From positions 1 to 44,048 of the forward strand of contig CAMWNH010000008.1 of the NCBI GenBank assembly GCA_947175605.1: DNA of 44,048 nt. Direction: 5' to 3'. Every line of letters starts with the position of its first letter. The first letter of the stretch is position 1. Position numbers and translations under genes: made by a program. The notes under the pieces were generated by a model. That model was not told the origin of the DNA. It worked only from the letters and a program-made list of their open reading frames with translations, and searched no databases. Below are positions 1 to 44,048 of the stretch, one piece after another. This DNA is from an uncultured Porphyromonadaceae bacterium. Its GTDB lineage: Bacteria; Bacteroidota; Bacteroidia; Bacteroidales; Muribaculaceae.

Positions 1-5
1 CCTCA

Positions 6-110
6 ATGTAGGGACGTGCCTTCGGCACGTATCAAACGCAAGATGCATAATGTCAGGCTATTTGTTTCAGGCAATTCCGTCAGCAACGTGCCGAAGGCAC
101 GTCCGTACAT
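6..110. repeat. Inverted pair of 25-bp palindromic repeats
   Basis: Copies lie at 6-30 and, inverted, at 86-110; they match at 24 of 25 positions. Each copy contains its own perfect 7-bp stem (ACGTGCC, 3-nt loop, GGCACGT), so each can form a small hairpin and the pair can form one large structure around a 55-nt spacer. No gene is visible in 1-193. The arrangement resembles REP/REPIN-type interspersed palindromes. Whether it recurs in the genome cannot be seen here. Confidence 0.75.
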
Positions 111-130
111 GGGTCGCGGCGGGGGTGGGG

Positions 131-172
131 GAAATAAAATCGGCGGGGCGCTCCAAAAAGGGCGCCCCGCCG
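131..172 (-). terminator. Rho-independent terminator of the etf/acyl-CoA dehydrogenase operon
   Basis: An 11-bp almost all-GC stem (141-151 with 162-172) closes a 10-nt loop. On the minus strand it is followed by a T-rich stretch (ATTTTATTTC, 131-140). It sits 22 bp after the stop codon of the acyl-CoA dehydrogenase gene and ends that operon. Confidence 0.85.
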
Positions 173-193
173 AGTATAGGATTGGCTGATATA

Positions 194-1909
194 TCAGGCC
201 TCGGCTGCGTTGATGCCGTAGAAGGCGAGCTGCTCGGGCTTGAAGTTCTTGATGAATTCGGAGTGCTTGCTCACTTCCGCGTCGGCAATCTTGTTGTAGA
301 CCTGCGCGCTGGCCATGAAGCTGTCGTTGCGGTTGGCATCAAGCAGGAGCAGGTAGCTCATCACGATATTGCCGGCCATCTCCACGAGGCGGCGAGCCAT
401 GAAGTCCGTATACTCGGCCTTGCCCACAGCGGAAACAGCTGCGATAGCCTCTTCGTAGAGGGCCGTGAGGCGCTTGAGATTCTCGGCCATGGGCTGCAGC
501 TCGGCCTTGAATTCCGTGGCTGCATAGCCGTCGATGAGCGCCTTGTAGGTGCCGGTGGTGACGTGGCGGATGGCTGCCACAACCTGCAGCTGCGTGGTGC
601 CTTCGTAGATGGATGTGATGCGGGCGTCGCGATATACGCGTTCGCAGGCATAGTCCTTCATGAAGCCGGAGCCGCCGTGGATCTGGATGCAGTCGTAGGC
701 GTTCTGATTGCAGTATTCCGAGCTCATACCCTTGCTCATGGGCGTGAGGGCGTCGGCAAACTTACGGTAGGCCTTGAGTTCGGCCTTCTCCTCGGGTGTG
801 AGCTTGCGCTCGCGTTCGATGTCTTCGAGCACCTTGTAAAGGTCCACGTAGCGGGCAGTCTCGTAGAGCAGCGAGCGGCTGGCGTCGAGCTTGGCCTTGA
901 TGATGGCCAGCATCTCCGACACGGCCGGGAATTCGATGATGGCCTTGCCGAACTGGCGGCGCTCCTTGGCGTAGGCCAGTGCTTCGCGGTAGCAGATCTC
1001 GCTTACGCCCACGCTCTGGGCTGCGATGCCGAGGCGGGCGCCGTTCATGAGAGCCATCACATACTTGATGAGGCCCATGCGCGTGGAGCCGCAAAGCTCG
1101 GCGGGAGCGTTCTTATAAGTGAGCTCGCAGGTGGGCGAACCCTTGATGCCCATCTTGTTCTCGATGCGGCGAACGTCCACACCGCCGTTGCGCTTGTCGT
1201 AGATGAACATCGAGAGGCCGCGGCCGTCCTTGGTGCCCTCTTCCGAGCGGGCCAGAACGAGGTGGATATCGGAGTCGCCGTTGGTGATGAAGCGCTTCAC
1301 GCCGTTGAGCACCCAGGTGCCGTCTTCCTTCTGCGTGGCCTTGAGCATCACGCTCTGGAGGTCGGAGCCGGCGTCGGGCTCGGTGAGGTCCATACTCATG
1401 GTCTCGCCGGCGCATACGCGCGGAATGAAGCGCGAGCGCTGGTCGTCGTTGCCGAACTCATAGAGCGTCTCGGCGCAGTCCTGAAGGCCCCAGAGGTTCT
1501 CGAAACCAGTGTCGGCGCGGCTCACGATGTCCGCAGCCATGATGTAGGGGGTGATGGGGAAGTTGAGACCGCCGAAGCGACGGGGCATAGCCATGCCCAT
1601 CAGGCCGGCCTTGCGGCATGCCTCGAGGTTTTCCTTGGTGCCGTCGGCATAGATCACGCGGTTCTTCTCCACGCGGGGGCCCTGATGGTCCACGCCCTCG
1701 GCGTTGGGAGCGATTACGTCGCCGCAGATCTCACCTACGATTTCGAGCGTGCGCTCGTAGTTGTCCATCGCGTCCTCGTAGTTGAGGGGAGCGTAGTCAT
1801 ACTTTTCGGCTTCTGTATAGTTGCGTTCCTTGAGCTCCACGATCTTCTGCATCATGGGATGCGTCAGATGGTGCTTCAGGTCGGGATTGTCGGTATAAAA
1901 GTTTGCCAT
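194..1909 (-). CDS. Acyl-CoA dehydrogenase, long Bacteroidales type
   Basis: FAD-dependent alpha,beta-dehydrogenation of acyl-CoA, or the reverse reduction of enoyl-CoA. At 571 aa it is much longer than classical short- and medium-chain enzymes (about 380 aa). The FAD/substrate signature MDLTEPDAGSDLQ is near residues 173-185. The catalytic base is in IYEGTTQ, E436. A very charged insertion, about 355-390, sits in the C-terminal helical domain. A further domain of about 110 residues follows the core. The start is 3 bp after the etfA stop, so it is co-transcribed and surely uses EtfAB as electron partner. Substrate chain length cannot be read from the sequence; butyryl/crotonyl-CoA is one possibility. 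No thiolase, crotonase or CoA-transferase gene is in view. Confidence 0.92.
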   Translation of the reverse strand: MANFYTDNPDLKHHLTHPMMQKIVELKERNYTEAEKYDYAPLNYEDAMDNYERTLEIVGEICGDVIAPNAEGVDHQGPRVEKNRVIYADGTKENLEACRKAGLMGMAMPRRFGGLNFPITPYIMAADIVSRADTGFENLWGLQDCAETLYEFGNDDQRSRFIPRVCAGETMSMDLTEPDAGSDLQSVMLKATQKEDGTWVLNGVKRFITNGDSDIHLVLARSEEGTKDGRGLSMFIYDKRNGGVDVRRIENKMGIKGSPTCELTYKNAPAELCGSTRMGLIKYVMALMNGARLGIAAQSVGVSEICYREALAYAKERRQFGKAIIEFPAVSEMLAIIKAKLDASRSLLYETARYVDLYKVLEDIERERKLTPEEKAELKAYRKFADALTPMSKGMSSEYCNQNAYDCIQIHGGSGFMKDYACERVYRDARITSIYEGTTQLQVVAAIRHVTTGTYKALIDGYAATEFKAELQPMAENLKRLTALYEEAIAAVSAVGKAEYTDFMARRLVEMAGNIVMSYLLLLDANRNDSFMASAQVYNKIADAEVSKHSEFIKNFKPEQLAFYGINAAEA

Positions 1910-1912
1910 TGT

Positions 1913-2941
1913 TTACTTGGAGTTTTTCTTGTAGTACTTGATGAGCTTGGGCACGACCTCTTCCATGTCGCCGGTGATGACGAAGTCGGCGATCTTGTTG
2001 ATGGGTGCGTTGGGGTCGTTGTTGATGGAGATGATGATGGAGCTCTCCTGCATGCCGGCGATGTGCTGGATCTGACCGGAGATGCCGCATGCGATGTAGA
2101 GCTTGGGACGCACTGTCACGCCCGTCTGACCAATCTGACGCTCATGCTCGATGAAACCTGCATCGACGGCTGCGCGCGATGCGCCCACCTCGGCGCCCAG
2201 GGTCTGGGCCAGGTCGTAGAGGAGCTGGAAGTTCTCCTTGCTGCCCACGCCGTAGCCGCCGGCCACGATGATGGGGGAGTTCTTTATATTGACTTTCGAC
2301 TTCTCGATATGGCGGTCGATGATCTCCACGACGTAGTCCGTATCGGCGATGTACTTCTTGGGGTCGAGCTTCACGACTTCGCCCTTGTGTGCAGGATCGA
2401 ATACTTCCTTCTTCATCACGCCCTCGCGCACGGTGGCCATCTGGGGGCGGTGTTCGGGGTTGACGATCGTGGCCACGATATTGCCGCCGAATGCGGGACG
2501 GATCTGCAGTAGCAGGTCCTTGTATTCCTTGCCGGTCTTGGCGTCCTTGTGGTCGCCGATTTCGAGGGCCGTGCAGTCGGCGGTGAGGCCGCTGTGGAGG
2601 CAGGAGCTCACGCGGGGGCCGAGGTCACGGCCTATGCAGGTGGCGCCCATGAGGCACACCTGAGGCTCGATTTCCTTGAAGAGGTTGATGAGCGCGGCGG
2701 CGTGGGGGTTGGAAGTATAGGGGTAGAGGCGCTCGTCCTCGATTTTGTAGACGGTGTCGGCGCCGTAGGGAAAGATCTGATCTTCCACGCCGTCGAGCTT
2801 GTCGCCAATCACGACGGCTTCGAGCTTCACGCCCAGGCGGTTGGCCAGCACGCGACCCTTGGTGAGGAGTTCGAGGCTCACGTCGGCCACGCGTCCGTCC
2901 TCGTATTCGCAATATACAATGAGGTTGTTCTTGTCTGCCAT
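1913..2941 (-). CDS. etfA: Electron transfer flavoprotein alpha subunit
   Basis: Large subunit of the EtfAB heterodimer that exchanges electrons with acyl-CoA dehydrogenase. It has an N-terminal Rossmann-like domain (1-200) and a C-terminal FAD domain. The ETF-alpha signature (LYIACGISGQIQH) is present, followed by the AGMQESSIIISIN and FVITGDMEEVVP segments that contact FAD. The length of 342 aa is normal. It begins 25 bp after etfB and ends 3 bp before the acyl-CoA dehydrogenase start, so the three genes form one operon. Family assignment is firm. Whether this ETF is bifurcating is argued mainly from the beta subunit. Confidence 0.95.
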   Translation of the reverse strand: MADKNNLIVYCEYEDGRVADVSLELLTKGRVLANRLGVKLEAVVIGDKLDGVEDQIFPYGADTVYKIEDERLYPYTSNPHAAALINLFKEIEPQVCLMGATCIGRDLGPRVSSCLHSGLTADCTALEIGDHKDAKTGKEYKDLLLQIRPAFGGNIVATIVNPEHRPQMATVREGVMKKEVFDPAHKGEVVKLDPKKYIADTDYVVEIIDRHIEKSKVNIKNSPIIVAGGYGVGSKENFQLLYDLAQTLGAEVGASRAAVDAGFIEHERQIGQTGVTVRPKLYIACGISGQIQHIAGMQESSIIISINNDPNAPINKIADFVITGDMEEVVPKLIKYYKKNSK

Positions 2942-2966
2942 AGCTGTTGTGTCAGTTTAACGGGCC

Positions 2967-3842
2967 TTAGCCGATTGTGTGGTTGGTGATGAGTTCTTTG
3001 ATGAGGTCTTCGAGCTGTGCATCGTCGTTGCCGGCGATGTTGCGGCTTTCCTTGGCGGTGAATACCACGTTCTCGATGGATTTCACCTTGGTGGGCGAGC
3101 CGGGCAGACCGATCTGCTCGGGGTCGGCGTCCACGTAGGCTGCGCCCCATTCCTGAAGCTGGAGCTCGGGACGCTTCTCCACGATGGCGGCTGCCTCGGG
3201 GGCGAGGGCCTTGAGCTCGGAGGGAGAGGCGGCGCGCTTGTACTGCATCACGCGCTTGGCGTTGCGCGGGCGGCAGGGGGCGGCGGAGCCATTGACCGTG
3301 ACTACGCAGGGCAGGGGAGCCTTCACGGTCTCCACGCCATGCTCCAGACGGCGCTTCACGACTACATATCCGTCCTTGAGTTCGAGAATCTCTTCGGCGT
3401 ACGTAACCTGCGGAATGCCGAGCTTCTCGGCAATCTGCGGACCCACCTGGGCCGTATCGCCGTCGATGGCCTGACGACCGCCGAGGATGATATCGTAGTT
3501 GCCGAACTTCTTCACGGCCTGTGCCAGCGAGTAGCTGGTGGCCAGCGTGTCGGCGCCGCCCAGGGCGCGGTCCGTGAGCACGATGCCGCCGTCGGCACCG
3601 CGGAAAATGGCTTCGCGGATCACTTCGGCGGCACGGGGCAGGCCCATGGTCAGGATGGTGACTGTCGAGCCGGGATTGGCGTCCTTGAGACGCAGGGCCT
3701 GCTCGAGTGCATTGAGGTCTTCAGGGTTAAAGATTGCGGGCAATGCGGCACGGTTGATCGTGCCGTCTTCCTTCATCGCATCCTTGCCAACATTGCGGGT
3801 GTCGGGCACCTGCTTGGCAAGTACAATGATGTTTAAGCTCAT
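2967..3842 (-). CDS. etfB: Electron transfer flavoprotein beta subunit
   Basis: Small ETF subunit, 291 aa, first gene of the etfB-etfA-dehydrogenase operon. Motifs seen in order: IIVLAKQVPDT at the N terminus, FNPEDLNALEQALRLKD (nucleotide-binding region), GADTLATS, GRQAIDGDTAQVGP, and GSPTKVKS near the C terminus. From memory of the family, the last three are nearly identical to the Clostridium EtfB that works with butyryl-CoA dehydrogenase in flavin-based electron bifurcation, rather than to mitochondrial or proteobacterial ETF. A consensus promoter lies 54-85 bp upstream. Confidence 0.95.
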   Translation of the reverse strand: MSLNIIVLAKQVPDTRNVGKDAMKEDGTINRAALPAIFNPEDLNALEQALRLKDANPGSTVTILTMGLPRAAEVIREAIFRGADGGIVLTDRALGGADTLATSYSLAQAVKKFGNYDIILGGRQAIDGDTAQVGPQIAEKLGIPQVTYAEEILELKDGYVVVKRRLEHGVETVKAPLPCVVTVNGSAAPCRPRNAKRVMQYKRAASPSELKALAPEAAAIVEKRPELQLQEWGAAYVDADPEQIGLPGSPTKVKSIENVVFTAKESRNIAGNDDAQLEDLIKELITNHTIG

Positions 3843-3895
3843 AATTTCTTATGTTTATGGTTTGTGAATTGTCTTAATTCGGTTTATCGCGACTA

Positions 3896-3927
3896 CAAAG
3901 GTAGTAAATTATTCTTTTTTTGGCAAA
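3896..3927 (-). promoter_or_regulatory. Bacteroidetes-type promoter of etfB operon
   Basis: On the minus strand TTTG (3927-3924) is followed after 20 bp by TACCTTTG (3903-3896), a full match to the TTTG-N19-20-TAnnTTTG consensus. Transcription would start near 3889, giving a leader of about 45 nt before etfB. Confidence 0.8.
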
Positions 3928-3980
3928 TTTTCAGTAAATTACCTTGCATATTATGATTTTATGCCCTGTCATCGGACTGC

Positions 3981-5414
3981 CTAAAAGTGACTCGAGCCGT
4001 CGAAACAGTGCGTGCAGACGCGCTCGCGGGGTATGCCGATGGCCTTCACAAGGTCCTCGATGGAGCTGAAACGGAGCGAGTCGAGGCCCAGATCCTTGCG
4101 GATTTCGTCCACCATGGCCTCGTAGCGGGCAGTGCCTGCCGTCGCATATTCCTTGAGTGCTTCCTCGCTCGGATTGGGCTCGAGACGCTCGATCACGCGG
4201 CGCGCAATAAGCTCCATGGGGCTGCGCGAGCTGGTGAAGTTGATGAAGTCGCAGGGATAGATCAGCGGCGGGCAGCTGATGCGGATGTGCACGGCGCGCG
4301 CGCCGGCGTTGCGCACGTCCGTCACGTTGTCGCGCAGCTGGGTGCCGCGCACGATGGAGTCGTCGCAGAAGGCCACGCTCTTGCCGCGCAGGAGGTCGTC
4401 GTTGGCTATCAGCTTCATTTTGGCCACGAGTTCGCGGCGCTCCTGGGTGCCCGGCGTGAAGCTGCGGGGCCATGTGGGGGTGTATTTCACGAGTCCGCGG
4501 AGGAAGGGCTTGCCTGCGCCTGCGGCGTAGCCCAGTGCCATGCCCGTGCCGGAGTCGGGCACGGGACTCACGAAGTCGAGATCGCTGTCCAGCGCCTTGC
4601 ACTTTTCGCCCATGATGCGGCCGCATTCGTAGCGCATCTCGTCGACGTTGCGTCCCTCGTAGCGGCAGGGAGGATAGCCGTAGTAGGTCCATAGGAAGGC
4701 GCATATCTGCATGTCCTTGCCCGGAGCCTGCAACTGCTCGATGCCCTTCTCGGCCGTGATGCTCACGATTTCGGCAGGCCCGAGGTCGTAGATATGCTTG
4801 TAGCCCAGGTTGGCGAATGCGGAGGTCTCCGACGATACGGCATAGCTGCCGTCGTTTTCGTTATATCCGACGGCTATGGGCGTGCGGCCGAGGCGGTCGC
4901 GTGCGGCCACGAGCCCCGTCTCCGTCAGCACCAGCATCGAGCATGAGCCTTTCACTGTGTCCTGCACGTGGCGCAGCCCGTCCGTCAGGCTATCGCCCTC
5001 GGCGATGAGCGCCGCGATGAGCTCCGTGGGATTCACCGTGTCGCGCGAATGCTCGCAGAAGTGTATGCCCTTGTCCAGGAGCGTTGATTCTATTTCCGGG
5101 ATATTGGTCACCCGCGCCACCGTCACGATGGCGAATTTGCCCAGACGCGTATTCACGATTATGGGTTGCGCATCCGTGTCCGATATCACGCCTATGCCGC
5201 TTTCGCCCTTGAAGTCGGGCAGATCGCCCTCGAATTTTGTGCGGAAGTATGAGTTCTCGATATTGTGTATCTGGCGCGCGAAGTGTTTTTTCTCCTTGTC
5301 GAAGGTTGCCATGCCTGCACGGCGAGTGCCCAGATGCGAGTTATAGTCCACGCCGTAGAAAAGCTCGTCGACGCAAGCCTTGTTCTTTTTGATTACACCG
5401 AAGAAACCGCCCAT
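3981..5414 (-). CDS. PurF-like phosphoribosyltransferase with a lost glutaminase site
   Basis: The 477-aa protein aligns end to end with glutamine PRPP amidotransferase (PurF). The PRPP loop is intact (FCDDSIVRGTQ, about 349-359), as is PVPDSGTGMALGY (285-296). Four cysteines, C238, C388, C467 and C470, fall where Bacillus-type PurF binds a [4Fe-4S] cluster. The glutaminase half is dismantled. The N terminus reads MGGFFG where PurF has MCG, so the nucleophile Cys is Gly. The RYS loop is absent. The NGN oxyanion segment is replaced by ARVTN. The usual QHRGQE motif is HLGTRR. The PRPP-domain flexible loop is also altered (KYTPTWPRSFTPGTQ). It cannot be a normal glutamine-using PurF. It may use free ammonia, another substrate, or be regulatory. 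It lies 119 bp downstream of purL, on the same strand. Confidence 0.85.
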   Translation of the reverse strand: MGGFFGVIKKNKACVDELFYGVDYNSHLGTRRAGMATFDKEKKHFARQIHNIENSYFRTKFEGDLPDFKGESGIGVISDTDAQPIIVNTRLGKFAIVTVARVTNIPEIESTLLDKGIHFCEHSRDTVNPTELIAALIAEGDSLTDGLRHVQDTVKGSCSMLVLTETGLVAARDRLGRTPIAVGYNENDGSYAVSSETSAFANLGYKHIYDLGPAEIVSITAEKGIEQLQAPGKDMQICAFLWTYYGYPPCRYEGRNVDEMRYECGRIMGEKCKALDSDLDFVSPVPDSGTGMALGYAAGAGKPFLRGLVKYTPTWPRSFTPGTQERRELVAKMKLIANDDLLRGKSVAFCDDSIVRGTQLRDNVTDVRNAGARAVHIRISCPPLIYPCDFINFTSSRSPMELIARRVIERLEPNPSEEALKEYATAGTARYEAMVDEIRKDLGLDSLRFSSIEDLVKAIGIPRERVCTHCFDGSSHF

Positions 5415-5480
5415 ATGGATGTGTGTTTAAAAGGGGTTGTGAAAAATGTACTCTATTATTGTCTATTGGAATGAAAATTG

Positions 5481-5525
5481 CGAAGCTCAGACCCGGCCTC
5501 CGTGCGGTGCGGTGTCTGAGCTTCG
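5481..5525 (-). terminator. Hairpin between purL and the purF-like gene
   Basis: A perfect 12-bp stem (5481-5492 with 5514-5525) starts 8 bp after the purL stop on the minus strand. It is followed by GCAATTTTCATT, only a short T run. It is probably a terminator or attenuator for purL. No TAnnTTTG element was found between it and the purF-like start. Confidence 0.6.
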
Positions 5526-5533
5526 TGTAAGTC

Positions 5534-8500
5534 TTATCGTGTGTGCTGCTCCACCCATTTGCGGGCGTTCACGAAGGCCTCGATCCAGATGGTCACTTCG
5601 TCGTTGCGGCGCGATCGGGGGTAGTAGGCGCATTGCCAGGGGAATATCGCGCGTTCCAGGTGAGGCATCATGGCCAGATGGCGGCCGTCGGCGCTTGCCA
5701 GTGCGGCCACATCGCCCGTCGAGCCGTTGGGATTGCCGGGATACTGGTGGTAGCTGTAGCGGCCTACGACGTTCATCTCGCGAAGCGGTTTGCGGAACGA
5801 GAAGCGTCCCTCGCCGTGGGCCACCCAGATACCGGTGCGCACGCCCGACAGGCTGCCGAACATCACGCTGTCGTTCTTGGGTATGGTCATGTTCACGAAC
5901 GCGCTCTCGAACTTGTGCGACACGTTATGCTCCATGCTCACGGGGCTCTCGTCGCCCCCGCCGAACAGCAGGTTCAGTTCTATCATCAGCTGGCAGCCGT
6001 TGCAGACACCGAGGCTGAGCGTATCCTCGCGTGCGTAGTAACGGCGCAGTGTCTCGCGTGCCGTTTCGTTCCAGCGGAAGCCCGAGGCCCAGCCCTTGGC
6101 GGAGCCAAGTACGTCGGAATTGGAGAAGCCGCCGCAGAACACTATCATGTTCACGTCATCGAGGGTCTCGCGGCCGCTCATGATGTCCGTCATGTGCACA
6201 TCCTTCACGTCGAAGCCGGCCAGGAAGAGCGAGTAAGCCATCTCGCGGTCGCCGTTCACGCCCTTTTCGCGGATGATGGCCGCGCGGACGCCGCTGCGTT
6301 CAGCCCCGCGGCGGTCGTTGAGACCGTAACGCTCGAGCGTACCCTTGAAGCCCTTGGGAAGGATGTATTTCAGTGGCTGGTGCGCGAAGTTGGCAAAGCG
6401 CTGCTCGGCGCATGCCTCGCCGCTCTGAAGGCGGTCGAGAAGATATGAAGGCGTGTACCAGAGCTTGCGCATGCTGTCGATATTCACCAGATGCAGCTCG
6501 CCCTCGTGCGAGATCTGAAGCACGCGTTCGGGTGTGGTCGTGGCGATGGGGAAGTAGCGTACCTCGGCCTTGTCGAGAATGTCTTCAACGGAAGCCTTGC
6601 GCGCCTCGTCAACCTGAATAACGAGTGCCGGATTCTCGGCGAAAAGAATCTTCACGAGATCCTTCTCCTGCATCACCATGCCGAAGCCGTCGGTATACAT
6701 CTTCAGGCCGCCACGCGTATTGGCAAAGAGCATTTCGAGCAGCGTGGTCACGAGGCCGCCGGCGCTAACGTCGTGCATCGCCAGCAGCTTACGCTTGCGC
6801 ACGAGCGTCTGCACCGTGTTGAATGCCTTGGCAAAAGCCTTGGCGTCCTTCACATCGGGAGCATCCGAGCCCACGGCATTCAGTGTCTGGGCCAGTGCCG
6901 AACCGCCCAGACGGAGCTTGTCGGAGGAGAAATCTATGTAGTAAAGCGTCGTGTTGGCTGCGGTGTTGAGAACCGGACCCACCGTGCGACGCACATTTTC
7001 AACAGGGCTGGCAGCGGAGATGATGACCGTGCCGGGGGCATAGACCTTGTCCTGACCGTACTTCTGCGTCATCGACAGAGAGTCCTTACCCGTGGGGATG
7101 TTGATACCTAAGGCGCAGGCGAAATCCGAGCAGGCCTCGACGGCGCTGTAGAGCGCAGCATCCTCGCCGGGATTCTTGCAGGGCCACATCCAGTTGGCGC
7201 TGAGCGATACACTCTTCAGCCCGGAAGCCAGATCCGCACCGACGATATTGGTGAGGGATTCCGCGATGGCCAGACGCGAGCCGGCGGCCGGATTGGCCAG
7301 CGCTGCGGCCGGTGCATGACCGATCGAGGTCGCGATGCCCTTGCGTCCATGATAGTCCAGGGCCACGATGCCGCAGTCGCTAAGCGGCAGCTGAATCTCG
7401 CCCTGACACTGCTGACGTGCAACACGGCCTGTCACGGAGCGGTCTACCTTGTTGGTAAGCCAGTCCTTACATGCCACGGATTCGAGCATCATCACATCGG
7501 AGATATAGCGGTCCAGCTGCGAGGGATCGGTTTCGACATTGCGGTATTCATTCGCCACCGTGCTGTCGCTTATCACCGTCTTGGGCGAGTTGCCCAGCAT
7601 GTCGGTCACGGCCAGATCGATAACGTTTTTGCCGTCCTTGTGGCCGAAGGTCAGGCGGTGGTCATCAGTCGTGTGGCCCACGATGTAAAGCGGGGCACGC
7701 TCACGCTCGGCGATACGCTCCACCAGCGGAATGTCCTTGGGCTTGATTACGAAGCCCATGCGCTCCTGGCTCTCGTTGCCTATGATTTCCTTGTCCGAGA
7801 GGGTAGGGTCGCCCACAGGCAGAGCGTCGATGTCGATGAAGCCACCCGTCGCTTCGATAAGCTCGGAGAGCGCGTTCAGGTGGCCGCCCGCGCCGTGGTC
7901 GTGTATGCTCACGATAGGATTGAAGGCGCTTTCAGCCAGGGCGCGGATCACGTTTGCCACACGCTTCTGCATTTCCGGATTGGCGCGCTGCACGGCGTTG
8001 AGCTCGATGGCGTTTGCATATTGGCCCGTCTCGACCGACGAAACAGCGCCGCCGCCCATGCCGATGCGGTAGTTGTCGCCACCGGCGATCACCACGGCCT
8101 GTCCGGCCTTCGGTTCGCCCTTGATGGCATCTTTCTTCGCTGCGAATCCTACACCGCCCGCCAGCATTATCACCTTGTCGTAGGCCAGACGGCGCTCGTT
8201 CTCGCAGTGCTCGAAAGTGAAGAGCGAACCGCAGATGAGAGGCTGTCCGAACTTATTGCCGAAGTCCGACGCGCCGTTGGAGGCTTTGATGAGAATTTCC
8301 GACGGAGTCTGGTAGAGCCATTGGCGCTCGTTCATGGCATATTGCCAGCGCATATCGGGGCTCAGACGGGGGTAGGAAGTCATGTAGACGGCCGTGCCCG
8401 CAATCGGCAGGCTGGCGCGTCCGCCGCCCAGACGGTCGCGGATTTCACCGCCGCTGCCCGTGGCCGCACCGTTGAAAGGCTCCACGGTGGTGGGGAAGTT

Positions 8501-9253
8501 ATGTGTCTCGGCCTTCAGCGATATCACCGTATCCAGCGGACGCTCCTCGAAATAATCGGGGCGGTCGGGATTGATCGGTGCGAACTGTTGCACACGCGGG
8601 CCCTTCACGAAAGCCACGTTATCCTTGTAGGCCGAGACAAGGCCGTTGGGATTTTCCTGCGAAGTGCGCTTGATGAGTTTGAAAAGCGATACGGGCTTTT
8701 CTTTGCCGTCGATTACGAATGTGCCGTTGAATATCTTGTGGCGGCAGTGCTCGGAATTGACCTGCGAGAACCCGAAGACTTCGCTGTCCGTGAGGGCGCG
8801 GCCGAGGCGCTTGCCCAATTCGCGCAGATATTCCTCCTCCTCGGGGCTCAGGGCCAGACCCTGTTCGCGGTTGTAGGCCGAGATGTCGTCGATATACACA
8901 ACCTCTTCGGGCTTTGTGCTTATTTCGAACACGTCCGATGTGAGGCCGTCGGCGTAAAGACGGCTCAGCATGGGATCGTATTCAGCTTCCGCGCCGGGGG
9001 CTACGGCTGTGAATTCCTCGATACGAGAAATGCCGGAGAGACCCATGTTCTGTGTAATCTCTACGGCATTTGTGCTCCAAGGAGTAATCATTTCTTTACG
9101 AGGTCCGATGTAGCGGCCGTCAAGGCGCTTGGACGCGGCAGGGCGTGCTCCGCCGAGAAGCCATTGAAGTCTGTCTTTTTCCCAAGCGTCGAACTTGTGG
9201 TCGGTTTCAACAGCATAAACCGTTGACGGGCCTTTCTTGAAAAATACTACCAT
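5534..9253 (-). CDS. purL: Phosphoribosylformylglycinamidine synthase (large, single-chain)
   Basis: FGAM synthase converts FGAR plus glutamine and ATP to FGAM in de novo purine synthesis. The 1239-aa length matches the large single-chain form carrying its own glutaminase. Visible motifs include [23 protein letters not shown] in the ATP-binding AIRS-like half, [10 protein letters not shown], and a C-terminal class I glutaminase with nucleophile C1084 (LGVCNGCQ) and the H1198/E1200 pair (MMPHLER). The start chosen is the Met before [15 protein letters not shown]. The 47 upstream in-frame codons do not look like PurL and run through a TAnnTTTG element. The neighbour downstream is the PurF-like gene. 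Confidence 0.95.
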   Translation of the reverse strand: [1239 protein letters not shown]

Positions 9254-9300
9254 ATGTGGATTGGGCAAGTGAATGTGGAAACTTGATTTGCAATTCGCTG

Positions 9301-9308
9301 CAAAGATA
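9301..9308 (-). promoter_or_regulatory. Probable purL -7 element
   Basis: TATCTTTG on the minus strand matches TAnnTTTG and lies 48 bp upstream of the chosen purL start. A good TTTG at the right spacing is not seen, so this is a partial promoter call. Confidence 0.45.
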
Positions 9309-9405
9309 CGAAAAAATTCGCCACGTTCCACCATACTTTCAACCAACGGCGGGCTATTAGCTTTTGTTAACACTCCTGCGCCCCGATGAGGCACATCCCC
9401 CTCCG

Positions 9406-9413
9406 TAACTTTG
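9406..9413 (+). promoter_or_regulatory. Probable umuD -7 element
   Basis: TAACTTTG matches TAnnTTTG exactly and ends 20 bp before the chosen umuD ATG at 9434. No TTTG sits 19-20 bp upstream. Its position argues against the earlier in-frame ATG at 9386. No recognisable SOS operator was identified. Confidence 0.45.
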
Positions 9414-9433
9414 ATTCATCGTTTCTCCAGAGT

Positions 9434-9898
9434 ATGATCAAACTACAGTTTTTCTATCTCGACCCTTCTCCTACGGACATGGAGCTTCCCTATGCCGATG
9501 AAGGTGTGCAGGCCGGATATCCCTCTCCGGCACAGTGCTTTATGGATTCAAGTATCGACCTCAATCGCGAACTTGTGGCCCATCCCACTGCCACATTCTA
9601 TGCCCGTGTGTCGGGCGACTCGATGGAGGGCGAGGGCATTTGCGAAGGCGATATACTGATTGTCGACAAATCCCTGCGCCCTGAGCACGGCGATCTGGCC
9701 GTATGCTGTGTCGACGGCGAATTCACCCTCAAGCGCCTGCGTTTTCTCAACGGAGGACATGGCGTGGTACTTATGCCCTCTAATCCACGATACCCCCCAA
9801 TCCGCATCTCGTCCGAAAACGATTTCTGCGTCTGGGGGGTAGTGTCTTATACGATCAAAGCCAATCGCCGGCGTCGTCCCGGCTCGGTGCTTTGGTAG
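9434..9898 (+). CDS. umuD: UmuD-like self-cleaving S24 peptidase
   Basis: LexA/UmuD family serine peptidase (S24), 154 aa, without a DNA-binding domain, hence UmuD rather than LexA. The cleavage site is A27-G28 in QAGYPSPAQ, which resembles the CGFPSPA site of E. coli UmuD. The catalytic dyad is S63 (VSGDSMEG) and K100 (FTLKRLR). In the family, RecA-stimulated self-cleavage gives UmuD', which activates the lesion-bypass polymerase UmuC. Here no umuC follows; the next gene is convergent valS 43 bp away, so any UmuC must be encoded elsewhere. The start was chosen from homology and from the TAnnTTTG element just upstream. Confidence 0.88.
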   Translation: MIKLQFFYLDPSPTDMELPYADEGVQAGYPSPAQCFMDSSIDLNRELVAHPTATFYARVSGDSMEGEGICEGDILIVDKSLRPEHGDLAVCCVDGEFTLKRLRFLNGGHGVVLMPSNPRYPPIRISSENDFCVWGVVSYTIKANRRRRPGSVLW

Positions 9899-9910
9899 TG
9901 TCCCTGTCTA

Positions 9911-9932
9911 CGGCCGATGAAGCTGTCGGCCG
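9911..9932. terminator. Hairpin between convergent umuD and valS
   Basis: A perfect 7-bp GC-rich stem (9911-9917 with 9926-9932) with an 8-nt loop lies in the 43-bp convergent gap. No T-run follows on either strand, so terminator function is only inferred from position. Confidence 0.4.
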
Positions 9933-9941
9933 CGAATGGAA

Positions 9942-12590
9942 TCAGAGTGCAGCCAAGGTGGCGTTCAGTGCAGCCAGCTTGGCTGTGGCATCTTCGAGCT
10001 TCTTCCGCTCGCCGGCCACGACAGCCTCGGGCGCATGCGCCACGAAACGCTCGTTGGAAAGCTTCTTCTCCACGGAAGCCTTGAAGCCTTCGTAGTATTC
10101 GATATCCTTGCGGATGCGGGCCTTCTCGGCTTCAACGTCAGTGCCGGCAGCCATCGGAACGTTGAACTCGCATGTGCCCACCATGAAGCTCTGCGCCGTC
10201 GGGTCCTTCGCTGCATTCTCGCCGATCTTGGACAGTCCGGAAAGCTTGGCCACGACTTCGTTCATCCCCTTGGCAGGCATATCCCCGCCAACAACCAGTA
10301 GCTCGAGGCTCTCTTTCGCCGGGATATTCTTGTGTGCACGCACGGCGCGCACACCGGTGATGATTTCCTTGGCCGTCTCCATGGCTTCCAGCAGCGACGC
10401 ATCATATGCGCCGGCCTCGGGCAGCGATGCATACATGATGCTTTCGCCAGGACGGCGGTCCGAAATGTGTTGCCACAGTTCCTCGGTGATGAAAGGCATG
10501 AAGGGATGCAGCAGGCGGAGCAGTGCATCGAAATAATCCACGACCTCCTTGTAGGTGTGTCCGTCGACAGGCTGGCCGTATGCCGGCTTCACCATTTCGA
10601 GATACCACGACGAGAATTCATCGCGGAACAGGCGGTACACGGCCATAAGGGCCTCCGAAATGCGGAACTTGCTGAAAAGGTCATCCACCTCTGCCACAGT
10701 GGCCGAAAGGCGCGAGCCGAACCAGCGCGACGCCGTGCGGCACACTTCAGGCTGCTCGGCCCCTTCGTCCACGCTCCAGCCCTTTACCAGGCGGAAGGCA
10801 TTCCAAATCTTGTTGCAGAAGTTACGGCCCTGTTCCACGAGCTTGTCATCGTACATGATGTCATTGCCCGCGGGAGCTGCAAGCATGAGACCCATGCGCA
10901 CGCCGTCAGCACCATAGTCGCGTATCAGGTCGAGCGGATCGGGAGAGTTGCCAAGCGATTTGCTCATCTTGCGGCCGATGGCATCGCGCACGATGCCCGT
11001 GAAATACACGTTGTTGAAGGGCTGCTTGCCCACGTATTCATAGCCGGCCATGATCATGCGCGCAACCCAGAAGAAAATGATATCCGGGCCGGTTACCAGC
11101 GTAGCCGTGGGATAATAGTAGTTGATTTCCTCGTTGCCCGGATTGTTGATGCCGTCAAAGAGCGTTATGGGCCAGAGCCACGATGAGAACCACGTGTCGA
11201 GTGCGCCCTCGTCCTGACGCAGATCATCTTCGCCGAGCTTCTCGCAGCCGGCTATTGCGCGAGCCTTCACCAGCGCCTCTTCCTTGGTCGGAGCCACTAC
11301 GATGTGCTCGCTGCCGTCGACGGGCGAGTTCAGGTAATAGGCCGGGATGCGATGGCCCCACCAAAGCTGGCGGCTTATGCACCAGTCCTGGATATTCTCG
11401 AGCCATACGCGATAAGTATTCTTGTATTTTTCAGGCACGAAGCGGATGATGTCGTCCATCACGGGGGCGAGGCTGCGCTCGGCAAAGTGCTTCATGTTCA
11501 CGAACCACTGCAGCGAAAGACGCGGCTCGATAGCCACCTTTGTGCGTTCCGAAGTGCCCACCTTGTTGGTGTAGTCTTCGATTTTCTCCATCAGCCCGGC
11601 AGCCTGCAGGTCTTCGGCGATCTGCTTTCGGCAGTCGAATCGGTCCATGCCTACATACATGCCCGCGGTTTCAGCCACAGTGCCGTCCTCGTTGAAGATA
11701 TCGATGGTCTCGAGGTTGTGCGTCTTGCCCAGCATGTAGTCGTTCTTGTCATGGGCCGGAGTCACCTTCAGACAGCCCGTGCCGAAATCAATCTCTACAT
11801 ACCGGTCCTCGATCACGGGCACCTCGCGGCCTACCAAGGGCACGATCACGCGCTTACCCTTGAGCCATGCATTCTTCGGATCCTTGGGGTTGATACACAT
11901 GGCCGTGTCGCCCATGATGGTCTCGGGGCGAGTGGTGGCTACGACGGCATAGCGCCCTTCCGGATCGCCCGCTACATAGTAGCGAAGATAGTAGAGTTTG
12001 CTCTGCTCTTCCACAAAGAACACCTCGTCGTCCGAGATGGCCGTGCGGTTGGCCGGATCCCAGTTCACCATGCGCAGGCCGCGGTATATCAGTCCCTTGT
12101 CATAGAGGTCGCAGAACACCTTTGTCACGGCTTTCGAGCGTTCCTCGTCCATGGTGAATGCCGTGCGGTCCCAGTCGCATGAAGCACCCAGCTTGCGCAG
12201 TTGCTTGAGGATGATGCCACCGTGCTTTTCGGTCCATTCCCATGCATGCTTCAGGAATTCCTCGCGTGTGAGGTCTGTCTTCTTGATGCCCTCGGCAGCA
12301 AGCTTGGCAATGACCTTAGTCTCCGTTGAGATGGAGGCATGGTCGGTGCCGGGAACCCACAGGGCGTTCTTTCCCTGCATGCGGGCACGACGCACGAGAA
12401 TATCCTGAATAGTGTTGTTGAGCATGTGTCCCATGTGCAGCACGCCTGTCACGTTTGGCGGCGGAATCACGATAGTGTACGGTTCGCGCGCATCGGGAAC
12501 TGAGCGGAACAGCTTGTGCTCCAGCCAGTAGGCATACCATTTGTCTTCAACCTCGGCCGGGTTGTACTTCTGGGGTAATTCGTTGCTCAT
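9942..12590 (-). CDS. valS: Valyl-tRNA synthetase
   Basis: Class Ia aminoacyl-tRNA synthetase charging tRNA-Val, cytoplasmic, 882 aa. The HIGH motif is HMGH at 52-55 ([13 protein letters not shown]) and KMSKS is at 541-545. The editing (CP1) domain lies between them, with [12 protein letters not shown] at 219-230 and a conserved [12 protein letters not shown] block. The anticodon-binding domain follows, and a C-terminal helical arm, about 815-882, rich in K/E and A/L, is typical of bacterial ValRS. The gene is transcribed alone. Its upstream spacer holds two candidate promoters, the farther one implying a leader of about 200 nt. Confidence 0.98.
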
Positions 12591-12657
12591 GAGATACTAT
12601 GATGAGTAATTTGCGGAAAATTTGATAGACTGTAAATCATTTATTGATTTCAGTCGG

Positions 12658-12665
12658 CAAAGATA
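12658..12665 (-). promoter_or_regulatory. Proximal valS -7 element
   Basis: TATCTTTG on the minus strand matches TAnnTTTG, 68 bp before the valS start. The nearest TTTG-like sequence (CTTG, 12694-12691) is 25 bp away, so the -33 box is poor. Confidence 0.4.
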
Positions 12666-12797
12666 CAAAAAAAATATGATATTCCCGCATCAAGTATACA
12701 TCGCGGAATTGCGAAGTAAATTCGAATACATGCGAATTGATGGCATATGCGTCGGAACTGTATATGATATGTTCATGCAAATCTTTCTCCATGGATG

Positions 12798-12829
12798 CAA
12801 ATATAGGGTATTTAAGGAATTTGTGCAAA
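12798..12829 (-). promoter_or_regulatory. Full-consensus promoter far upstream of valS
   Basis: TTTG (12829-12826), 20 bp, then TATATTTG (12805-12798) on the minus strand is a complete match to the Bacteroidetes consensus. Transcription from about 12791 would give valS a leader of about 200 nt, or express a small RNA or a 51-codon ORF beginning at 12792. Confidence 0.6.
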
Positions 12830-12870
12830 ATATAATGAAGTTTGTATAACTTGGAACGGATTATTTTTCG

Positions 12871-12878
12871 TATTTTTG
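12871..12878 (+). promoter_or_regulatory. Probable -7 element of the redox cassette
   Basis: TATTTTTG matches TAnnTTTG 41 bp before the ATG at 12919. TTGG at 12851-12854 is the closest -33 candidate but the spacing (16 bp) is short. Confidence 0.45.
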
Positions 12879-12918
12879 TGGCGTAAACCAATCATATTCG
12901 CTAATTTATTGAAGAGCT

Positions 12919-14415
12919 ATGAAGCTTTTAAAAAAAATACGATGGATTCTGGCTGTGATCAGTATCATTATGGTCACGCTGCTGTTCCTTGACTTTTCCG
13001 GCACGGCAGCCCATTGGTTCGGTTGGATGGCTAAAATCCAGTTCCTGCCGGCGGTGCTTGCGTTCAATGTGGTGGTGATTATCGGTTTAGTTGTCGCCAC
13101 CTTGATATTCGGCCGGCTGTATTGCTCGATAATTTGCCCGTTGGGAATCATGCAGGATGGATTCGCATGGCTGGGAAAAAAGAGCAAGAAAAACAGATAT
13201 TCTTATTCCAAGCCCTTGAATGTCCTCCGTTATGTGATGCTCGGAGTGATGATACTCGCCATTGTCCTGGGCCTTGGTTTCATAGTGGCGCTCCTTGCTC
13301 CGTATAGTGCTTACGGGCGTATAGCCCAAAGCCTGTTTGCTCCTGTATGGCAGTGGGGCAATAATCTCCTTGCTTCATGGGCCGAGGCTCATGACAGCTA
13401 CGCATTTTATGGCGTGGATGTGTGGATGCGCGGAAGCATAACTCTCGTCGTGGCTCTGACGACCCTCCTTATTCTTGGCTTCCTTGCATGGCGCAACGGA
13501 CGCACGTATTGCAATACGATTTGCCCCGTGGGCACTGTGCTCGGATTCCTTTCGCGATATTCACTGCTGAAGCCCGTAATCGACACCTCGAAATGCAACA
13601 GCTGTGGCCTGTGTGCCCGCAATTGTAAGGCTGCCTGCATCAACAGCAAGGAACATACGATCGATTATTCGCGATGCGTCACTTGTTTTGATTGCATCGG
13701 AAAGTGCCACAAAGGCGCGATATCATACCGTCGTGGCATCAAGGTCAGTGAGGCTGCAGTTCCTGCCTCAGAAACAAAGAGCGTTGACGGCTCGCGACGG
13801 AGTTTCCTCGCGCTTACAGCCACAGTTGCAGCAAGCGCGGCTCTCCGCGCACAGGAAAAGACTGTGGATGGAGGACTCGCCGTAATTGAAGATAAGAAGA
13901 TACCCGACCGCAAGACCAAGATTGTTCCTCCGGGAGCAAAAAGTATTCGCAATCTAACGTCGCACTGCACAGCGTGTCAGCTTTGCGTCTCGGCATGTCC
14001 CAACGGAGTGCTTCGCCCCTCCACGGATTTGGACTCGCTGATGCAGCCCGAATCCTCCTACGAAAGAGGCTACTGCCGCCCGGAGTGCACGCGTTGCTCG
14101 GACGTCTGTCCCGCCGGCGCTATTCAGCCTATCTCCGCAGCCGATAAATCCTCTATCCAGATAGGTCATGCAGTGTGGGTAAAGGCTAATTGCGTGCCTC
14201 TGACCGATGGCGTGGAATGCGGCAATTGCGCACGACATTGCCCGGTAGGAGCCATTACCATGGTGCCATCGGACAATAGCGAGGATTCGTCGCCGAAAAT
14301 TCCTGTAGTGAATGTCGAACGCTGCATCGGTTGTGGCGCATGCGAGAATCTATGTCCGGCACGTCCCTTCAGCGCGATTTATGTTGAAGGTCACGAAGTG
14401 CACAGAACCATTTAA
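12919..14415 (+). CDS. NapH-NapG-like fused membrane polyferredoxin
   Basis: A 498-aa integral membrane iron-sulfur protein. Four N-terminal membrane segments (about 8-25, 45-64, 104-127, 172-191) carry the NapH-type CxxxCP motifs after segments 2 and 4 (C69/C73 and C198/C202). Two 4Fe-4S motifs follow (C226-C240 and C253-C263). At 292-311 comes SRRSFLALTATVAASAAL, a textbook twin-arginine signal inside the chain. After it lie four more cysteine clusters (350-360, 386-397, 425-441, 469-479). The positive-inside rule puts the first ferredoxin half in the cytoplasm and the last half outside. This equals NapH joined to NapG/MauM in one polypeptide. The likely role is electron transfer from quinol or a cytoplasmic donor across the membrane. 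It heads a tight four-gene cassette. Confidence 0.85.
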   Translation: MKLLKKIRWILAVISIIMVTLLFLDFSGTAAHWFGWMAKIQFLPAVLAFNVVVIIGLVVATLIFGRLYCSIICPLGIMQDGFAWLGKKSKKNRYSYSKPLNVLRYVMLGVMILAIVLGLGFIVALLAPYSAYGRIAQSLFAPVWQWGNNLLASWAEAHDSYAFYGVDVWMRGSITLVVALTTLLILGFLAWRNGRTYCNTICPVGTVLGFLSRYSLLKPVIDTSKCNSCGLCARNCKAACINSKEHTIDYSRCVTCFDCIGKCHKGAISYRRGIKVSEAAVPASETKSVDGSRRSFLALTATVAASAALRAQEKTVDGGLAVIEDKKIPDRKTKIVPPGAKSIRNLTSHCTACQLCVSACPNGVLRPSTDLDSLMQPESSYERGYCRPECTRCSDVCPAGAIQPISAADKSSIQIGHAVWVKANCVPLTDGVECGNCARHCPVGAITMVPSDNSEDSSPKIPVVNVERCIGCGACENLCPARPFSAIYVEGHEVHRTI

Positions 14416-14428
14416 TCCTCTTGTAAGT

Positions 14429-15820
14429 ATGGCAAAACACGATATAAACCGACGCGAGTTTCTCAAGCGTCTCGGAATAGGATCCGGCGTTGTCGGTCTT
14501 GCACTCACAGGCTGCGACTCCGCATCAGAGAAGGTCACCTCAAAACGTTCGGCAAAGACGGATATACCCACCGATAGCATGACCTACCGCACCAATCCCA
14601 AGACCGGCGAAAGTGTGTCGATTCTCGGATATGGATGCATGCGCTGGCCTACAATCCCGGGCGAGGGAGAGGAAGTCCTGGACCAGGAGACGATAAACCG
14701 TCTTGTGGACACAGCCATCGCACATGGTGTGAACTATTTCGACACGTCACCCGCATATTGCCGTGGGCAATCCGAGCACGCTACGGGAATCGCTCTCTCC
14801 CGCCATCCGCGCGACAAATATTTCATTGCCACGAAGATGTCCAACTTCGCACCGCAGACATGGAGTAGGGAGGCTTCCATCGACATTTACCGCAACTCGC
14901 TTAAAGAGCTTCAGACGGACCATATCGACTATATGCTGCTCCATGCCATAGGTATGGGTAAGGGCATGGAAGAGTTCAAGGCCCGGTTCATAGACAACGG
15001 TATCCTTGATTTCCTTGTTGCCGAGCGCGAAGCCGGCCGCATCAGGAATCTCGGATTCTCCTATCATGGCGACATCGAAGTATTCGACTGGGCCCTCGCC
15101 AACCACGACAAATACAAATGGGATTTCGTGCAGATCCAGCTCAACTATCTCGACTGGAAGCATGCAAAGGAGCTCAATCCGCGGAATACTAACGGCGAGT
15201 ATCTCTACGGCGAGCTCGAGAAGCGTGGTATTCCGGCCGTGATCATGGAGCCCCTTCTGGGCGGACGCCTGTCGAATGTGCCCGACCACATTGCCGCACA
15301 GCTCCAGCAGCGCGACCCTGAAAAGAGTGTCGCCTCGTGGGCGTTCAGATATGCCGGCACACACCCCGGTGTTCTGACTGTGCTTAGCGGCATGACATAT
15401 ATGGAGCATCTCGAAGACAACCTGCGCAGCTATTGCCCGCTCGTGCCGCTGACGGATGAGGAGAACGCATTCCTGTACGACATGGCCGACCTGATGGTGC
15501 AGTATCCTACCGTGCCATGCAACAATTGCAAGTACTGCATGCCCTGTCCGTACGGCATAGACATTCCGGCTGTGCTGATCCATTACAACAAGTGTGTCAA
15601 CCAAGGCCTTGTCGCCGAGAACCGGCAGGCGCCCAACTATGCGGAAGCCCGACGCGCTTTCCTGGTCGGATATGACCGATCGGTGCCCAAGTTGCGTCAG
15701 GCAAGCCACTGCATAGGATGCAATCAGTGTTCGCCGCATTGCCCGCAGACTATCAATATCCCCGGAGAGCTTCAAAGAATCGACCGTTATGTAGAGTCGT
15801 TGAAGCAAAATAAAGCATGA
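14429..15820 (+). CDS. Tat-exported lipoprotein aldo/keto reductase with C-terminal 4Fe-4S clusters
   Basis: 463 aa. The N terminus NRREFLKRLGIGSG is a twin-arginine signal (R8-R9) and LALTGC ends in a lipobox cysteine (C29), so the mature protein should be a folded, lipid-anchored extracytoplasmic enzyme. The aldo/keto reductase barrel has the catalytic tetrad D105, Y110, K136, H172 (YFDTSPAY, ATKMSN, MLLHAIG). The C terminus adds two cysteine clusters: C364-C367-C370-C373 and C428-C431-C434-C438. The ATG at 14429 was chosen over an earlier in-frame one because the signal peptide begins there; it lies 13 bp after the Fe-S gene stop. NAD(P)H is not available outside the cytoplasm, so the electron source is probably the polyferredoxin or a co-exported cofactor. 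Confidence 0.88.
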   Translation: MAKHDINRREFLKRLGIGSGVVGLALTGCDSASEKVTSKRSAKTDIPTDSMTYRTNPKTGESVSILGYGCMRWPTIPGEGEEVLDQETINRLVDTAIAHGVNYFDTSPAYCRGQSEHATGIALSRHPRDKYFIATKMSNFAPQTWSREASIDIYRNSLKELQTDHIDYMLLHAIGMGKGMEEFKARFIDNGILDFLVAEREAGRIRNLGFSYHGDIEVFDWALANHDKYKWDFVQIQLNYLDWKHAKELNPRNTNGEYLYGELEKRGIPAVIMEPLLGGRLSNVPDHIAAQLQQRDPEKSVASWAFRYAGTHPGVLTVLSGMTYMEHLEDNLRSYCPLVPLTDEENAFLYDMADLMVQYPTVPCNNCKYCMPCPYGIDIPAVLIHYNKCVNQGLVAENRQAPNYAEARRAFLVGYDRSVPKLRQASHCIGCNQCSPHCPQTINIPGELQRIDRYVESLKQNKA

Positions 15821-15821
15821 T

Positions 15822-16241
15822 ATGGACCTTAGGCAGCTGGCAGACGTATTGCATCGCGAGAAATGTTCATGCGTCGTATGGAACCGGGAGACGCTCACAC
15901 TCTGTCATCAGAGAGGCGTGAAGGACCTTTACACCATCTTGTCCGAGTCTCCCGACCTTCTGCGTGATGCTTCGATTGCGGATAAGATCATAGGCAAGGG
16001 CGCGGCAGCCCTGATGATTCTCGGCGGAGTCCGGGCGGTTTATGCTGATATTATCAGCGAGCCGGCACTCGAACTTTTCAAAAATGCCGGCATCACGGTG
16101 CAGTATGAAAAGGCTGTGCCCAATATCATAAACCGCGCCGGCACGGGAGTGTGTCCAGTCGAGTCGTTATGCTCCGATTGCACTACAGCCGAGGACTGCC
16201 TTCCCCTGATTAGTAAATTCATAGAAAACATAAATAAGTAA
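15822..16241 (+). CDS. DUF1893 (TM1506-like) protein
   Basis: 139-aa cytoplasmic protein of the DUF1893 family, recognised by the pattern of an N-terminal C-V-V region, DKIIGKGAAALMILGGVRAVYADIIS, and a later PNIINRAGTGVCPVE block. The family founder TM1506 has a cytidine-deaminase-like fold but no established activity. A cysteine-rich tail follows (C-P-x3-L-C-x2-C-x5-C within the last 30 residues) that could bind a metal. The gene starts one base after the aldo/keto reductase stop, and its own stop overlaps the next start (TAATG). Function unknown; membership in the redox cassette is clear. Confidence 0.82.
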   Translation: MDLRQLADVLHREKCSCVVWNRETLTLCHQRGVKDLYTILSESPDLLRDASIADKIIGKGAAALMILGGVRAVYADIISEPALELFKNAGITVQYEKAVPNIINRAGTGVCPVESLCSDCTTAEDCLPLISKFIENINK

Positions 16242-16753
16242 TGCAGACAACAAGTATACAACTACACACGCTTCCATTCCGCAGCGTGAAGACCTACACT
16301 TTCAGCCTGGTGTTCATTCTGGGCAATATCTTGCTCCCTCGGCTTGTTCACCTGATTCCTCAGGGCGGACTCACATGGCTTCCCATATATTTCTTCACCT
16401 TGGTCGGAGCGTACATGTATGGCTGGAAGGTCGGTATTCTCACGGCGCTTCTGTCTCCCGTCATCAACAGTCTGCTCTTCGGAATGCCCGCTACTGAAGC
16501 CCTTCCTGCCATACTCGTCAAGTCGGCTCTGCTTGCATCGTTCGCCGGTGTGGCCGCATCGCGTTTTCACAAGGTCTCGCTGCCGCTGCTTGCCCGTGTC
16601 GTACTTGGCTATCAGATGTTCGGCACCCTGGCCGAGTGGGCCCTCTGCGGCGACTTCCTGCTTGCCTGCCGCGATTTCCGTATCGGTCTCCCTGGAATGC
16701 TTCTTCAGATCTTCGGAGGATATGTAATAATTCAGGCCCTTAAAAAATACTAA
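16241..16753 (+). CDS. ECF-transporter S-component-like membrane protein
   Basis: 170 aa, about five to six hydrophobic segments, in the size and pattern of energy-coupling-factor substrate-binding (S) components that bind vitamins, queuosine precursors or pyrimidines. Features include FILGNILLPRLVHLIPQGG, YFFTLVGAYMYGWKVGIL and SPVINSLLFGMP. The ligand cannot be deduced. No EcfA ATPase or EcfT gene is in the window, so it either shares a module encoded elsewhere or works alone. The start overlaps the DUF1893 stop by one base, indicating translational coupling. It is the last gene of the four-gene cassette. Confidence 0.75.
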   Translation: MQTTSIQLHTLPFRSVKTYTFSLVFILGNILLPRLVHLIPQGGLTWLPIYFFTLVGAYMYGWKVGILTALLSPVINSLLFGMPATEALPAILVKSALLASFAGVAASRFHKVSLPLLARVVLGYQMFGTLAEWALCGDFLLACRDFRIGLPGMLLQIFGGYVIIQALKKY

Positions 16754-16774
16754 GAAGTCAGTCCGACGGAAATA

Positions 16775-16782
16775 TAGATTTG
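16775..16782 (+). promoter_or_regulatory. Probable acyltransferase -7 element
   Basis: TAGATTTG matches TAnnTTTG and ends 18 bp before the ATG at 16801. No TTTG is found at the expected spacing upstream. Confidence 0.4.
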
Positions 16783-16800
16783 AATACCTGACCTGGCAGG

Positions 16801-17883
16801 ATGGACAAACCCAACACAGACGGAGATATTTTCCACTATATATCGCACGACAATAACATGAACGTAGTCCGCTACGTTCTTGCTTTGCTCGTGCTTCTGG
16901 CGCATTATGCGTTTTTGACCGGGCTTGACGTGTCCGTCGGTTGGCTTAGCTACATAGGTGTAGGAGGCTTTTTCTCGTTGTCGGGTTTTCTTTTGTTTGC
17001 CTCCTTTCAGCGCCGTCAGAAGATGAAGCACTACATAAGCCGCCGCGCGAAAAAGATACTTCCGCCGTATTGCTTTATAGTGCTTTTGTGTGCCATGTCC
17101 TTATGGGCGGTCAGCGACCTGTCCGTGGGCGAATACTTCTCCTCATCCGGCTTTTGGGCATATCTTGGCGCCAATTTGTCGTTCATGAACTTCCTGCATC
17201 CCGGCCTTCCGGGTGTATTCGATGGCGAGGCGTTTCTGACTCCGGCCGTCAACGGTTCGCTATGGACAATGAAAGGAGAATGGATATGCTACCTGTCTGT
17301 TCCCTTCGTTTTTTTCATGATGAAAAGATGGCGCAGGCATGCCGGAACTCTGTTGCTTGGAGTAATTGCCCTTCTTATGGCGATGAAGATTTGCTTGTAT
17401 GAAGTTTCCGAGATTCCCGAGTATTCGCGTGTACAATTATATGGCAAGCAGTTCGAAATATTCATGTATTTCTATATCGGCGCGCTCGTAAATCTCTGTT
17501 ATCCGCTTTTCCTGAAATACAAGTGGTGGGTGCTTGGCGTAAATATCATTATAGCCATCTTTTCCGATTATATTCCTTTGTATGGCGAGATTATCCAGCC
17601 CTTTGTAATCGGCACGAGTGTGCTCTGGTTTTCTCTCGTTGGCAAGTGGGGTGCGAGCTTGAGTCGGCATGACAATGTGTCCTATGACATGTATCTCTAT
17701 CACTTCCCCATTATTCAGTTGTGGGTATATCTCGGAATGACGGACAGAATTTCCCCTGTGACAGGTTTCATGATCATTTTGGGAGCGACGGTGGTATTGG
17801 CCGAATTCTCATGGAACTTCATCGGCAAGCAGTTCTACAGAGGTGAGCGTAAAAAAATAGAGGTCCATCGCATCGGACGATGA
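16801..17883 (+). CDS. Membrane acyltransferase (OafA/acyltransferase-3 family)
   Basis: 360-aa polytopic protein with about ten hydrophobic segments. The family pattern is visible: NVVRYVLALLVLLAHY at 20-35 with the conserved R and H, then GVGGFFSLSGFLLF, then RRAKKILPPY, and near the end SYDMYLYHFPIIQLW. Members transfer acetyl, succinyl or similar groups to surface glycans or other extracytoplasmic acceptors. The acceptor here is unknown and no glycan-assembly genes adjoin it. It appears to be a single-gene unit. Its last codons contain the terminator of the convergent DUF1349 gene. Confidence 0.88.
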   Translation: MDKPNTDGDIFHYISHDNNMNVVRYVLALLVLLAHYAFLTGLDVSVGWLSYIGVGGFFSLSGFLLFASFQRRQKMKHYISRRAKKILPPYCFIVLLCAMSLWAVSDLSVGEYFSSSGFWAYLGANLSFMNFLHPGLPGVFDGEAFLTPAVNGSLWTMKGEWICYLSVPFVFFMMKRWRRHAGTLLLGVIALLMAMKICLYEVSEIPEYSRVQLYGKQFEIFMYFYIGALVNLCYPLFLKYKWWVLGVNIIIAIFSDYIPLYGEIIQPFVIGTSVLWFSLVGKWGASLSRHDNVSYDMYLYHFPIIQLWVYLGMTDRISPVTGFMIILGATVVLAEFSWNFIGKQFYRGERKKIEVHRIGR

Positions 17884-17888
17884 ACCTC
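17851..17888 (-). terminator. Terminator of the long minus-strand gene series
   Basis: An 11-bp stem with one G-T pair (17860-17870 with 17878-17888) is followed on the minus strand by TATTTTTTT. It lies 18 bp after the DUF1349 stop and inside the last codons of the convergent acyltransferase gene. Confidence 0.8.
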
Positions 17889-17906
17889 TCGTGTGAATTT
17901 CAACTC

Positions 17907-18557
17907 TTATTCCGCGTTGTTTTTCAGCCACTCGCTGCGTACCTTGTCGGGCAGCGGAGTCACCTTGAAGTCTGAGAACGTGGCCTTGAAGCCATTGCCG
18001 TCGGGCGAAGCGGCATACATGCCTATTCTCACAGGATGATTCTGCTCGATCCACGCATTGCGCATCATCGTGTACTCCTTGTCGTCGAACGAATAGAAAA
18101 TCTCTATTGCATCCAAGCGGCGCACTGCCTTGATCCAGATGTGTTTCACGGGCTTGTCGATAGTAATCACGCTCCAGTCCGAAGTCTTGTGAGTCACGAC
18201 GGTGCTCAGATTGTATTTTCCGTCCACATACTCGATACCGGTCTTGATATAGTTCTCGTGGTCGAGACGGATCATCATGCCGGCCTGATCGAAGCGCACT
18301 TTGTAGTCACCGCTTATCTTGACCTTGGCCTCGAATTCGCCGCCGTATTCGGCATAGTAGAAAGGTGCATCGTCCACGGTGAATCCGTAGTGCGAGATAC
18401 GCCAGTAGTCGCTGTTGGGAGTGACGTCCATTATAAGCTTTTTACCCTTGATTTCCCAGTTCGAAGGCTCGTTGAACCAGTTCATCTTTTCGAGAGTCTG
18501 CGCCTGAAGGAGCTGACTCCAGATTGCAGCTAAAAGTAGCAAAAATAGTTTTTTCAT
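17907..18557 (-). CDS. Secreted DUF1349 (concanavalin-like fold) protein
   Basis: 216 aa with a signal peptide of about 19 residues (MKKLFLLLLAAIW...LLQAQ). The rest matches the DUF1349 family, related by fold to concanavalin-A-like lectins and glucanases: MNWFNEPSNWEIKGKKL near the start, DQAGMMIRLDHENYIKTGIEY in the middle, RIGMYAASPDGNGFKATFSDF near the end. Probably an extracytoplasmic carbohydrate-related protein, but no catalytic residues can be named. It starts 11 bp after the stop of the preceding acetyltransferase gene and is the last gene of the minus-strand series. Confidence 0.85.
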   Translation of the reverse strand: MKKLFLLLLAAIWSQLLQAQTLEKMNWFNEPSNWEIKGKKLIMDVTPNSDYWRISHYGFTVDDAPFYYAEYGGEFEAKVKISGDYKVRFDQAGMMIRLDHENYIKTGIEYVDGKYNLSTVVTHKTSDWSVITIDKPVKHIWIKAVRRLDAIEIFYSFDDKEYTMMRNAWIEQNHPVRIGMYAASPDGNGFKATFSDFKVTPLPDKVRSEWLKNNAE

Positions 18558-18568
18558 CGGATTGTATT

Positions 18569-19132
18569 TTATGGTAAGTCAATGTTTCTTATCACATGGC
18601 ATGGATTTCCGGCAGCTACCGTATTATCCGGCACATCGTGCGTGACAACGCTACCTGCTCCTATCACGCAGTTGTCTCCAATTGTCACGCCCGGCAAGAC
18701 CGTAACGGAGCCCCCGAACCATACGTTATTGCCCACCTTAATGGGACGGGCAAATTCCAGACCCTTGTTCCGTTCTGTCGGATCTATGGGATGGCACGCC
18801 GTATAGAAGCTGCAGTTAGGACCGATGAATACGTTATCTCCGAAAACTACGGGAGCCTCATCAAGAATAGTCAGATGGAAATTGGCATAGAAATTCCGGC
18901 CCGCATGCACGTTATACCCGTAGTCGCAGAAGAAAGGCTGTTCTATCAGTAGCCCGCTGCCGGCAGTTCCGAGTAGTTCCATCAAAAGCTCTGTTCTCTC
19001 CTCCATGTTTCGGGGAGGCAGTTCATTATATCTCCGGCAAGCATCCTTGCATTCCAGACGTTCCGCAATGAGTGCAGGGTCGTAGTTGGCATCGTAGATT
19101 TGCCCGGCGAGCATTTTGTCTTTCTCTGTCAT
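18569..19132 (-). CDS. Maltose/galactoside O-acetyltransferase-like hexapeptide protein
   Basis: 187-aa left-handed beta-helix acetyltransferase. After an N-terminal cap (TEKDKMLAGQIYD, very like E. coli Maa) come hexapeptide repeats (VVFGDNVFIGPNCSFYTACHPID, IKVGNNVWFGGSVTVLPG, VTIGDNCVIGAGSVVTHDVP). The catalytic His is in TACHPID. Acetyl-CoA is the donor; the physiological sugar acceptor is not known. The ATG at 19132 was preferred over one six codons earlier because the Maa family begins MTEK/MSTEK. Gap to DUF1015 upstream is 72 bp. Confidence 0.9.
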   Translation of the reverse strand: MTEKDKMLAGQIYDANYDPALIAERLECKDACRRYNELPPRNMEERTELLMELLGTAGSGLLIEQPFFCDYGYNVHAGRNFYANFHLTILDEAPVVFGDNVFIGPNCSFYTACHPIDPTERNKGLEFARPIKVGNNVWFGGSVTVLPGVTIGDNCVIGAGSVVTHDVPDNTVAAGNPCHVIRNIDLP

Positions 19133-19204
19133 GGCATCATTTATAGGCATTAAAGGCAGAGAAGATTTTTATCCACTCTGCCCTTTGTATGCGAATGTTC
19201 AGAT

Positions 19205-20449
19205 TCAGTCAAGCTTGTGGATTACAAGGCCGGAGCGAAGCTTAGGTTCGAACCACGTTGTCTTCGGAGGCATGATGTTGCCCGTATCGGCAATGGCCAT
19301 GAGTTGCTCCATCGACACGGGATAAAGAGCGAGCGCAAAAGCCATTTCGCCCGAGTCCACGCGATGTTTCAGTTCCTCAAGACCGCGTATACCGCCCACG
19401 AAGTCCACTCGCTTGTCGCTGCGAAGGTCCGTTATGCCTATGAGATCGCGAAGAATCAGGTCAGAGCTGATCGTGACGTCCAGCACGCCGATGGGATCCG
19501 AGTCGTCATACGTCCCGGGGCGTGCCGTCAGGGAGTACCAGCGGTGACCCATATACAGTGCGAAGTTGTGCAGTGCCTGCGGCGTATAAGCCTCTTCACC
19601 CTTGTCCTCGACCACAAAATTATGCTCGAGTTTTTCAAGGAACTCGGCCGGTGACATGCCGTTGAAATCTTTTACAAGACGGTTGTAGTCTATAATCTTT
19701 AGCTGCGATGCGGGGAAGGCCACGGCAAGGAAGTAATTATATTCTTCCGCTCCCGTGTGCTTGGGGTTGGCCTGGGCTTTTTCGTGTCCCACTAATGCTG
19801 CAGCTGCCGTGCGATGATGGCCGTCGGCAATATACAGCGATGGCATCTTGGCGAATTCCGCAGTGATTTTTTCTGTCAGCTCGGGAGAGTCGATCACCCA
19901 GAAGTGATGACCGAAACCATCCGGTGCCGTGAAGTCATATTCAGGCTCGCCTTTCACGACTTCCTTTATCACGGCATCAAGCACCTCATTGTCGGGGAAG
20001 GCGAAGAACACCGGCTCGACATTGGCGTTGTTCACGCGCACATGCTTCATGCGGTCCTCTTCCTTGTCGCGACGCGTCAGCTCGTGCTTCTTGATGCGGT
20101 CCTGCATGTAGTCCTCCACGTTCGCGGCCAGAACTATGCCGTACTGTGTGCGGCCGTTCATCGTCTGAGCGTAGATATAGTAATGCTCCTTATCGTCCTG
20201 CACGAGCCACTTGTTGTCCTGGAAAGCCTTGAAATTGGCCACAGCCTTATCGTAGACCTCGGGAGCGTGTTCGTCTGTCCCGGGCTCGAAATCAATCTCC
20301 GGTTTGATTATGTGGTAGAGCGATTTCGGATTGCCTTCAGCCTCGGCGCGGGCCTCTTCGCTGTTCAGGACGTCATATGGGCGCGACGCCACTTCTTCCA
20401 CTAATTCACGGGGCGGACGGAGTCCGCGGAATGGTTTTACTTTTGTCAT
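19205..20449 (-). CDS. DUF1015 family protein
   Basis: 414-aa soluble protein. The DUF1015 pattern is clear: KPFRGLRPP at the N terminus, SRPYDVLNSEEARAEAEGNP, then YIADGHHRTAAAA in the middle (GHHR being the most conserved feature of the family) and a C-terminal RSDKRVDFVGGIRGLEEL block. The family's biochemical role is not firmly established. I recall it beside serine-biosynthesis genes in other Bacteroidales; here the neighbours are purA (44 bp upstream) and an acetyltransferase. Confidence 0.88.
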   Translation of the reverse strand: MTKVKPFRGLRPPRELVEEVASRPYDVLNSEEARAEAEGNPKSLYHIIKPEIDFEPGTDEHAPEVYDKAVANFKAFQDNKWLVQDDKEHYYIYAQTMNGRTQYGIVLAANVEDYMQDRIKKHELTRRDKEEDRMKHVRVNNANVEPVFFAFPDNEVLDAVIKEVVKGEPEYDFTAPDGFGHHFWVIDSPELTEKITAEFAKMPSLYIADGHHRTAAAALVGHEKAQANPKHTGAEEYNYFLAVAFPASQLKIIDYNRLVKDFNGMSPAEFLEKLEHNFVVEDKGEEAYTPQALHNFALYMGHRWYSLTARPGTYDDSDPIGVLDVTISSDLILRDLIGITDLRSDKRVDFVGGIRGLEELKHRVDSGEMAFALALYPVSMEQLMAIADTGNIMPPKTTWFEPKLRSGLVIHKLD

Positions 20450-20493
20450 AGAGGAGTTGTATGTTTTAGAGGTCAGTTATGTCTCAGTGCTCT

Positions 20494-21777
20494 TTAACGC
20501 TTGCGCACGATGGTCTGTTCACGGTCCGGACCTACCGAGAGAATCTCTACAGGCACACCGAGTTCGCGCTCGAGGAAGGCCACGTAATCAAGGAATTTCT
20601 GCGGAAGCTCCTCCTCGCTTTTCATGGCGCTCATGTCCGTGAGCCAGCCCGGGATGCTTGTGTAAACGGGTTCATACTCATCGCCTTCCACGCTGAAGGG
20701 AAAGTCGCGCACAATGCTGCCGTCCTTCTTGCGATATGCCGTGCAGGCCTTTATCTCAGGGAATACGTCCAGGACGTCGCTCTTCATCATTATAAGCTTC
20801 GTCACACCGTCCACCATTATCGCATAGCGGAGGGCCACGAGATCGATCCAGCCGCAACGGCGTTCGCGACCGGTCACGGCACCGTATTCATGGCCGCGGT
20901 CGCGCATCAACTTGCCGTCCTCATCGAAAAGTTCGGTTGGGAATGGACCCGAACCAACGCGCGTGCAGTAGGCCTTGAAAATGCCGTAGACATCGCCTAT
21001 GTTCTTGGGAGCGACACCCAGACCCGTGCAAGCACCGGCTGTCACCGTGTTGCTTGATGTCACGAAAGGATACGAACCGTAATCCACGTCCAGCATGGTG
21101 CCCTGTGCTCCTTCGCACAATACCTTCTTACCGGCGGAGATGGCTTTGTTCAGGAAGTGTTCCGTATCTATCAGCTCGAATTCCTTGAGATATTCCACCG
21201 CTTCAAGCCAGGTCTTTTCGGCCTCGGCAAGTTTCTGCATGTCGGGCTCGGCGCCCATATTGCGAAGCATGCCAATGTGGCGGTCGCGGGCAGCCTCATA
21301 AATCTCCTTGAAGTCCGCGCGCTCCGTGTCGCCCAGACGCACGCCGTTGCGCGACACCTTGTCCGTGTACGTGGGGCCGATGCCCTTGCCCGTCGTGCCT
21401 ATCTTTTTGTCGCCCTTGGCTTTCTCGCCTGCAGCGTCCAGCATGCGGTGCGTGGGCAGGATGAGGTGAGCCTTGCGACCAAGTTTCAGAACCTTTTTCA
21501 GATCAACGCCCGAAGCCTCCAGAGCCTCGGCCTCCTCGCGGAACAGCACGGGGTCAAGCACAACACCGCCGCCGATGATATTTGTCTGTCCGCTCTGGAA
21601 CACGCCCGAGGGAATGGAGCGCAGAACATATTTCTTATTGTCGAACTCGAGAGTATGACCTGCATTAGGACCACCCTGAAAGCGTGCCACAATATCATAT
21701 GCCGGCGTAAGGACATCTACAACTTTGCCTTTACCTTCATCGCCCCACTGGAGGCCTAAGAGTACGTCAACTTTCAT
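20494..21777 (-). CDS. purA: Adenylosuccinate synthetase
   Basis: IMP plus aspartate plus GTP to adenylosuccinate, first committed step to AMP. 427 aa, normal length. The P-loop-like GDEGKGK is at 12-18 with catalytic D13, and H41 lies in NAGHTLEF. TTGKGIGPTYTDK, CEGAQGTMLDVDYGSYPFVTSSN and the GTP-binding C-terminal region (TGRERRCGW, LSVGPDRE) are all present. It follows a Fur-like regulator gene by 52 bp, an arrangement I recall in other Bacteroidales, and precedes DUF1015 by 44 bp. Confidence 0.97.
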   Translation of the reverse strand: MKVDVLLGLQWGDEGKGKVVDVLTPAYDIVARFQGGPNAGHTLEFDNKKYVLRSIPSGVFQSGQTNIIGGGVVLDPVLFREEAEALEASGVDLKKVLKLGRKAHLILPTHRMLDAAGEKAKGDKKIGTTGKGIGPTYTDKVSRNGVRLGDTERADFKEIYEAARDRHIGMLRNMGAEPDMQKLAEAEKTWLEAVEYLKEFELIDTEHFLNKAISAGKKVLCEGAQGTMLDVDYGSYPFVTSSNTVTAGACTGLGVAPKNIGDVYGIFKAYCTRVGSGPFPTELFDEDGKLMRDRGHEYGAVTGRERRCGWIDLVALRYAIMVDGVTKLIMMKSDVLDVFPEIKACTAYRKKDGSIVRDFPFSVEGDEYEPVYTSIPGWLTDMSAMKSEEELPQKFLDYVAFLERELGVPVEILSVGPDREQTIVRKR

Positions 21778-21829
21778 TTTCCCGAAATAACTTTTGTAAT
21801 GTAATATACTACTATTGGTTTAATGGCGT

Positions 21830-22366
21830 TTACTTTTGCATCGCGGCCGATTTCTCGACCTCGGCGCGACGACACCGGTTGCATACGCAGCTTATGCGCA
21901 GGTCGGCTGTCCCTTGGATCGTATCGAAGCCCGTGAAACGATGTCTGCGCAGATAATTGGTGAGCTCGCGGTCGCGGGCCACCTTTACCTTTCCGCACAC
22001 CCGGCATTCAAGCACAAGCTCCACCGTCAGGCTTCGTTTCCGTTCTCCCGATTCAGCGGCGTAGGCCCATTGAATCTGCCCGTTGTCCGTGCCCGAGACC
22101 GTCTTGCGTCGGATCAGGCCCAATTCAAGCAGGATGTCGAGAGTATTGTACACCGTGGCACGGTTCAGCCGGAGTCCGTTCGCGGCCACAGCTTCTCCGA
22201 GCTGCCGTGCCGTCCGATAGTTGCCTCCTGCAGCAATGATCACTTCGTAAAGTGCCTTGCGTTCAGGTGTAGTCCGAAGGCCGCGTGCATGCAGCTCACG
22301 GCTTAGCACACATTCTTCAGGCGTCTTCAGTCCGGACGTCTCCGTATGGCCGTTGGAGGGTTTCAT
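21830..22366 (-). CDS. Fur-family regulator lacking the sensory histidines
   Basis: 178 aa. A winged-helix Fur domain occupies about 20-95 (LRTTPERKALYEVI, NRATVYNTLDILLELGLI). The dimer domain keeps a structural zinc site: CRVCG and, near the end, CVCNRC. The HHDH segment that in Fur, Zur and PerR lies just before the first CxxC and supplies regulatory metal ligands is absent: the sequence there is RSLTVELVLEC with no histidine. The protein may be constitutive, or sense something other than iron, zinc or peroxide. It lies 14 bp after the DoxX-like gene and 52 bp before purA. Confidence 0.88.
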   Translation of the reverse strand: MKPSNGHTETSGLKTPEECVLSRELHARGLRTTPERKALYEVIIAAGGNYRTARQLGEAVAANGLRLNRATVYNTLDILLELGLIRRKTVSGTDNGQIQWAYAAESGERKRSLTVELVLECRVCGKVKVARDRELTNYLRRHRFTGFDTIQGTADLRISCVCNRCRRAEVEKSAAMQK

Positions 22367-22380
22367 AATCCTCTACAAAA

Positions 22381-23676
22381 TTAAGGCTTTTCCTCAACTT
22401 TCGCAAATTTTTTTGCGCGGACGGAAAGCTGCTTCAGACGTCCGAGCATCTTCGGCGACTGCCCGAGAAGATATACGGCAAGCATGCCTGCGAGATATAT
22501 CACAGACAGCCACATGATTGGACCACCGCTGTCGATAGGTTCAAAAGAATCCATCAGTTCGGCGGCATCACTTTCGGAGTAGGGCAGGTCTGCACTCAAT
22601 GCTCCGAGGGTGGATTTCCACATTATCTGTCCTTCATGCAGATACACCACGCCGGCTGCACCTCGCACGAGCATCTTCAGCGCTGTGTCTTCAGCCGAAT
22701 ACGATGGGAAGTTCGGACGCGTGAGACGGCGCCAACGGTCAAATGACGCCCCGGATGCTCCCACAAGAGCATACATTTGCACATCTCCTCCCTCAAGGAA
22801 TTCCTTAAGCTCCTGAAGGTAATGGGCGCGCGTCATGAACTGTGTCTCCGGATCGCTCACCACCAGAAGTAAGGTTCGCGGACTTTCCGCCAGAAGTTCG
22901 GCAAATTCTTCCGTCACGTCTTCGCCATCAGCTGAATAAACCGTCAGCGAGGCTGTTTCCTTCATGCTTTCTTCCGCGCTAACGAAGGTCCACGTGCTGT
23001 CCGGAAGCTCATCCAGGCCGAAGCTGCGCTCCTCGCCGTCGCGGGTGTAGACATACTTCCCCGCTTCCTCATCACTCTCGGCAAATAGCTCCGTGCCCAC
23101 ACGGAAGGGGCGGAAATCTACCAAGGGCTGTGTCTGATAACCTGCATATCCGATATATAGGGGGTAAGCCCAAGAAAGAACAATGACAAGCCACTGCACC
23201 GGGGCTGGAAAAAGTCCGGGGCGTTTACGGTTGTAGATCCACAGGAGTGCCACGCCTGCGGTAATAAAGACGTTTTTTATGAATGTAGCATTGTTGGACA
23301 GGAGCAGCAGATCACCGAAACAGCCGCAGTCGCTCACCGGATCGGCTATGGCAATCCACAAGGTCAGCGGAAGCATTACTGCCATGAAAGCCGCGGCTGT
23401 CCAAACAGCCATGCGGCGCAGACACCCCGTGGCAAGCATAACTCCCGTCACGAATTCAAGCGTGGCAAGTCCTGTCGCACCGATAAGGATAAGTTCCGGC
23501 GGCAGATTCACGCCCATGGCCGTAAGATATTCGCCTATCTTCAGGCAGAAGCCGTGCAGATCAATGCATTTTGCCCATCCGGAGATTATGAATACCGCAC
23601 CGACAAACACCCGCAATATCCAGAGGGCAGCCGTTCGACACGGTTCGGGGATTTGAGCAAGCCTATTTGATGCCAT
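22381..23676 (-). CDS. DoxX/MauE-like membrane protein with C-terminal extracytoplasmic domain (BT_3928 type)
   Basis: 431 aa. The N-terminal 160 residues form four membrane segments of the DoxX/MauE type with the redox-suggestive SDCGCFGD motif near residue 120. Then come another membrane segment and an extramembrane region of about 210 residues rich in acidic residues, whose TLLLVVSDPE and QELKEFLEGGDVQMYAL stretches look thioredoxin-like, but without a CxxC. One more membrane segment (about 392-409) and a basic tail end it. This architecture is conserved in Bacteroidales; function unknown, perhaps envelope thiol redox. Its start overlaps the end of the DUF1599 gene by 14 bp. Confidence 0.8.
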   Translation of the reverse strand: MASNRLAQIPEPCRTAALWILRVFVGAVFIISGWAKCIDLHGFCLKIGEYLTAMGVNLPPELILIGATGLATLEFVTGVMLATGCLRRMAVWTAAAFMAVMLPLTLWIAIADPVSDCGCFGDLLLLSNNATFIKNVFITAGVALLWIYNRKRPGLFPAPVQWLVIVLSWAYPLYIGYAGYQTQPLVDFRPFRVGTELFAESDEEAGKYVYTRDGEERSFGLDELPDSTWTFVSAEESMKETASLTVYSADGEDVTEEFAELLAESPRTLLLVVSDPETQFMTRAHYLQELKEFLEGGDVQMYALVGASGASFDRWRRLTRPNFPSYSAEDTALKMLVRGAAGVVYLHEGQIMWKSTLGALSADLPYSESDAAELMDSFEPIDSGGPIMWLSVIYLAGMLAVYLLGQSPKMLGRLKQLSVRAKKFAKVEEKP

Positions 23677-24229
23677 CCTCCATGCACTTTATGACACCGA
23701 ACACGGCATAATTGGCAATGTCAAGATAGTTCGATTCAATCCCCTCGCTTACGGCTGTCCGGCCGGAATGCTCCTCTATTTCCTTGATACGCTCGATTTT
23801 GGTGAGTATGAAATCCACATACGAACTCACGCGCATCCCTCGCCATGCTTCATCATAGTCGTGATTTTTCTTCAGCATCAGTTCGCGAGCTTCATCCGAC
23901 ACTCGGTCGTATTCCTTCAGAGCCTGTTCCGAATTCAGGTCCTTGGTGTCCACGAACCCCAGCCTGCACTGGATCACCCCTACAAATGAGTAGTTGACGA
24001 GTGCTTCGAATTCGCCCCGTATGCCGTCGCCTACTTTCGTCTCGCCTTTTATCTGTAGCGAGCGTATACGCTTTGCCTTGATAAATAGCTGATCCGTAAC
24101 TGACTCCGGTCTCAGAAGACGCCACGATGGACCGTAGTCGCCGAGTTTCGCCGCGAAAATACGGCGGCATCCGGCCAGAGCTTCAGTAAACTCTGCCGTT
24201 GTATCCATGAATTTTGTGTCTTTAGGCAT
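23663..24229 (-). CDS. DUF1599 (nucleotide-modification-associated domain) protein
   Basis: 188-aa soluble protein with two similar halves, each carrying the family pattern: KLGDYGPSWRLLRPESVTDQLFIKAKRI in the first and KNHDYDEAWRGMRVSSYVDFILTKIERI in the second, each ending in a YSFVGVIQ or YAVFGVIK segment. DUF1599 has been named a nucleotide-modification-associated domain because of phage contexts; here it is a chromosomal housekeeping-like copy next to the DoxX-like gene, with which it overlaps. It follows aguB by 11 bp. The substrate is unknown. Confidence 0.85.
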   Translation of the reverse strand: MPKDTKFMDTTAEFTEALAGCRRIFAAKLGDYGPSWRLLRPESVTDQLFIKAKRIRSLQIKGETKVGDGIRGEFEALVNYSFVGVIQCRLGFVDTKDLNSEQALKEYDRVSDEARELMLKKNHDYDEAWRGMRVSSYVDFILTKIERIKEIEEHSGRTAVSEGIESNYLDIANYAVFGVIKCMEDGIK

Positions 24230-24240
24230 GCCGTTAATGC

Positions 24241-25149
24241 TTAGTTTCTAAATCTTAAGGTGAGATCGCCGTATGCATCGATACGTCTGTCGCGAAGGAA
24301 AGGCCACCAACGGCGCACCTCTTCCGAGCGGCTCATATCCACCTCTACGACCGCCTCTGTCTCGCTCTCCGTGCTCGCAGGCCCGAAGATTAATTCGCTC
24401 TGAGGTCCGCACACGAAGCTCGAGCCCCAGAAGTCTATTCCGCCGGTGTGTCCTGTCTCGTCCGGTTCGTGTCCCACACGGTTCACGGCTATCAGGGGAA
24501 GTCCGTTGGCCACGGCATGTCCTCGCTGTACCGTTATCCATGCCTCGCGTTGTCGTGCCTTTTCTTCCGGAGTGTCGCTGCTTTCCCATCCTATGGCCGT
24601 GGGATAGACCAGAAGCTCCGCGCCGGCAAGCGCCATCAGGCGGGCAGCCTCAGGATACCATTGATCCCAGCATACGAGCACTCCCAGTTTGCCGACCGAA
24701 GTTTCGATTGGCTCGAATCCAAGGTCCCCGGGCGTGAAATAAAACTTCTCGTAGTACGCGGGATCATCGGGGATGTGCATCTTCCTGTAGCGCCCCGCCT
24801 CTGTGCCGTCTGTATCAAATACCACGGCCGTATTGTGGTAGAGTCCGGGAGCGCGACGTTCGAAAAGACTGGTCACCAGCACGATACCGCACTCGCGGGC
24901 GAGCGACGAATAGATTTCAGTGCTCTCCCCGGGAATGGATACAGCGAGGTCGCAGAAATCCACATTCTCGCTCTGGCAGAAGTATACACTGTCGTGAAGC
25001 TCCTGGAGTACTACAAGTTCCGCGCCCTCGCCGGCAAGTTTTCTCACCTTGTCGCAGAGGCGACGTCGGTTGTCCGCAATGTCTTTGCCATTATGTTGCT
25101 GGATCAGTCCTATTTTCAGATAGCGGCGTCCGTTATGCTTATTTGTCAT
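24241..25149 (-). CDS. aguB: N-carbamoylputrescine amidase
   Basis: Nitrilase-superfamily amidohydrolase that converts N-carbamoylputrescine to putrescine, CO2 and ammonia. 302 aa. The Glu-Lys-Cys triad is E50 (LVVLQELH), K123 (RYRKMHIPDD) and C160 (GVLVCWDQWYPEAARL), all in the family's usual sequence. The start at 25149 overlaps the aguA stop as ATGA, which fixes the start and implies coupled translation. Together with AguA it completes the agmatine route to putrescine. Confidence 0.95.
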   Translation of the reverse strand: MTNKHNGRRYLKIGLIQQHNGKDIADNRRRLCDKVRKLAGEGAELVVLQELHDSVYFCQSENVDFCDLAVSIPGESTEIYSSLARECGIVLVTSLFERRAPGLYHNTAVVFDTDGTEAGRYRKMHIPDDPAYYEKFYFTPGDLGFEPIETSVGKLGVLVCWDQWYPEAARLMALAGAELLVYPTAIGWESSDTPEEKARQREAWITVQRGHAVANGLPLIAVNRVGHEPDETGHTGGIDFWGSSFVCGPQSELIFGPASTESETEAVVEVDMSRSEEVRRWWPFLRDRRIDAYGDLTLRFRN

Positions 25150-26219
25150 ATTTTCAATGTATTCAGTGGAAATTGCATAGTTGCGCAATGCAGCGAACCG
25201 TGTTGGCGTATCAGTGCGCGACAGTCCACGCCCACGACCTCATAGTCCGGCATGGCCACGGCAATAGTGTCCATGGCTTGTCTGTCTTTCAGGGGTTGTC
25301 CGTAGATAGGCAGGAGCACGGCGTGGTTCACTATCAGGAAGTTGGCGTAAGTGGCCGGAAGGCGACTACCGTCCTCCGCATCATAGATGGGATCGGGTAG
25401 GGGAAGTTCTATCAGGTGATACGGCAAGCCTTCTTCCGTACGCAACTCACGGAGTTCCACGGCCATGGTCTGAAGCTCGGAATAATGCTCGTCCGAGGCG
25501 TCGGCGCATCCGGTGTAAAAAATCACATCGCCGGGAGGGGCCAGACGCGCCAATGTGTCGATATGGCTGTCCGTGTCGTCGCCCCGAAGACCTCCGTGTT
25601 CAAGACGGAGGATACGGCGTGCGCCCAGGGCATACTTGAGGTATTCATCTATTTCCTCCCGGTTCATGCCTCCGTTGCGGTTTGGCGATTGCAGGCACTC
25701 CGATGTCGTGAGTATTGTTCCGGCGCCGTCCGATTCAATCGAACCACCTTCCAGAACAAAGCTAAGATGATTCTCCGGCATGCGTGCGAACATTCCGGCG
25801 AGTCTCGAAGTCACAAGGTTATCCTTATCCGAGGCGAACTTCAGTCCCCATCCGTTGAATTTGAAATCAAGCGGAAGGATGCCTCCGGCATGGGGCAGCT
25901 CAACTGATATAGCGCCGTAGTCGCGCGTCCATGTGTCATTGGTTTGCACGGGAATGAAGTAGACCTGCTCACCGGTTATTGTCGCCAGGCACTTTCTTGC
26001 CCGCGACAATGCTCCCTCAGGTCCGATTACAAGCAATCTTGCATATGAGGCGATGGCCTTGCACAGATGCTTGTAGCAGTCCTCGACCTCATCGAGCATA
26101 TAGTTCCAGTCGGTCTCCTCATGAGGCCACGCCACAAGCACGGCCTCAACGGCCTCCCATTCGGCCGGCATGCGTCTCACGCAGTCCTCTTCTTTCCTTT
26201 GCAATTGTTCATTCATCAT
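25146..26219 (-). CDS. aguA: Agmatine deiminase
   Basis: Hydrolyses agmatine to N-carbamoylputrescine and ammonia. 357 aa, peptidyl-arginine-deiminase fold. Visible signatures: MPAEWEAVEAVLVAWPHEETDW at the N terminus, TRDYGAISVE, LEGGSIESDGAGTILTT, DDTDSHIDTLARL, and the C-terminal nucleophile C345 in GSLHCATMQFP. It overlaps the preceding 77-aa gene by 11 bp and aguB by 4 bp. No arginine decarboxylase gene is in the window, so agmatine must come from elsewhere or from outside. Confidence 0.96.
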   Translation of the reverse strand: MMNEQLQRKEEDCVRRMPAEWEAVEAVLVAWPHEETDWNYMLDEVEDCYKHLCKAIASYARLLVIGPEGALSRARKCLATITGEQVYFIPVQTNDTWTRDYGAISVELPHAGGILPLDFKFNGWGLKFASDKDNLVTSRLAGMFARMPENHLSFVLEGGSIESDGAGTILTTSECLQSPNRNGGMNREEIDEYLKYALGARRILRLEHGGLRGDDTDSHIDTLARLAPPGDVIFYTGCADASDEHYSELQTMAVELRELRTEEGLPYHLIELPLPDPIYDAEDGSRLPATYANFLIVNHAVLLPIYGQPLKDRQAMDTIAVAMPDYEVVGVDCRALIRQHGSLHCATMQFPLNTLKI

Positions 26220-26442
26220 AGTCGTTCAGATTCTGCCACACATCGTTGCGTTCGTCCTCGTATTCCTCGCAGAAATCTCGAAATCCGTGCTTCTCGCTTG
26301 TGCCTATCTCGTGGCAGTACTCTTTATATCTGTGCTTCAGTTCGGGATCGTCCACCATTGCTTGCCTGAAGTCGGCTTCAGCCATGTCGATACTCCCTGC
26401 CTGACGCAGAAGTTCCTTGAAATATTCTTTAAGTTCGTCCAT
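26209..26442 (-). CDS. Small acidic protein upstream of aguA
   Basis: 77 aa, no signal peptide or membrane segment, strongly charged with many Glu/Asp and a string of aromatic residues (KEYFKELL, LKHRYKEYC, FRDFCEEYEDERNDVW). Probably helical. It has a consensus promoter 30-60 bp upstream and overlaps the aguA start by 11 bp, so it is very likely translated. I do not recognise a named family. A regulatory or scaffolding role for the agmatine pathway is only a guess. Confidence 0.7.
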   Translation of the reverse strand: MDELKEYFKELLRQAGSIDMAEADFRQAMVDDPELKHRYKEYCHEIGTSEKHGFRDFCEEYEDERNDVWQNLNDYDE

Positions 26443-26471
26443 GGTAGTATTTCGATTCTCGGTATATTTGC

Positions 26472-26502
26472 CAAATATAGCACAATTTTTGCTTACGGCA
26501 AA
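26472..26502 (-). promoter_or_regulatory. Consensus promoter of the aguA-to-DUF1349 series
   Basis: TTTG (26502-26499), 19 bp, TATATTTG (26479-26472) on the minus strand fully matches the Bacteroidetes consensus. Start of transcription near 26465 gives a 23-nt leader before the 77-aa gene. No comparably complete promoter was found in the gaps between the following nine genes. Confidence 0.8.
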
Positions 26503-26510
26503 ATATATTT

Positions 26511-27416
26511 CTAAATCGGATCGTCCGCAATGTAGATCTCAGCCCGCTTGGTCGAGAGAGCGCGTTCAAGCAGGTCGGCCCTGAATTTGGCGTCTATCTG
26601 CTTGCGCCTTTCGGCCATGAGACGTTCGCGGACTTCATCGCGGGCTGCTTCGTAGGGCATCAGCGAGCCCTTCGGAGCCACTTCCGTTACGCGAAGAAGA
26701 TAGGTGTACCCACCGTTCGTAGTTTCCAGAAATCGTCCCGGGCGCAGAAAACTTTCCGCACTCCCGAACGCATAGGGCACTCGCACTTCTATCTGGTCCC
26801 ATTCCACCCATCGCTCACGGAAGTAGTCGTAGTGTATGGCCTGCGAGCGTATCACCTCTTTTTCCAGCCGGTCTATGTCCTCTTCCTTATCTGATCGCAT
26901 AAGCTTGCGGATGGCGGCAAGATTATCCGTCTTCTCGGGAAGCTTCACGTACACGCCCTTCACGAGCGGTTCGCGCAGACGGAAGTCGCTCTTGTGGCTT
27001 TCATACCAGCTGCGGATCGAATCCTCCGAAAATGTGTCCGTCGCTCCCCCTTCAGCCACCTTGCGGCGGTAGGCTTCGGCTATCAGAGAATTACGGTATT
27101 CCTCCGTCAGGCGGTCTATTTCCGTCATGTCCAGCTCGTCCTGGGCCATCGCTGTGAGCAGTCGGGTGTCAAGCCAGGAATAGACATAGCCGCTCACGAA
27201 GCGGGAACTGTCCTCCGGGCTGATGCCCCCGGGCATTTCGCGTTGCACGTCTTCAAGCATCAGCCATTCTTTGCCCACGCGTGCCAGTGGAGTTCCTTCC
27301 GACCGGCCCGCTTCACTACGGCCGTCGCCCCCGCTTCGGGTGCAGGACACTCCGCAGAGCAGTCCCGCACACAAAGCGAGGGCGACAATATGCCTTCTGT
27401 CTGTCGGTCTCCTCAT
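26511..27416 (-). CDS. Lipoprotein, SurA-N-like chaperone without recognisable PPIase core
   Basis: 301 aa. The N terminus has a hydrophobic signal ending in CGVSC, lipobox Cys25. The rest is mostly charged helix. The region LARVGKEWLMLEDVQREMP and the following helices resemble the N-terminal domain of SurA/PrsA-type foldases, and the C-terminal part (YEAARDEVRERLMAERR) resembles their closing helix. In between, I do not see the SHIL...FADLARRFS...GG pattern of a parvulin domain, so it is probably a chaperone-like paralogue. Its ATG overlaps the stop of the foldase gene upstream (ATGA), so the two are translationally coupled. Confidence 0.75.
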   Translation of the reverse strand: MRRPTDRRHIVALALCAGLLCGVSCTRSGGDGRSEAGRSEGTPLARVGKEWLMLEDVQREMPGGISPEDSSRFVSGYVYSWLDTRLLTAMAQDELDMTEIDRLTEEYRNSLIAEAYRRKVAEGGATDTFSEDSIRSWYESHKSDFRLREPLVKGVYVKLPEKTDNLAAIRKLMRSDKEEDIDRLEKEVIRSQAIHYDYFRERWVEWDQIEVRVPYAFGSAESFLRPGRFLETTNGGYTYLLRVTEVAPKGSLMPYEAARDEVRERLMAERRKQIDAKFRADLLERALSTKRAEIYIADDPI

Positions 27417-29338
27417 TTCCGGAGGCTGTCAAGCACAGAACGGTTGATCTCAACCTTGTAGGTCTTGTGCAGTTCCTCAAGCCATTCTTTTTCGAGCTCG
27501 GCCTGATAGTCCGATACGGCAAGGCCACGGACATCGGCAGCCTCCTCCGGAGCATCGATGATACGCCCGCGGTAGGGGGCGTAAACCTGCCACTTTTGGT
27601 TGTCGCGTGTCTCAGGCTTGGGACCTCCGAACGCAAGGTAGTCAGTGATTGCATTCTCGCCTTTTGCAGCGATTACGCGTTCAACCTTTATTTCGCGGCC
27701 GAAATGGCTGCGCATCTTCTCCACAAAACCTGCGTCGTCGCTATCGGCAAGCTTCTCGGCGTATGCCAGAGCCTCGTTGAGGATGGAGTCGTTGGTGGCG
27801 AAGATTATGATGCTCTTGAATTTGGGACTCTCCCACTTGTAGTTCGAGGCATGCTTCTTGAAGAATTCCTCAAGTCCGGCCTTGTCGGTCGCGGCGCGAT
27901 CCCATACTTTCTCCGAAGAGAGATTGTAAAGCAGGATGCCGTCGCGATACTCGTTGAGCAGATTGCGGTATTCGGAGTTCTCTTCAGCAAGATCGGCGCG
28001 GGCCTGTTCCATTGCAGCATTGTCCAGAGCTGCTATCACGGCGTCCTCAGCATATTTCTTGACGTCTGAGGGAGTGTCGCCTATATTGAGTGCGCCCTGC
28101 GAGAGAACCTCACCGAGAGTGGCCGACTTCTTACCCAGCTGATAGGCTTTAAGCTTGCTGGAGCAGAGCTGGTTGAACGTGGCTTCGTCAAGACCGCTTG
28201 CCGGTACGAGCTTCACGAGCTTGTCGATGTTCTTCATATCCACTTTGCCGTTGTGCTTGGCAATGTAGGAAGCGAGATATGCCTTCTGAGGCTCCATGGC
28301 GCGTTCATCACGCTGCATGGCTTCCTTGATAGCACCGCGCTGTTCGTCGAGCGAGGGAGTATCCTTGTGGCCAGTACGATAAATGATGTGCCAGCCGAAG
28401 TTGGTCTCGAAAGGTTCGGAAATATCACCATCGTTCAGTGCGAACGCAATGCTGTCAAAAGGCTGAACCATCATGCCCGGACCGAAGAAGCCGAGCGAAC
28501 CGCCGTTGCGTGCGCTGCCGGGATCTTCAGAGAAGCGGCGAGCGAGGTCGGCGAAGTCGTCTCCGGCTTTGGCTACTGTGTAGATAGAGTCGATAAGTGC
28601 CTTCTGCTTGGAGGCATCCTCCGGCGAGAGATTGCGGGTCTGACGCAGAATGTGCGATGCGGAGATTTCGCCTTTCGCAGGTTCGCGTTTCTCCACTCGG
28701 ATTATGTGAAGTCCGAAACCTGAATTCACCACATCGGAGAGTGAGCCTACAGGCGTGTCATAGGATGCCTTTTCAAAAGGCCAGGGATAGCGGCCGGGAA
28801 CAACAGGGCCCATCAGGCCGCCACGGATGCTGGAGCCGCGGTCTACGGAATACTGGCGGGCAAGTTCCTCGTAGTTGGCCGAACCGCTCTTCAGAAGCTG
28901 AAGAAGCGAATCGGCAAGTGCTTCCGCCCCGGGCTGTTTGCTGTCAAGCATGATGTGGCTCACGGTCACGTTTTCAAGCATATGATTGTATGCTTCTTGA
29001 ATCAGTGCGTCTTCCACATTCTTGTCCATCAGATACGGACGGGCCAGATCGTTTTTGAACTGCGTGTATTCGTTCAGGAATGTTGCCGTCGTGTCAAGAC
29101 CGGCAGCCTCGGCGGCAGCTACTTTCAGACGGTAGTTCACGAACAGATCCACATACTCGTCAAGGCTCTGTGGCTGTTGCTGCTGACTGTTGTTCTTGTT
29201 TCTGAGATACTCGAATTCGCTCACCGGCACATCACGGTTGCCGACGGTCATAAGAATCGGATCCTTGGGGCCGGCATAGGCTATCAGCGCAGCCATGCCG
29301 AGCAGCGATGCTGCTATTACGGGTGTTTTTTTCATCAT
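27413..29338 (-). CDS. Periplasmic peptidyl-prolyl isomerase with two parvulin domains
   Basis: SurA/PpiC-type foldase that helps outer-membrane proteins fold in the periplasm. 641 aa from the chosen start. Signal peptide about 1-22 (KKTPVIAASLLGMAALIAYAG), an N-terminal chaperone region, then parvulin domain 1 (about 124-217, VSHIMLDSK to FGLHIIRVEKRE) and parvulin domain 2 (about 225-322, ISASHILRQT to FGWHIIYRTG), then a helical region of about 300 residues. A Gln-rich run (SQQQQPQ) at 51-57 is unusual but short. The Met at 29338 was chosen because the signal peptide begins there; 13 earlier in-frame codons do not fit. No consensus promoter was seen in the 70 bp upstream. Confidence 0.92.
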   Translation of the reverse strand: MMKKTPVIAASLLGMAALIAYAGPKDPILMTVGNRDVPVSEFEYLRNKNNSQQQQPQSLDEYVDLFVNYRLKVAAAEAAGLDTTATFLNEYTQFKNDLARPYLMDKNVEDALIQEAYNHMLENVTVSHIMLDSKQPGAEALADSLLQLLKSGSANYEELARQYSVDRGSSIRGGLMGPVVPGRYPWPFEKASYDTPVGSLSDVVNSGFGLHIIRVEKREPAKGEISASHILRQTRNLSPEDASKQKALIDSIYTVAKAGDDFADLARRFSEDPGSARNGGSLGFFGPGMMVQPFDSIAFALNDGDISEPFETNFGWHIIYRTGHKDTPSLDEQRGAIKEAMQRDERAMEPQKAYLASYIAKHNGKVDMKNIDKLVKLVPASGLDEATFNQLCSSKLKAYQLGKKSATLGEVLSQGALNIGDTPSDVKKYAEDAVIAALDNAAMEQARADLAEENSEYRNLLNEYRDGILLYNLSSEKVWDRAATDKAGLEEFFKKHASNYKWESPKFKSIIIFATNDSILNEALAYAEKLADSDDAGFVEKMRSHFGREIKVERVIAAKGENAITDYLAFGGPKPETRDNQKWQVYAPYRGRIIDAPEEAADVRGLAVSDYQAELEKEWLEELHKTYKVEINRSVLDSLRK

Positions 29339-29409
29339 TCTAATATTCCGGCCTGAATAGGCCACTACATACTTCAACGCACACTTTCCGCATTTATTGT
29401 CCGAAGGCG

Positions 29410-29442
29410 AAAAAAAGCCGCTTCCCGGAAAAGAGAAGCGGC
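29410..29442 (-). terminator. Terminator of the purT-lipoprotein-DUF5723 unit
   Basis: An 8-bp GC-rich stem (29417-29424 with 29435-29442), 10-nt loop, and on the minus strand seven T's (29416-29410). It lies 16 bp after the DUF5723 stop. Confidence 0.9.
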
Positions 29443-29458
29443 CTCACTTACGTATTGC

Positions 29459-30826
29459 TTAGAACGGGAAGTCTATACCAATGTTGAATTTTGCATTGGA
29501 GTTCAGAGGAACGCCCTGTTTTGCAAGTTTGCCCATGGTGTGGTCCATGCCGCAGAAGAAGCTGAACCCCTTGCCCGTATTCACGTTCACAAGCCAGCCG
29601 AATCCCACGCCATACGTGCCCATCGCAAGATTGGCGCTGGCGCTAAGGCACTTCACGGGACGAACGTTAGCGCTTAGACGGAACTGCGTCCAGGTGTAAG
29701 CGCCCTGGATTCTTGTGGAGTTGACAAGACCGAAACTGAGAGGGCGGTAAAGCGGGAAGTTATACTCCACACCGAAGTTCAGTGTTGCAGCAAGAGCTGT
29801 TGTGCGGCCGCCCGTATTGCCAAGGTCGTCCATCTGATACAGTGCCGTCAGATCGTTCTTGAGACGGTCCCATTCATCGGAGTCGTCCGTGCCGTTCACG
29901 TCGAATTCATATTTCGACGTCTGGACCTCGCGGAGTCCGTTCGTAGATGCCACGCTCGTATTGCTCCATGATATGAAGCCCAGATCCAGCAATGCGGCGG
30001 AGAATCGGAAGTCCTGCCACTTATATTCAGCGCCAAGATCGAATCCGAGGCCGAATCCGTTCAGTCCGGTTCCGTCTATTTCCATTCCGCTCACGTATTC
30101 GCGGTGAGCGTCATCGTTATAGTCAGTCTTGTATTTGAGCCCTTTTACGGATGCCCGTATAAGTGCGTTGCTGCGGATATTCCAGGAGTCTTCACCCAGC
30201 ACGAGTTGTGCCTCCTCCATACGTGCATCAAGCTGCCCATATCCTAAGAGGAATTTTACGGCGCCGCCCACACGAAGACCGGGAACCTGCTTGATGTCGC
30301 GCGAATGATTGAGCACGATTTCGCCGTATGCCACTGCATTGGCCCGCAGATTCTTGATGTCATACGTCTTGTTGGACACTCCTTCCTTGAGAAGCGAGAA
30401 CAGCGAGCCGGGGAGCTGTGCGTTCACATCGCCTCGTACGTTGATTGCCACTGTGTTATATCCGCCGAAGGCCTTGAAGCCGGCATTCAGTACGTTCAGC
30501 TTGATTTCAGCCCCCAGACGGTTTTTATCATGAATCCCCTTCATCACCTCTTCGACGGATACGTTGGGATTGGTGAAGAGGGAGGTCTTGCCGTTGACAT
30601 TGTAGAGAACGCTTGTCAGATGCAGATTGCCCTGCATTCCCACGTTCACATTGCCCAGTGCGGGAAATCCAACATAGTTCGTCTCGTTTCCGAAGGCGGG
30701 ATTCATCTCCGAGCGGTAGAGGTAATTATCGAGGAAATAGCCCGAATACGTATTCTGTGCTGTTGCTCCGCAGGTTCCGACTGCAAGAAGTCCGGCGGCT
30801 ACTATGTTTTTAATTTGCTGTTTCAT
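29459..30826 (-). CDS. DUF5723 outer-membrane beta-barrel protein
   Basis: 455 aa with a signal peptide (about 1-23, ending ATAQN). The mature N terminus SGYFLDNYLYRSEMNPAFG is the recognisable start of the DUF5723 family. The body alternates amphipathic strands (GLGFDLGAEYKWQDFRFSAALLD, GAYTWTQFRLSANVRP) and ends in a strand closing with aromatic F (KFNIGIDFPF), as expected of a Bacteroidetes outer-membrane beta-barrel. Function unknown. It follows a large lipoprotein gene by 30 bp, and the two are probably a functional pair at the outer membrane. Confidence 0.85.
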   Translation of the reverse strand: MKQQIKNIVAAGLLAVGTCGATAQNTYSGYFLDNYLYRSEMNPAFGNETNYVGFPALGNVNVGMQGNLHLTSVLYNVNGKTSLFTNPNVSVEEVMKGIHDKNRLGAEIKLNVLNAGFKAFGGYNTVAINVRGDVNAQLPGSLFSLLKEGVSNKTYDIKNLRANAVAYGEIVLNHSRDIKQVPGLRVGGAVKFLLGYGQLDARMEEAQLVLGEDSWNIRSNALIRASVKGLKYKTDYNDDAHREYVSGMEIDGTGLNGFGLGFDLGAEYKWQDFRFSAALLDLGFISWSNTSVASTNGLREVQTSKYEFDVNGTDDSDEWDRLKNDLTALYQMDDLGNTGGRTTALAATLNFGVEYNFPLYRPLSFGLVNSTRIQGAYTWTQFRLSANVRPVKCLSASANLAMGTYGVGFGWLVNVNTGKGFSFFCGMDHTMGKLAKQGVPLNSNAKFNIGIDFPF

Positions 30827-30856
30827 AGTTGTATGTATATACTGTCGGATTTCTGG

Positions 30857-32677
30857 TTATAGTTCTTTTGTATAGGACCCGGTAACGGTTGCTTTCAGAT
30901 CGCTCACCTTTAAAGTGAAATCCGGCGAGAGTGCTTCACCATTGAAATCGTCCACAACTGCTTCAATGTACAGTCCGTCCAGATGGCGGATATCACCTAT
31001 GAGTTCAAGCGATATTTCCTGAGGAGTAGTCACGGCATCAAGTGTGGCATAAGCTGTTGCCTCGTTTGTAAGCGGGATTCGCTTTCCTTCTTTGTCAATA
31101 GGGCGTATAGTAACGCGTGCTCCGGCAGGAATATTGCTTGTTATCATAGCTTTGACCTTAATGCTACTGATGGCTATCGCGTCAACGTCCTCGTCGTTCC
31201 AGCCATCAATGGTTTTCGTATAGAATACTTCCGAACCGTCTGCAAGTGCAAGAGGTGCCGAGAATGTGTAATCGCCATGAACCTGATCCAGAGTTCTGCC
31301 GAGCGGAAAATCAACAGCTTTGCCATATACCCTGGGTCTGTTTTCCGTCGGACTTTTGAAATCCACACGTACGATTTCAGGTAGCCCTGCGCCTGACAGA
31401 ATGTCTCGCAGTCCGGGGAAAGACGTGAAATAATAATTGGAAGGCAGATCTATCCCCCAGGCCTTATCCGAAGGAGCGAGAAGATGGAACTGCTGTTCCG
31501 TCTGGTTACCGAGCACGAATGAATTGAGAACCTCGACCGTAGACGGATAATCGCTGCGCTCGGCAGTAAGCGTGAGACCTGCGACACATTCCAGTCCGTA
31601 CGTTGCAACAGGCGTATTTACATTCAAAGTCAGGCTGGGTTCGGCAAGGTGTATGTCTGTGCCGTTGCCCCTGAGAAATTCGGGAATATCCGTGAGTCTG
31701 AATGGATCGACCTCATCGAAATCAATGGCATAGTCAAATACGCCGGAGAACATGTCCACCGAAAAGTCTGACATTTCATAGTCCGTCCGGAAATCAATTT
31801 CCGCAGGAAGATCTGCCACCGAGTAGCCGTTGCCCGGATATACGCGGAAAATACCGCCCTTTACGCCCACTTCTTCCTGAAAACGGAATTTACCATCCGT
31901 CACGACCTTACCTTCGGGAGAGTCAGCCGTTACAAAGTCCAGATTGGTCAGCACTATCTCAATATCCAGAGAGCCCGTCGTGGAGCTCAGATAAGGAATT
32001 GTGATTAGGTCGTTTTCACTCACTATATCTCCGTAATGAGCCTTGGAACCTTGCGGGGCCTGAATCACTACATTGTAAAGCTCAATACGCGACGCCGATT
32101 CTGCGATATCCTGCGATTTGATGGACATGGTCAGCGTCATGGGATTATCCTTGTCGAATCCTACACTGGCAATGCTTTTGATGGCCGAATCCACTGTAGG
32201 ATTGCCGTCCTCGCCAACCTTGTACGTAAATTCCGTAGAGTAGGGCGTTACCTGATACTCGAGATAATCCTGCCCCGCCATGCTTGTAGCTTTTCGGGCA
32301 ATCCGGTCAGGAGTCGCAGTAACGGCACTGATGTGTATGGTTGAGCTCTCGATGTGATCCGGAGCTGAGGCCTTCACTTTTTCGATGCTCTTGGGATTCG
32401 CATCAAAGTTGCCGTCCTTGCTGAAATAATAATAGCGGATGCCGTCGATTTCCCGGATCTTGATTATAGCATCCGGGTTCGACTCATCAAGATCAATAAT
32501 TTTTTCAAGATAAATATCCTTGAAATTGACGGGAATGGTTAGGTCATTCACCTTCACCTCGGTGGTCGTGTCTATATCTGACAAGTCATAGTTGTCGTCA
32601 ATACACGATGTCACCGAAATAACGCATGTACTAAGGACGAATCCTAAGCCAATGTTGCGTAAATTGGTTGTAATCAT
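30857..32677 (-). CDS. Large surface/periplasmic lipoprotein, unknown function
   Basis: 606 aa. The start chosen (MITTNLRNIG) gives a clean lipoprotein signal with Cys25 (SVTSCIDDNYDLSDID). A start 23 codons earlier would overlap purT and spoil the signal. The body is predicted beta-rich with repeated phrases such as DLTIPVNFKDIYLEKII, FRLTDIPEFLRG and IKVKAMITSNIPAGARVTI, suggesting several Ig-like or similar beta domains. I do not recognise a named domain. The DDNYDLSDIDTT start is typical of Bacteroidales lipoproteins paired with DUF5723 genes. Gap to purT is 52 bp and to DUF5723 30 bp. Confidence 0.82.
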   Translation of the reverse strand: MITTNLRNIGLGFVLSTCVISVTSCIDDNYDLSDIDTTTEVKVNDLTIPVNFKDIYLEKIIDLDESNPDAIIKIREIDGIRYYYFSKDGNFDANPKSIEKVKASAPDHIESSTIHISAVTATPDRIARKATSMAGQDYLEYQVTPYSTEFTYKVGEDGNPTVDSAIKSIASVGFDKDNPMTLTMSIKSQDIAESASRIELYNVVIQAPQGSKAHYGDIVSENDLITIPYLSSTTGSLDIEIVLTNLDFVTADSPEGKVVTDGKFRFQEEVGVKGGIFRVYPGNGYSVADLPAEIDFRTDYEMSDFSVDMFSGVFDYAIDFDEVDPFRLTDIPEFLRGNGTDIHLAEPSLTLNVNTPVATYGLECVAGLTLTAERSDYPSTVEVLNSFVLGNQTEQQFHLLAPSDKAWGIDLPSNYYFTSFPGLRDILSGAGLPEIVRVDFKSPTENRPRVYGKAVDFPLGRTLDQVHGDYTFSAPLALADGSEVFYTKTIDGWNDEDVDAIAISSIKVKAMITSNIPAGARVTIRPIDKEGKRIPLTNEATAYATLDAVTTPQEISLELIGDIRHLDGLYIEAVVDDFNGEALSPDFTLKVSDLKATVTGSYTKEL

Positions 32678-32729
32678 TGTCGCGAATTTGAATTTATGTA
32701 TGCACACAGCACACTGTACTTGTTTGTCT

Positions 32730-33920
32730 TTATCGGGGGAGCACATTTACCTTTAGAGCCTCGTAGGCCTTTGCGGCTTTATCACGGGCATCCTCGAGGG
32801 TGCTGTCTGTAGCGAGAATCACGCCCATGCGGCGATGCCCGTGGATTTCGGGCTTGCCGAATATGCGGATCTGCACTCCGGGATAGGCCAGGACCTGTTC
32901 CAGCGAATCCATCTCGATCTTATCCGTGTCGCCTTCAACCACTATAGCCATCGAAGCCGAAGGACCGTAGAAACGTATGGCCGGAACCGGCAGTCCGAGG
33001 AGCGCGCGGGCGTGCAGGGCAAACTCACTCTGGTCCTGAGAAATCATTGTCACCATGCCTGTGTCGTGCGGACGGGGCGAAACCTCGCTGAATATTACCT
33101 CGTCGCCCTTGATAAACAGCTCGACGCCGAAAATGCCGTAGCCGCCGAGAGCGTCAGTTATTGCCTTGGCGATTTCGCGGGCACTCTCGATTGCCTTTTC
33201 GCTCATGGGCTGCGGCTGCCACGAGGTGCGGTAGTCGCCGTTCACCTGAATATGCCCTACGGGCTCGCAGAACGTAGTTCCGGATATGCTGCGCACGGTC
33301 AGGAGCGTGATCTCGTAGTCGAAGTCAACGAATCCTTCCACGATTACACGGCCTGCGCCTGCACGACCGCCTTCCTGAGCCTCGACCCATGCGGCGTGGA
33401 TGTCCTCAGGCGTACGCACGGTGCTCTGTCCGTGACCGCTTGAACTCATGACAGGTTTCACAACACACGGCAGGCCGATTTCTTCGATAGCTTTGCGGTA
33501 TTCTTCCTCTGTTGCGGCAAAACGGTATGGCGATGTAGGTAGGCCAAGTTCCTCGGCAGCCAGACGACGTATGCCCTCGCGGTTCATTGTCAGGAGCGCG
33601 GCACGGGCCGTGGGCGTCACGTTATAGCCGTCCTTCTCAAGCTCTACAAGCATAGGCGTGGCGATGGCCTCGACCTCCGGAATGATGTGATCGGGCTTTT
33701 CAAGCTCCACAACCTCGCGGAGCTTCTGCCCGTCGAGCATATTGAAAACATAGCTGCGATGGGCAACCTGCATGGCCGGTGCGTTGGGATACTTGTCGCA
33801 TGCCACAACTTCCACGCCCAGGCGCTGGAGCTCGATTGCAACTTCTTTACCGAGTTCGCCGCTGCCAAGAAGGAGTGCTTTGCGGCCTACGGGAGTCATG
33901 ACTGATCCTATTTTTGCCAT
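32730..33920 (-). CDS. purT: Formate-dependent phosphoribosylglycinamide formyltransferase
   Basis: ATP-grasp enzyme making FGAR from GAR, formate and ATP, a folate-independent alternative to PurN. 396 aa (E. coli PurT is 392). Visible: [22 protein letters not shown] (15-36), [15 protein letters not shown] in the ATP-grasp domain, [19 protein letters not shown], and the metal-binding [29 protein letters not shown] block. The Met at 33920 matches the usual N terminus and sits 46 bp inside a consensus promoter; the 16 earlier codons are rejected. Formate use fits an anaerobe. Confidence 0.96.
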
Positions 33921-33965
33921 AATGTCTGTAGGGGGATAAGTGATATTTGGGTTAATTTGCTGTTG

Positions 33966-33997
33966 CAAAGGTACACAAATTCCTCGTATTTTTCAAA
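33966..33997 (-). promoter_or_regulatory. Consensus promoter of purT unit
   Basis: TTTG (33997-33994), 20 bp, TACCTTTG (33973-33966) on the minus strand. It is the same -7 hexamer variant as at the etfB promoter. Start near 33959, leader about 39 nt. Confidence 0.82.
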
Positions 33998-34037
33998 TTA
34001 GGTTTTTTTAATCATTATTTTCCCTCTCGCGTTAAGC

Positions 34038-34053
34038 TGGCACGGGATTTGCA
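34038..34053 (+). promoter_or_regulatory. Sigma-54 type -24/-12 promoter of htpG
   Basis: TGGCACG, 4 bp, TTGCA matches the RpoN consensus TGGCACG-N4-TTGCW at every position, with GG (34039-34040) and GC (34051-34052) exactly 10 bp apart. A start near 34063 gives a leader of about 50 nt before htpG. No TAnnTTTG element was found on the plus strand in this gap. An enhancer site for the required activator was not identified. Confidence 0.75.
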
Positions 34054-34114
34054 TTGTTATTATCATCGGAATAAAAATATCTCTACGAATAAATCACATA
34101 CAACATAAGATACT

Positions 34115-36166
34115 ATGCAAAAAGGAACAATTGGAGTTACGACGGAAAACATTTTCCCCGTCATCAAAAAATTTCTTTACAGCGACCACGAAATCTTCCT
34201 TCGCGAGCTTGTCTCGAATGCCGTTGATGCAACGCAGAAGCTGCGCACTCTCTCGTCCTTCGGCGACTACAAGGGCGAGCTCGGCACGCTCGATGTTCGT
34301 GTAAGCATCGACAAGGAGGCCGGAACGCTCACCATCAGTGACCGCGGTGTGGGCATGACCGCCGACGACCTCAATAAGTACATCAACCAGATTGCATTCT
34401 CGGGTGCCGAGGAGTTCCTGGCTAAGTTCAAGGATAAGGCTAATACTATCATCGGCCATTTCGGACTTGGTTTCTATTCGGCCTTCATGGTAGCAAAGAA
34501 AGTAGTCATCGAAACACTTTCCTATCAGGAAGGCGCCGAGCCCGTGCGCTGGGAGTGCGACGGCTCGCCCGAGTTTACGATGGACAAGGGCTCGCGCACG
34601 GATCGAGGCACTGACATCATCCTCTATATCGACGACGATAACAAGGAATTCCTCGAACAGCTCCGTATCGATACCCTTCTGAAGAAGTACTGCCGTTTCC
34701 TCCCCGTGCCCGTAATTTCAGGTAAGGAACAGGAGTGGAAGGATGGCAAGTATGTCGACACGGATCGCGATCTTGTCGTGAATGCAACCGAGCCCCAGTG
34801 GATGAAGAAGCCCGCGGACCTCACCGATAAGGACTACCTTGATTTCTATCACGAGCTTTACCCCGGTCAGGACGATCCTCTGTTCTGGATTCACCTCAAT
34901 GTGGATTTCCCCTTCACCCTCACAGGCATTCTCTACTTCCCGAAAATCAAGAATAATTTCGACATCCGTAAGGATCGTATCTCGCTCTACTGCAACCAGG
35001 TCTTCGTCACGGATTCCGTTGAAGGCGTAGTGCCCGAATTCATGATGCTCATGCAGGGTGTCATTGATTCGCCCGACATTCCTCTAAACGTCTCGCGTTC
35101 CTACCTCCAGAGCGATACGGCCGTCAAGAAGATTTCCGGCTATATCACCAAGAAAGTCGCCTCGCGCCTTGAGGACCTTTTCAAGGCCAATCGCGCCGAC
35201 TTCGAAAAGAAATGGGACGACATCCGCCTCTTCATCGTATATGGCATGCTCACCGACGAGAAGTTCTGCGATGCTGCAATGAAGTTTATGCTCCTCAAGG
35301 ACACCGAAGGCAAATACTTCACTCTCGATGAGTATAAGACCCTTGTGGAAGCCAACCAGACGGCCAAGGACGGCAATATCGTCTACCTCTACGCCACGGA
35401 TCCTACAGCCCAGTACAGCTATATCAAGGCCGCCAACGACAAGGGCTACAACGTACTGCTCCTCGACGGTCAGCTCGACGGCCACTTCGTGCAGCTACTC
35501 GAACGCAAACTCGAAAAGACCCAGCTTGTGCGTGTGGACAGTGATGTCATCGAGAACCTCATCCGCAAGGACGACAAGAAGGAAGCCGATCTCACGCCCC
35601 TGCGTCGTAGCATCATGACAACACTCTTCTCCTCGCAGATCCCCGAAGTTGAAAACACCAACTTCCTCGTATCCTTCGAAGCCATGTCGCCTGCGTCCGC
35701 TCCTATCGTCATCACGCAGAACGAGTACATGCGCCGAATGAAGGACATGGCCACGATGCAGCCCGGCATGAGTTTCTACGGCGAGATGCCCGACAGCTAC
35801 ATGCTCGTCGTAAACACCGAGCATCCCCTCGTGAAGGGCGTGAGCGAAGCCGCCGGCGCTGCTCTTGATTCCAAGGTCGAACCGCTTATGCAGACCGTCG
35901 ATAAGGACAACGCCTCCATCGAATCCATCCGCAAGAGCGCCAAGGACGGCAAGACCTCCGCGGAGGAGGACAAGCAGATCAGCGATCTCGAAAAGGCCGT
36001 GAGCGAAGCTCGCTCCGAACAGGAAAAGCTTGTTAAGGACTATGCCGCACAGCAGGATATGGTCAAGCAGCTCATCGATCTCGCACTCCTCGGCAACGGC
36101 CTTCTCAAAGGCGAAACCCTCAACCGTTTCATCACCCGTTCCATCGACATCCTCGAAAAGAAGTAA
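34115..36166 (+). CDS. htpG: Chaperone HtpG (Hsp90)
   Basis: Cytoplasmic ATP-dependent Hsp90 chaperone, 683 aa. The GHKL ATPase domain is clear: NAVDATQKLR (36-45), SDRGVGMTADDL (72-83), GHFGLGFYSAFMVA (113-126) and a TRDGTDIILY-like segment. The middle domain has LNVSRSYLQSD and RKDRISLYCNQVFV; the C-terminal dimerisation domain follows. A K/E-rich stretch near 610-645 (DGKTSAEEDKQISDLEKAVSEARSE region) looks like a coiled coil. It is transcribed alone, with a sigma-54-like promoter in front and a strong terminator behind. Confidence 0.97.
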   Translation: MQKGTIGVTTENIFPVIKKFLYSDHEIFLRELVSNAVDATQKLRTLSSFGDYKGELGTLDVRVSIDKEAGTLTISDRGVGMTADDLNKYINQIAFSGAEEFLAKFKDKANTIIGHFGLGFYSAFMVAKKVVIETLSYQEGAEPVRWECDGSPEFTMDKGSRTDRGTDIILYIDDDNKEFLEQLRIDTLLKKYCRFLPVPVISGKEQEWKDGKYVDTDRDLVVNATEPQWMKKPADLTDKDYLDFYHELYPGQDDPLFWIHLNVDFPFTLTGILYFPKIKNNFDIRKDRISLYCNQVFVTDSVEGVVPEFMMLMQGVIDSPDIPLNVSRSYLQSDTAVKKISGYITKKVASRLEDLFKANRADFEKKWDDIRLFIVYGMLTDEKFCDAAMKFMLLKDTEGKYFTLDEYKTLVEANQTAKDGNIVYLYATDPTAQYSYIKAANDKGYNVLLLDGQLDGHFVQLLERKLEKTQLVRVDSDVIENLIRKDDKKEADLTPLRRSIMTTLFSSQIPEVENTNFLVSFEAMSPASAPIVITQNEYMRRMKDMATMQPGMSFYGEMPDSYMLVVNTEHPLVKGVSEAAGAALDSKVEPLMQTVDKDNASIESIRKSAKDGKTSAEEDKQISDLEKAVSEARSEQEKLVKDYAAQQDMVKQLIDLALLGNGLLKGETLNRFITRSIDILEKK

Positions 36167-36180
36167 ATCGTATAAAATCG

Positions 36181-36226
36181 AAAAAGAATCGTGGCAGATC
36201 TCCTTATCTGTCACGATTCTTTTTTC
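36181..36226. terminator. Bidirectional terminator between htpG and the HExxH gene
   Basis: A 16-bp stem with one G-T pair (36184-36199 with 36206-36221) is flanked by T-runs on both strands: CTTTTTTC on plus, CTTTTTCGATTTTA on minus. It serves convergent htpG and the plsC-galE series. Confidence 0.9.
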
Positions 36227-36227
36227 A

Positions 36228-36551
36228 TTACCTTCCTCGGATATACTTCACCCAGGCGTAGTGCTTGCGGTTTTTGAGATATGTCAGGTCTCGGCCATTT
36301 TTGTATGCTTCCCTTTCGAAAGAGATGTTATAGTATGCTTCTTTCCAGCCGGGATATTGCAGCCGCCGAACGCACAGTTCCAACAGATAGATTACATAGA
36401 ACGGTATGAACAGCAGTTCCCGCTCCTGAGCTGTGTGGATACGCTCATGGTTGATTACATATTTATCAATCCACGACGTATCCCTCGTCCAGAAAGTCCC
36501 GAACAGATTCACACAGTATCCTTTTGGAATCAGCCTGCACTTTATTACCAT
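36228..36551 (-). CDS. Small HExxH putative metallopeptidase-like protein
   Basis: 107 aa. NHERIHTAQE at 34-43 contains HExxH (H35, E36, H39). One hydrophobic helix follows (LLFIPFYVIYLLEL, 46-59), then ISFEREAY at 76-83 whose glutamate (E79) could be the third zinc ligand, as in gluzincins. Reduced to a minimal core, it lacks the other parts of known M48 or M56 peptidases. I recall similar stand-alone proteins in many Bacteroidales. Proteolytic activity is unproven. It is the last gene of the plsC-galE-phosphatase series, 26 bp after the phosphatase. Confidence 0.8.
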   Translation of the reverse strand: MVIKCRLIPKGYCVNLFGTFWTRDTSWIDKYVINHERIHTAQERELLFIPFYVIYLLELCVRRLQYPGWKEAYYNISFEREAYKNGRDLTYLKNRKHYAWVKYIRGR

Positions 36552-36577
36552 CGGTCATGCATGCTGCAAGGTGCGTT

Positions 36578-37855
36578 TCATAAAAGGCTTTCCATATATT
36601 TTTTCAGCACAGGCCATGCGTAAAGGCCCGGCCCTGTGGACTCGATGGGAAGTGTGGCAGGCTTCTCGTTCAGAAGCACACGCACCACCACATCCTCCGG
36701 CGTCCTGTTGTTGCGGAAGAAGATCATCTGGACATTCGAAGCCATGGGCGAAATCCTGAAGTTAGCATATCCGCCCTTTGCCAGATCGCCCGGTTCGATA
36801 GCATCCGAATAAGCTCCCTCTATTTTTAGAAGAGCCGTAAGAGGGATGATGTTTCCGTCATGACCGAAGCGCAGCGAGGCCCCGTGCTTATTACCTTCGA
36901 CATATGAATTGGCCTTGTCCAGGAAGTCGCGTACGAGATTGCGCGCATTCGCCGTATGCTCGCCGTTGGCAAGTGGATACGACGAATTTGTAGCATAGAA
37001 ATTGAAATTGGCCGTTTCCCACATTTTGTACAGCTCATCGGTTGTGAACAGATCCGTGAAGCTTACCTTTGTCTCCATGTTCTGCATGTCCATCACCAGC
37101 CAGTAAAGCTGCCACATGAGTTCATCCTGATCCACCCAGCGCTCCACGTACGCAGGATCGCTGAAGAGCGTCGACATCAGGCGGCCGGGCTGCGTATTCT
37201 GCGCCTTGAAGCGTTTGTAGTCCTGATACCAGGGCCCTTTGCGGCTGCTGTACGGCCCCGATTCCGGGCTGTGGTAGTTGAGGTAGTTCATATGCCGCTC
37301 CGACGACTCGCGTGCTATATCCAACTGTGGATTCGTCTCCTTCAGTCCCTCCATAAAAGCGAACATCGAGTGCGCGCATCGCATCACCACGGTCGAAGCT
37401 GCCGTCACCTCCGCATCTTCCCCCTTGAAGATCTCGGGGAACGCCGCCGCCGCACGGCGTGCTATCGAGCGGTGCTGACGTGTGCCCAGAGGAGTCAGCT
37501 CGCCGCCGCGGCCCTCCGCTTCAATCCATACCGTATCCAGACGCTGAAGAACATCGAGTCCCAGCGGTGTCAGTGCATTCTTATCCCGTGCGTCACGCAG
37601 CCGCTCCATTATGTCGCTGTAGTCGCGGTCGCTTATCAGGTAGCGCGAGCCGTGGCGCCCGTAGTGACTGAGATAGAACGGAGTATAACCCTTTGGGCGT
37701 TCAGCCGCCACGGCAGCTATCTCATCAGCAGGATATGCAAAGTAGATACCTCCCGCCTTAAGCGGATTTGCTTCCACCTCCTCGCGCGGAGTGAGGGCAG
37801 TAAGCGGGAGCACCCAGCAGAGGAGTGCTCCCGCAAATATGTGTTGTACTTTCAT
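36578..37855 (-). CDS. Secreted histidine acid phosphatase (phytase/MINPP-like)
   Basis: 425 aa with a signal peptide (about 1-22). Clade-2 histidine phosphatase: the phospho-accepting motif is RHGSR (67-71, SHYGRHGSRYL) and the proton-donor region is H332-D333 in RFGHDGNIIPL. The family removes phosphate from phytate, inositol phosphates or sugar phosphates. In Bacteroides, related MINPP enzymes degrade phytate; here HD rather than HAE leans toward a general acid phosphatase or phytase. Location is periplasm or exported. It follows galE by 20 bp. Confidence 0.9.
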   Translation of the reverse strand: MKVQHIFAGALLCWVLPLTALTPREEVEANPLKAGGIYFAYPADEIAAVAAERPKGYTPFYLSHYGRHGSRYLISDRDYSDIMERLRDARDKNALTPLGLDVLQRLDTVWIEAEGRGGELTPLGTRQHRSIARRAAAAFPEIFKGEDAEVTAASTVVMRCAHSMFAFMEGLKETNPQLDIARESSERHMNYLNYHSPESGPYSSRKGPWYQDYKRFKAQNTQPGRLMSTLFSDPAYVERWVDQDELMWQLYWLVMDMQNMETKVSFTDLFTTDELYKMWETANFNFYATNSSYPLANGEHTANARNLVRDFLDKANSYVEGNKHGASLRFGHDGNIIPLTALLKIEGAYSDAIEPGDLAKGGYANFRISPMASNVQMIFFRNNRTPEDVVVRVLLNEKPATLPIESTGPGLYAWPVLKKYMESLL

Positions 37856-37875
37856 TTAGTTTCTCGTCTCTTGGA

Positions 37876-38913
37876 TTACATAATGCCCTTTTCGCGCAAT
37901 GCCAGCTGCCATTTCCATGCCGAGCTCATTGTATCGGCCAGGCTCGTGTCGGCCTTCCAGCCGAGCACTTCGTTGGCTTTGCGCGGATCAGCCCACACCT
38001 GTATGATATCGCCTTCGCGACGTGGCGCGAAGCGGTGAGGCACCTTCACTCCCGTCGCTTCTTCGAATGTATTGATAAGCTCAAGCACACTCACGCCATT
38101 GCCTGTCCCGAGGTTGAAAATCTCCACGGGTTCGAGACACTTGTTTTCAACAAGGCGTTCCACAGCGATGACATGTGCCTTCGCAAGATCCACGACATTG
38201 ATGAAGTCACGGATGCATGTGCCGTCGGGAGTGGGGTAGTCGTTGCCGAACACACTCAGTTCCTTGCGGATACCGATTGCCGTCTGAGTGAGGTAGGGGA
38301 TGAGATTCTGAGGAACGCCGTTGGGCAGTTCGCCGATAAGGGCCGACGGGTGTGCGCCCACCGGATTGAAATAACGCAGGATGATACTCTTGAACGGAGC
38401 TCCCGAGTGGATCACATCCTCAATGATTTCCTCTGAAATCTGTTTGGTATTGCCGTAGGGCGAAGTCGCGGGTTTGATGGGCGATTGTTCCGTGACAGGA
38501 TTGACGTCAGGCTCGCCGTAGACCGTGCATGATGATGAGAACACGATACCGTCCACTCCGAAGCGCCCCATGCACTCAAGCAGGTTCATCAGCGTATTCA
38601 GGTTGTTGCGATAGTAGAGTATGGGCTTCTGCACACTCTCGCCCACAGCCTTGCTTGCAGCGAAGTTTATTATGCCCTTGATATCGGTGTATTTTTCGAA
38701 GAGACCTTCCAGCGTTGCCATATCGGTGCAGTCGCCCTCCACAAAATCAGGGCGCACACCCGTGATGGCCTCGATGCCGTCGAGCACGGCCACGTTCGAG
38801 TTGCTGAGATTATCTATGATTACGACATGATAGCCGGCATTTATGAGTTCTACCGTTGTGTGCGAGCCTATGTAGCCCGTTCCGCCGGTCACGAGTATTC
38901 CTGGTTTTTTCAT
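37876..38913 (-). CDS. galE: UDP-glucose 4-epimerase
   Basis: Interconverts UDP-glucose and UDP-galactose; short-chain dehydrogenase fold with bound NAD. 345 aa. GGTGYIGSH at 10-18 binds NAD. The catalytic set is S/T in SSSCTVYG (126-133), Y153 and K157 (SPYGNTK). DNLSNS and FAASKAVGES also fit GalE. It lies 38 bp after plsC and 20 bp before the phosphatase, so it is probably co-transcribed with both. Confidence 0.96.
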   Translation of the reverse strand: MKKPGILVTGGTGYIGSHTTVELINAGYHVVIIDNLSNSNVAVLDGIEAITGVRPDFVEGDCTDMATLEGLFEKYTDIKGIINFAASKAVGESVQKPILYYRNNLNTLMNLLECMGRFGVDGIVFSSSCTVYGEPDVNPVTEQSPIKPATSPYGNTKQISEEIIEDVIHSGAPFKSIILRYFNPVGAHPSALIGELPNGVPQNLIPYLTQTAIGIRKELSVFGNDYPTPDGTCIRDFINVVDLAKAHVIAVERLVENKCLEPVEIFNLGTGNGVSVLELINTFEEATGVKVPHRFAPRREGDIIQVWADPRKANEVLGWKADTSLADTMSSAWKWQLALREKGIM

Positions 38914-38951
38914 CGCAGGGTTTATATTGGTTGTATAGTTCGTTTATAATT

Positions 38952-39704
38952 TTAATTCTGATATCCTCCCGTCTGGGCGGACGCCTCCCCCGGAAGTGCG
39001 GATGCGATGGCTGAGTATGTTTCAGCCATGAGATCGTTGAGGTCATGGCCCTCTGTGCCGGGCTCGATAGGTTTGTGTATGGTCAGCTTGATGTGGCCGG
39101 GCTTTGGCAGTTGGCTCCCGCGAGGCATTACGTCATAAGCCCCGTCAATAGTGATAGGAACCACCGGCAGCGAAAATTCCATCGCCAGCATATATGCCCC
39201 CCTGTGGAAGCGGTGCATGCGTCCGTCGCGAGTGCGCGAGCCCTCGGGAAAGACTACTACCGACATTCCGTCGCGCAGGCGCTTCTCCGCCTCCGCCATT
39301 GTGTGTCGCGTAGCCGCAGGCGTGCTGCTGTCCACATATATATGTCCCGACACCTTGCAGCTGTAGCCCACAAGCGGAATCCGTTCCAGTCCCTTCTTCA
39401 TCATCCAGCGGAAATCATGGTTGAGATAGCCGTAAATCGAGAAGATGTCGAATGCGCCCTGATGATTGGCCACGAACACATACGAGGTCTTGGGCGAGAT
39501 GTTTTCCCGACCCTCGACCGTCACGCGCACAAGACATAGCACGCAGAACGCGCGGGCCCACAGATGTGCGGGCCAATAGCCCCAGAAGCGGCCACCGCCC
39601 AGTAGCGAACCTATCGAAGTCAGTACGGCCGCGAGAATCGTCAGCACCAGAAGAATAGGCGCTGCTATCAGGAATTGGTAAAGTCGAAGAACTATTGATT
39701 TCAT
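38952..39704 (-). CDS. plsC: 1-acyl-sn-glycerol-3-phosphate acyltransferase
   Basis: Membrane-bound enzyme making phosphatidic acid from lysophosphatidic acid. 250 aa. A hydrophobic N-terminal helix pair (about 8-35) is followed by the HxxxxD motif H81-D86 (NHQGAFD) and the substrate motif PEGSRTRDG (153-161). First gene of the plsC-galE-phosphatase-HExxH series. Upstream is a 237-bp gap; a TATTTTTG element ends only 6 bp before the ATG, too close unless the mRNA is leaderless. Confidence 0.93.
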   Translation of the reverse strand: MKSIVLRLYQFLIAAPILLVLTILAAVLTSIGSLLGGGRFWGYWPAHLWARAFCVLCLVRVTVEGRENISPKTSYVFVANHQGAFDIFSIYGYLNHDFRWMMKKGLERIPLVGYSCKVSGHIYVDSSTPAATRHTMAEAEKRLRDGMSVVVFPEGSRTRDGRMHRFHRGAYMLAMEFSLPVVPITIDGAYDVMPRGSQLPKPGHIKLTIHKPIEPGTEGHDLNDLMAETYSAIASALPGEASAQTGGYQN

Positions 39705-39814
39705 CGCTACAAAAATAACTAATTTTTTTCAGATTTCAGCGGCTCGAAATTTTTTTTGAAAAAAATAATCATCCTTCATGAACTATTTTTCCTCCCCCTG
39801 TGTTTAATATGTAC

Positions 39815-39838
39815 AACAAGCGAAAAAGACAGCTTGTT
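39815..39838. other. Small AT-rich hairpin upstream of plsC
   Basis: AACAAGC (39815-39821) pairs with GCTTGTT (39832-39838) around a 10-nt purine-rich loop. It lies in the 237-bp gap between nadC and plsC. No T-run follows, so it is not an obvious terminator; it could be a protein site or chance. Confidence 0.3.
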
Positions 39839-39871
39839 AAAGCAAGAAATGTGATAATGATTGGTTTATTT

Positions 39872-39909
39872 GCAGCGATGCGGCTACCGGGAGGCAGCCG
39901 CATCGTTGC
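39872..39909 (-). terminator. Hairpin after nadC
   Basis: A 14-bp stem with one mismatch (39872-39885 with 39896-39909) begins 32 bp after the nadC stop. On the minus strand it is followed by AAATAAACC rather than T's, so intrinsic termination would be weak. Confidence 0.5.
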
Positions 39910-39941
39910 GTTTGTTGAGTCCTTTCCTGCGAAGAGCGCTG

Positions 39942-40796
39942 TCAGCAGGCCTTGAAGCTAAGATCAAGTCCCTTCACGGAGTGCGTGAGCGCACCCACGG
40001 AAATAAAATCCACGCCCGCTTCGCCGTACGCACGCAGGGTGTCAAGCGTGATGCCTCCCGACGACTCGATTTCAACACCCGGAGCCTTGCGGCGGATCAG
40101 TTCGACAGCCTCACGCGTGCGCTCGGGCGTAAAATTGTCGAGCATGATACGGTCCACGCCCTCGGCTATGGCCTGTTCGATTTCCTCGGTATTGCGCACC
40201 TCTACTTCGATTTTCAGATCCTTGCCCTTTGCCTGGCAGTATTCCTTCGCCGCGCGCACGGCCTGTGGAATTCCACCCGCAAAATCCACATGGTTGTCCT
40301 TGATGAGAATCATATCGAAAAGGCCGATGCGATGGTTGTGGCCGCCCCCGATGTGCACAGCCTGCTTCTCGAGTATCCGCATTCCCGGAGTAGTCTTGCG
40401 CGTATCAAGCACCTTCGTTGGCAGTCCTGCAAGCTTGTCCTGATAGAGGCGAGTAGTAGTGGCTATGCCGCTCATGCGCTGCATGATATTCAGCATCAGA
40501 CGTTCCGTCTGCAGCAGCGAGCGCACCGGACCCTCTACTACGAAGGCTATGTCGCCGGGCTTCACTTCTGCGCCATCCTCCAGATATACCGTCATCTTCA
40601 GATTCGGATCGAAGCGCTCGAAAACGCGTCGTGCAGCTTCGACACCTGCCAGAATGCCGGCCTCTTTCACCAGCAGATGCTGGCGCCCGGTTGCGTCCGC
40701 AGGTATTGTGCTTAGGGTGGTGTGGTCGCCATCGCCTATATCCTCGGCAAACGAGAGCTCTATCAGCTCATCAATAAGTTCTTCCGGTGTTTTCAT
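39942..40796 (-). CDS. nadC: Nicotinate-nucleotide pyrophosphorylase (carboxylating)
   Basis: Quinolinate plus PRPP to nicotinate mononucleotide in de novo NAD synthesis. 284 aa, normal for NadC. Visible: EDIGDGDHTT near the N terminus, ERLMLNIMQRMSGIATTT, DTRKTTPGMRILEKQAVHIGGGHNHR (substrate-binding), LIKDNH, EVEVRNTEE, MLDNF and ESSGGI with GVDFISVG at the end. The start at 40796 was chosen because a longer reading frame would run through the shared promoter and into rlmH. Confidence 0.97.
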   Translation of the reverse strand: MKTPEELIDELIELSFAEDIGDGDHTTLSTIPADATGRQHLLVKEAGILAGVEAARRVFERFDPNLKMTVYLEDGAEVKPGDIAFVVEGPVRSLLQTERLMLNIMQRMSGIATTTRLYQDKLAGLPTKVLDTRKTTPGMRILEKQAVHIGGGHNHRIGLFDMILIKDNHVDFAGGIPQAVRAAKEYCQAKGKDLKIEVEVRNTEEIEQAIAEGVDRIMLDNFTPERTREAVELIRRKAPGVEIESSGGITLDTLRAYGEAGVDFISVGALTHSVKGLDLSFKAC

Positions 40797-40817
40797 CGTG
40801 GATTTGAGTTTTTTGAG

Positions 40818-40825
40818 TAATTTTG
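40818..40825 (+). promoter_or_regulatory. rlmH -7 element
   Basis: TAATTTTG matches TAnnTTTG, 29 bp before the rlmH ATG. No good TTTG at 19-20 bp upstream. It is 3 bp from the divergent nadC -7 element. Confidence 0.5.
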
Positions 40826-40828
40826 CCG

Positions 40829-40836
40829 CAAAAATA
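40829..40836 (-). promoter_or_regulatory. nadC -7 element
   Basis: TATTTTTG on the minus strand matches TAnnTTTG, 32 bp before the nadC start. It is back-to-back with the rlmH element, so the two polymerases would compete. Confidence 0.5.
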
Positions 40837-40854
40837 AGAAAAAAATCCGAATAT

Positions 40855-41328
40855 ATGAAGATTCTTCTCCTTTGCGTGGGACGCACGCGTCGCAAAGATA
40901 TTGCCGAGGCTATTGACACATACGCGTCGCGCATCCCGCACTATATTCCCTTTGCCATAGAGTGCATTCCCGACGTGAAGACCACCAGGGCAATGACCCC
41001 TGATGCACAGAAAATACTCGAAGGAGAAAAGATTCTCGCACAGCTGCAGACAGGCGATTTCCTCATGCTTCTCGACGAGCGTGGACGCGAGTACACATCC
41101 CGCGAATTTTCCTCCTTCCTCGAAAAAAAGAATATCGAACTGCCCGGACGTCTCGTCCTTGCCATAGGAGGCCCCTACGGCTTTTCGCCCGATGTCTATG
41201 CCCGTTCGTCAGCCATGCTTTCCCTGTCAAAGATGACCTTCCCTCACGAGCTCGTCCGCCTCTTTATCGTTGAGCAGATATACAGGGCCATGACTATCCT
41301 CCGCGGCGAGCCCTACCATCACGACTAA
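40855..41328 (+). CDS. rlmH: 23S rRNA pseudouridine-1915 N3-methyltransferase
   Basis: SPOUT methyltransferase acting on assembled 70S ribosomes. 157 aa, the usual size. Motifs: KILLLCVGRTR at the start, LLDERGREYTSREFS, LVLAIGGPYGFSPDVYARS (SAM-binding knot) and the invariant C-terminal LSLSKMTFPHELVRLFIVEQIYRA followed by GEPYHHD. Its stop codon overlaps that of the convergent PHP-domain gene. Confidence 0.97.
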   Translation: MKILLLCVGRTRRKDIAEAIDTYASRIPHYIPFAIECIPDVKTTRAMTPDAQKILEGEKILAQLQTGDFLMLLDERGREYTSREFSSFLEKKNIELPGRLVLAIGGPYGFSPDVYARSSAMLSLSKMTFPHELVRLFIVEQIYRAMTILRGEPYHHD

Positions 41329-42065
41329 AGAAAATCCACGTCGTTGCGAAGCATCCCGCCCAGCGCGGCAAAGTGCTTCTCGGCAGTCTTAGTCGTCAGG
41401 TAGCGGTCTATGGCCTCCACATGCGACTTCCTGTGAAGATCCGTTCCTAAATAATCCACAAGGCCTTCGTTTATCAGCCCTTCGGCTATCTTCTGCTCCA
41501 CGCGGCTGTATGCCCCCGCAAGACTCAGAACATTTATCTGGAAGGCAAGGCCCGCGTCATGCAGTTGCTTGTAGCGCTTGGGCTTGTTGTAATAATAGGA
41601 ATACCTTTCAGGATGAGCCAGAATTGGGCGCAGCCCCCGCACCTGTAGATCAAAAACAAGTTGTTCCAGATTCCATGGCTCCTGCAGGAATGAATTCTCG
41701 ATAATGATTGCATCCCCCGGCAGAAGCGACATCTCTCCCGTAGCCATACGTCGCTGCAGAAGTTCGTCTATTCGGTATTCCCCCGAATAGCTCACGTCTA
41801 TGTCATTGCCTCTGGCTTTAAGTTCAGCCAACAACTCCTGATACGCAGGCTCGAGCGTCGAAGGCGAGTTTTCGAATGTCCCCAACGTATAATGTGGGCT
41901 CGCTATGATTTTCTTTATTCCCCACTTCTGCATCGACTCGATCAGGTCGGCAGATGTGGAGGCATCAGGCGATCCGTCGTCCACACCCGGAATGATGTGG
42001 CAGTGGATGTCAGTTTGTATAGGCAGAGGAATTGGATTGCGTTTCTTGCTGAAGATGGAAAACAT
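41325..42065 (-). CDS. PHP-domain tyrosine-phosphatase-like protein (CpsB/YwqE type)
   Basis: 246 aa. Metal ligands of the polymerase-and-histidinol-phosphatase fold are visible: TDIHCHIIPGVDDG (D19, H21, H23), IIASPHYT, PILAHPERY and GTDLHRK. Family members such as Bacillus YwqE and streptococcal CpsB dephosphorylate the tyrosine kinases that control capsule or exopolysaccharide chain length. No capsule genes adjoin it, so the target is elsewhere. A full consensus promoter lies 19-49 bp upstream. The 3' end overlaps rlmH by 4 bp, stop codon over stop codon. Confidence 0.9.
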   Translation of the reverse strand: MFSIFSKKRNPIPLPIQTDIHCHIIPGVDDGSPDASTSADLIESMQKWGIKKIIASPHYTLGTFENSPSTLEPAYQELLAELKARGNDIDVSYSGEYRIDELLQRRMATGEMSLLPGDAIIIENSFLQEPWNLEQLVFDLQVRGLRPILAHPERYSYYYNKPKRYKQLHDAGLAFQINVLSLAGAYSRVEQKIAEGLINEGLVDYLGTDLHRKSHVEAIDRYLTTKTAEKHFAALGGMLRNDVDFL

Positions 42066-42083
42066 GGCTCTGAAAATTTACTA

Positions 42084-42114
42084 CAAAATTAAGGAAAAAT
42101 TTCCATAATCCAAA
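42084..42114 (-). promoter_or_regulatory. Consensus promoter of the PHP-domain gene
   Basis: TTTG (42114-42111), 19 bp, TAATTTTG (42091-42084) on the minus strand, a full match. Start near 42077 gives a leader of about 12 nt. Confidence 0.75.
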
Positions 42115-42131
42115 AACTGAGCGTATATTTG
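42100..42131 (+). promoter_or_regulatory. Promoter of the oadA-type gene
   Basis: TATATTTG (42124-42131) matches TAnnTTTG. TTTC at 42100-42103, 20 bp upstream, is one base off TTTG. It overlaps the divergent PHP-gene promoter by 15 bp. Start near 42138, leader about 25 nt. Confidence 0.65.
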
Positions 42132-42162
42132 CAGAAACTAAACACTCATAAATACATCCCTT

Positions 42163-44007
42163 ATGGAAAAACGCAAACTTAAAATCCGCGACTTGACTCT
42201 CCGCGACGGTCAGCAGTCTCTGTTTGCCACGCGTCTTAGTCAGGCCGAAATTGACAAGCTTCTCCCATATTACAAGAACGCAGGCTTCTACATCATGGAA
42301 GTATGGGGTGGGGCCGTTCCTGATTCCGTGATGCGATATCTCGACGAGAGCCCCTGGAACCGTTTGCGCTCCGTGGCCAAGGTTATGGAAGGCAAGAGCT
42401 TGCTCTCCGCCCTCTCGCGTGGTCGCAATCTCTTCGGCTATGTTCCTTATCCCGACTCCGTTCTCGAAGGGTTTTATAAGGAAGCCATCAAAAACGGCCT
42501 CAACGTAATGCGTATTTTCGATGCTCTCAACGATATCGACAACGTCAAGGAATCCATCCGTATGATCAACGAGCTCGGAGGCATAGCCGACGGTGCCGTT
42601 TGTTACACTGTCGATCCCAAGACCGAGGCTCCCAAGGGTTTCTTCAAGCGTCTCTTTGCAAAGGAGCCCGAAAAGATCTTCACCGATGAATACTTCGTCG
42701 AGAAAGCTCGCGAAATGGAACGTCTCGGTGCCAAGATCATCACGCTCAAGGATATGGCCGGCCTCGTTACTCCCTCGCGCGCCGCATCCATTATCTCGGC
42801 TCTCAAGGCTGCCGTGAAAGTCCCCGTTGACTTCCACACCCACTGCACCCCCGGCTATGGCCTCGCATCTTCCGTCATGGCCATCCTCAACGGCGTGGAC
42901 ATTCTCGATACAAATATCTGGTGGTTCGGTGGTGGCTCCGCCGCACCCGCCATCGAGCTCATTTATATCTTTGCCAAGAAACTCGGTGTCGAAATTGAAG
43001 CCGACATGGAAGCCGTTGGTGAGATCCGCACACGTCTGCTCGATGCACGCAAGTCCCTCTCGCAGTTCGATCTCGGCAAGCTTCCCCGCGAATTCGATCC
43101 CCTCAAGGACACCCTTCCCGCAGAAGTCGATGCACAGTTCGATCGCGCCATCGCTGCCGCAAAGGCCGGTGATGAAGCCACACTGCTCGACGCTTGCCAT
43201 GCTATCGAAGCATACTTCGGCTTCCCCAAGCCCAATGAGATCGTTAAGAACGCGGAAGTTCCAGGTGGCATGTACTCCAATATGGTCGCACAGCTCAAGG
43301 CCCTCGGTGCAGAAGACGTACTTGAGGACGCCATGAAGCTCATTCCCATGGTGCGCCGCGATGCAGGTCTGGTACCCCTCGTAACGCCCACGAGCCAGAT
43401 CGTAGGCTCACAGGCTGTCAGCGTGGCCATCGACCGCAAGAAAGGCAATCCCGACTACACCACCACCTCCAATCAGTTCATCTCCCTCGTAAAGGGTGAA
43501 TACGGCCACACTCCCGTCCCCGTAGATCCCGCCTTCCGTGCCAAGATCACAGGTAGCCCCGTTGAGACCCCCTACGATGTAAACAAGTATAAGAAGCCCG
43601 AGAATCCACTTCTGGCCGAATATGGCAACGTTCCCCTCGCCGCTAACGATGAAGAAATGCTCCTGCTCGAGCTCCTGCCCACTGTGGCCAACGGTTTCCT
43701 GCGCAAGCGCCGTGCCGAAGAGCATGCAGCCAAAGCCCCCGTTGTCGAGGAGAAGAAGGAAGAAGTAAAGGCCGAGCCCGAAGACCCCATTACAGGCCCA
43801 ACGCTTGTATCTCCCATGGGTGGACGTATCATCTCCATCGCCGTTAAGCCCGGCGATAAAGTCAAGAAAGGTGAGCTCCTTCTCGTCTACGAAGCCATGA
43901 AGATGGAAAATGATGTGGCAGCTGAAAAGGATGTCACCGTCAAGCGCATCTTTGTAAAGCCCGATCAGGTTGTAGCAACAGATCAGGTCCTCATCGAATT
44001 CGAATAA
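42163..44007 (+). CDS. oadA: Biotin-dependent carboxyltransferase, oxaloacetate decarboxylase alpha / pyruvate carboxylase B type
   Basis: 614 aa. The N-terminal carboxyltransferase TIM barrel has LTLRDGQQSLFATR (12-25), the metal ligands in DFHTHCTPGYG, and a conserved PGGMYSNM helix. A Lys/Glu/Pro-rich linker (about 525-545) leads to a biotinyl domain with the attachment lysine K580 in EAMKMEN. This equals the alpha subunit of Na+-pumping oxaloacetate decarboxylase or the B subunit of two-part pyruvate carboxylase; sequence alone does not separate them. No beta/gamma membrane subunits or biotin carboxylase are visible; only 41 bp follow before the window ends. C-rich codon choice (CTC, ATC, CCC) resembles htpG and suggests high expression. 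Confidence 0.93.
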   Translation: MEKRKLKIRDLTLRDGQQSLFATRLSQAEIDKLLPYYKNAGFYIMEVWGGAVPDSVMRYLDESPWNRLRSVAKVMEGKSLLSALSRGRNLFGYVPYPDSVLEGFYKEAIKNGLNVMRIFDALNDIDNVKESIRMINELGGIADGAVCYTVDPKTEAPKGFFKRLFAKEPEKIFTDEYFVEKAREMERLGAKIITLKDMAGLVTPSRAASIISALKAAVKVPVDFHTHCTPGYGLASSVMAILNGVDILDTNIWWFGGGSAAPAIELIYIFAKKLGVEIEADMEAVGEIRTRLLDARKSLSQFDLGKLPREFDPLKDTLPAEVDAQFDRAIAAAKAGDEATLLDACHAIEAYFGFPKPNEIVKNAEVPGGMYSNMVAQLKALGAEDVLEDAMKLIPMVRRDAGLVPLVTPTSQIVGSQAVSVAIDRKKGNPDYTTTSNQFISLVKGEYGHTPVPVDPAFRAKITGSPVETPYDVNKYKKPENPLLAEYGNVPLAANDEEMLLLELLPTVANGFLRKRRAEEHAAKAPVVEEKKEEVKAEPEDPITGPTLVSPMGGRIISIAVKPGDKVKKGELLLVYEAMKMENDVAAEKDVTVKRIFVKPDQVVATDQVLIEFE

Positions 44008-44048
44008 TCACGACAGACATCCCCCCATTATAACCACAAGTCCCCGGA
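44008..44048. other. Right edge of the window after oadA
   Basis: 41 bp with no visible gene, hairpin or T-run. The next gene, if in an operon with oadA, lies outside. Confidence 0.5.

Follow-up and report, generated by a model that had tools for sequence, protein, structure and literature searches.

Four tightly packed genes from an uncultured Porphyromonadaceae bacterium (Muribaculaceae in GTDB) raise the question of what a membrane-bound carrier of Fe-S clusters, an exported aldo/keto reductase, a DUF1893 protein and a predicted uptake component could accomplish together. They are contained in a stretch of 44,048 nucleotides (contig CAMWNH010000008.1), which was analysed as a whole and is referred to as the window. 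Several of the nearest named relatives are assigned to Muribaculaceae as well, others to neighbouring families. The draft genome comprises 2.24 Mb in 99 contigs and is 98% complete, so that absence of a gene from it could reflect a gap. All four genes are on the plus strand, with gaps of 13, 1 and -1 bp, and lie between an acyltransferase gene and a divergent upstream gene on the minus strand (9942-12590), which we take to be valS. A preliminary description had given this packing with the same coordinates and family readings, and all of it was confirmed. The features are the following:

12919..14415, plus strand: polyferredoxin (PFD) of the NapH-NapG fusion type, with a CX3CP membrane half and 4Fe-4S motifs, two of them predicted to be cytoplasmic and four extracytoplasmic
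13789..13845, plus strand: internal Tat signal-anchor region of the PFD, GSRRSFLALTATVAASAAL, between its two halves
14429..15820, plus strand: aldo/keto reductase (AKR), predicted Tat-exported lipoprotein with two C-terminal 4Fe-4S motifs
15822..16241, plus strand: DUF1893/TM1506 domain protein of deaminase-like fold (167 bits), no signal peptide seen
16241..16753, plus strand: solitary S component with the predicted six-helix fold of ECF S components, EcfT docking motif not kept
16801-17883: acyltransferase, downstream of the S component

Fe-S clusters on both sides of the membrane had been proposed for the first gene product, and the distribution of its motifs agrees with this. The motif cysteines (CX3CP and 4Fe-4S) are kept in 75/75 relatives compared. 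The internal twin-arginine motif, presumably a Tat motif, is nearly as constant, R293 being present in all 75 relatives and R294 in 73. The overall architecture is that of a NapH-NapG fusion, in which a NapH-like membrane half is followed by the internal RR and a NapG-like half with four 4Fe-4S motifs; scores against the NapH and NapG models themselves are far under their equivalog or subfamily cut-offs. A class of NapH-NapG fusion polyferredoxins with dual Sec/Tat dependence is described in the available part of PMC5449189. As far as that text goes, the PFD resembles this class in the membrane half with cytoplasmic clusters, the internal twin-arginine before the last membrane segment and the four outer 4Fe-4S motifs, but it differs in its likely acceptor, which would be the adjacent AKR (DUF362 in relatives), and in being part of four genes without a nitrate reductase. 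From NapGH we infer that the PFD may act as a quinol dehydrogenase. The electron path suggested in the preliminary description, from quinol through membrane and periplasmic Fe-S clusters to the exported AKR, would fit the fusion class as presented there.

The AKR domain matches its Pfam model with 130.5 bits, and its matches among solved structures are ordinary AKRs. The catalytic tetrad of these enzymes is Asp-Tyr-Lys-His; D106, Y111, K137 and H173 are present in 73/73 relatives together with eight cysteines, the twin arginines 9-10 in 73 and 72 of them, and the lipobox cysteine C30 in 72 (numbers in the alignment of relatives run one ahead of those counted from the ATG). The reading of the second gene product as a Tat-exported, lipid-anchored Fe-S reductase is upheld by these residues as a prediction. 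If such an exported AKR used NAD(P)H, its bound nucleotide would need to be re-reduced by the Fe-S clusters.

Conservation of the arrangement was determined from 130 DUF1893 loci, 50 from one genome set and the best 80 of at least 545 in named genomes, 125 of which were distinct; genes were counted as one run if they were on the same strand with gaps of up to 200 bp. In the 125 runs, partners of DUF1893 were the S component (80), the AKR (77) and the PFD (72), and accessory parts were a TonB receptor (23), TatA (21), TatC (19) and DUF362 (14). All four genes were found in one run in 52 loci. The preliminary description had made its reading depend on homologues of the four genes being neighbours in other genomes; the order of the window recurs in 51/125 loci, and the four genes are a conserved unit of Bacteroidales. 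That they form a fixed cassette did not hold. They belong to a larger modular set with TonB receptor, DUF362, TatA/TatC and exported flavodoxins as additions in relatives, and within it DUF1893 is bound most tightly to the S component. DUF1893 and S occur without AKR and PFD in 23/125 runs, AKR or PFD without S in 22/125, and DUF1893 alone in 18/125, some of these being cut by contig ends or having parts just outside the run.

Examples of named genomes with all four genes are Bacteroides finegoldii (L146), B. faecalis (L132), B. congonensis (L159), Dysgonomonas macrotermitis (L183) and Alistipes (L136), while B. xylanisolvens XB1A (L156) has PFD-AKR-DUF1893 with S absent from the run. In B. 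finegoldii the genes are present on a 123 kb circular record called a plasmid (L246:9061-12963) and annotated as 4Fe-4S binding protein, aldo/keto reductase, DUF1893 protein and hypothetical protein; a search of plasmids for DUF1893 yielded only a Bacteroides record. In a sample of the phylum, PF08973 was detected in 1/247 genomes, the bacterium's own, few Bacteroidales being in the draw. Recurrent neighbours such as efflux, MATE and other genes were left aside, their positions and strands being scattered.

Redox-related genes were also seen around relatives. Flavodoxin-like genes with export signals recognised by eye lie upstream of the PFD in L090, L164, L183, L259, L260 and L266 and beside the AKR in L265; Pfam Flavodoxin_4 was confirmed for L090, L259 and L265. 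An Alistipes locus has a predicted exported Fe/Mn superoxide dismutase gene between DUF1893 and S (L113:11105-11752), preceded by a small, unassigned lipoprotein-like gene, and similar-looking genes are present in L117 and L123 (Pfam was applied to L113 only). AKR genes lacking an obvious export signal and distinct from the exported AKR were noticed near DUF1893 in L052, L054, L102, L114, L116 and L118; Fe-S domains were confirmed in two of these genes, one each from L114 and L118.

Whole genomes gave a nested picture. Among 59 genomes of the family, PFD was detected in 44 (46 matches, from which two genomes with only a paralogue of about 40% were dropped), AKR in 42, DUF1893 in 31 and the S component in 28; related genomes of this and the following sample are not independent observations, and p-values that treat them as such serve as guides only. 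The reductase is the widest, DUF1893 is added within PFD genomes and S within DUF1893 genomes: DUF1893 is present in 28/28 genomes with S, PFD in 31/31 with DUF1893, and AKR in 30/31, the exception being G302, whose PFD sits at a contig end. S and DUF1893 are both present, yet unlinked, in seven genomes, on separate contigs in G254, G255, G257, G271, G274 and G294 and about 0.84 Mb apart in G295. PFD and AKR without DUF1893 or S were encountered in 12/59 genomes, which indicates that the reductase also serves a purpose independent of these two. The order sample of 198 genomes contained 22 with DUF1893, 23 with S and 35 with AKR (counted at E 1e-130). DUF1893 and S occurred together in 17, DUF1893 only in five and S only in six; DUF1893 and AKR were both present in 20, and G355 and G388 had DUF1893 but no AKR at that threshold.

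TonB receptor and DUF362 constitute a unit of their own, as nine of ten family loci with the receptor outside the cassette (L275-L284) have DUF362 next to it. Three of these ten loci are near an exported AhpD-like gene, as judged by eye. A close receptor (at least 58% identity) was detected in ten family genomes, only four of which have DUF1893, and none was obtained in the bacterium's own genome at E 1e-100; the receptor is therefore an occasional member not tied to the unit, and it may have the ligand of the system in the window or a different one. For DUF362, no meaningful solved relative was obtained.

The fourth protein had been taken for an ECF S component serving small-molecule uptake. 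Its predicted six-helix fold is that of S components, and the family is well conserved (62% mean column identity in a 45-row alignment), with no PDB chain matching its profile at E 10. EcfT (PF02361), by which the presence of an ECF module was judged, was not found in the draft genome of the bacterium; it was detected in 8/59 family genomes and in 2/28 of those having S, while the same search was positive in 10/14 control genomes. The AxxxA motif of helix 1, by which S components dock to EcfT (PMC11109136, available part), is not kept, with at most 6/45 rows at any register and 13/45 anywhere in residues 14-37. An ordinary ECF uptake component is thus unlikely, and the lack of EcfT and of a kept docking motif points to a solitary S component or another protein of that fold. 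According to the accessible text of PMC11109136, receptors and MreD have this fold as well, and the mechanism of solitary S components is still unclear.

The closest known mechanism is that of the vitamin B12 protein BtuM, a solitary S component working without EcfT, for which co-location with btuB and btuR is described and facilitated diffusion with metabolic trapping proposed in the part of PMC6072759 available. Measured against that part, the likeness comprises the six-helix S fold, a Gram-negative host without EcfT, a TonB receptor gene nearby in some relatives, a co-located cytosolic enzyme (BtuR for BtuM, with trapping proposed) and substrate chemistry during uptake, as it is proposed here. 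BtuM uses Cys80, whereas the 45 S-component rows contain no invariant or nearly invariant cysteine that could correspond to the cobalt-ligating residue of the BtuM family. Furthermore, the chemistry would here fall to a separate quinol-fed AKR, and no cobalamin riboswitch is present in the scanned cassettes. A quinol-fed Fe-S AKR outside the cell is a new element relative to BtuM.

Vitamin B12 itself was not supported as ligand. Models for B12, siderophore and heme give the TonB receptors roughly the same scores, none of which comes near its cut-off, S lacks a conserved cysteine, and the sole cobalamin riboswitch in the eight relatives scanned (L034, 15918) is about 4 kb beyond the cassette. 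Riboswitches near homologues, from which the preliminary description had hoped to name the ligand, did not appear over threshold in the window or in the cassette of eight relatives.

S also occurs in genomes without DUF1893. Six of these are in the order sample; five have a phosphoribosyltransferase (PRTase) and one an SAM methyltransferase. The PRTase of 132-134 aa adjoins S in four of the six (L247, L251, L252, L253) and is on another contig than S in G400; in G355 (L258) S sits with the PRTase although the genome has DUF1893. PRTases were assigned by Pfam in L247 and L253 and by similarity elsewhere. Close versions (at least 60% identity) are confined to six genomes, all having S and one of them with the two unlinked, and two relatives of 40% belong to genomes without S and to other contexts. 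The methyltransferase adjoins S in G412 (L250) and, in G460, the second of two S copies (L254), and its link rests on adjacency in these two loci. In the tree of S proteins, all 81 with adjoining DUF1893 are in one set and those with PRTase or methyltransferase outside, the support of the set (91/72) being not strong and the bootstrap not settled. Two S copies, L255 in G319 and L256 in G398, also fall outside this set, with DUF1893 unlinked and no close PRTase found in these genomes, so DUF1893 may not be the partner of S there. Sister loci L247, L251, L253 and L256 have DUF362 in place of the AKR, its Tat signal being over the cut-off in L247 and under it in L256 (Pfam was run on these two only), and in several sister loci the PFD is more distant (471-493 bits vs 1148 for that of the window). 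G329 has a second S copy (L248:1990-6525) in the company of a PFD, an AKR and an FMN-reductase-like protein whose start resembles a Tat signal; neither DUF1893 nor PRTase adjoins this copy. With reserve, the sister versions can be said to share one plan, consisting of quinol-fed periplasmic chemistry, a motorless S component and a cytosolic enzyme, to which some versions add an outer receptor. The deaminase-like fold of DUF1893 and the PRTase being closest to purine PRTases give a weak hint at a nucleobase-like ligand.

Assignment of DUF1893 itself is clear (PF08973, 167.2 bits vs a cut-off of 27). Its profile matches 1vk9, which is TM1506, the prototype of the family, and 9e9a, the second solved member, both of the same Pfam family. 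D54, G58, A61, A62 and A82 are invariant in a 23-row alignment. Auto-ADP-ribosylation of TM1506 on an Asp is stated in the available part of the review PMC8946771, citing Iyer 2011; D54, the Asp invariant in the 23 rows, may or may not correspond to the modified residue. In the literature searched for DUF1893, TM1506 or PF08973, which covered few subscription papers, no pathway was assigned, and among the papers listed as naming 1VK9 or 9E9A, structure-method papers name 1VK9 and none is by its title on function. Consistent with the preliminary description, which knew of no pathway of this composition, none containing all four parts turned up in the literature searched by title and abstract start, with few subscription papers covered.

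Gene fusions gave opposite indications on the location of DUF1893. In three genera (L051, L058, L095) AKR and DUF1893 are fused with Tat motif and lipobox intact, which ties the two functionally, yet implies export of DUF1893. In three genomes of three families one frame leads from DUF1893 into a TonB receptor (L087:5063-7504, L088:5123-7402, L104:6986-9274). Here DUF1893 precedes the signal-peptide-like stretch of the receptor and would be left inside. Start-type codons near the junctions (ATG in L088, TTG in L104, ATG within the hydrophobic stretch in L087) make a restart of translation possible in these frames.

Taking the components together, we tentatively favour a system that reduces, imports and traps one scarce, redox-active small molecule. 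As for electron transfer, ligand step, transport and trapping, we infer the following course. Menaquinol would be oxidised by the PFD, whose clusters, judging from its family, would carry electrons over the membrane. To go by the anatomy of the proteins, these would pass to the Fe-S domain of the lipid-anchored AKR, and this enzyme would reduce a carbonyl or quinoid group of its substrate on the periplasmic side. Delivery or holding of the substrate may, in some relatives, fall to a TonB receptor and a DUF362 protein. The product would bind to the S component and be moved inward without an ECF motor, and a cytosolic partner, DUF1893 here and a phosphoribosyltransferase or methyltransferase elsewhere, would convert it so that it cannot leave, thereby replacing the motor. 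Metabolic trapping would explain why motorless S is not seen without DUF1893, PRTase or, once, the methyltransferase. The AKR-DUF1893 fusions and a DUF1893 with a lipoprotein-like signal (L105) argue against a trap in the cytosol. The wider claim, in which uptake is free of ATPase and powered by respiration, a periplasmic reductase alters the ligand, a motorless S carries the altered form, a cytosolic enzyme from a choice of at least three unrelated ones (DUF1893, PRTase, methyltransferase) traps it, redox chemistry outside and trapping inside replace the motor, and two interchangeable enzyme slots set the ligand, is unlikely as it stands.

A real, if doubtful, possibility is that PFD and AKR work by themselves as a reductase for anaerobic respiration or envelope repair, in the manner of MsrPQ or of enzymes fed by NapGH, with DUF1893 and S as an add-on supplying or recovering the cofactor of the AKR instead of importing its product. 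MsrPQ, named in the accessible part of PMC5449189, is like the system described here in combining a membrane electron carrier with a soluble reductase that is exported by Tat and receives its electrons from the respiratory chain; it differs in consisting of a molybdenum enzyme and a heme carrier, where AKR and Fe-S clusters are found here. The 12 family genomes with PFD and AKR alone, the flavodoxin-like, FMN-reductase-like and L113 superoxide dismutase genes in the vicinity and the fusion of DUF1893 to the AKR in three genera are in favour of this explanation. It does not account easily for the 23 runs of S and DUF1893 lacking both AKR and PFD, nor for sister-set S proteins beside PFD and DUF362 instead of an AKR (L247, L251, L253, L256).

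In another reading, DUF1893 would not be a cytosolic enzyme but would act with the AKR in the periplasm, reaching it through Tat as a hitchhiker, and the S-fold protein would be their membrane partner, anchor or sensor and not a transporter. Exported fusions and the lipoprotein-like DUF1893 of L105 would fit, as would the lack of EcfT, the AxxxA motif not being kept and the use of the S fold in receptors and MreD (PMC11109136, in the part available). The DUF1893 of the window lacks a signal peptide, though, and the receptor frames of L087, L088 and L104 would keep it inside. PRPP and SAM are cytosolic, and the PRTase and methyltransferase found in the same slot use them. Overall, a periplasmic DUF1893 with a non-transporting S-fold protein seems rather improbable. 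That S pairs with an unrecognised energising module as an ordinary ECF importer with unusual neighbours is very unlikely, since EcfT was not found in the bacterium's own genome or in 26/28 genomes with S in a search positive in 10/14 controls, and the docking motif is kept at no register.

For the favoured scheme of reduction, import and trapping, the distribution of S is of particular significance. In this family of proteins, widespread in Bacteroidales, the motorless S was never seen without a candidate partner gene, in 28/28 family and 23/23 order genomes (two of the latter with a possibly wrong partner), and is often beside a quinol-fed exported reductase, which makes metabolic trapping testable by removal of genes. 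DUF1893 thereby gains a concrete partner, and the arrangement suggests that Bacteroides, Alistipes and Muribaculaceae have a pathway, so far undescribed, for a nutrient or an electron acceptor.
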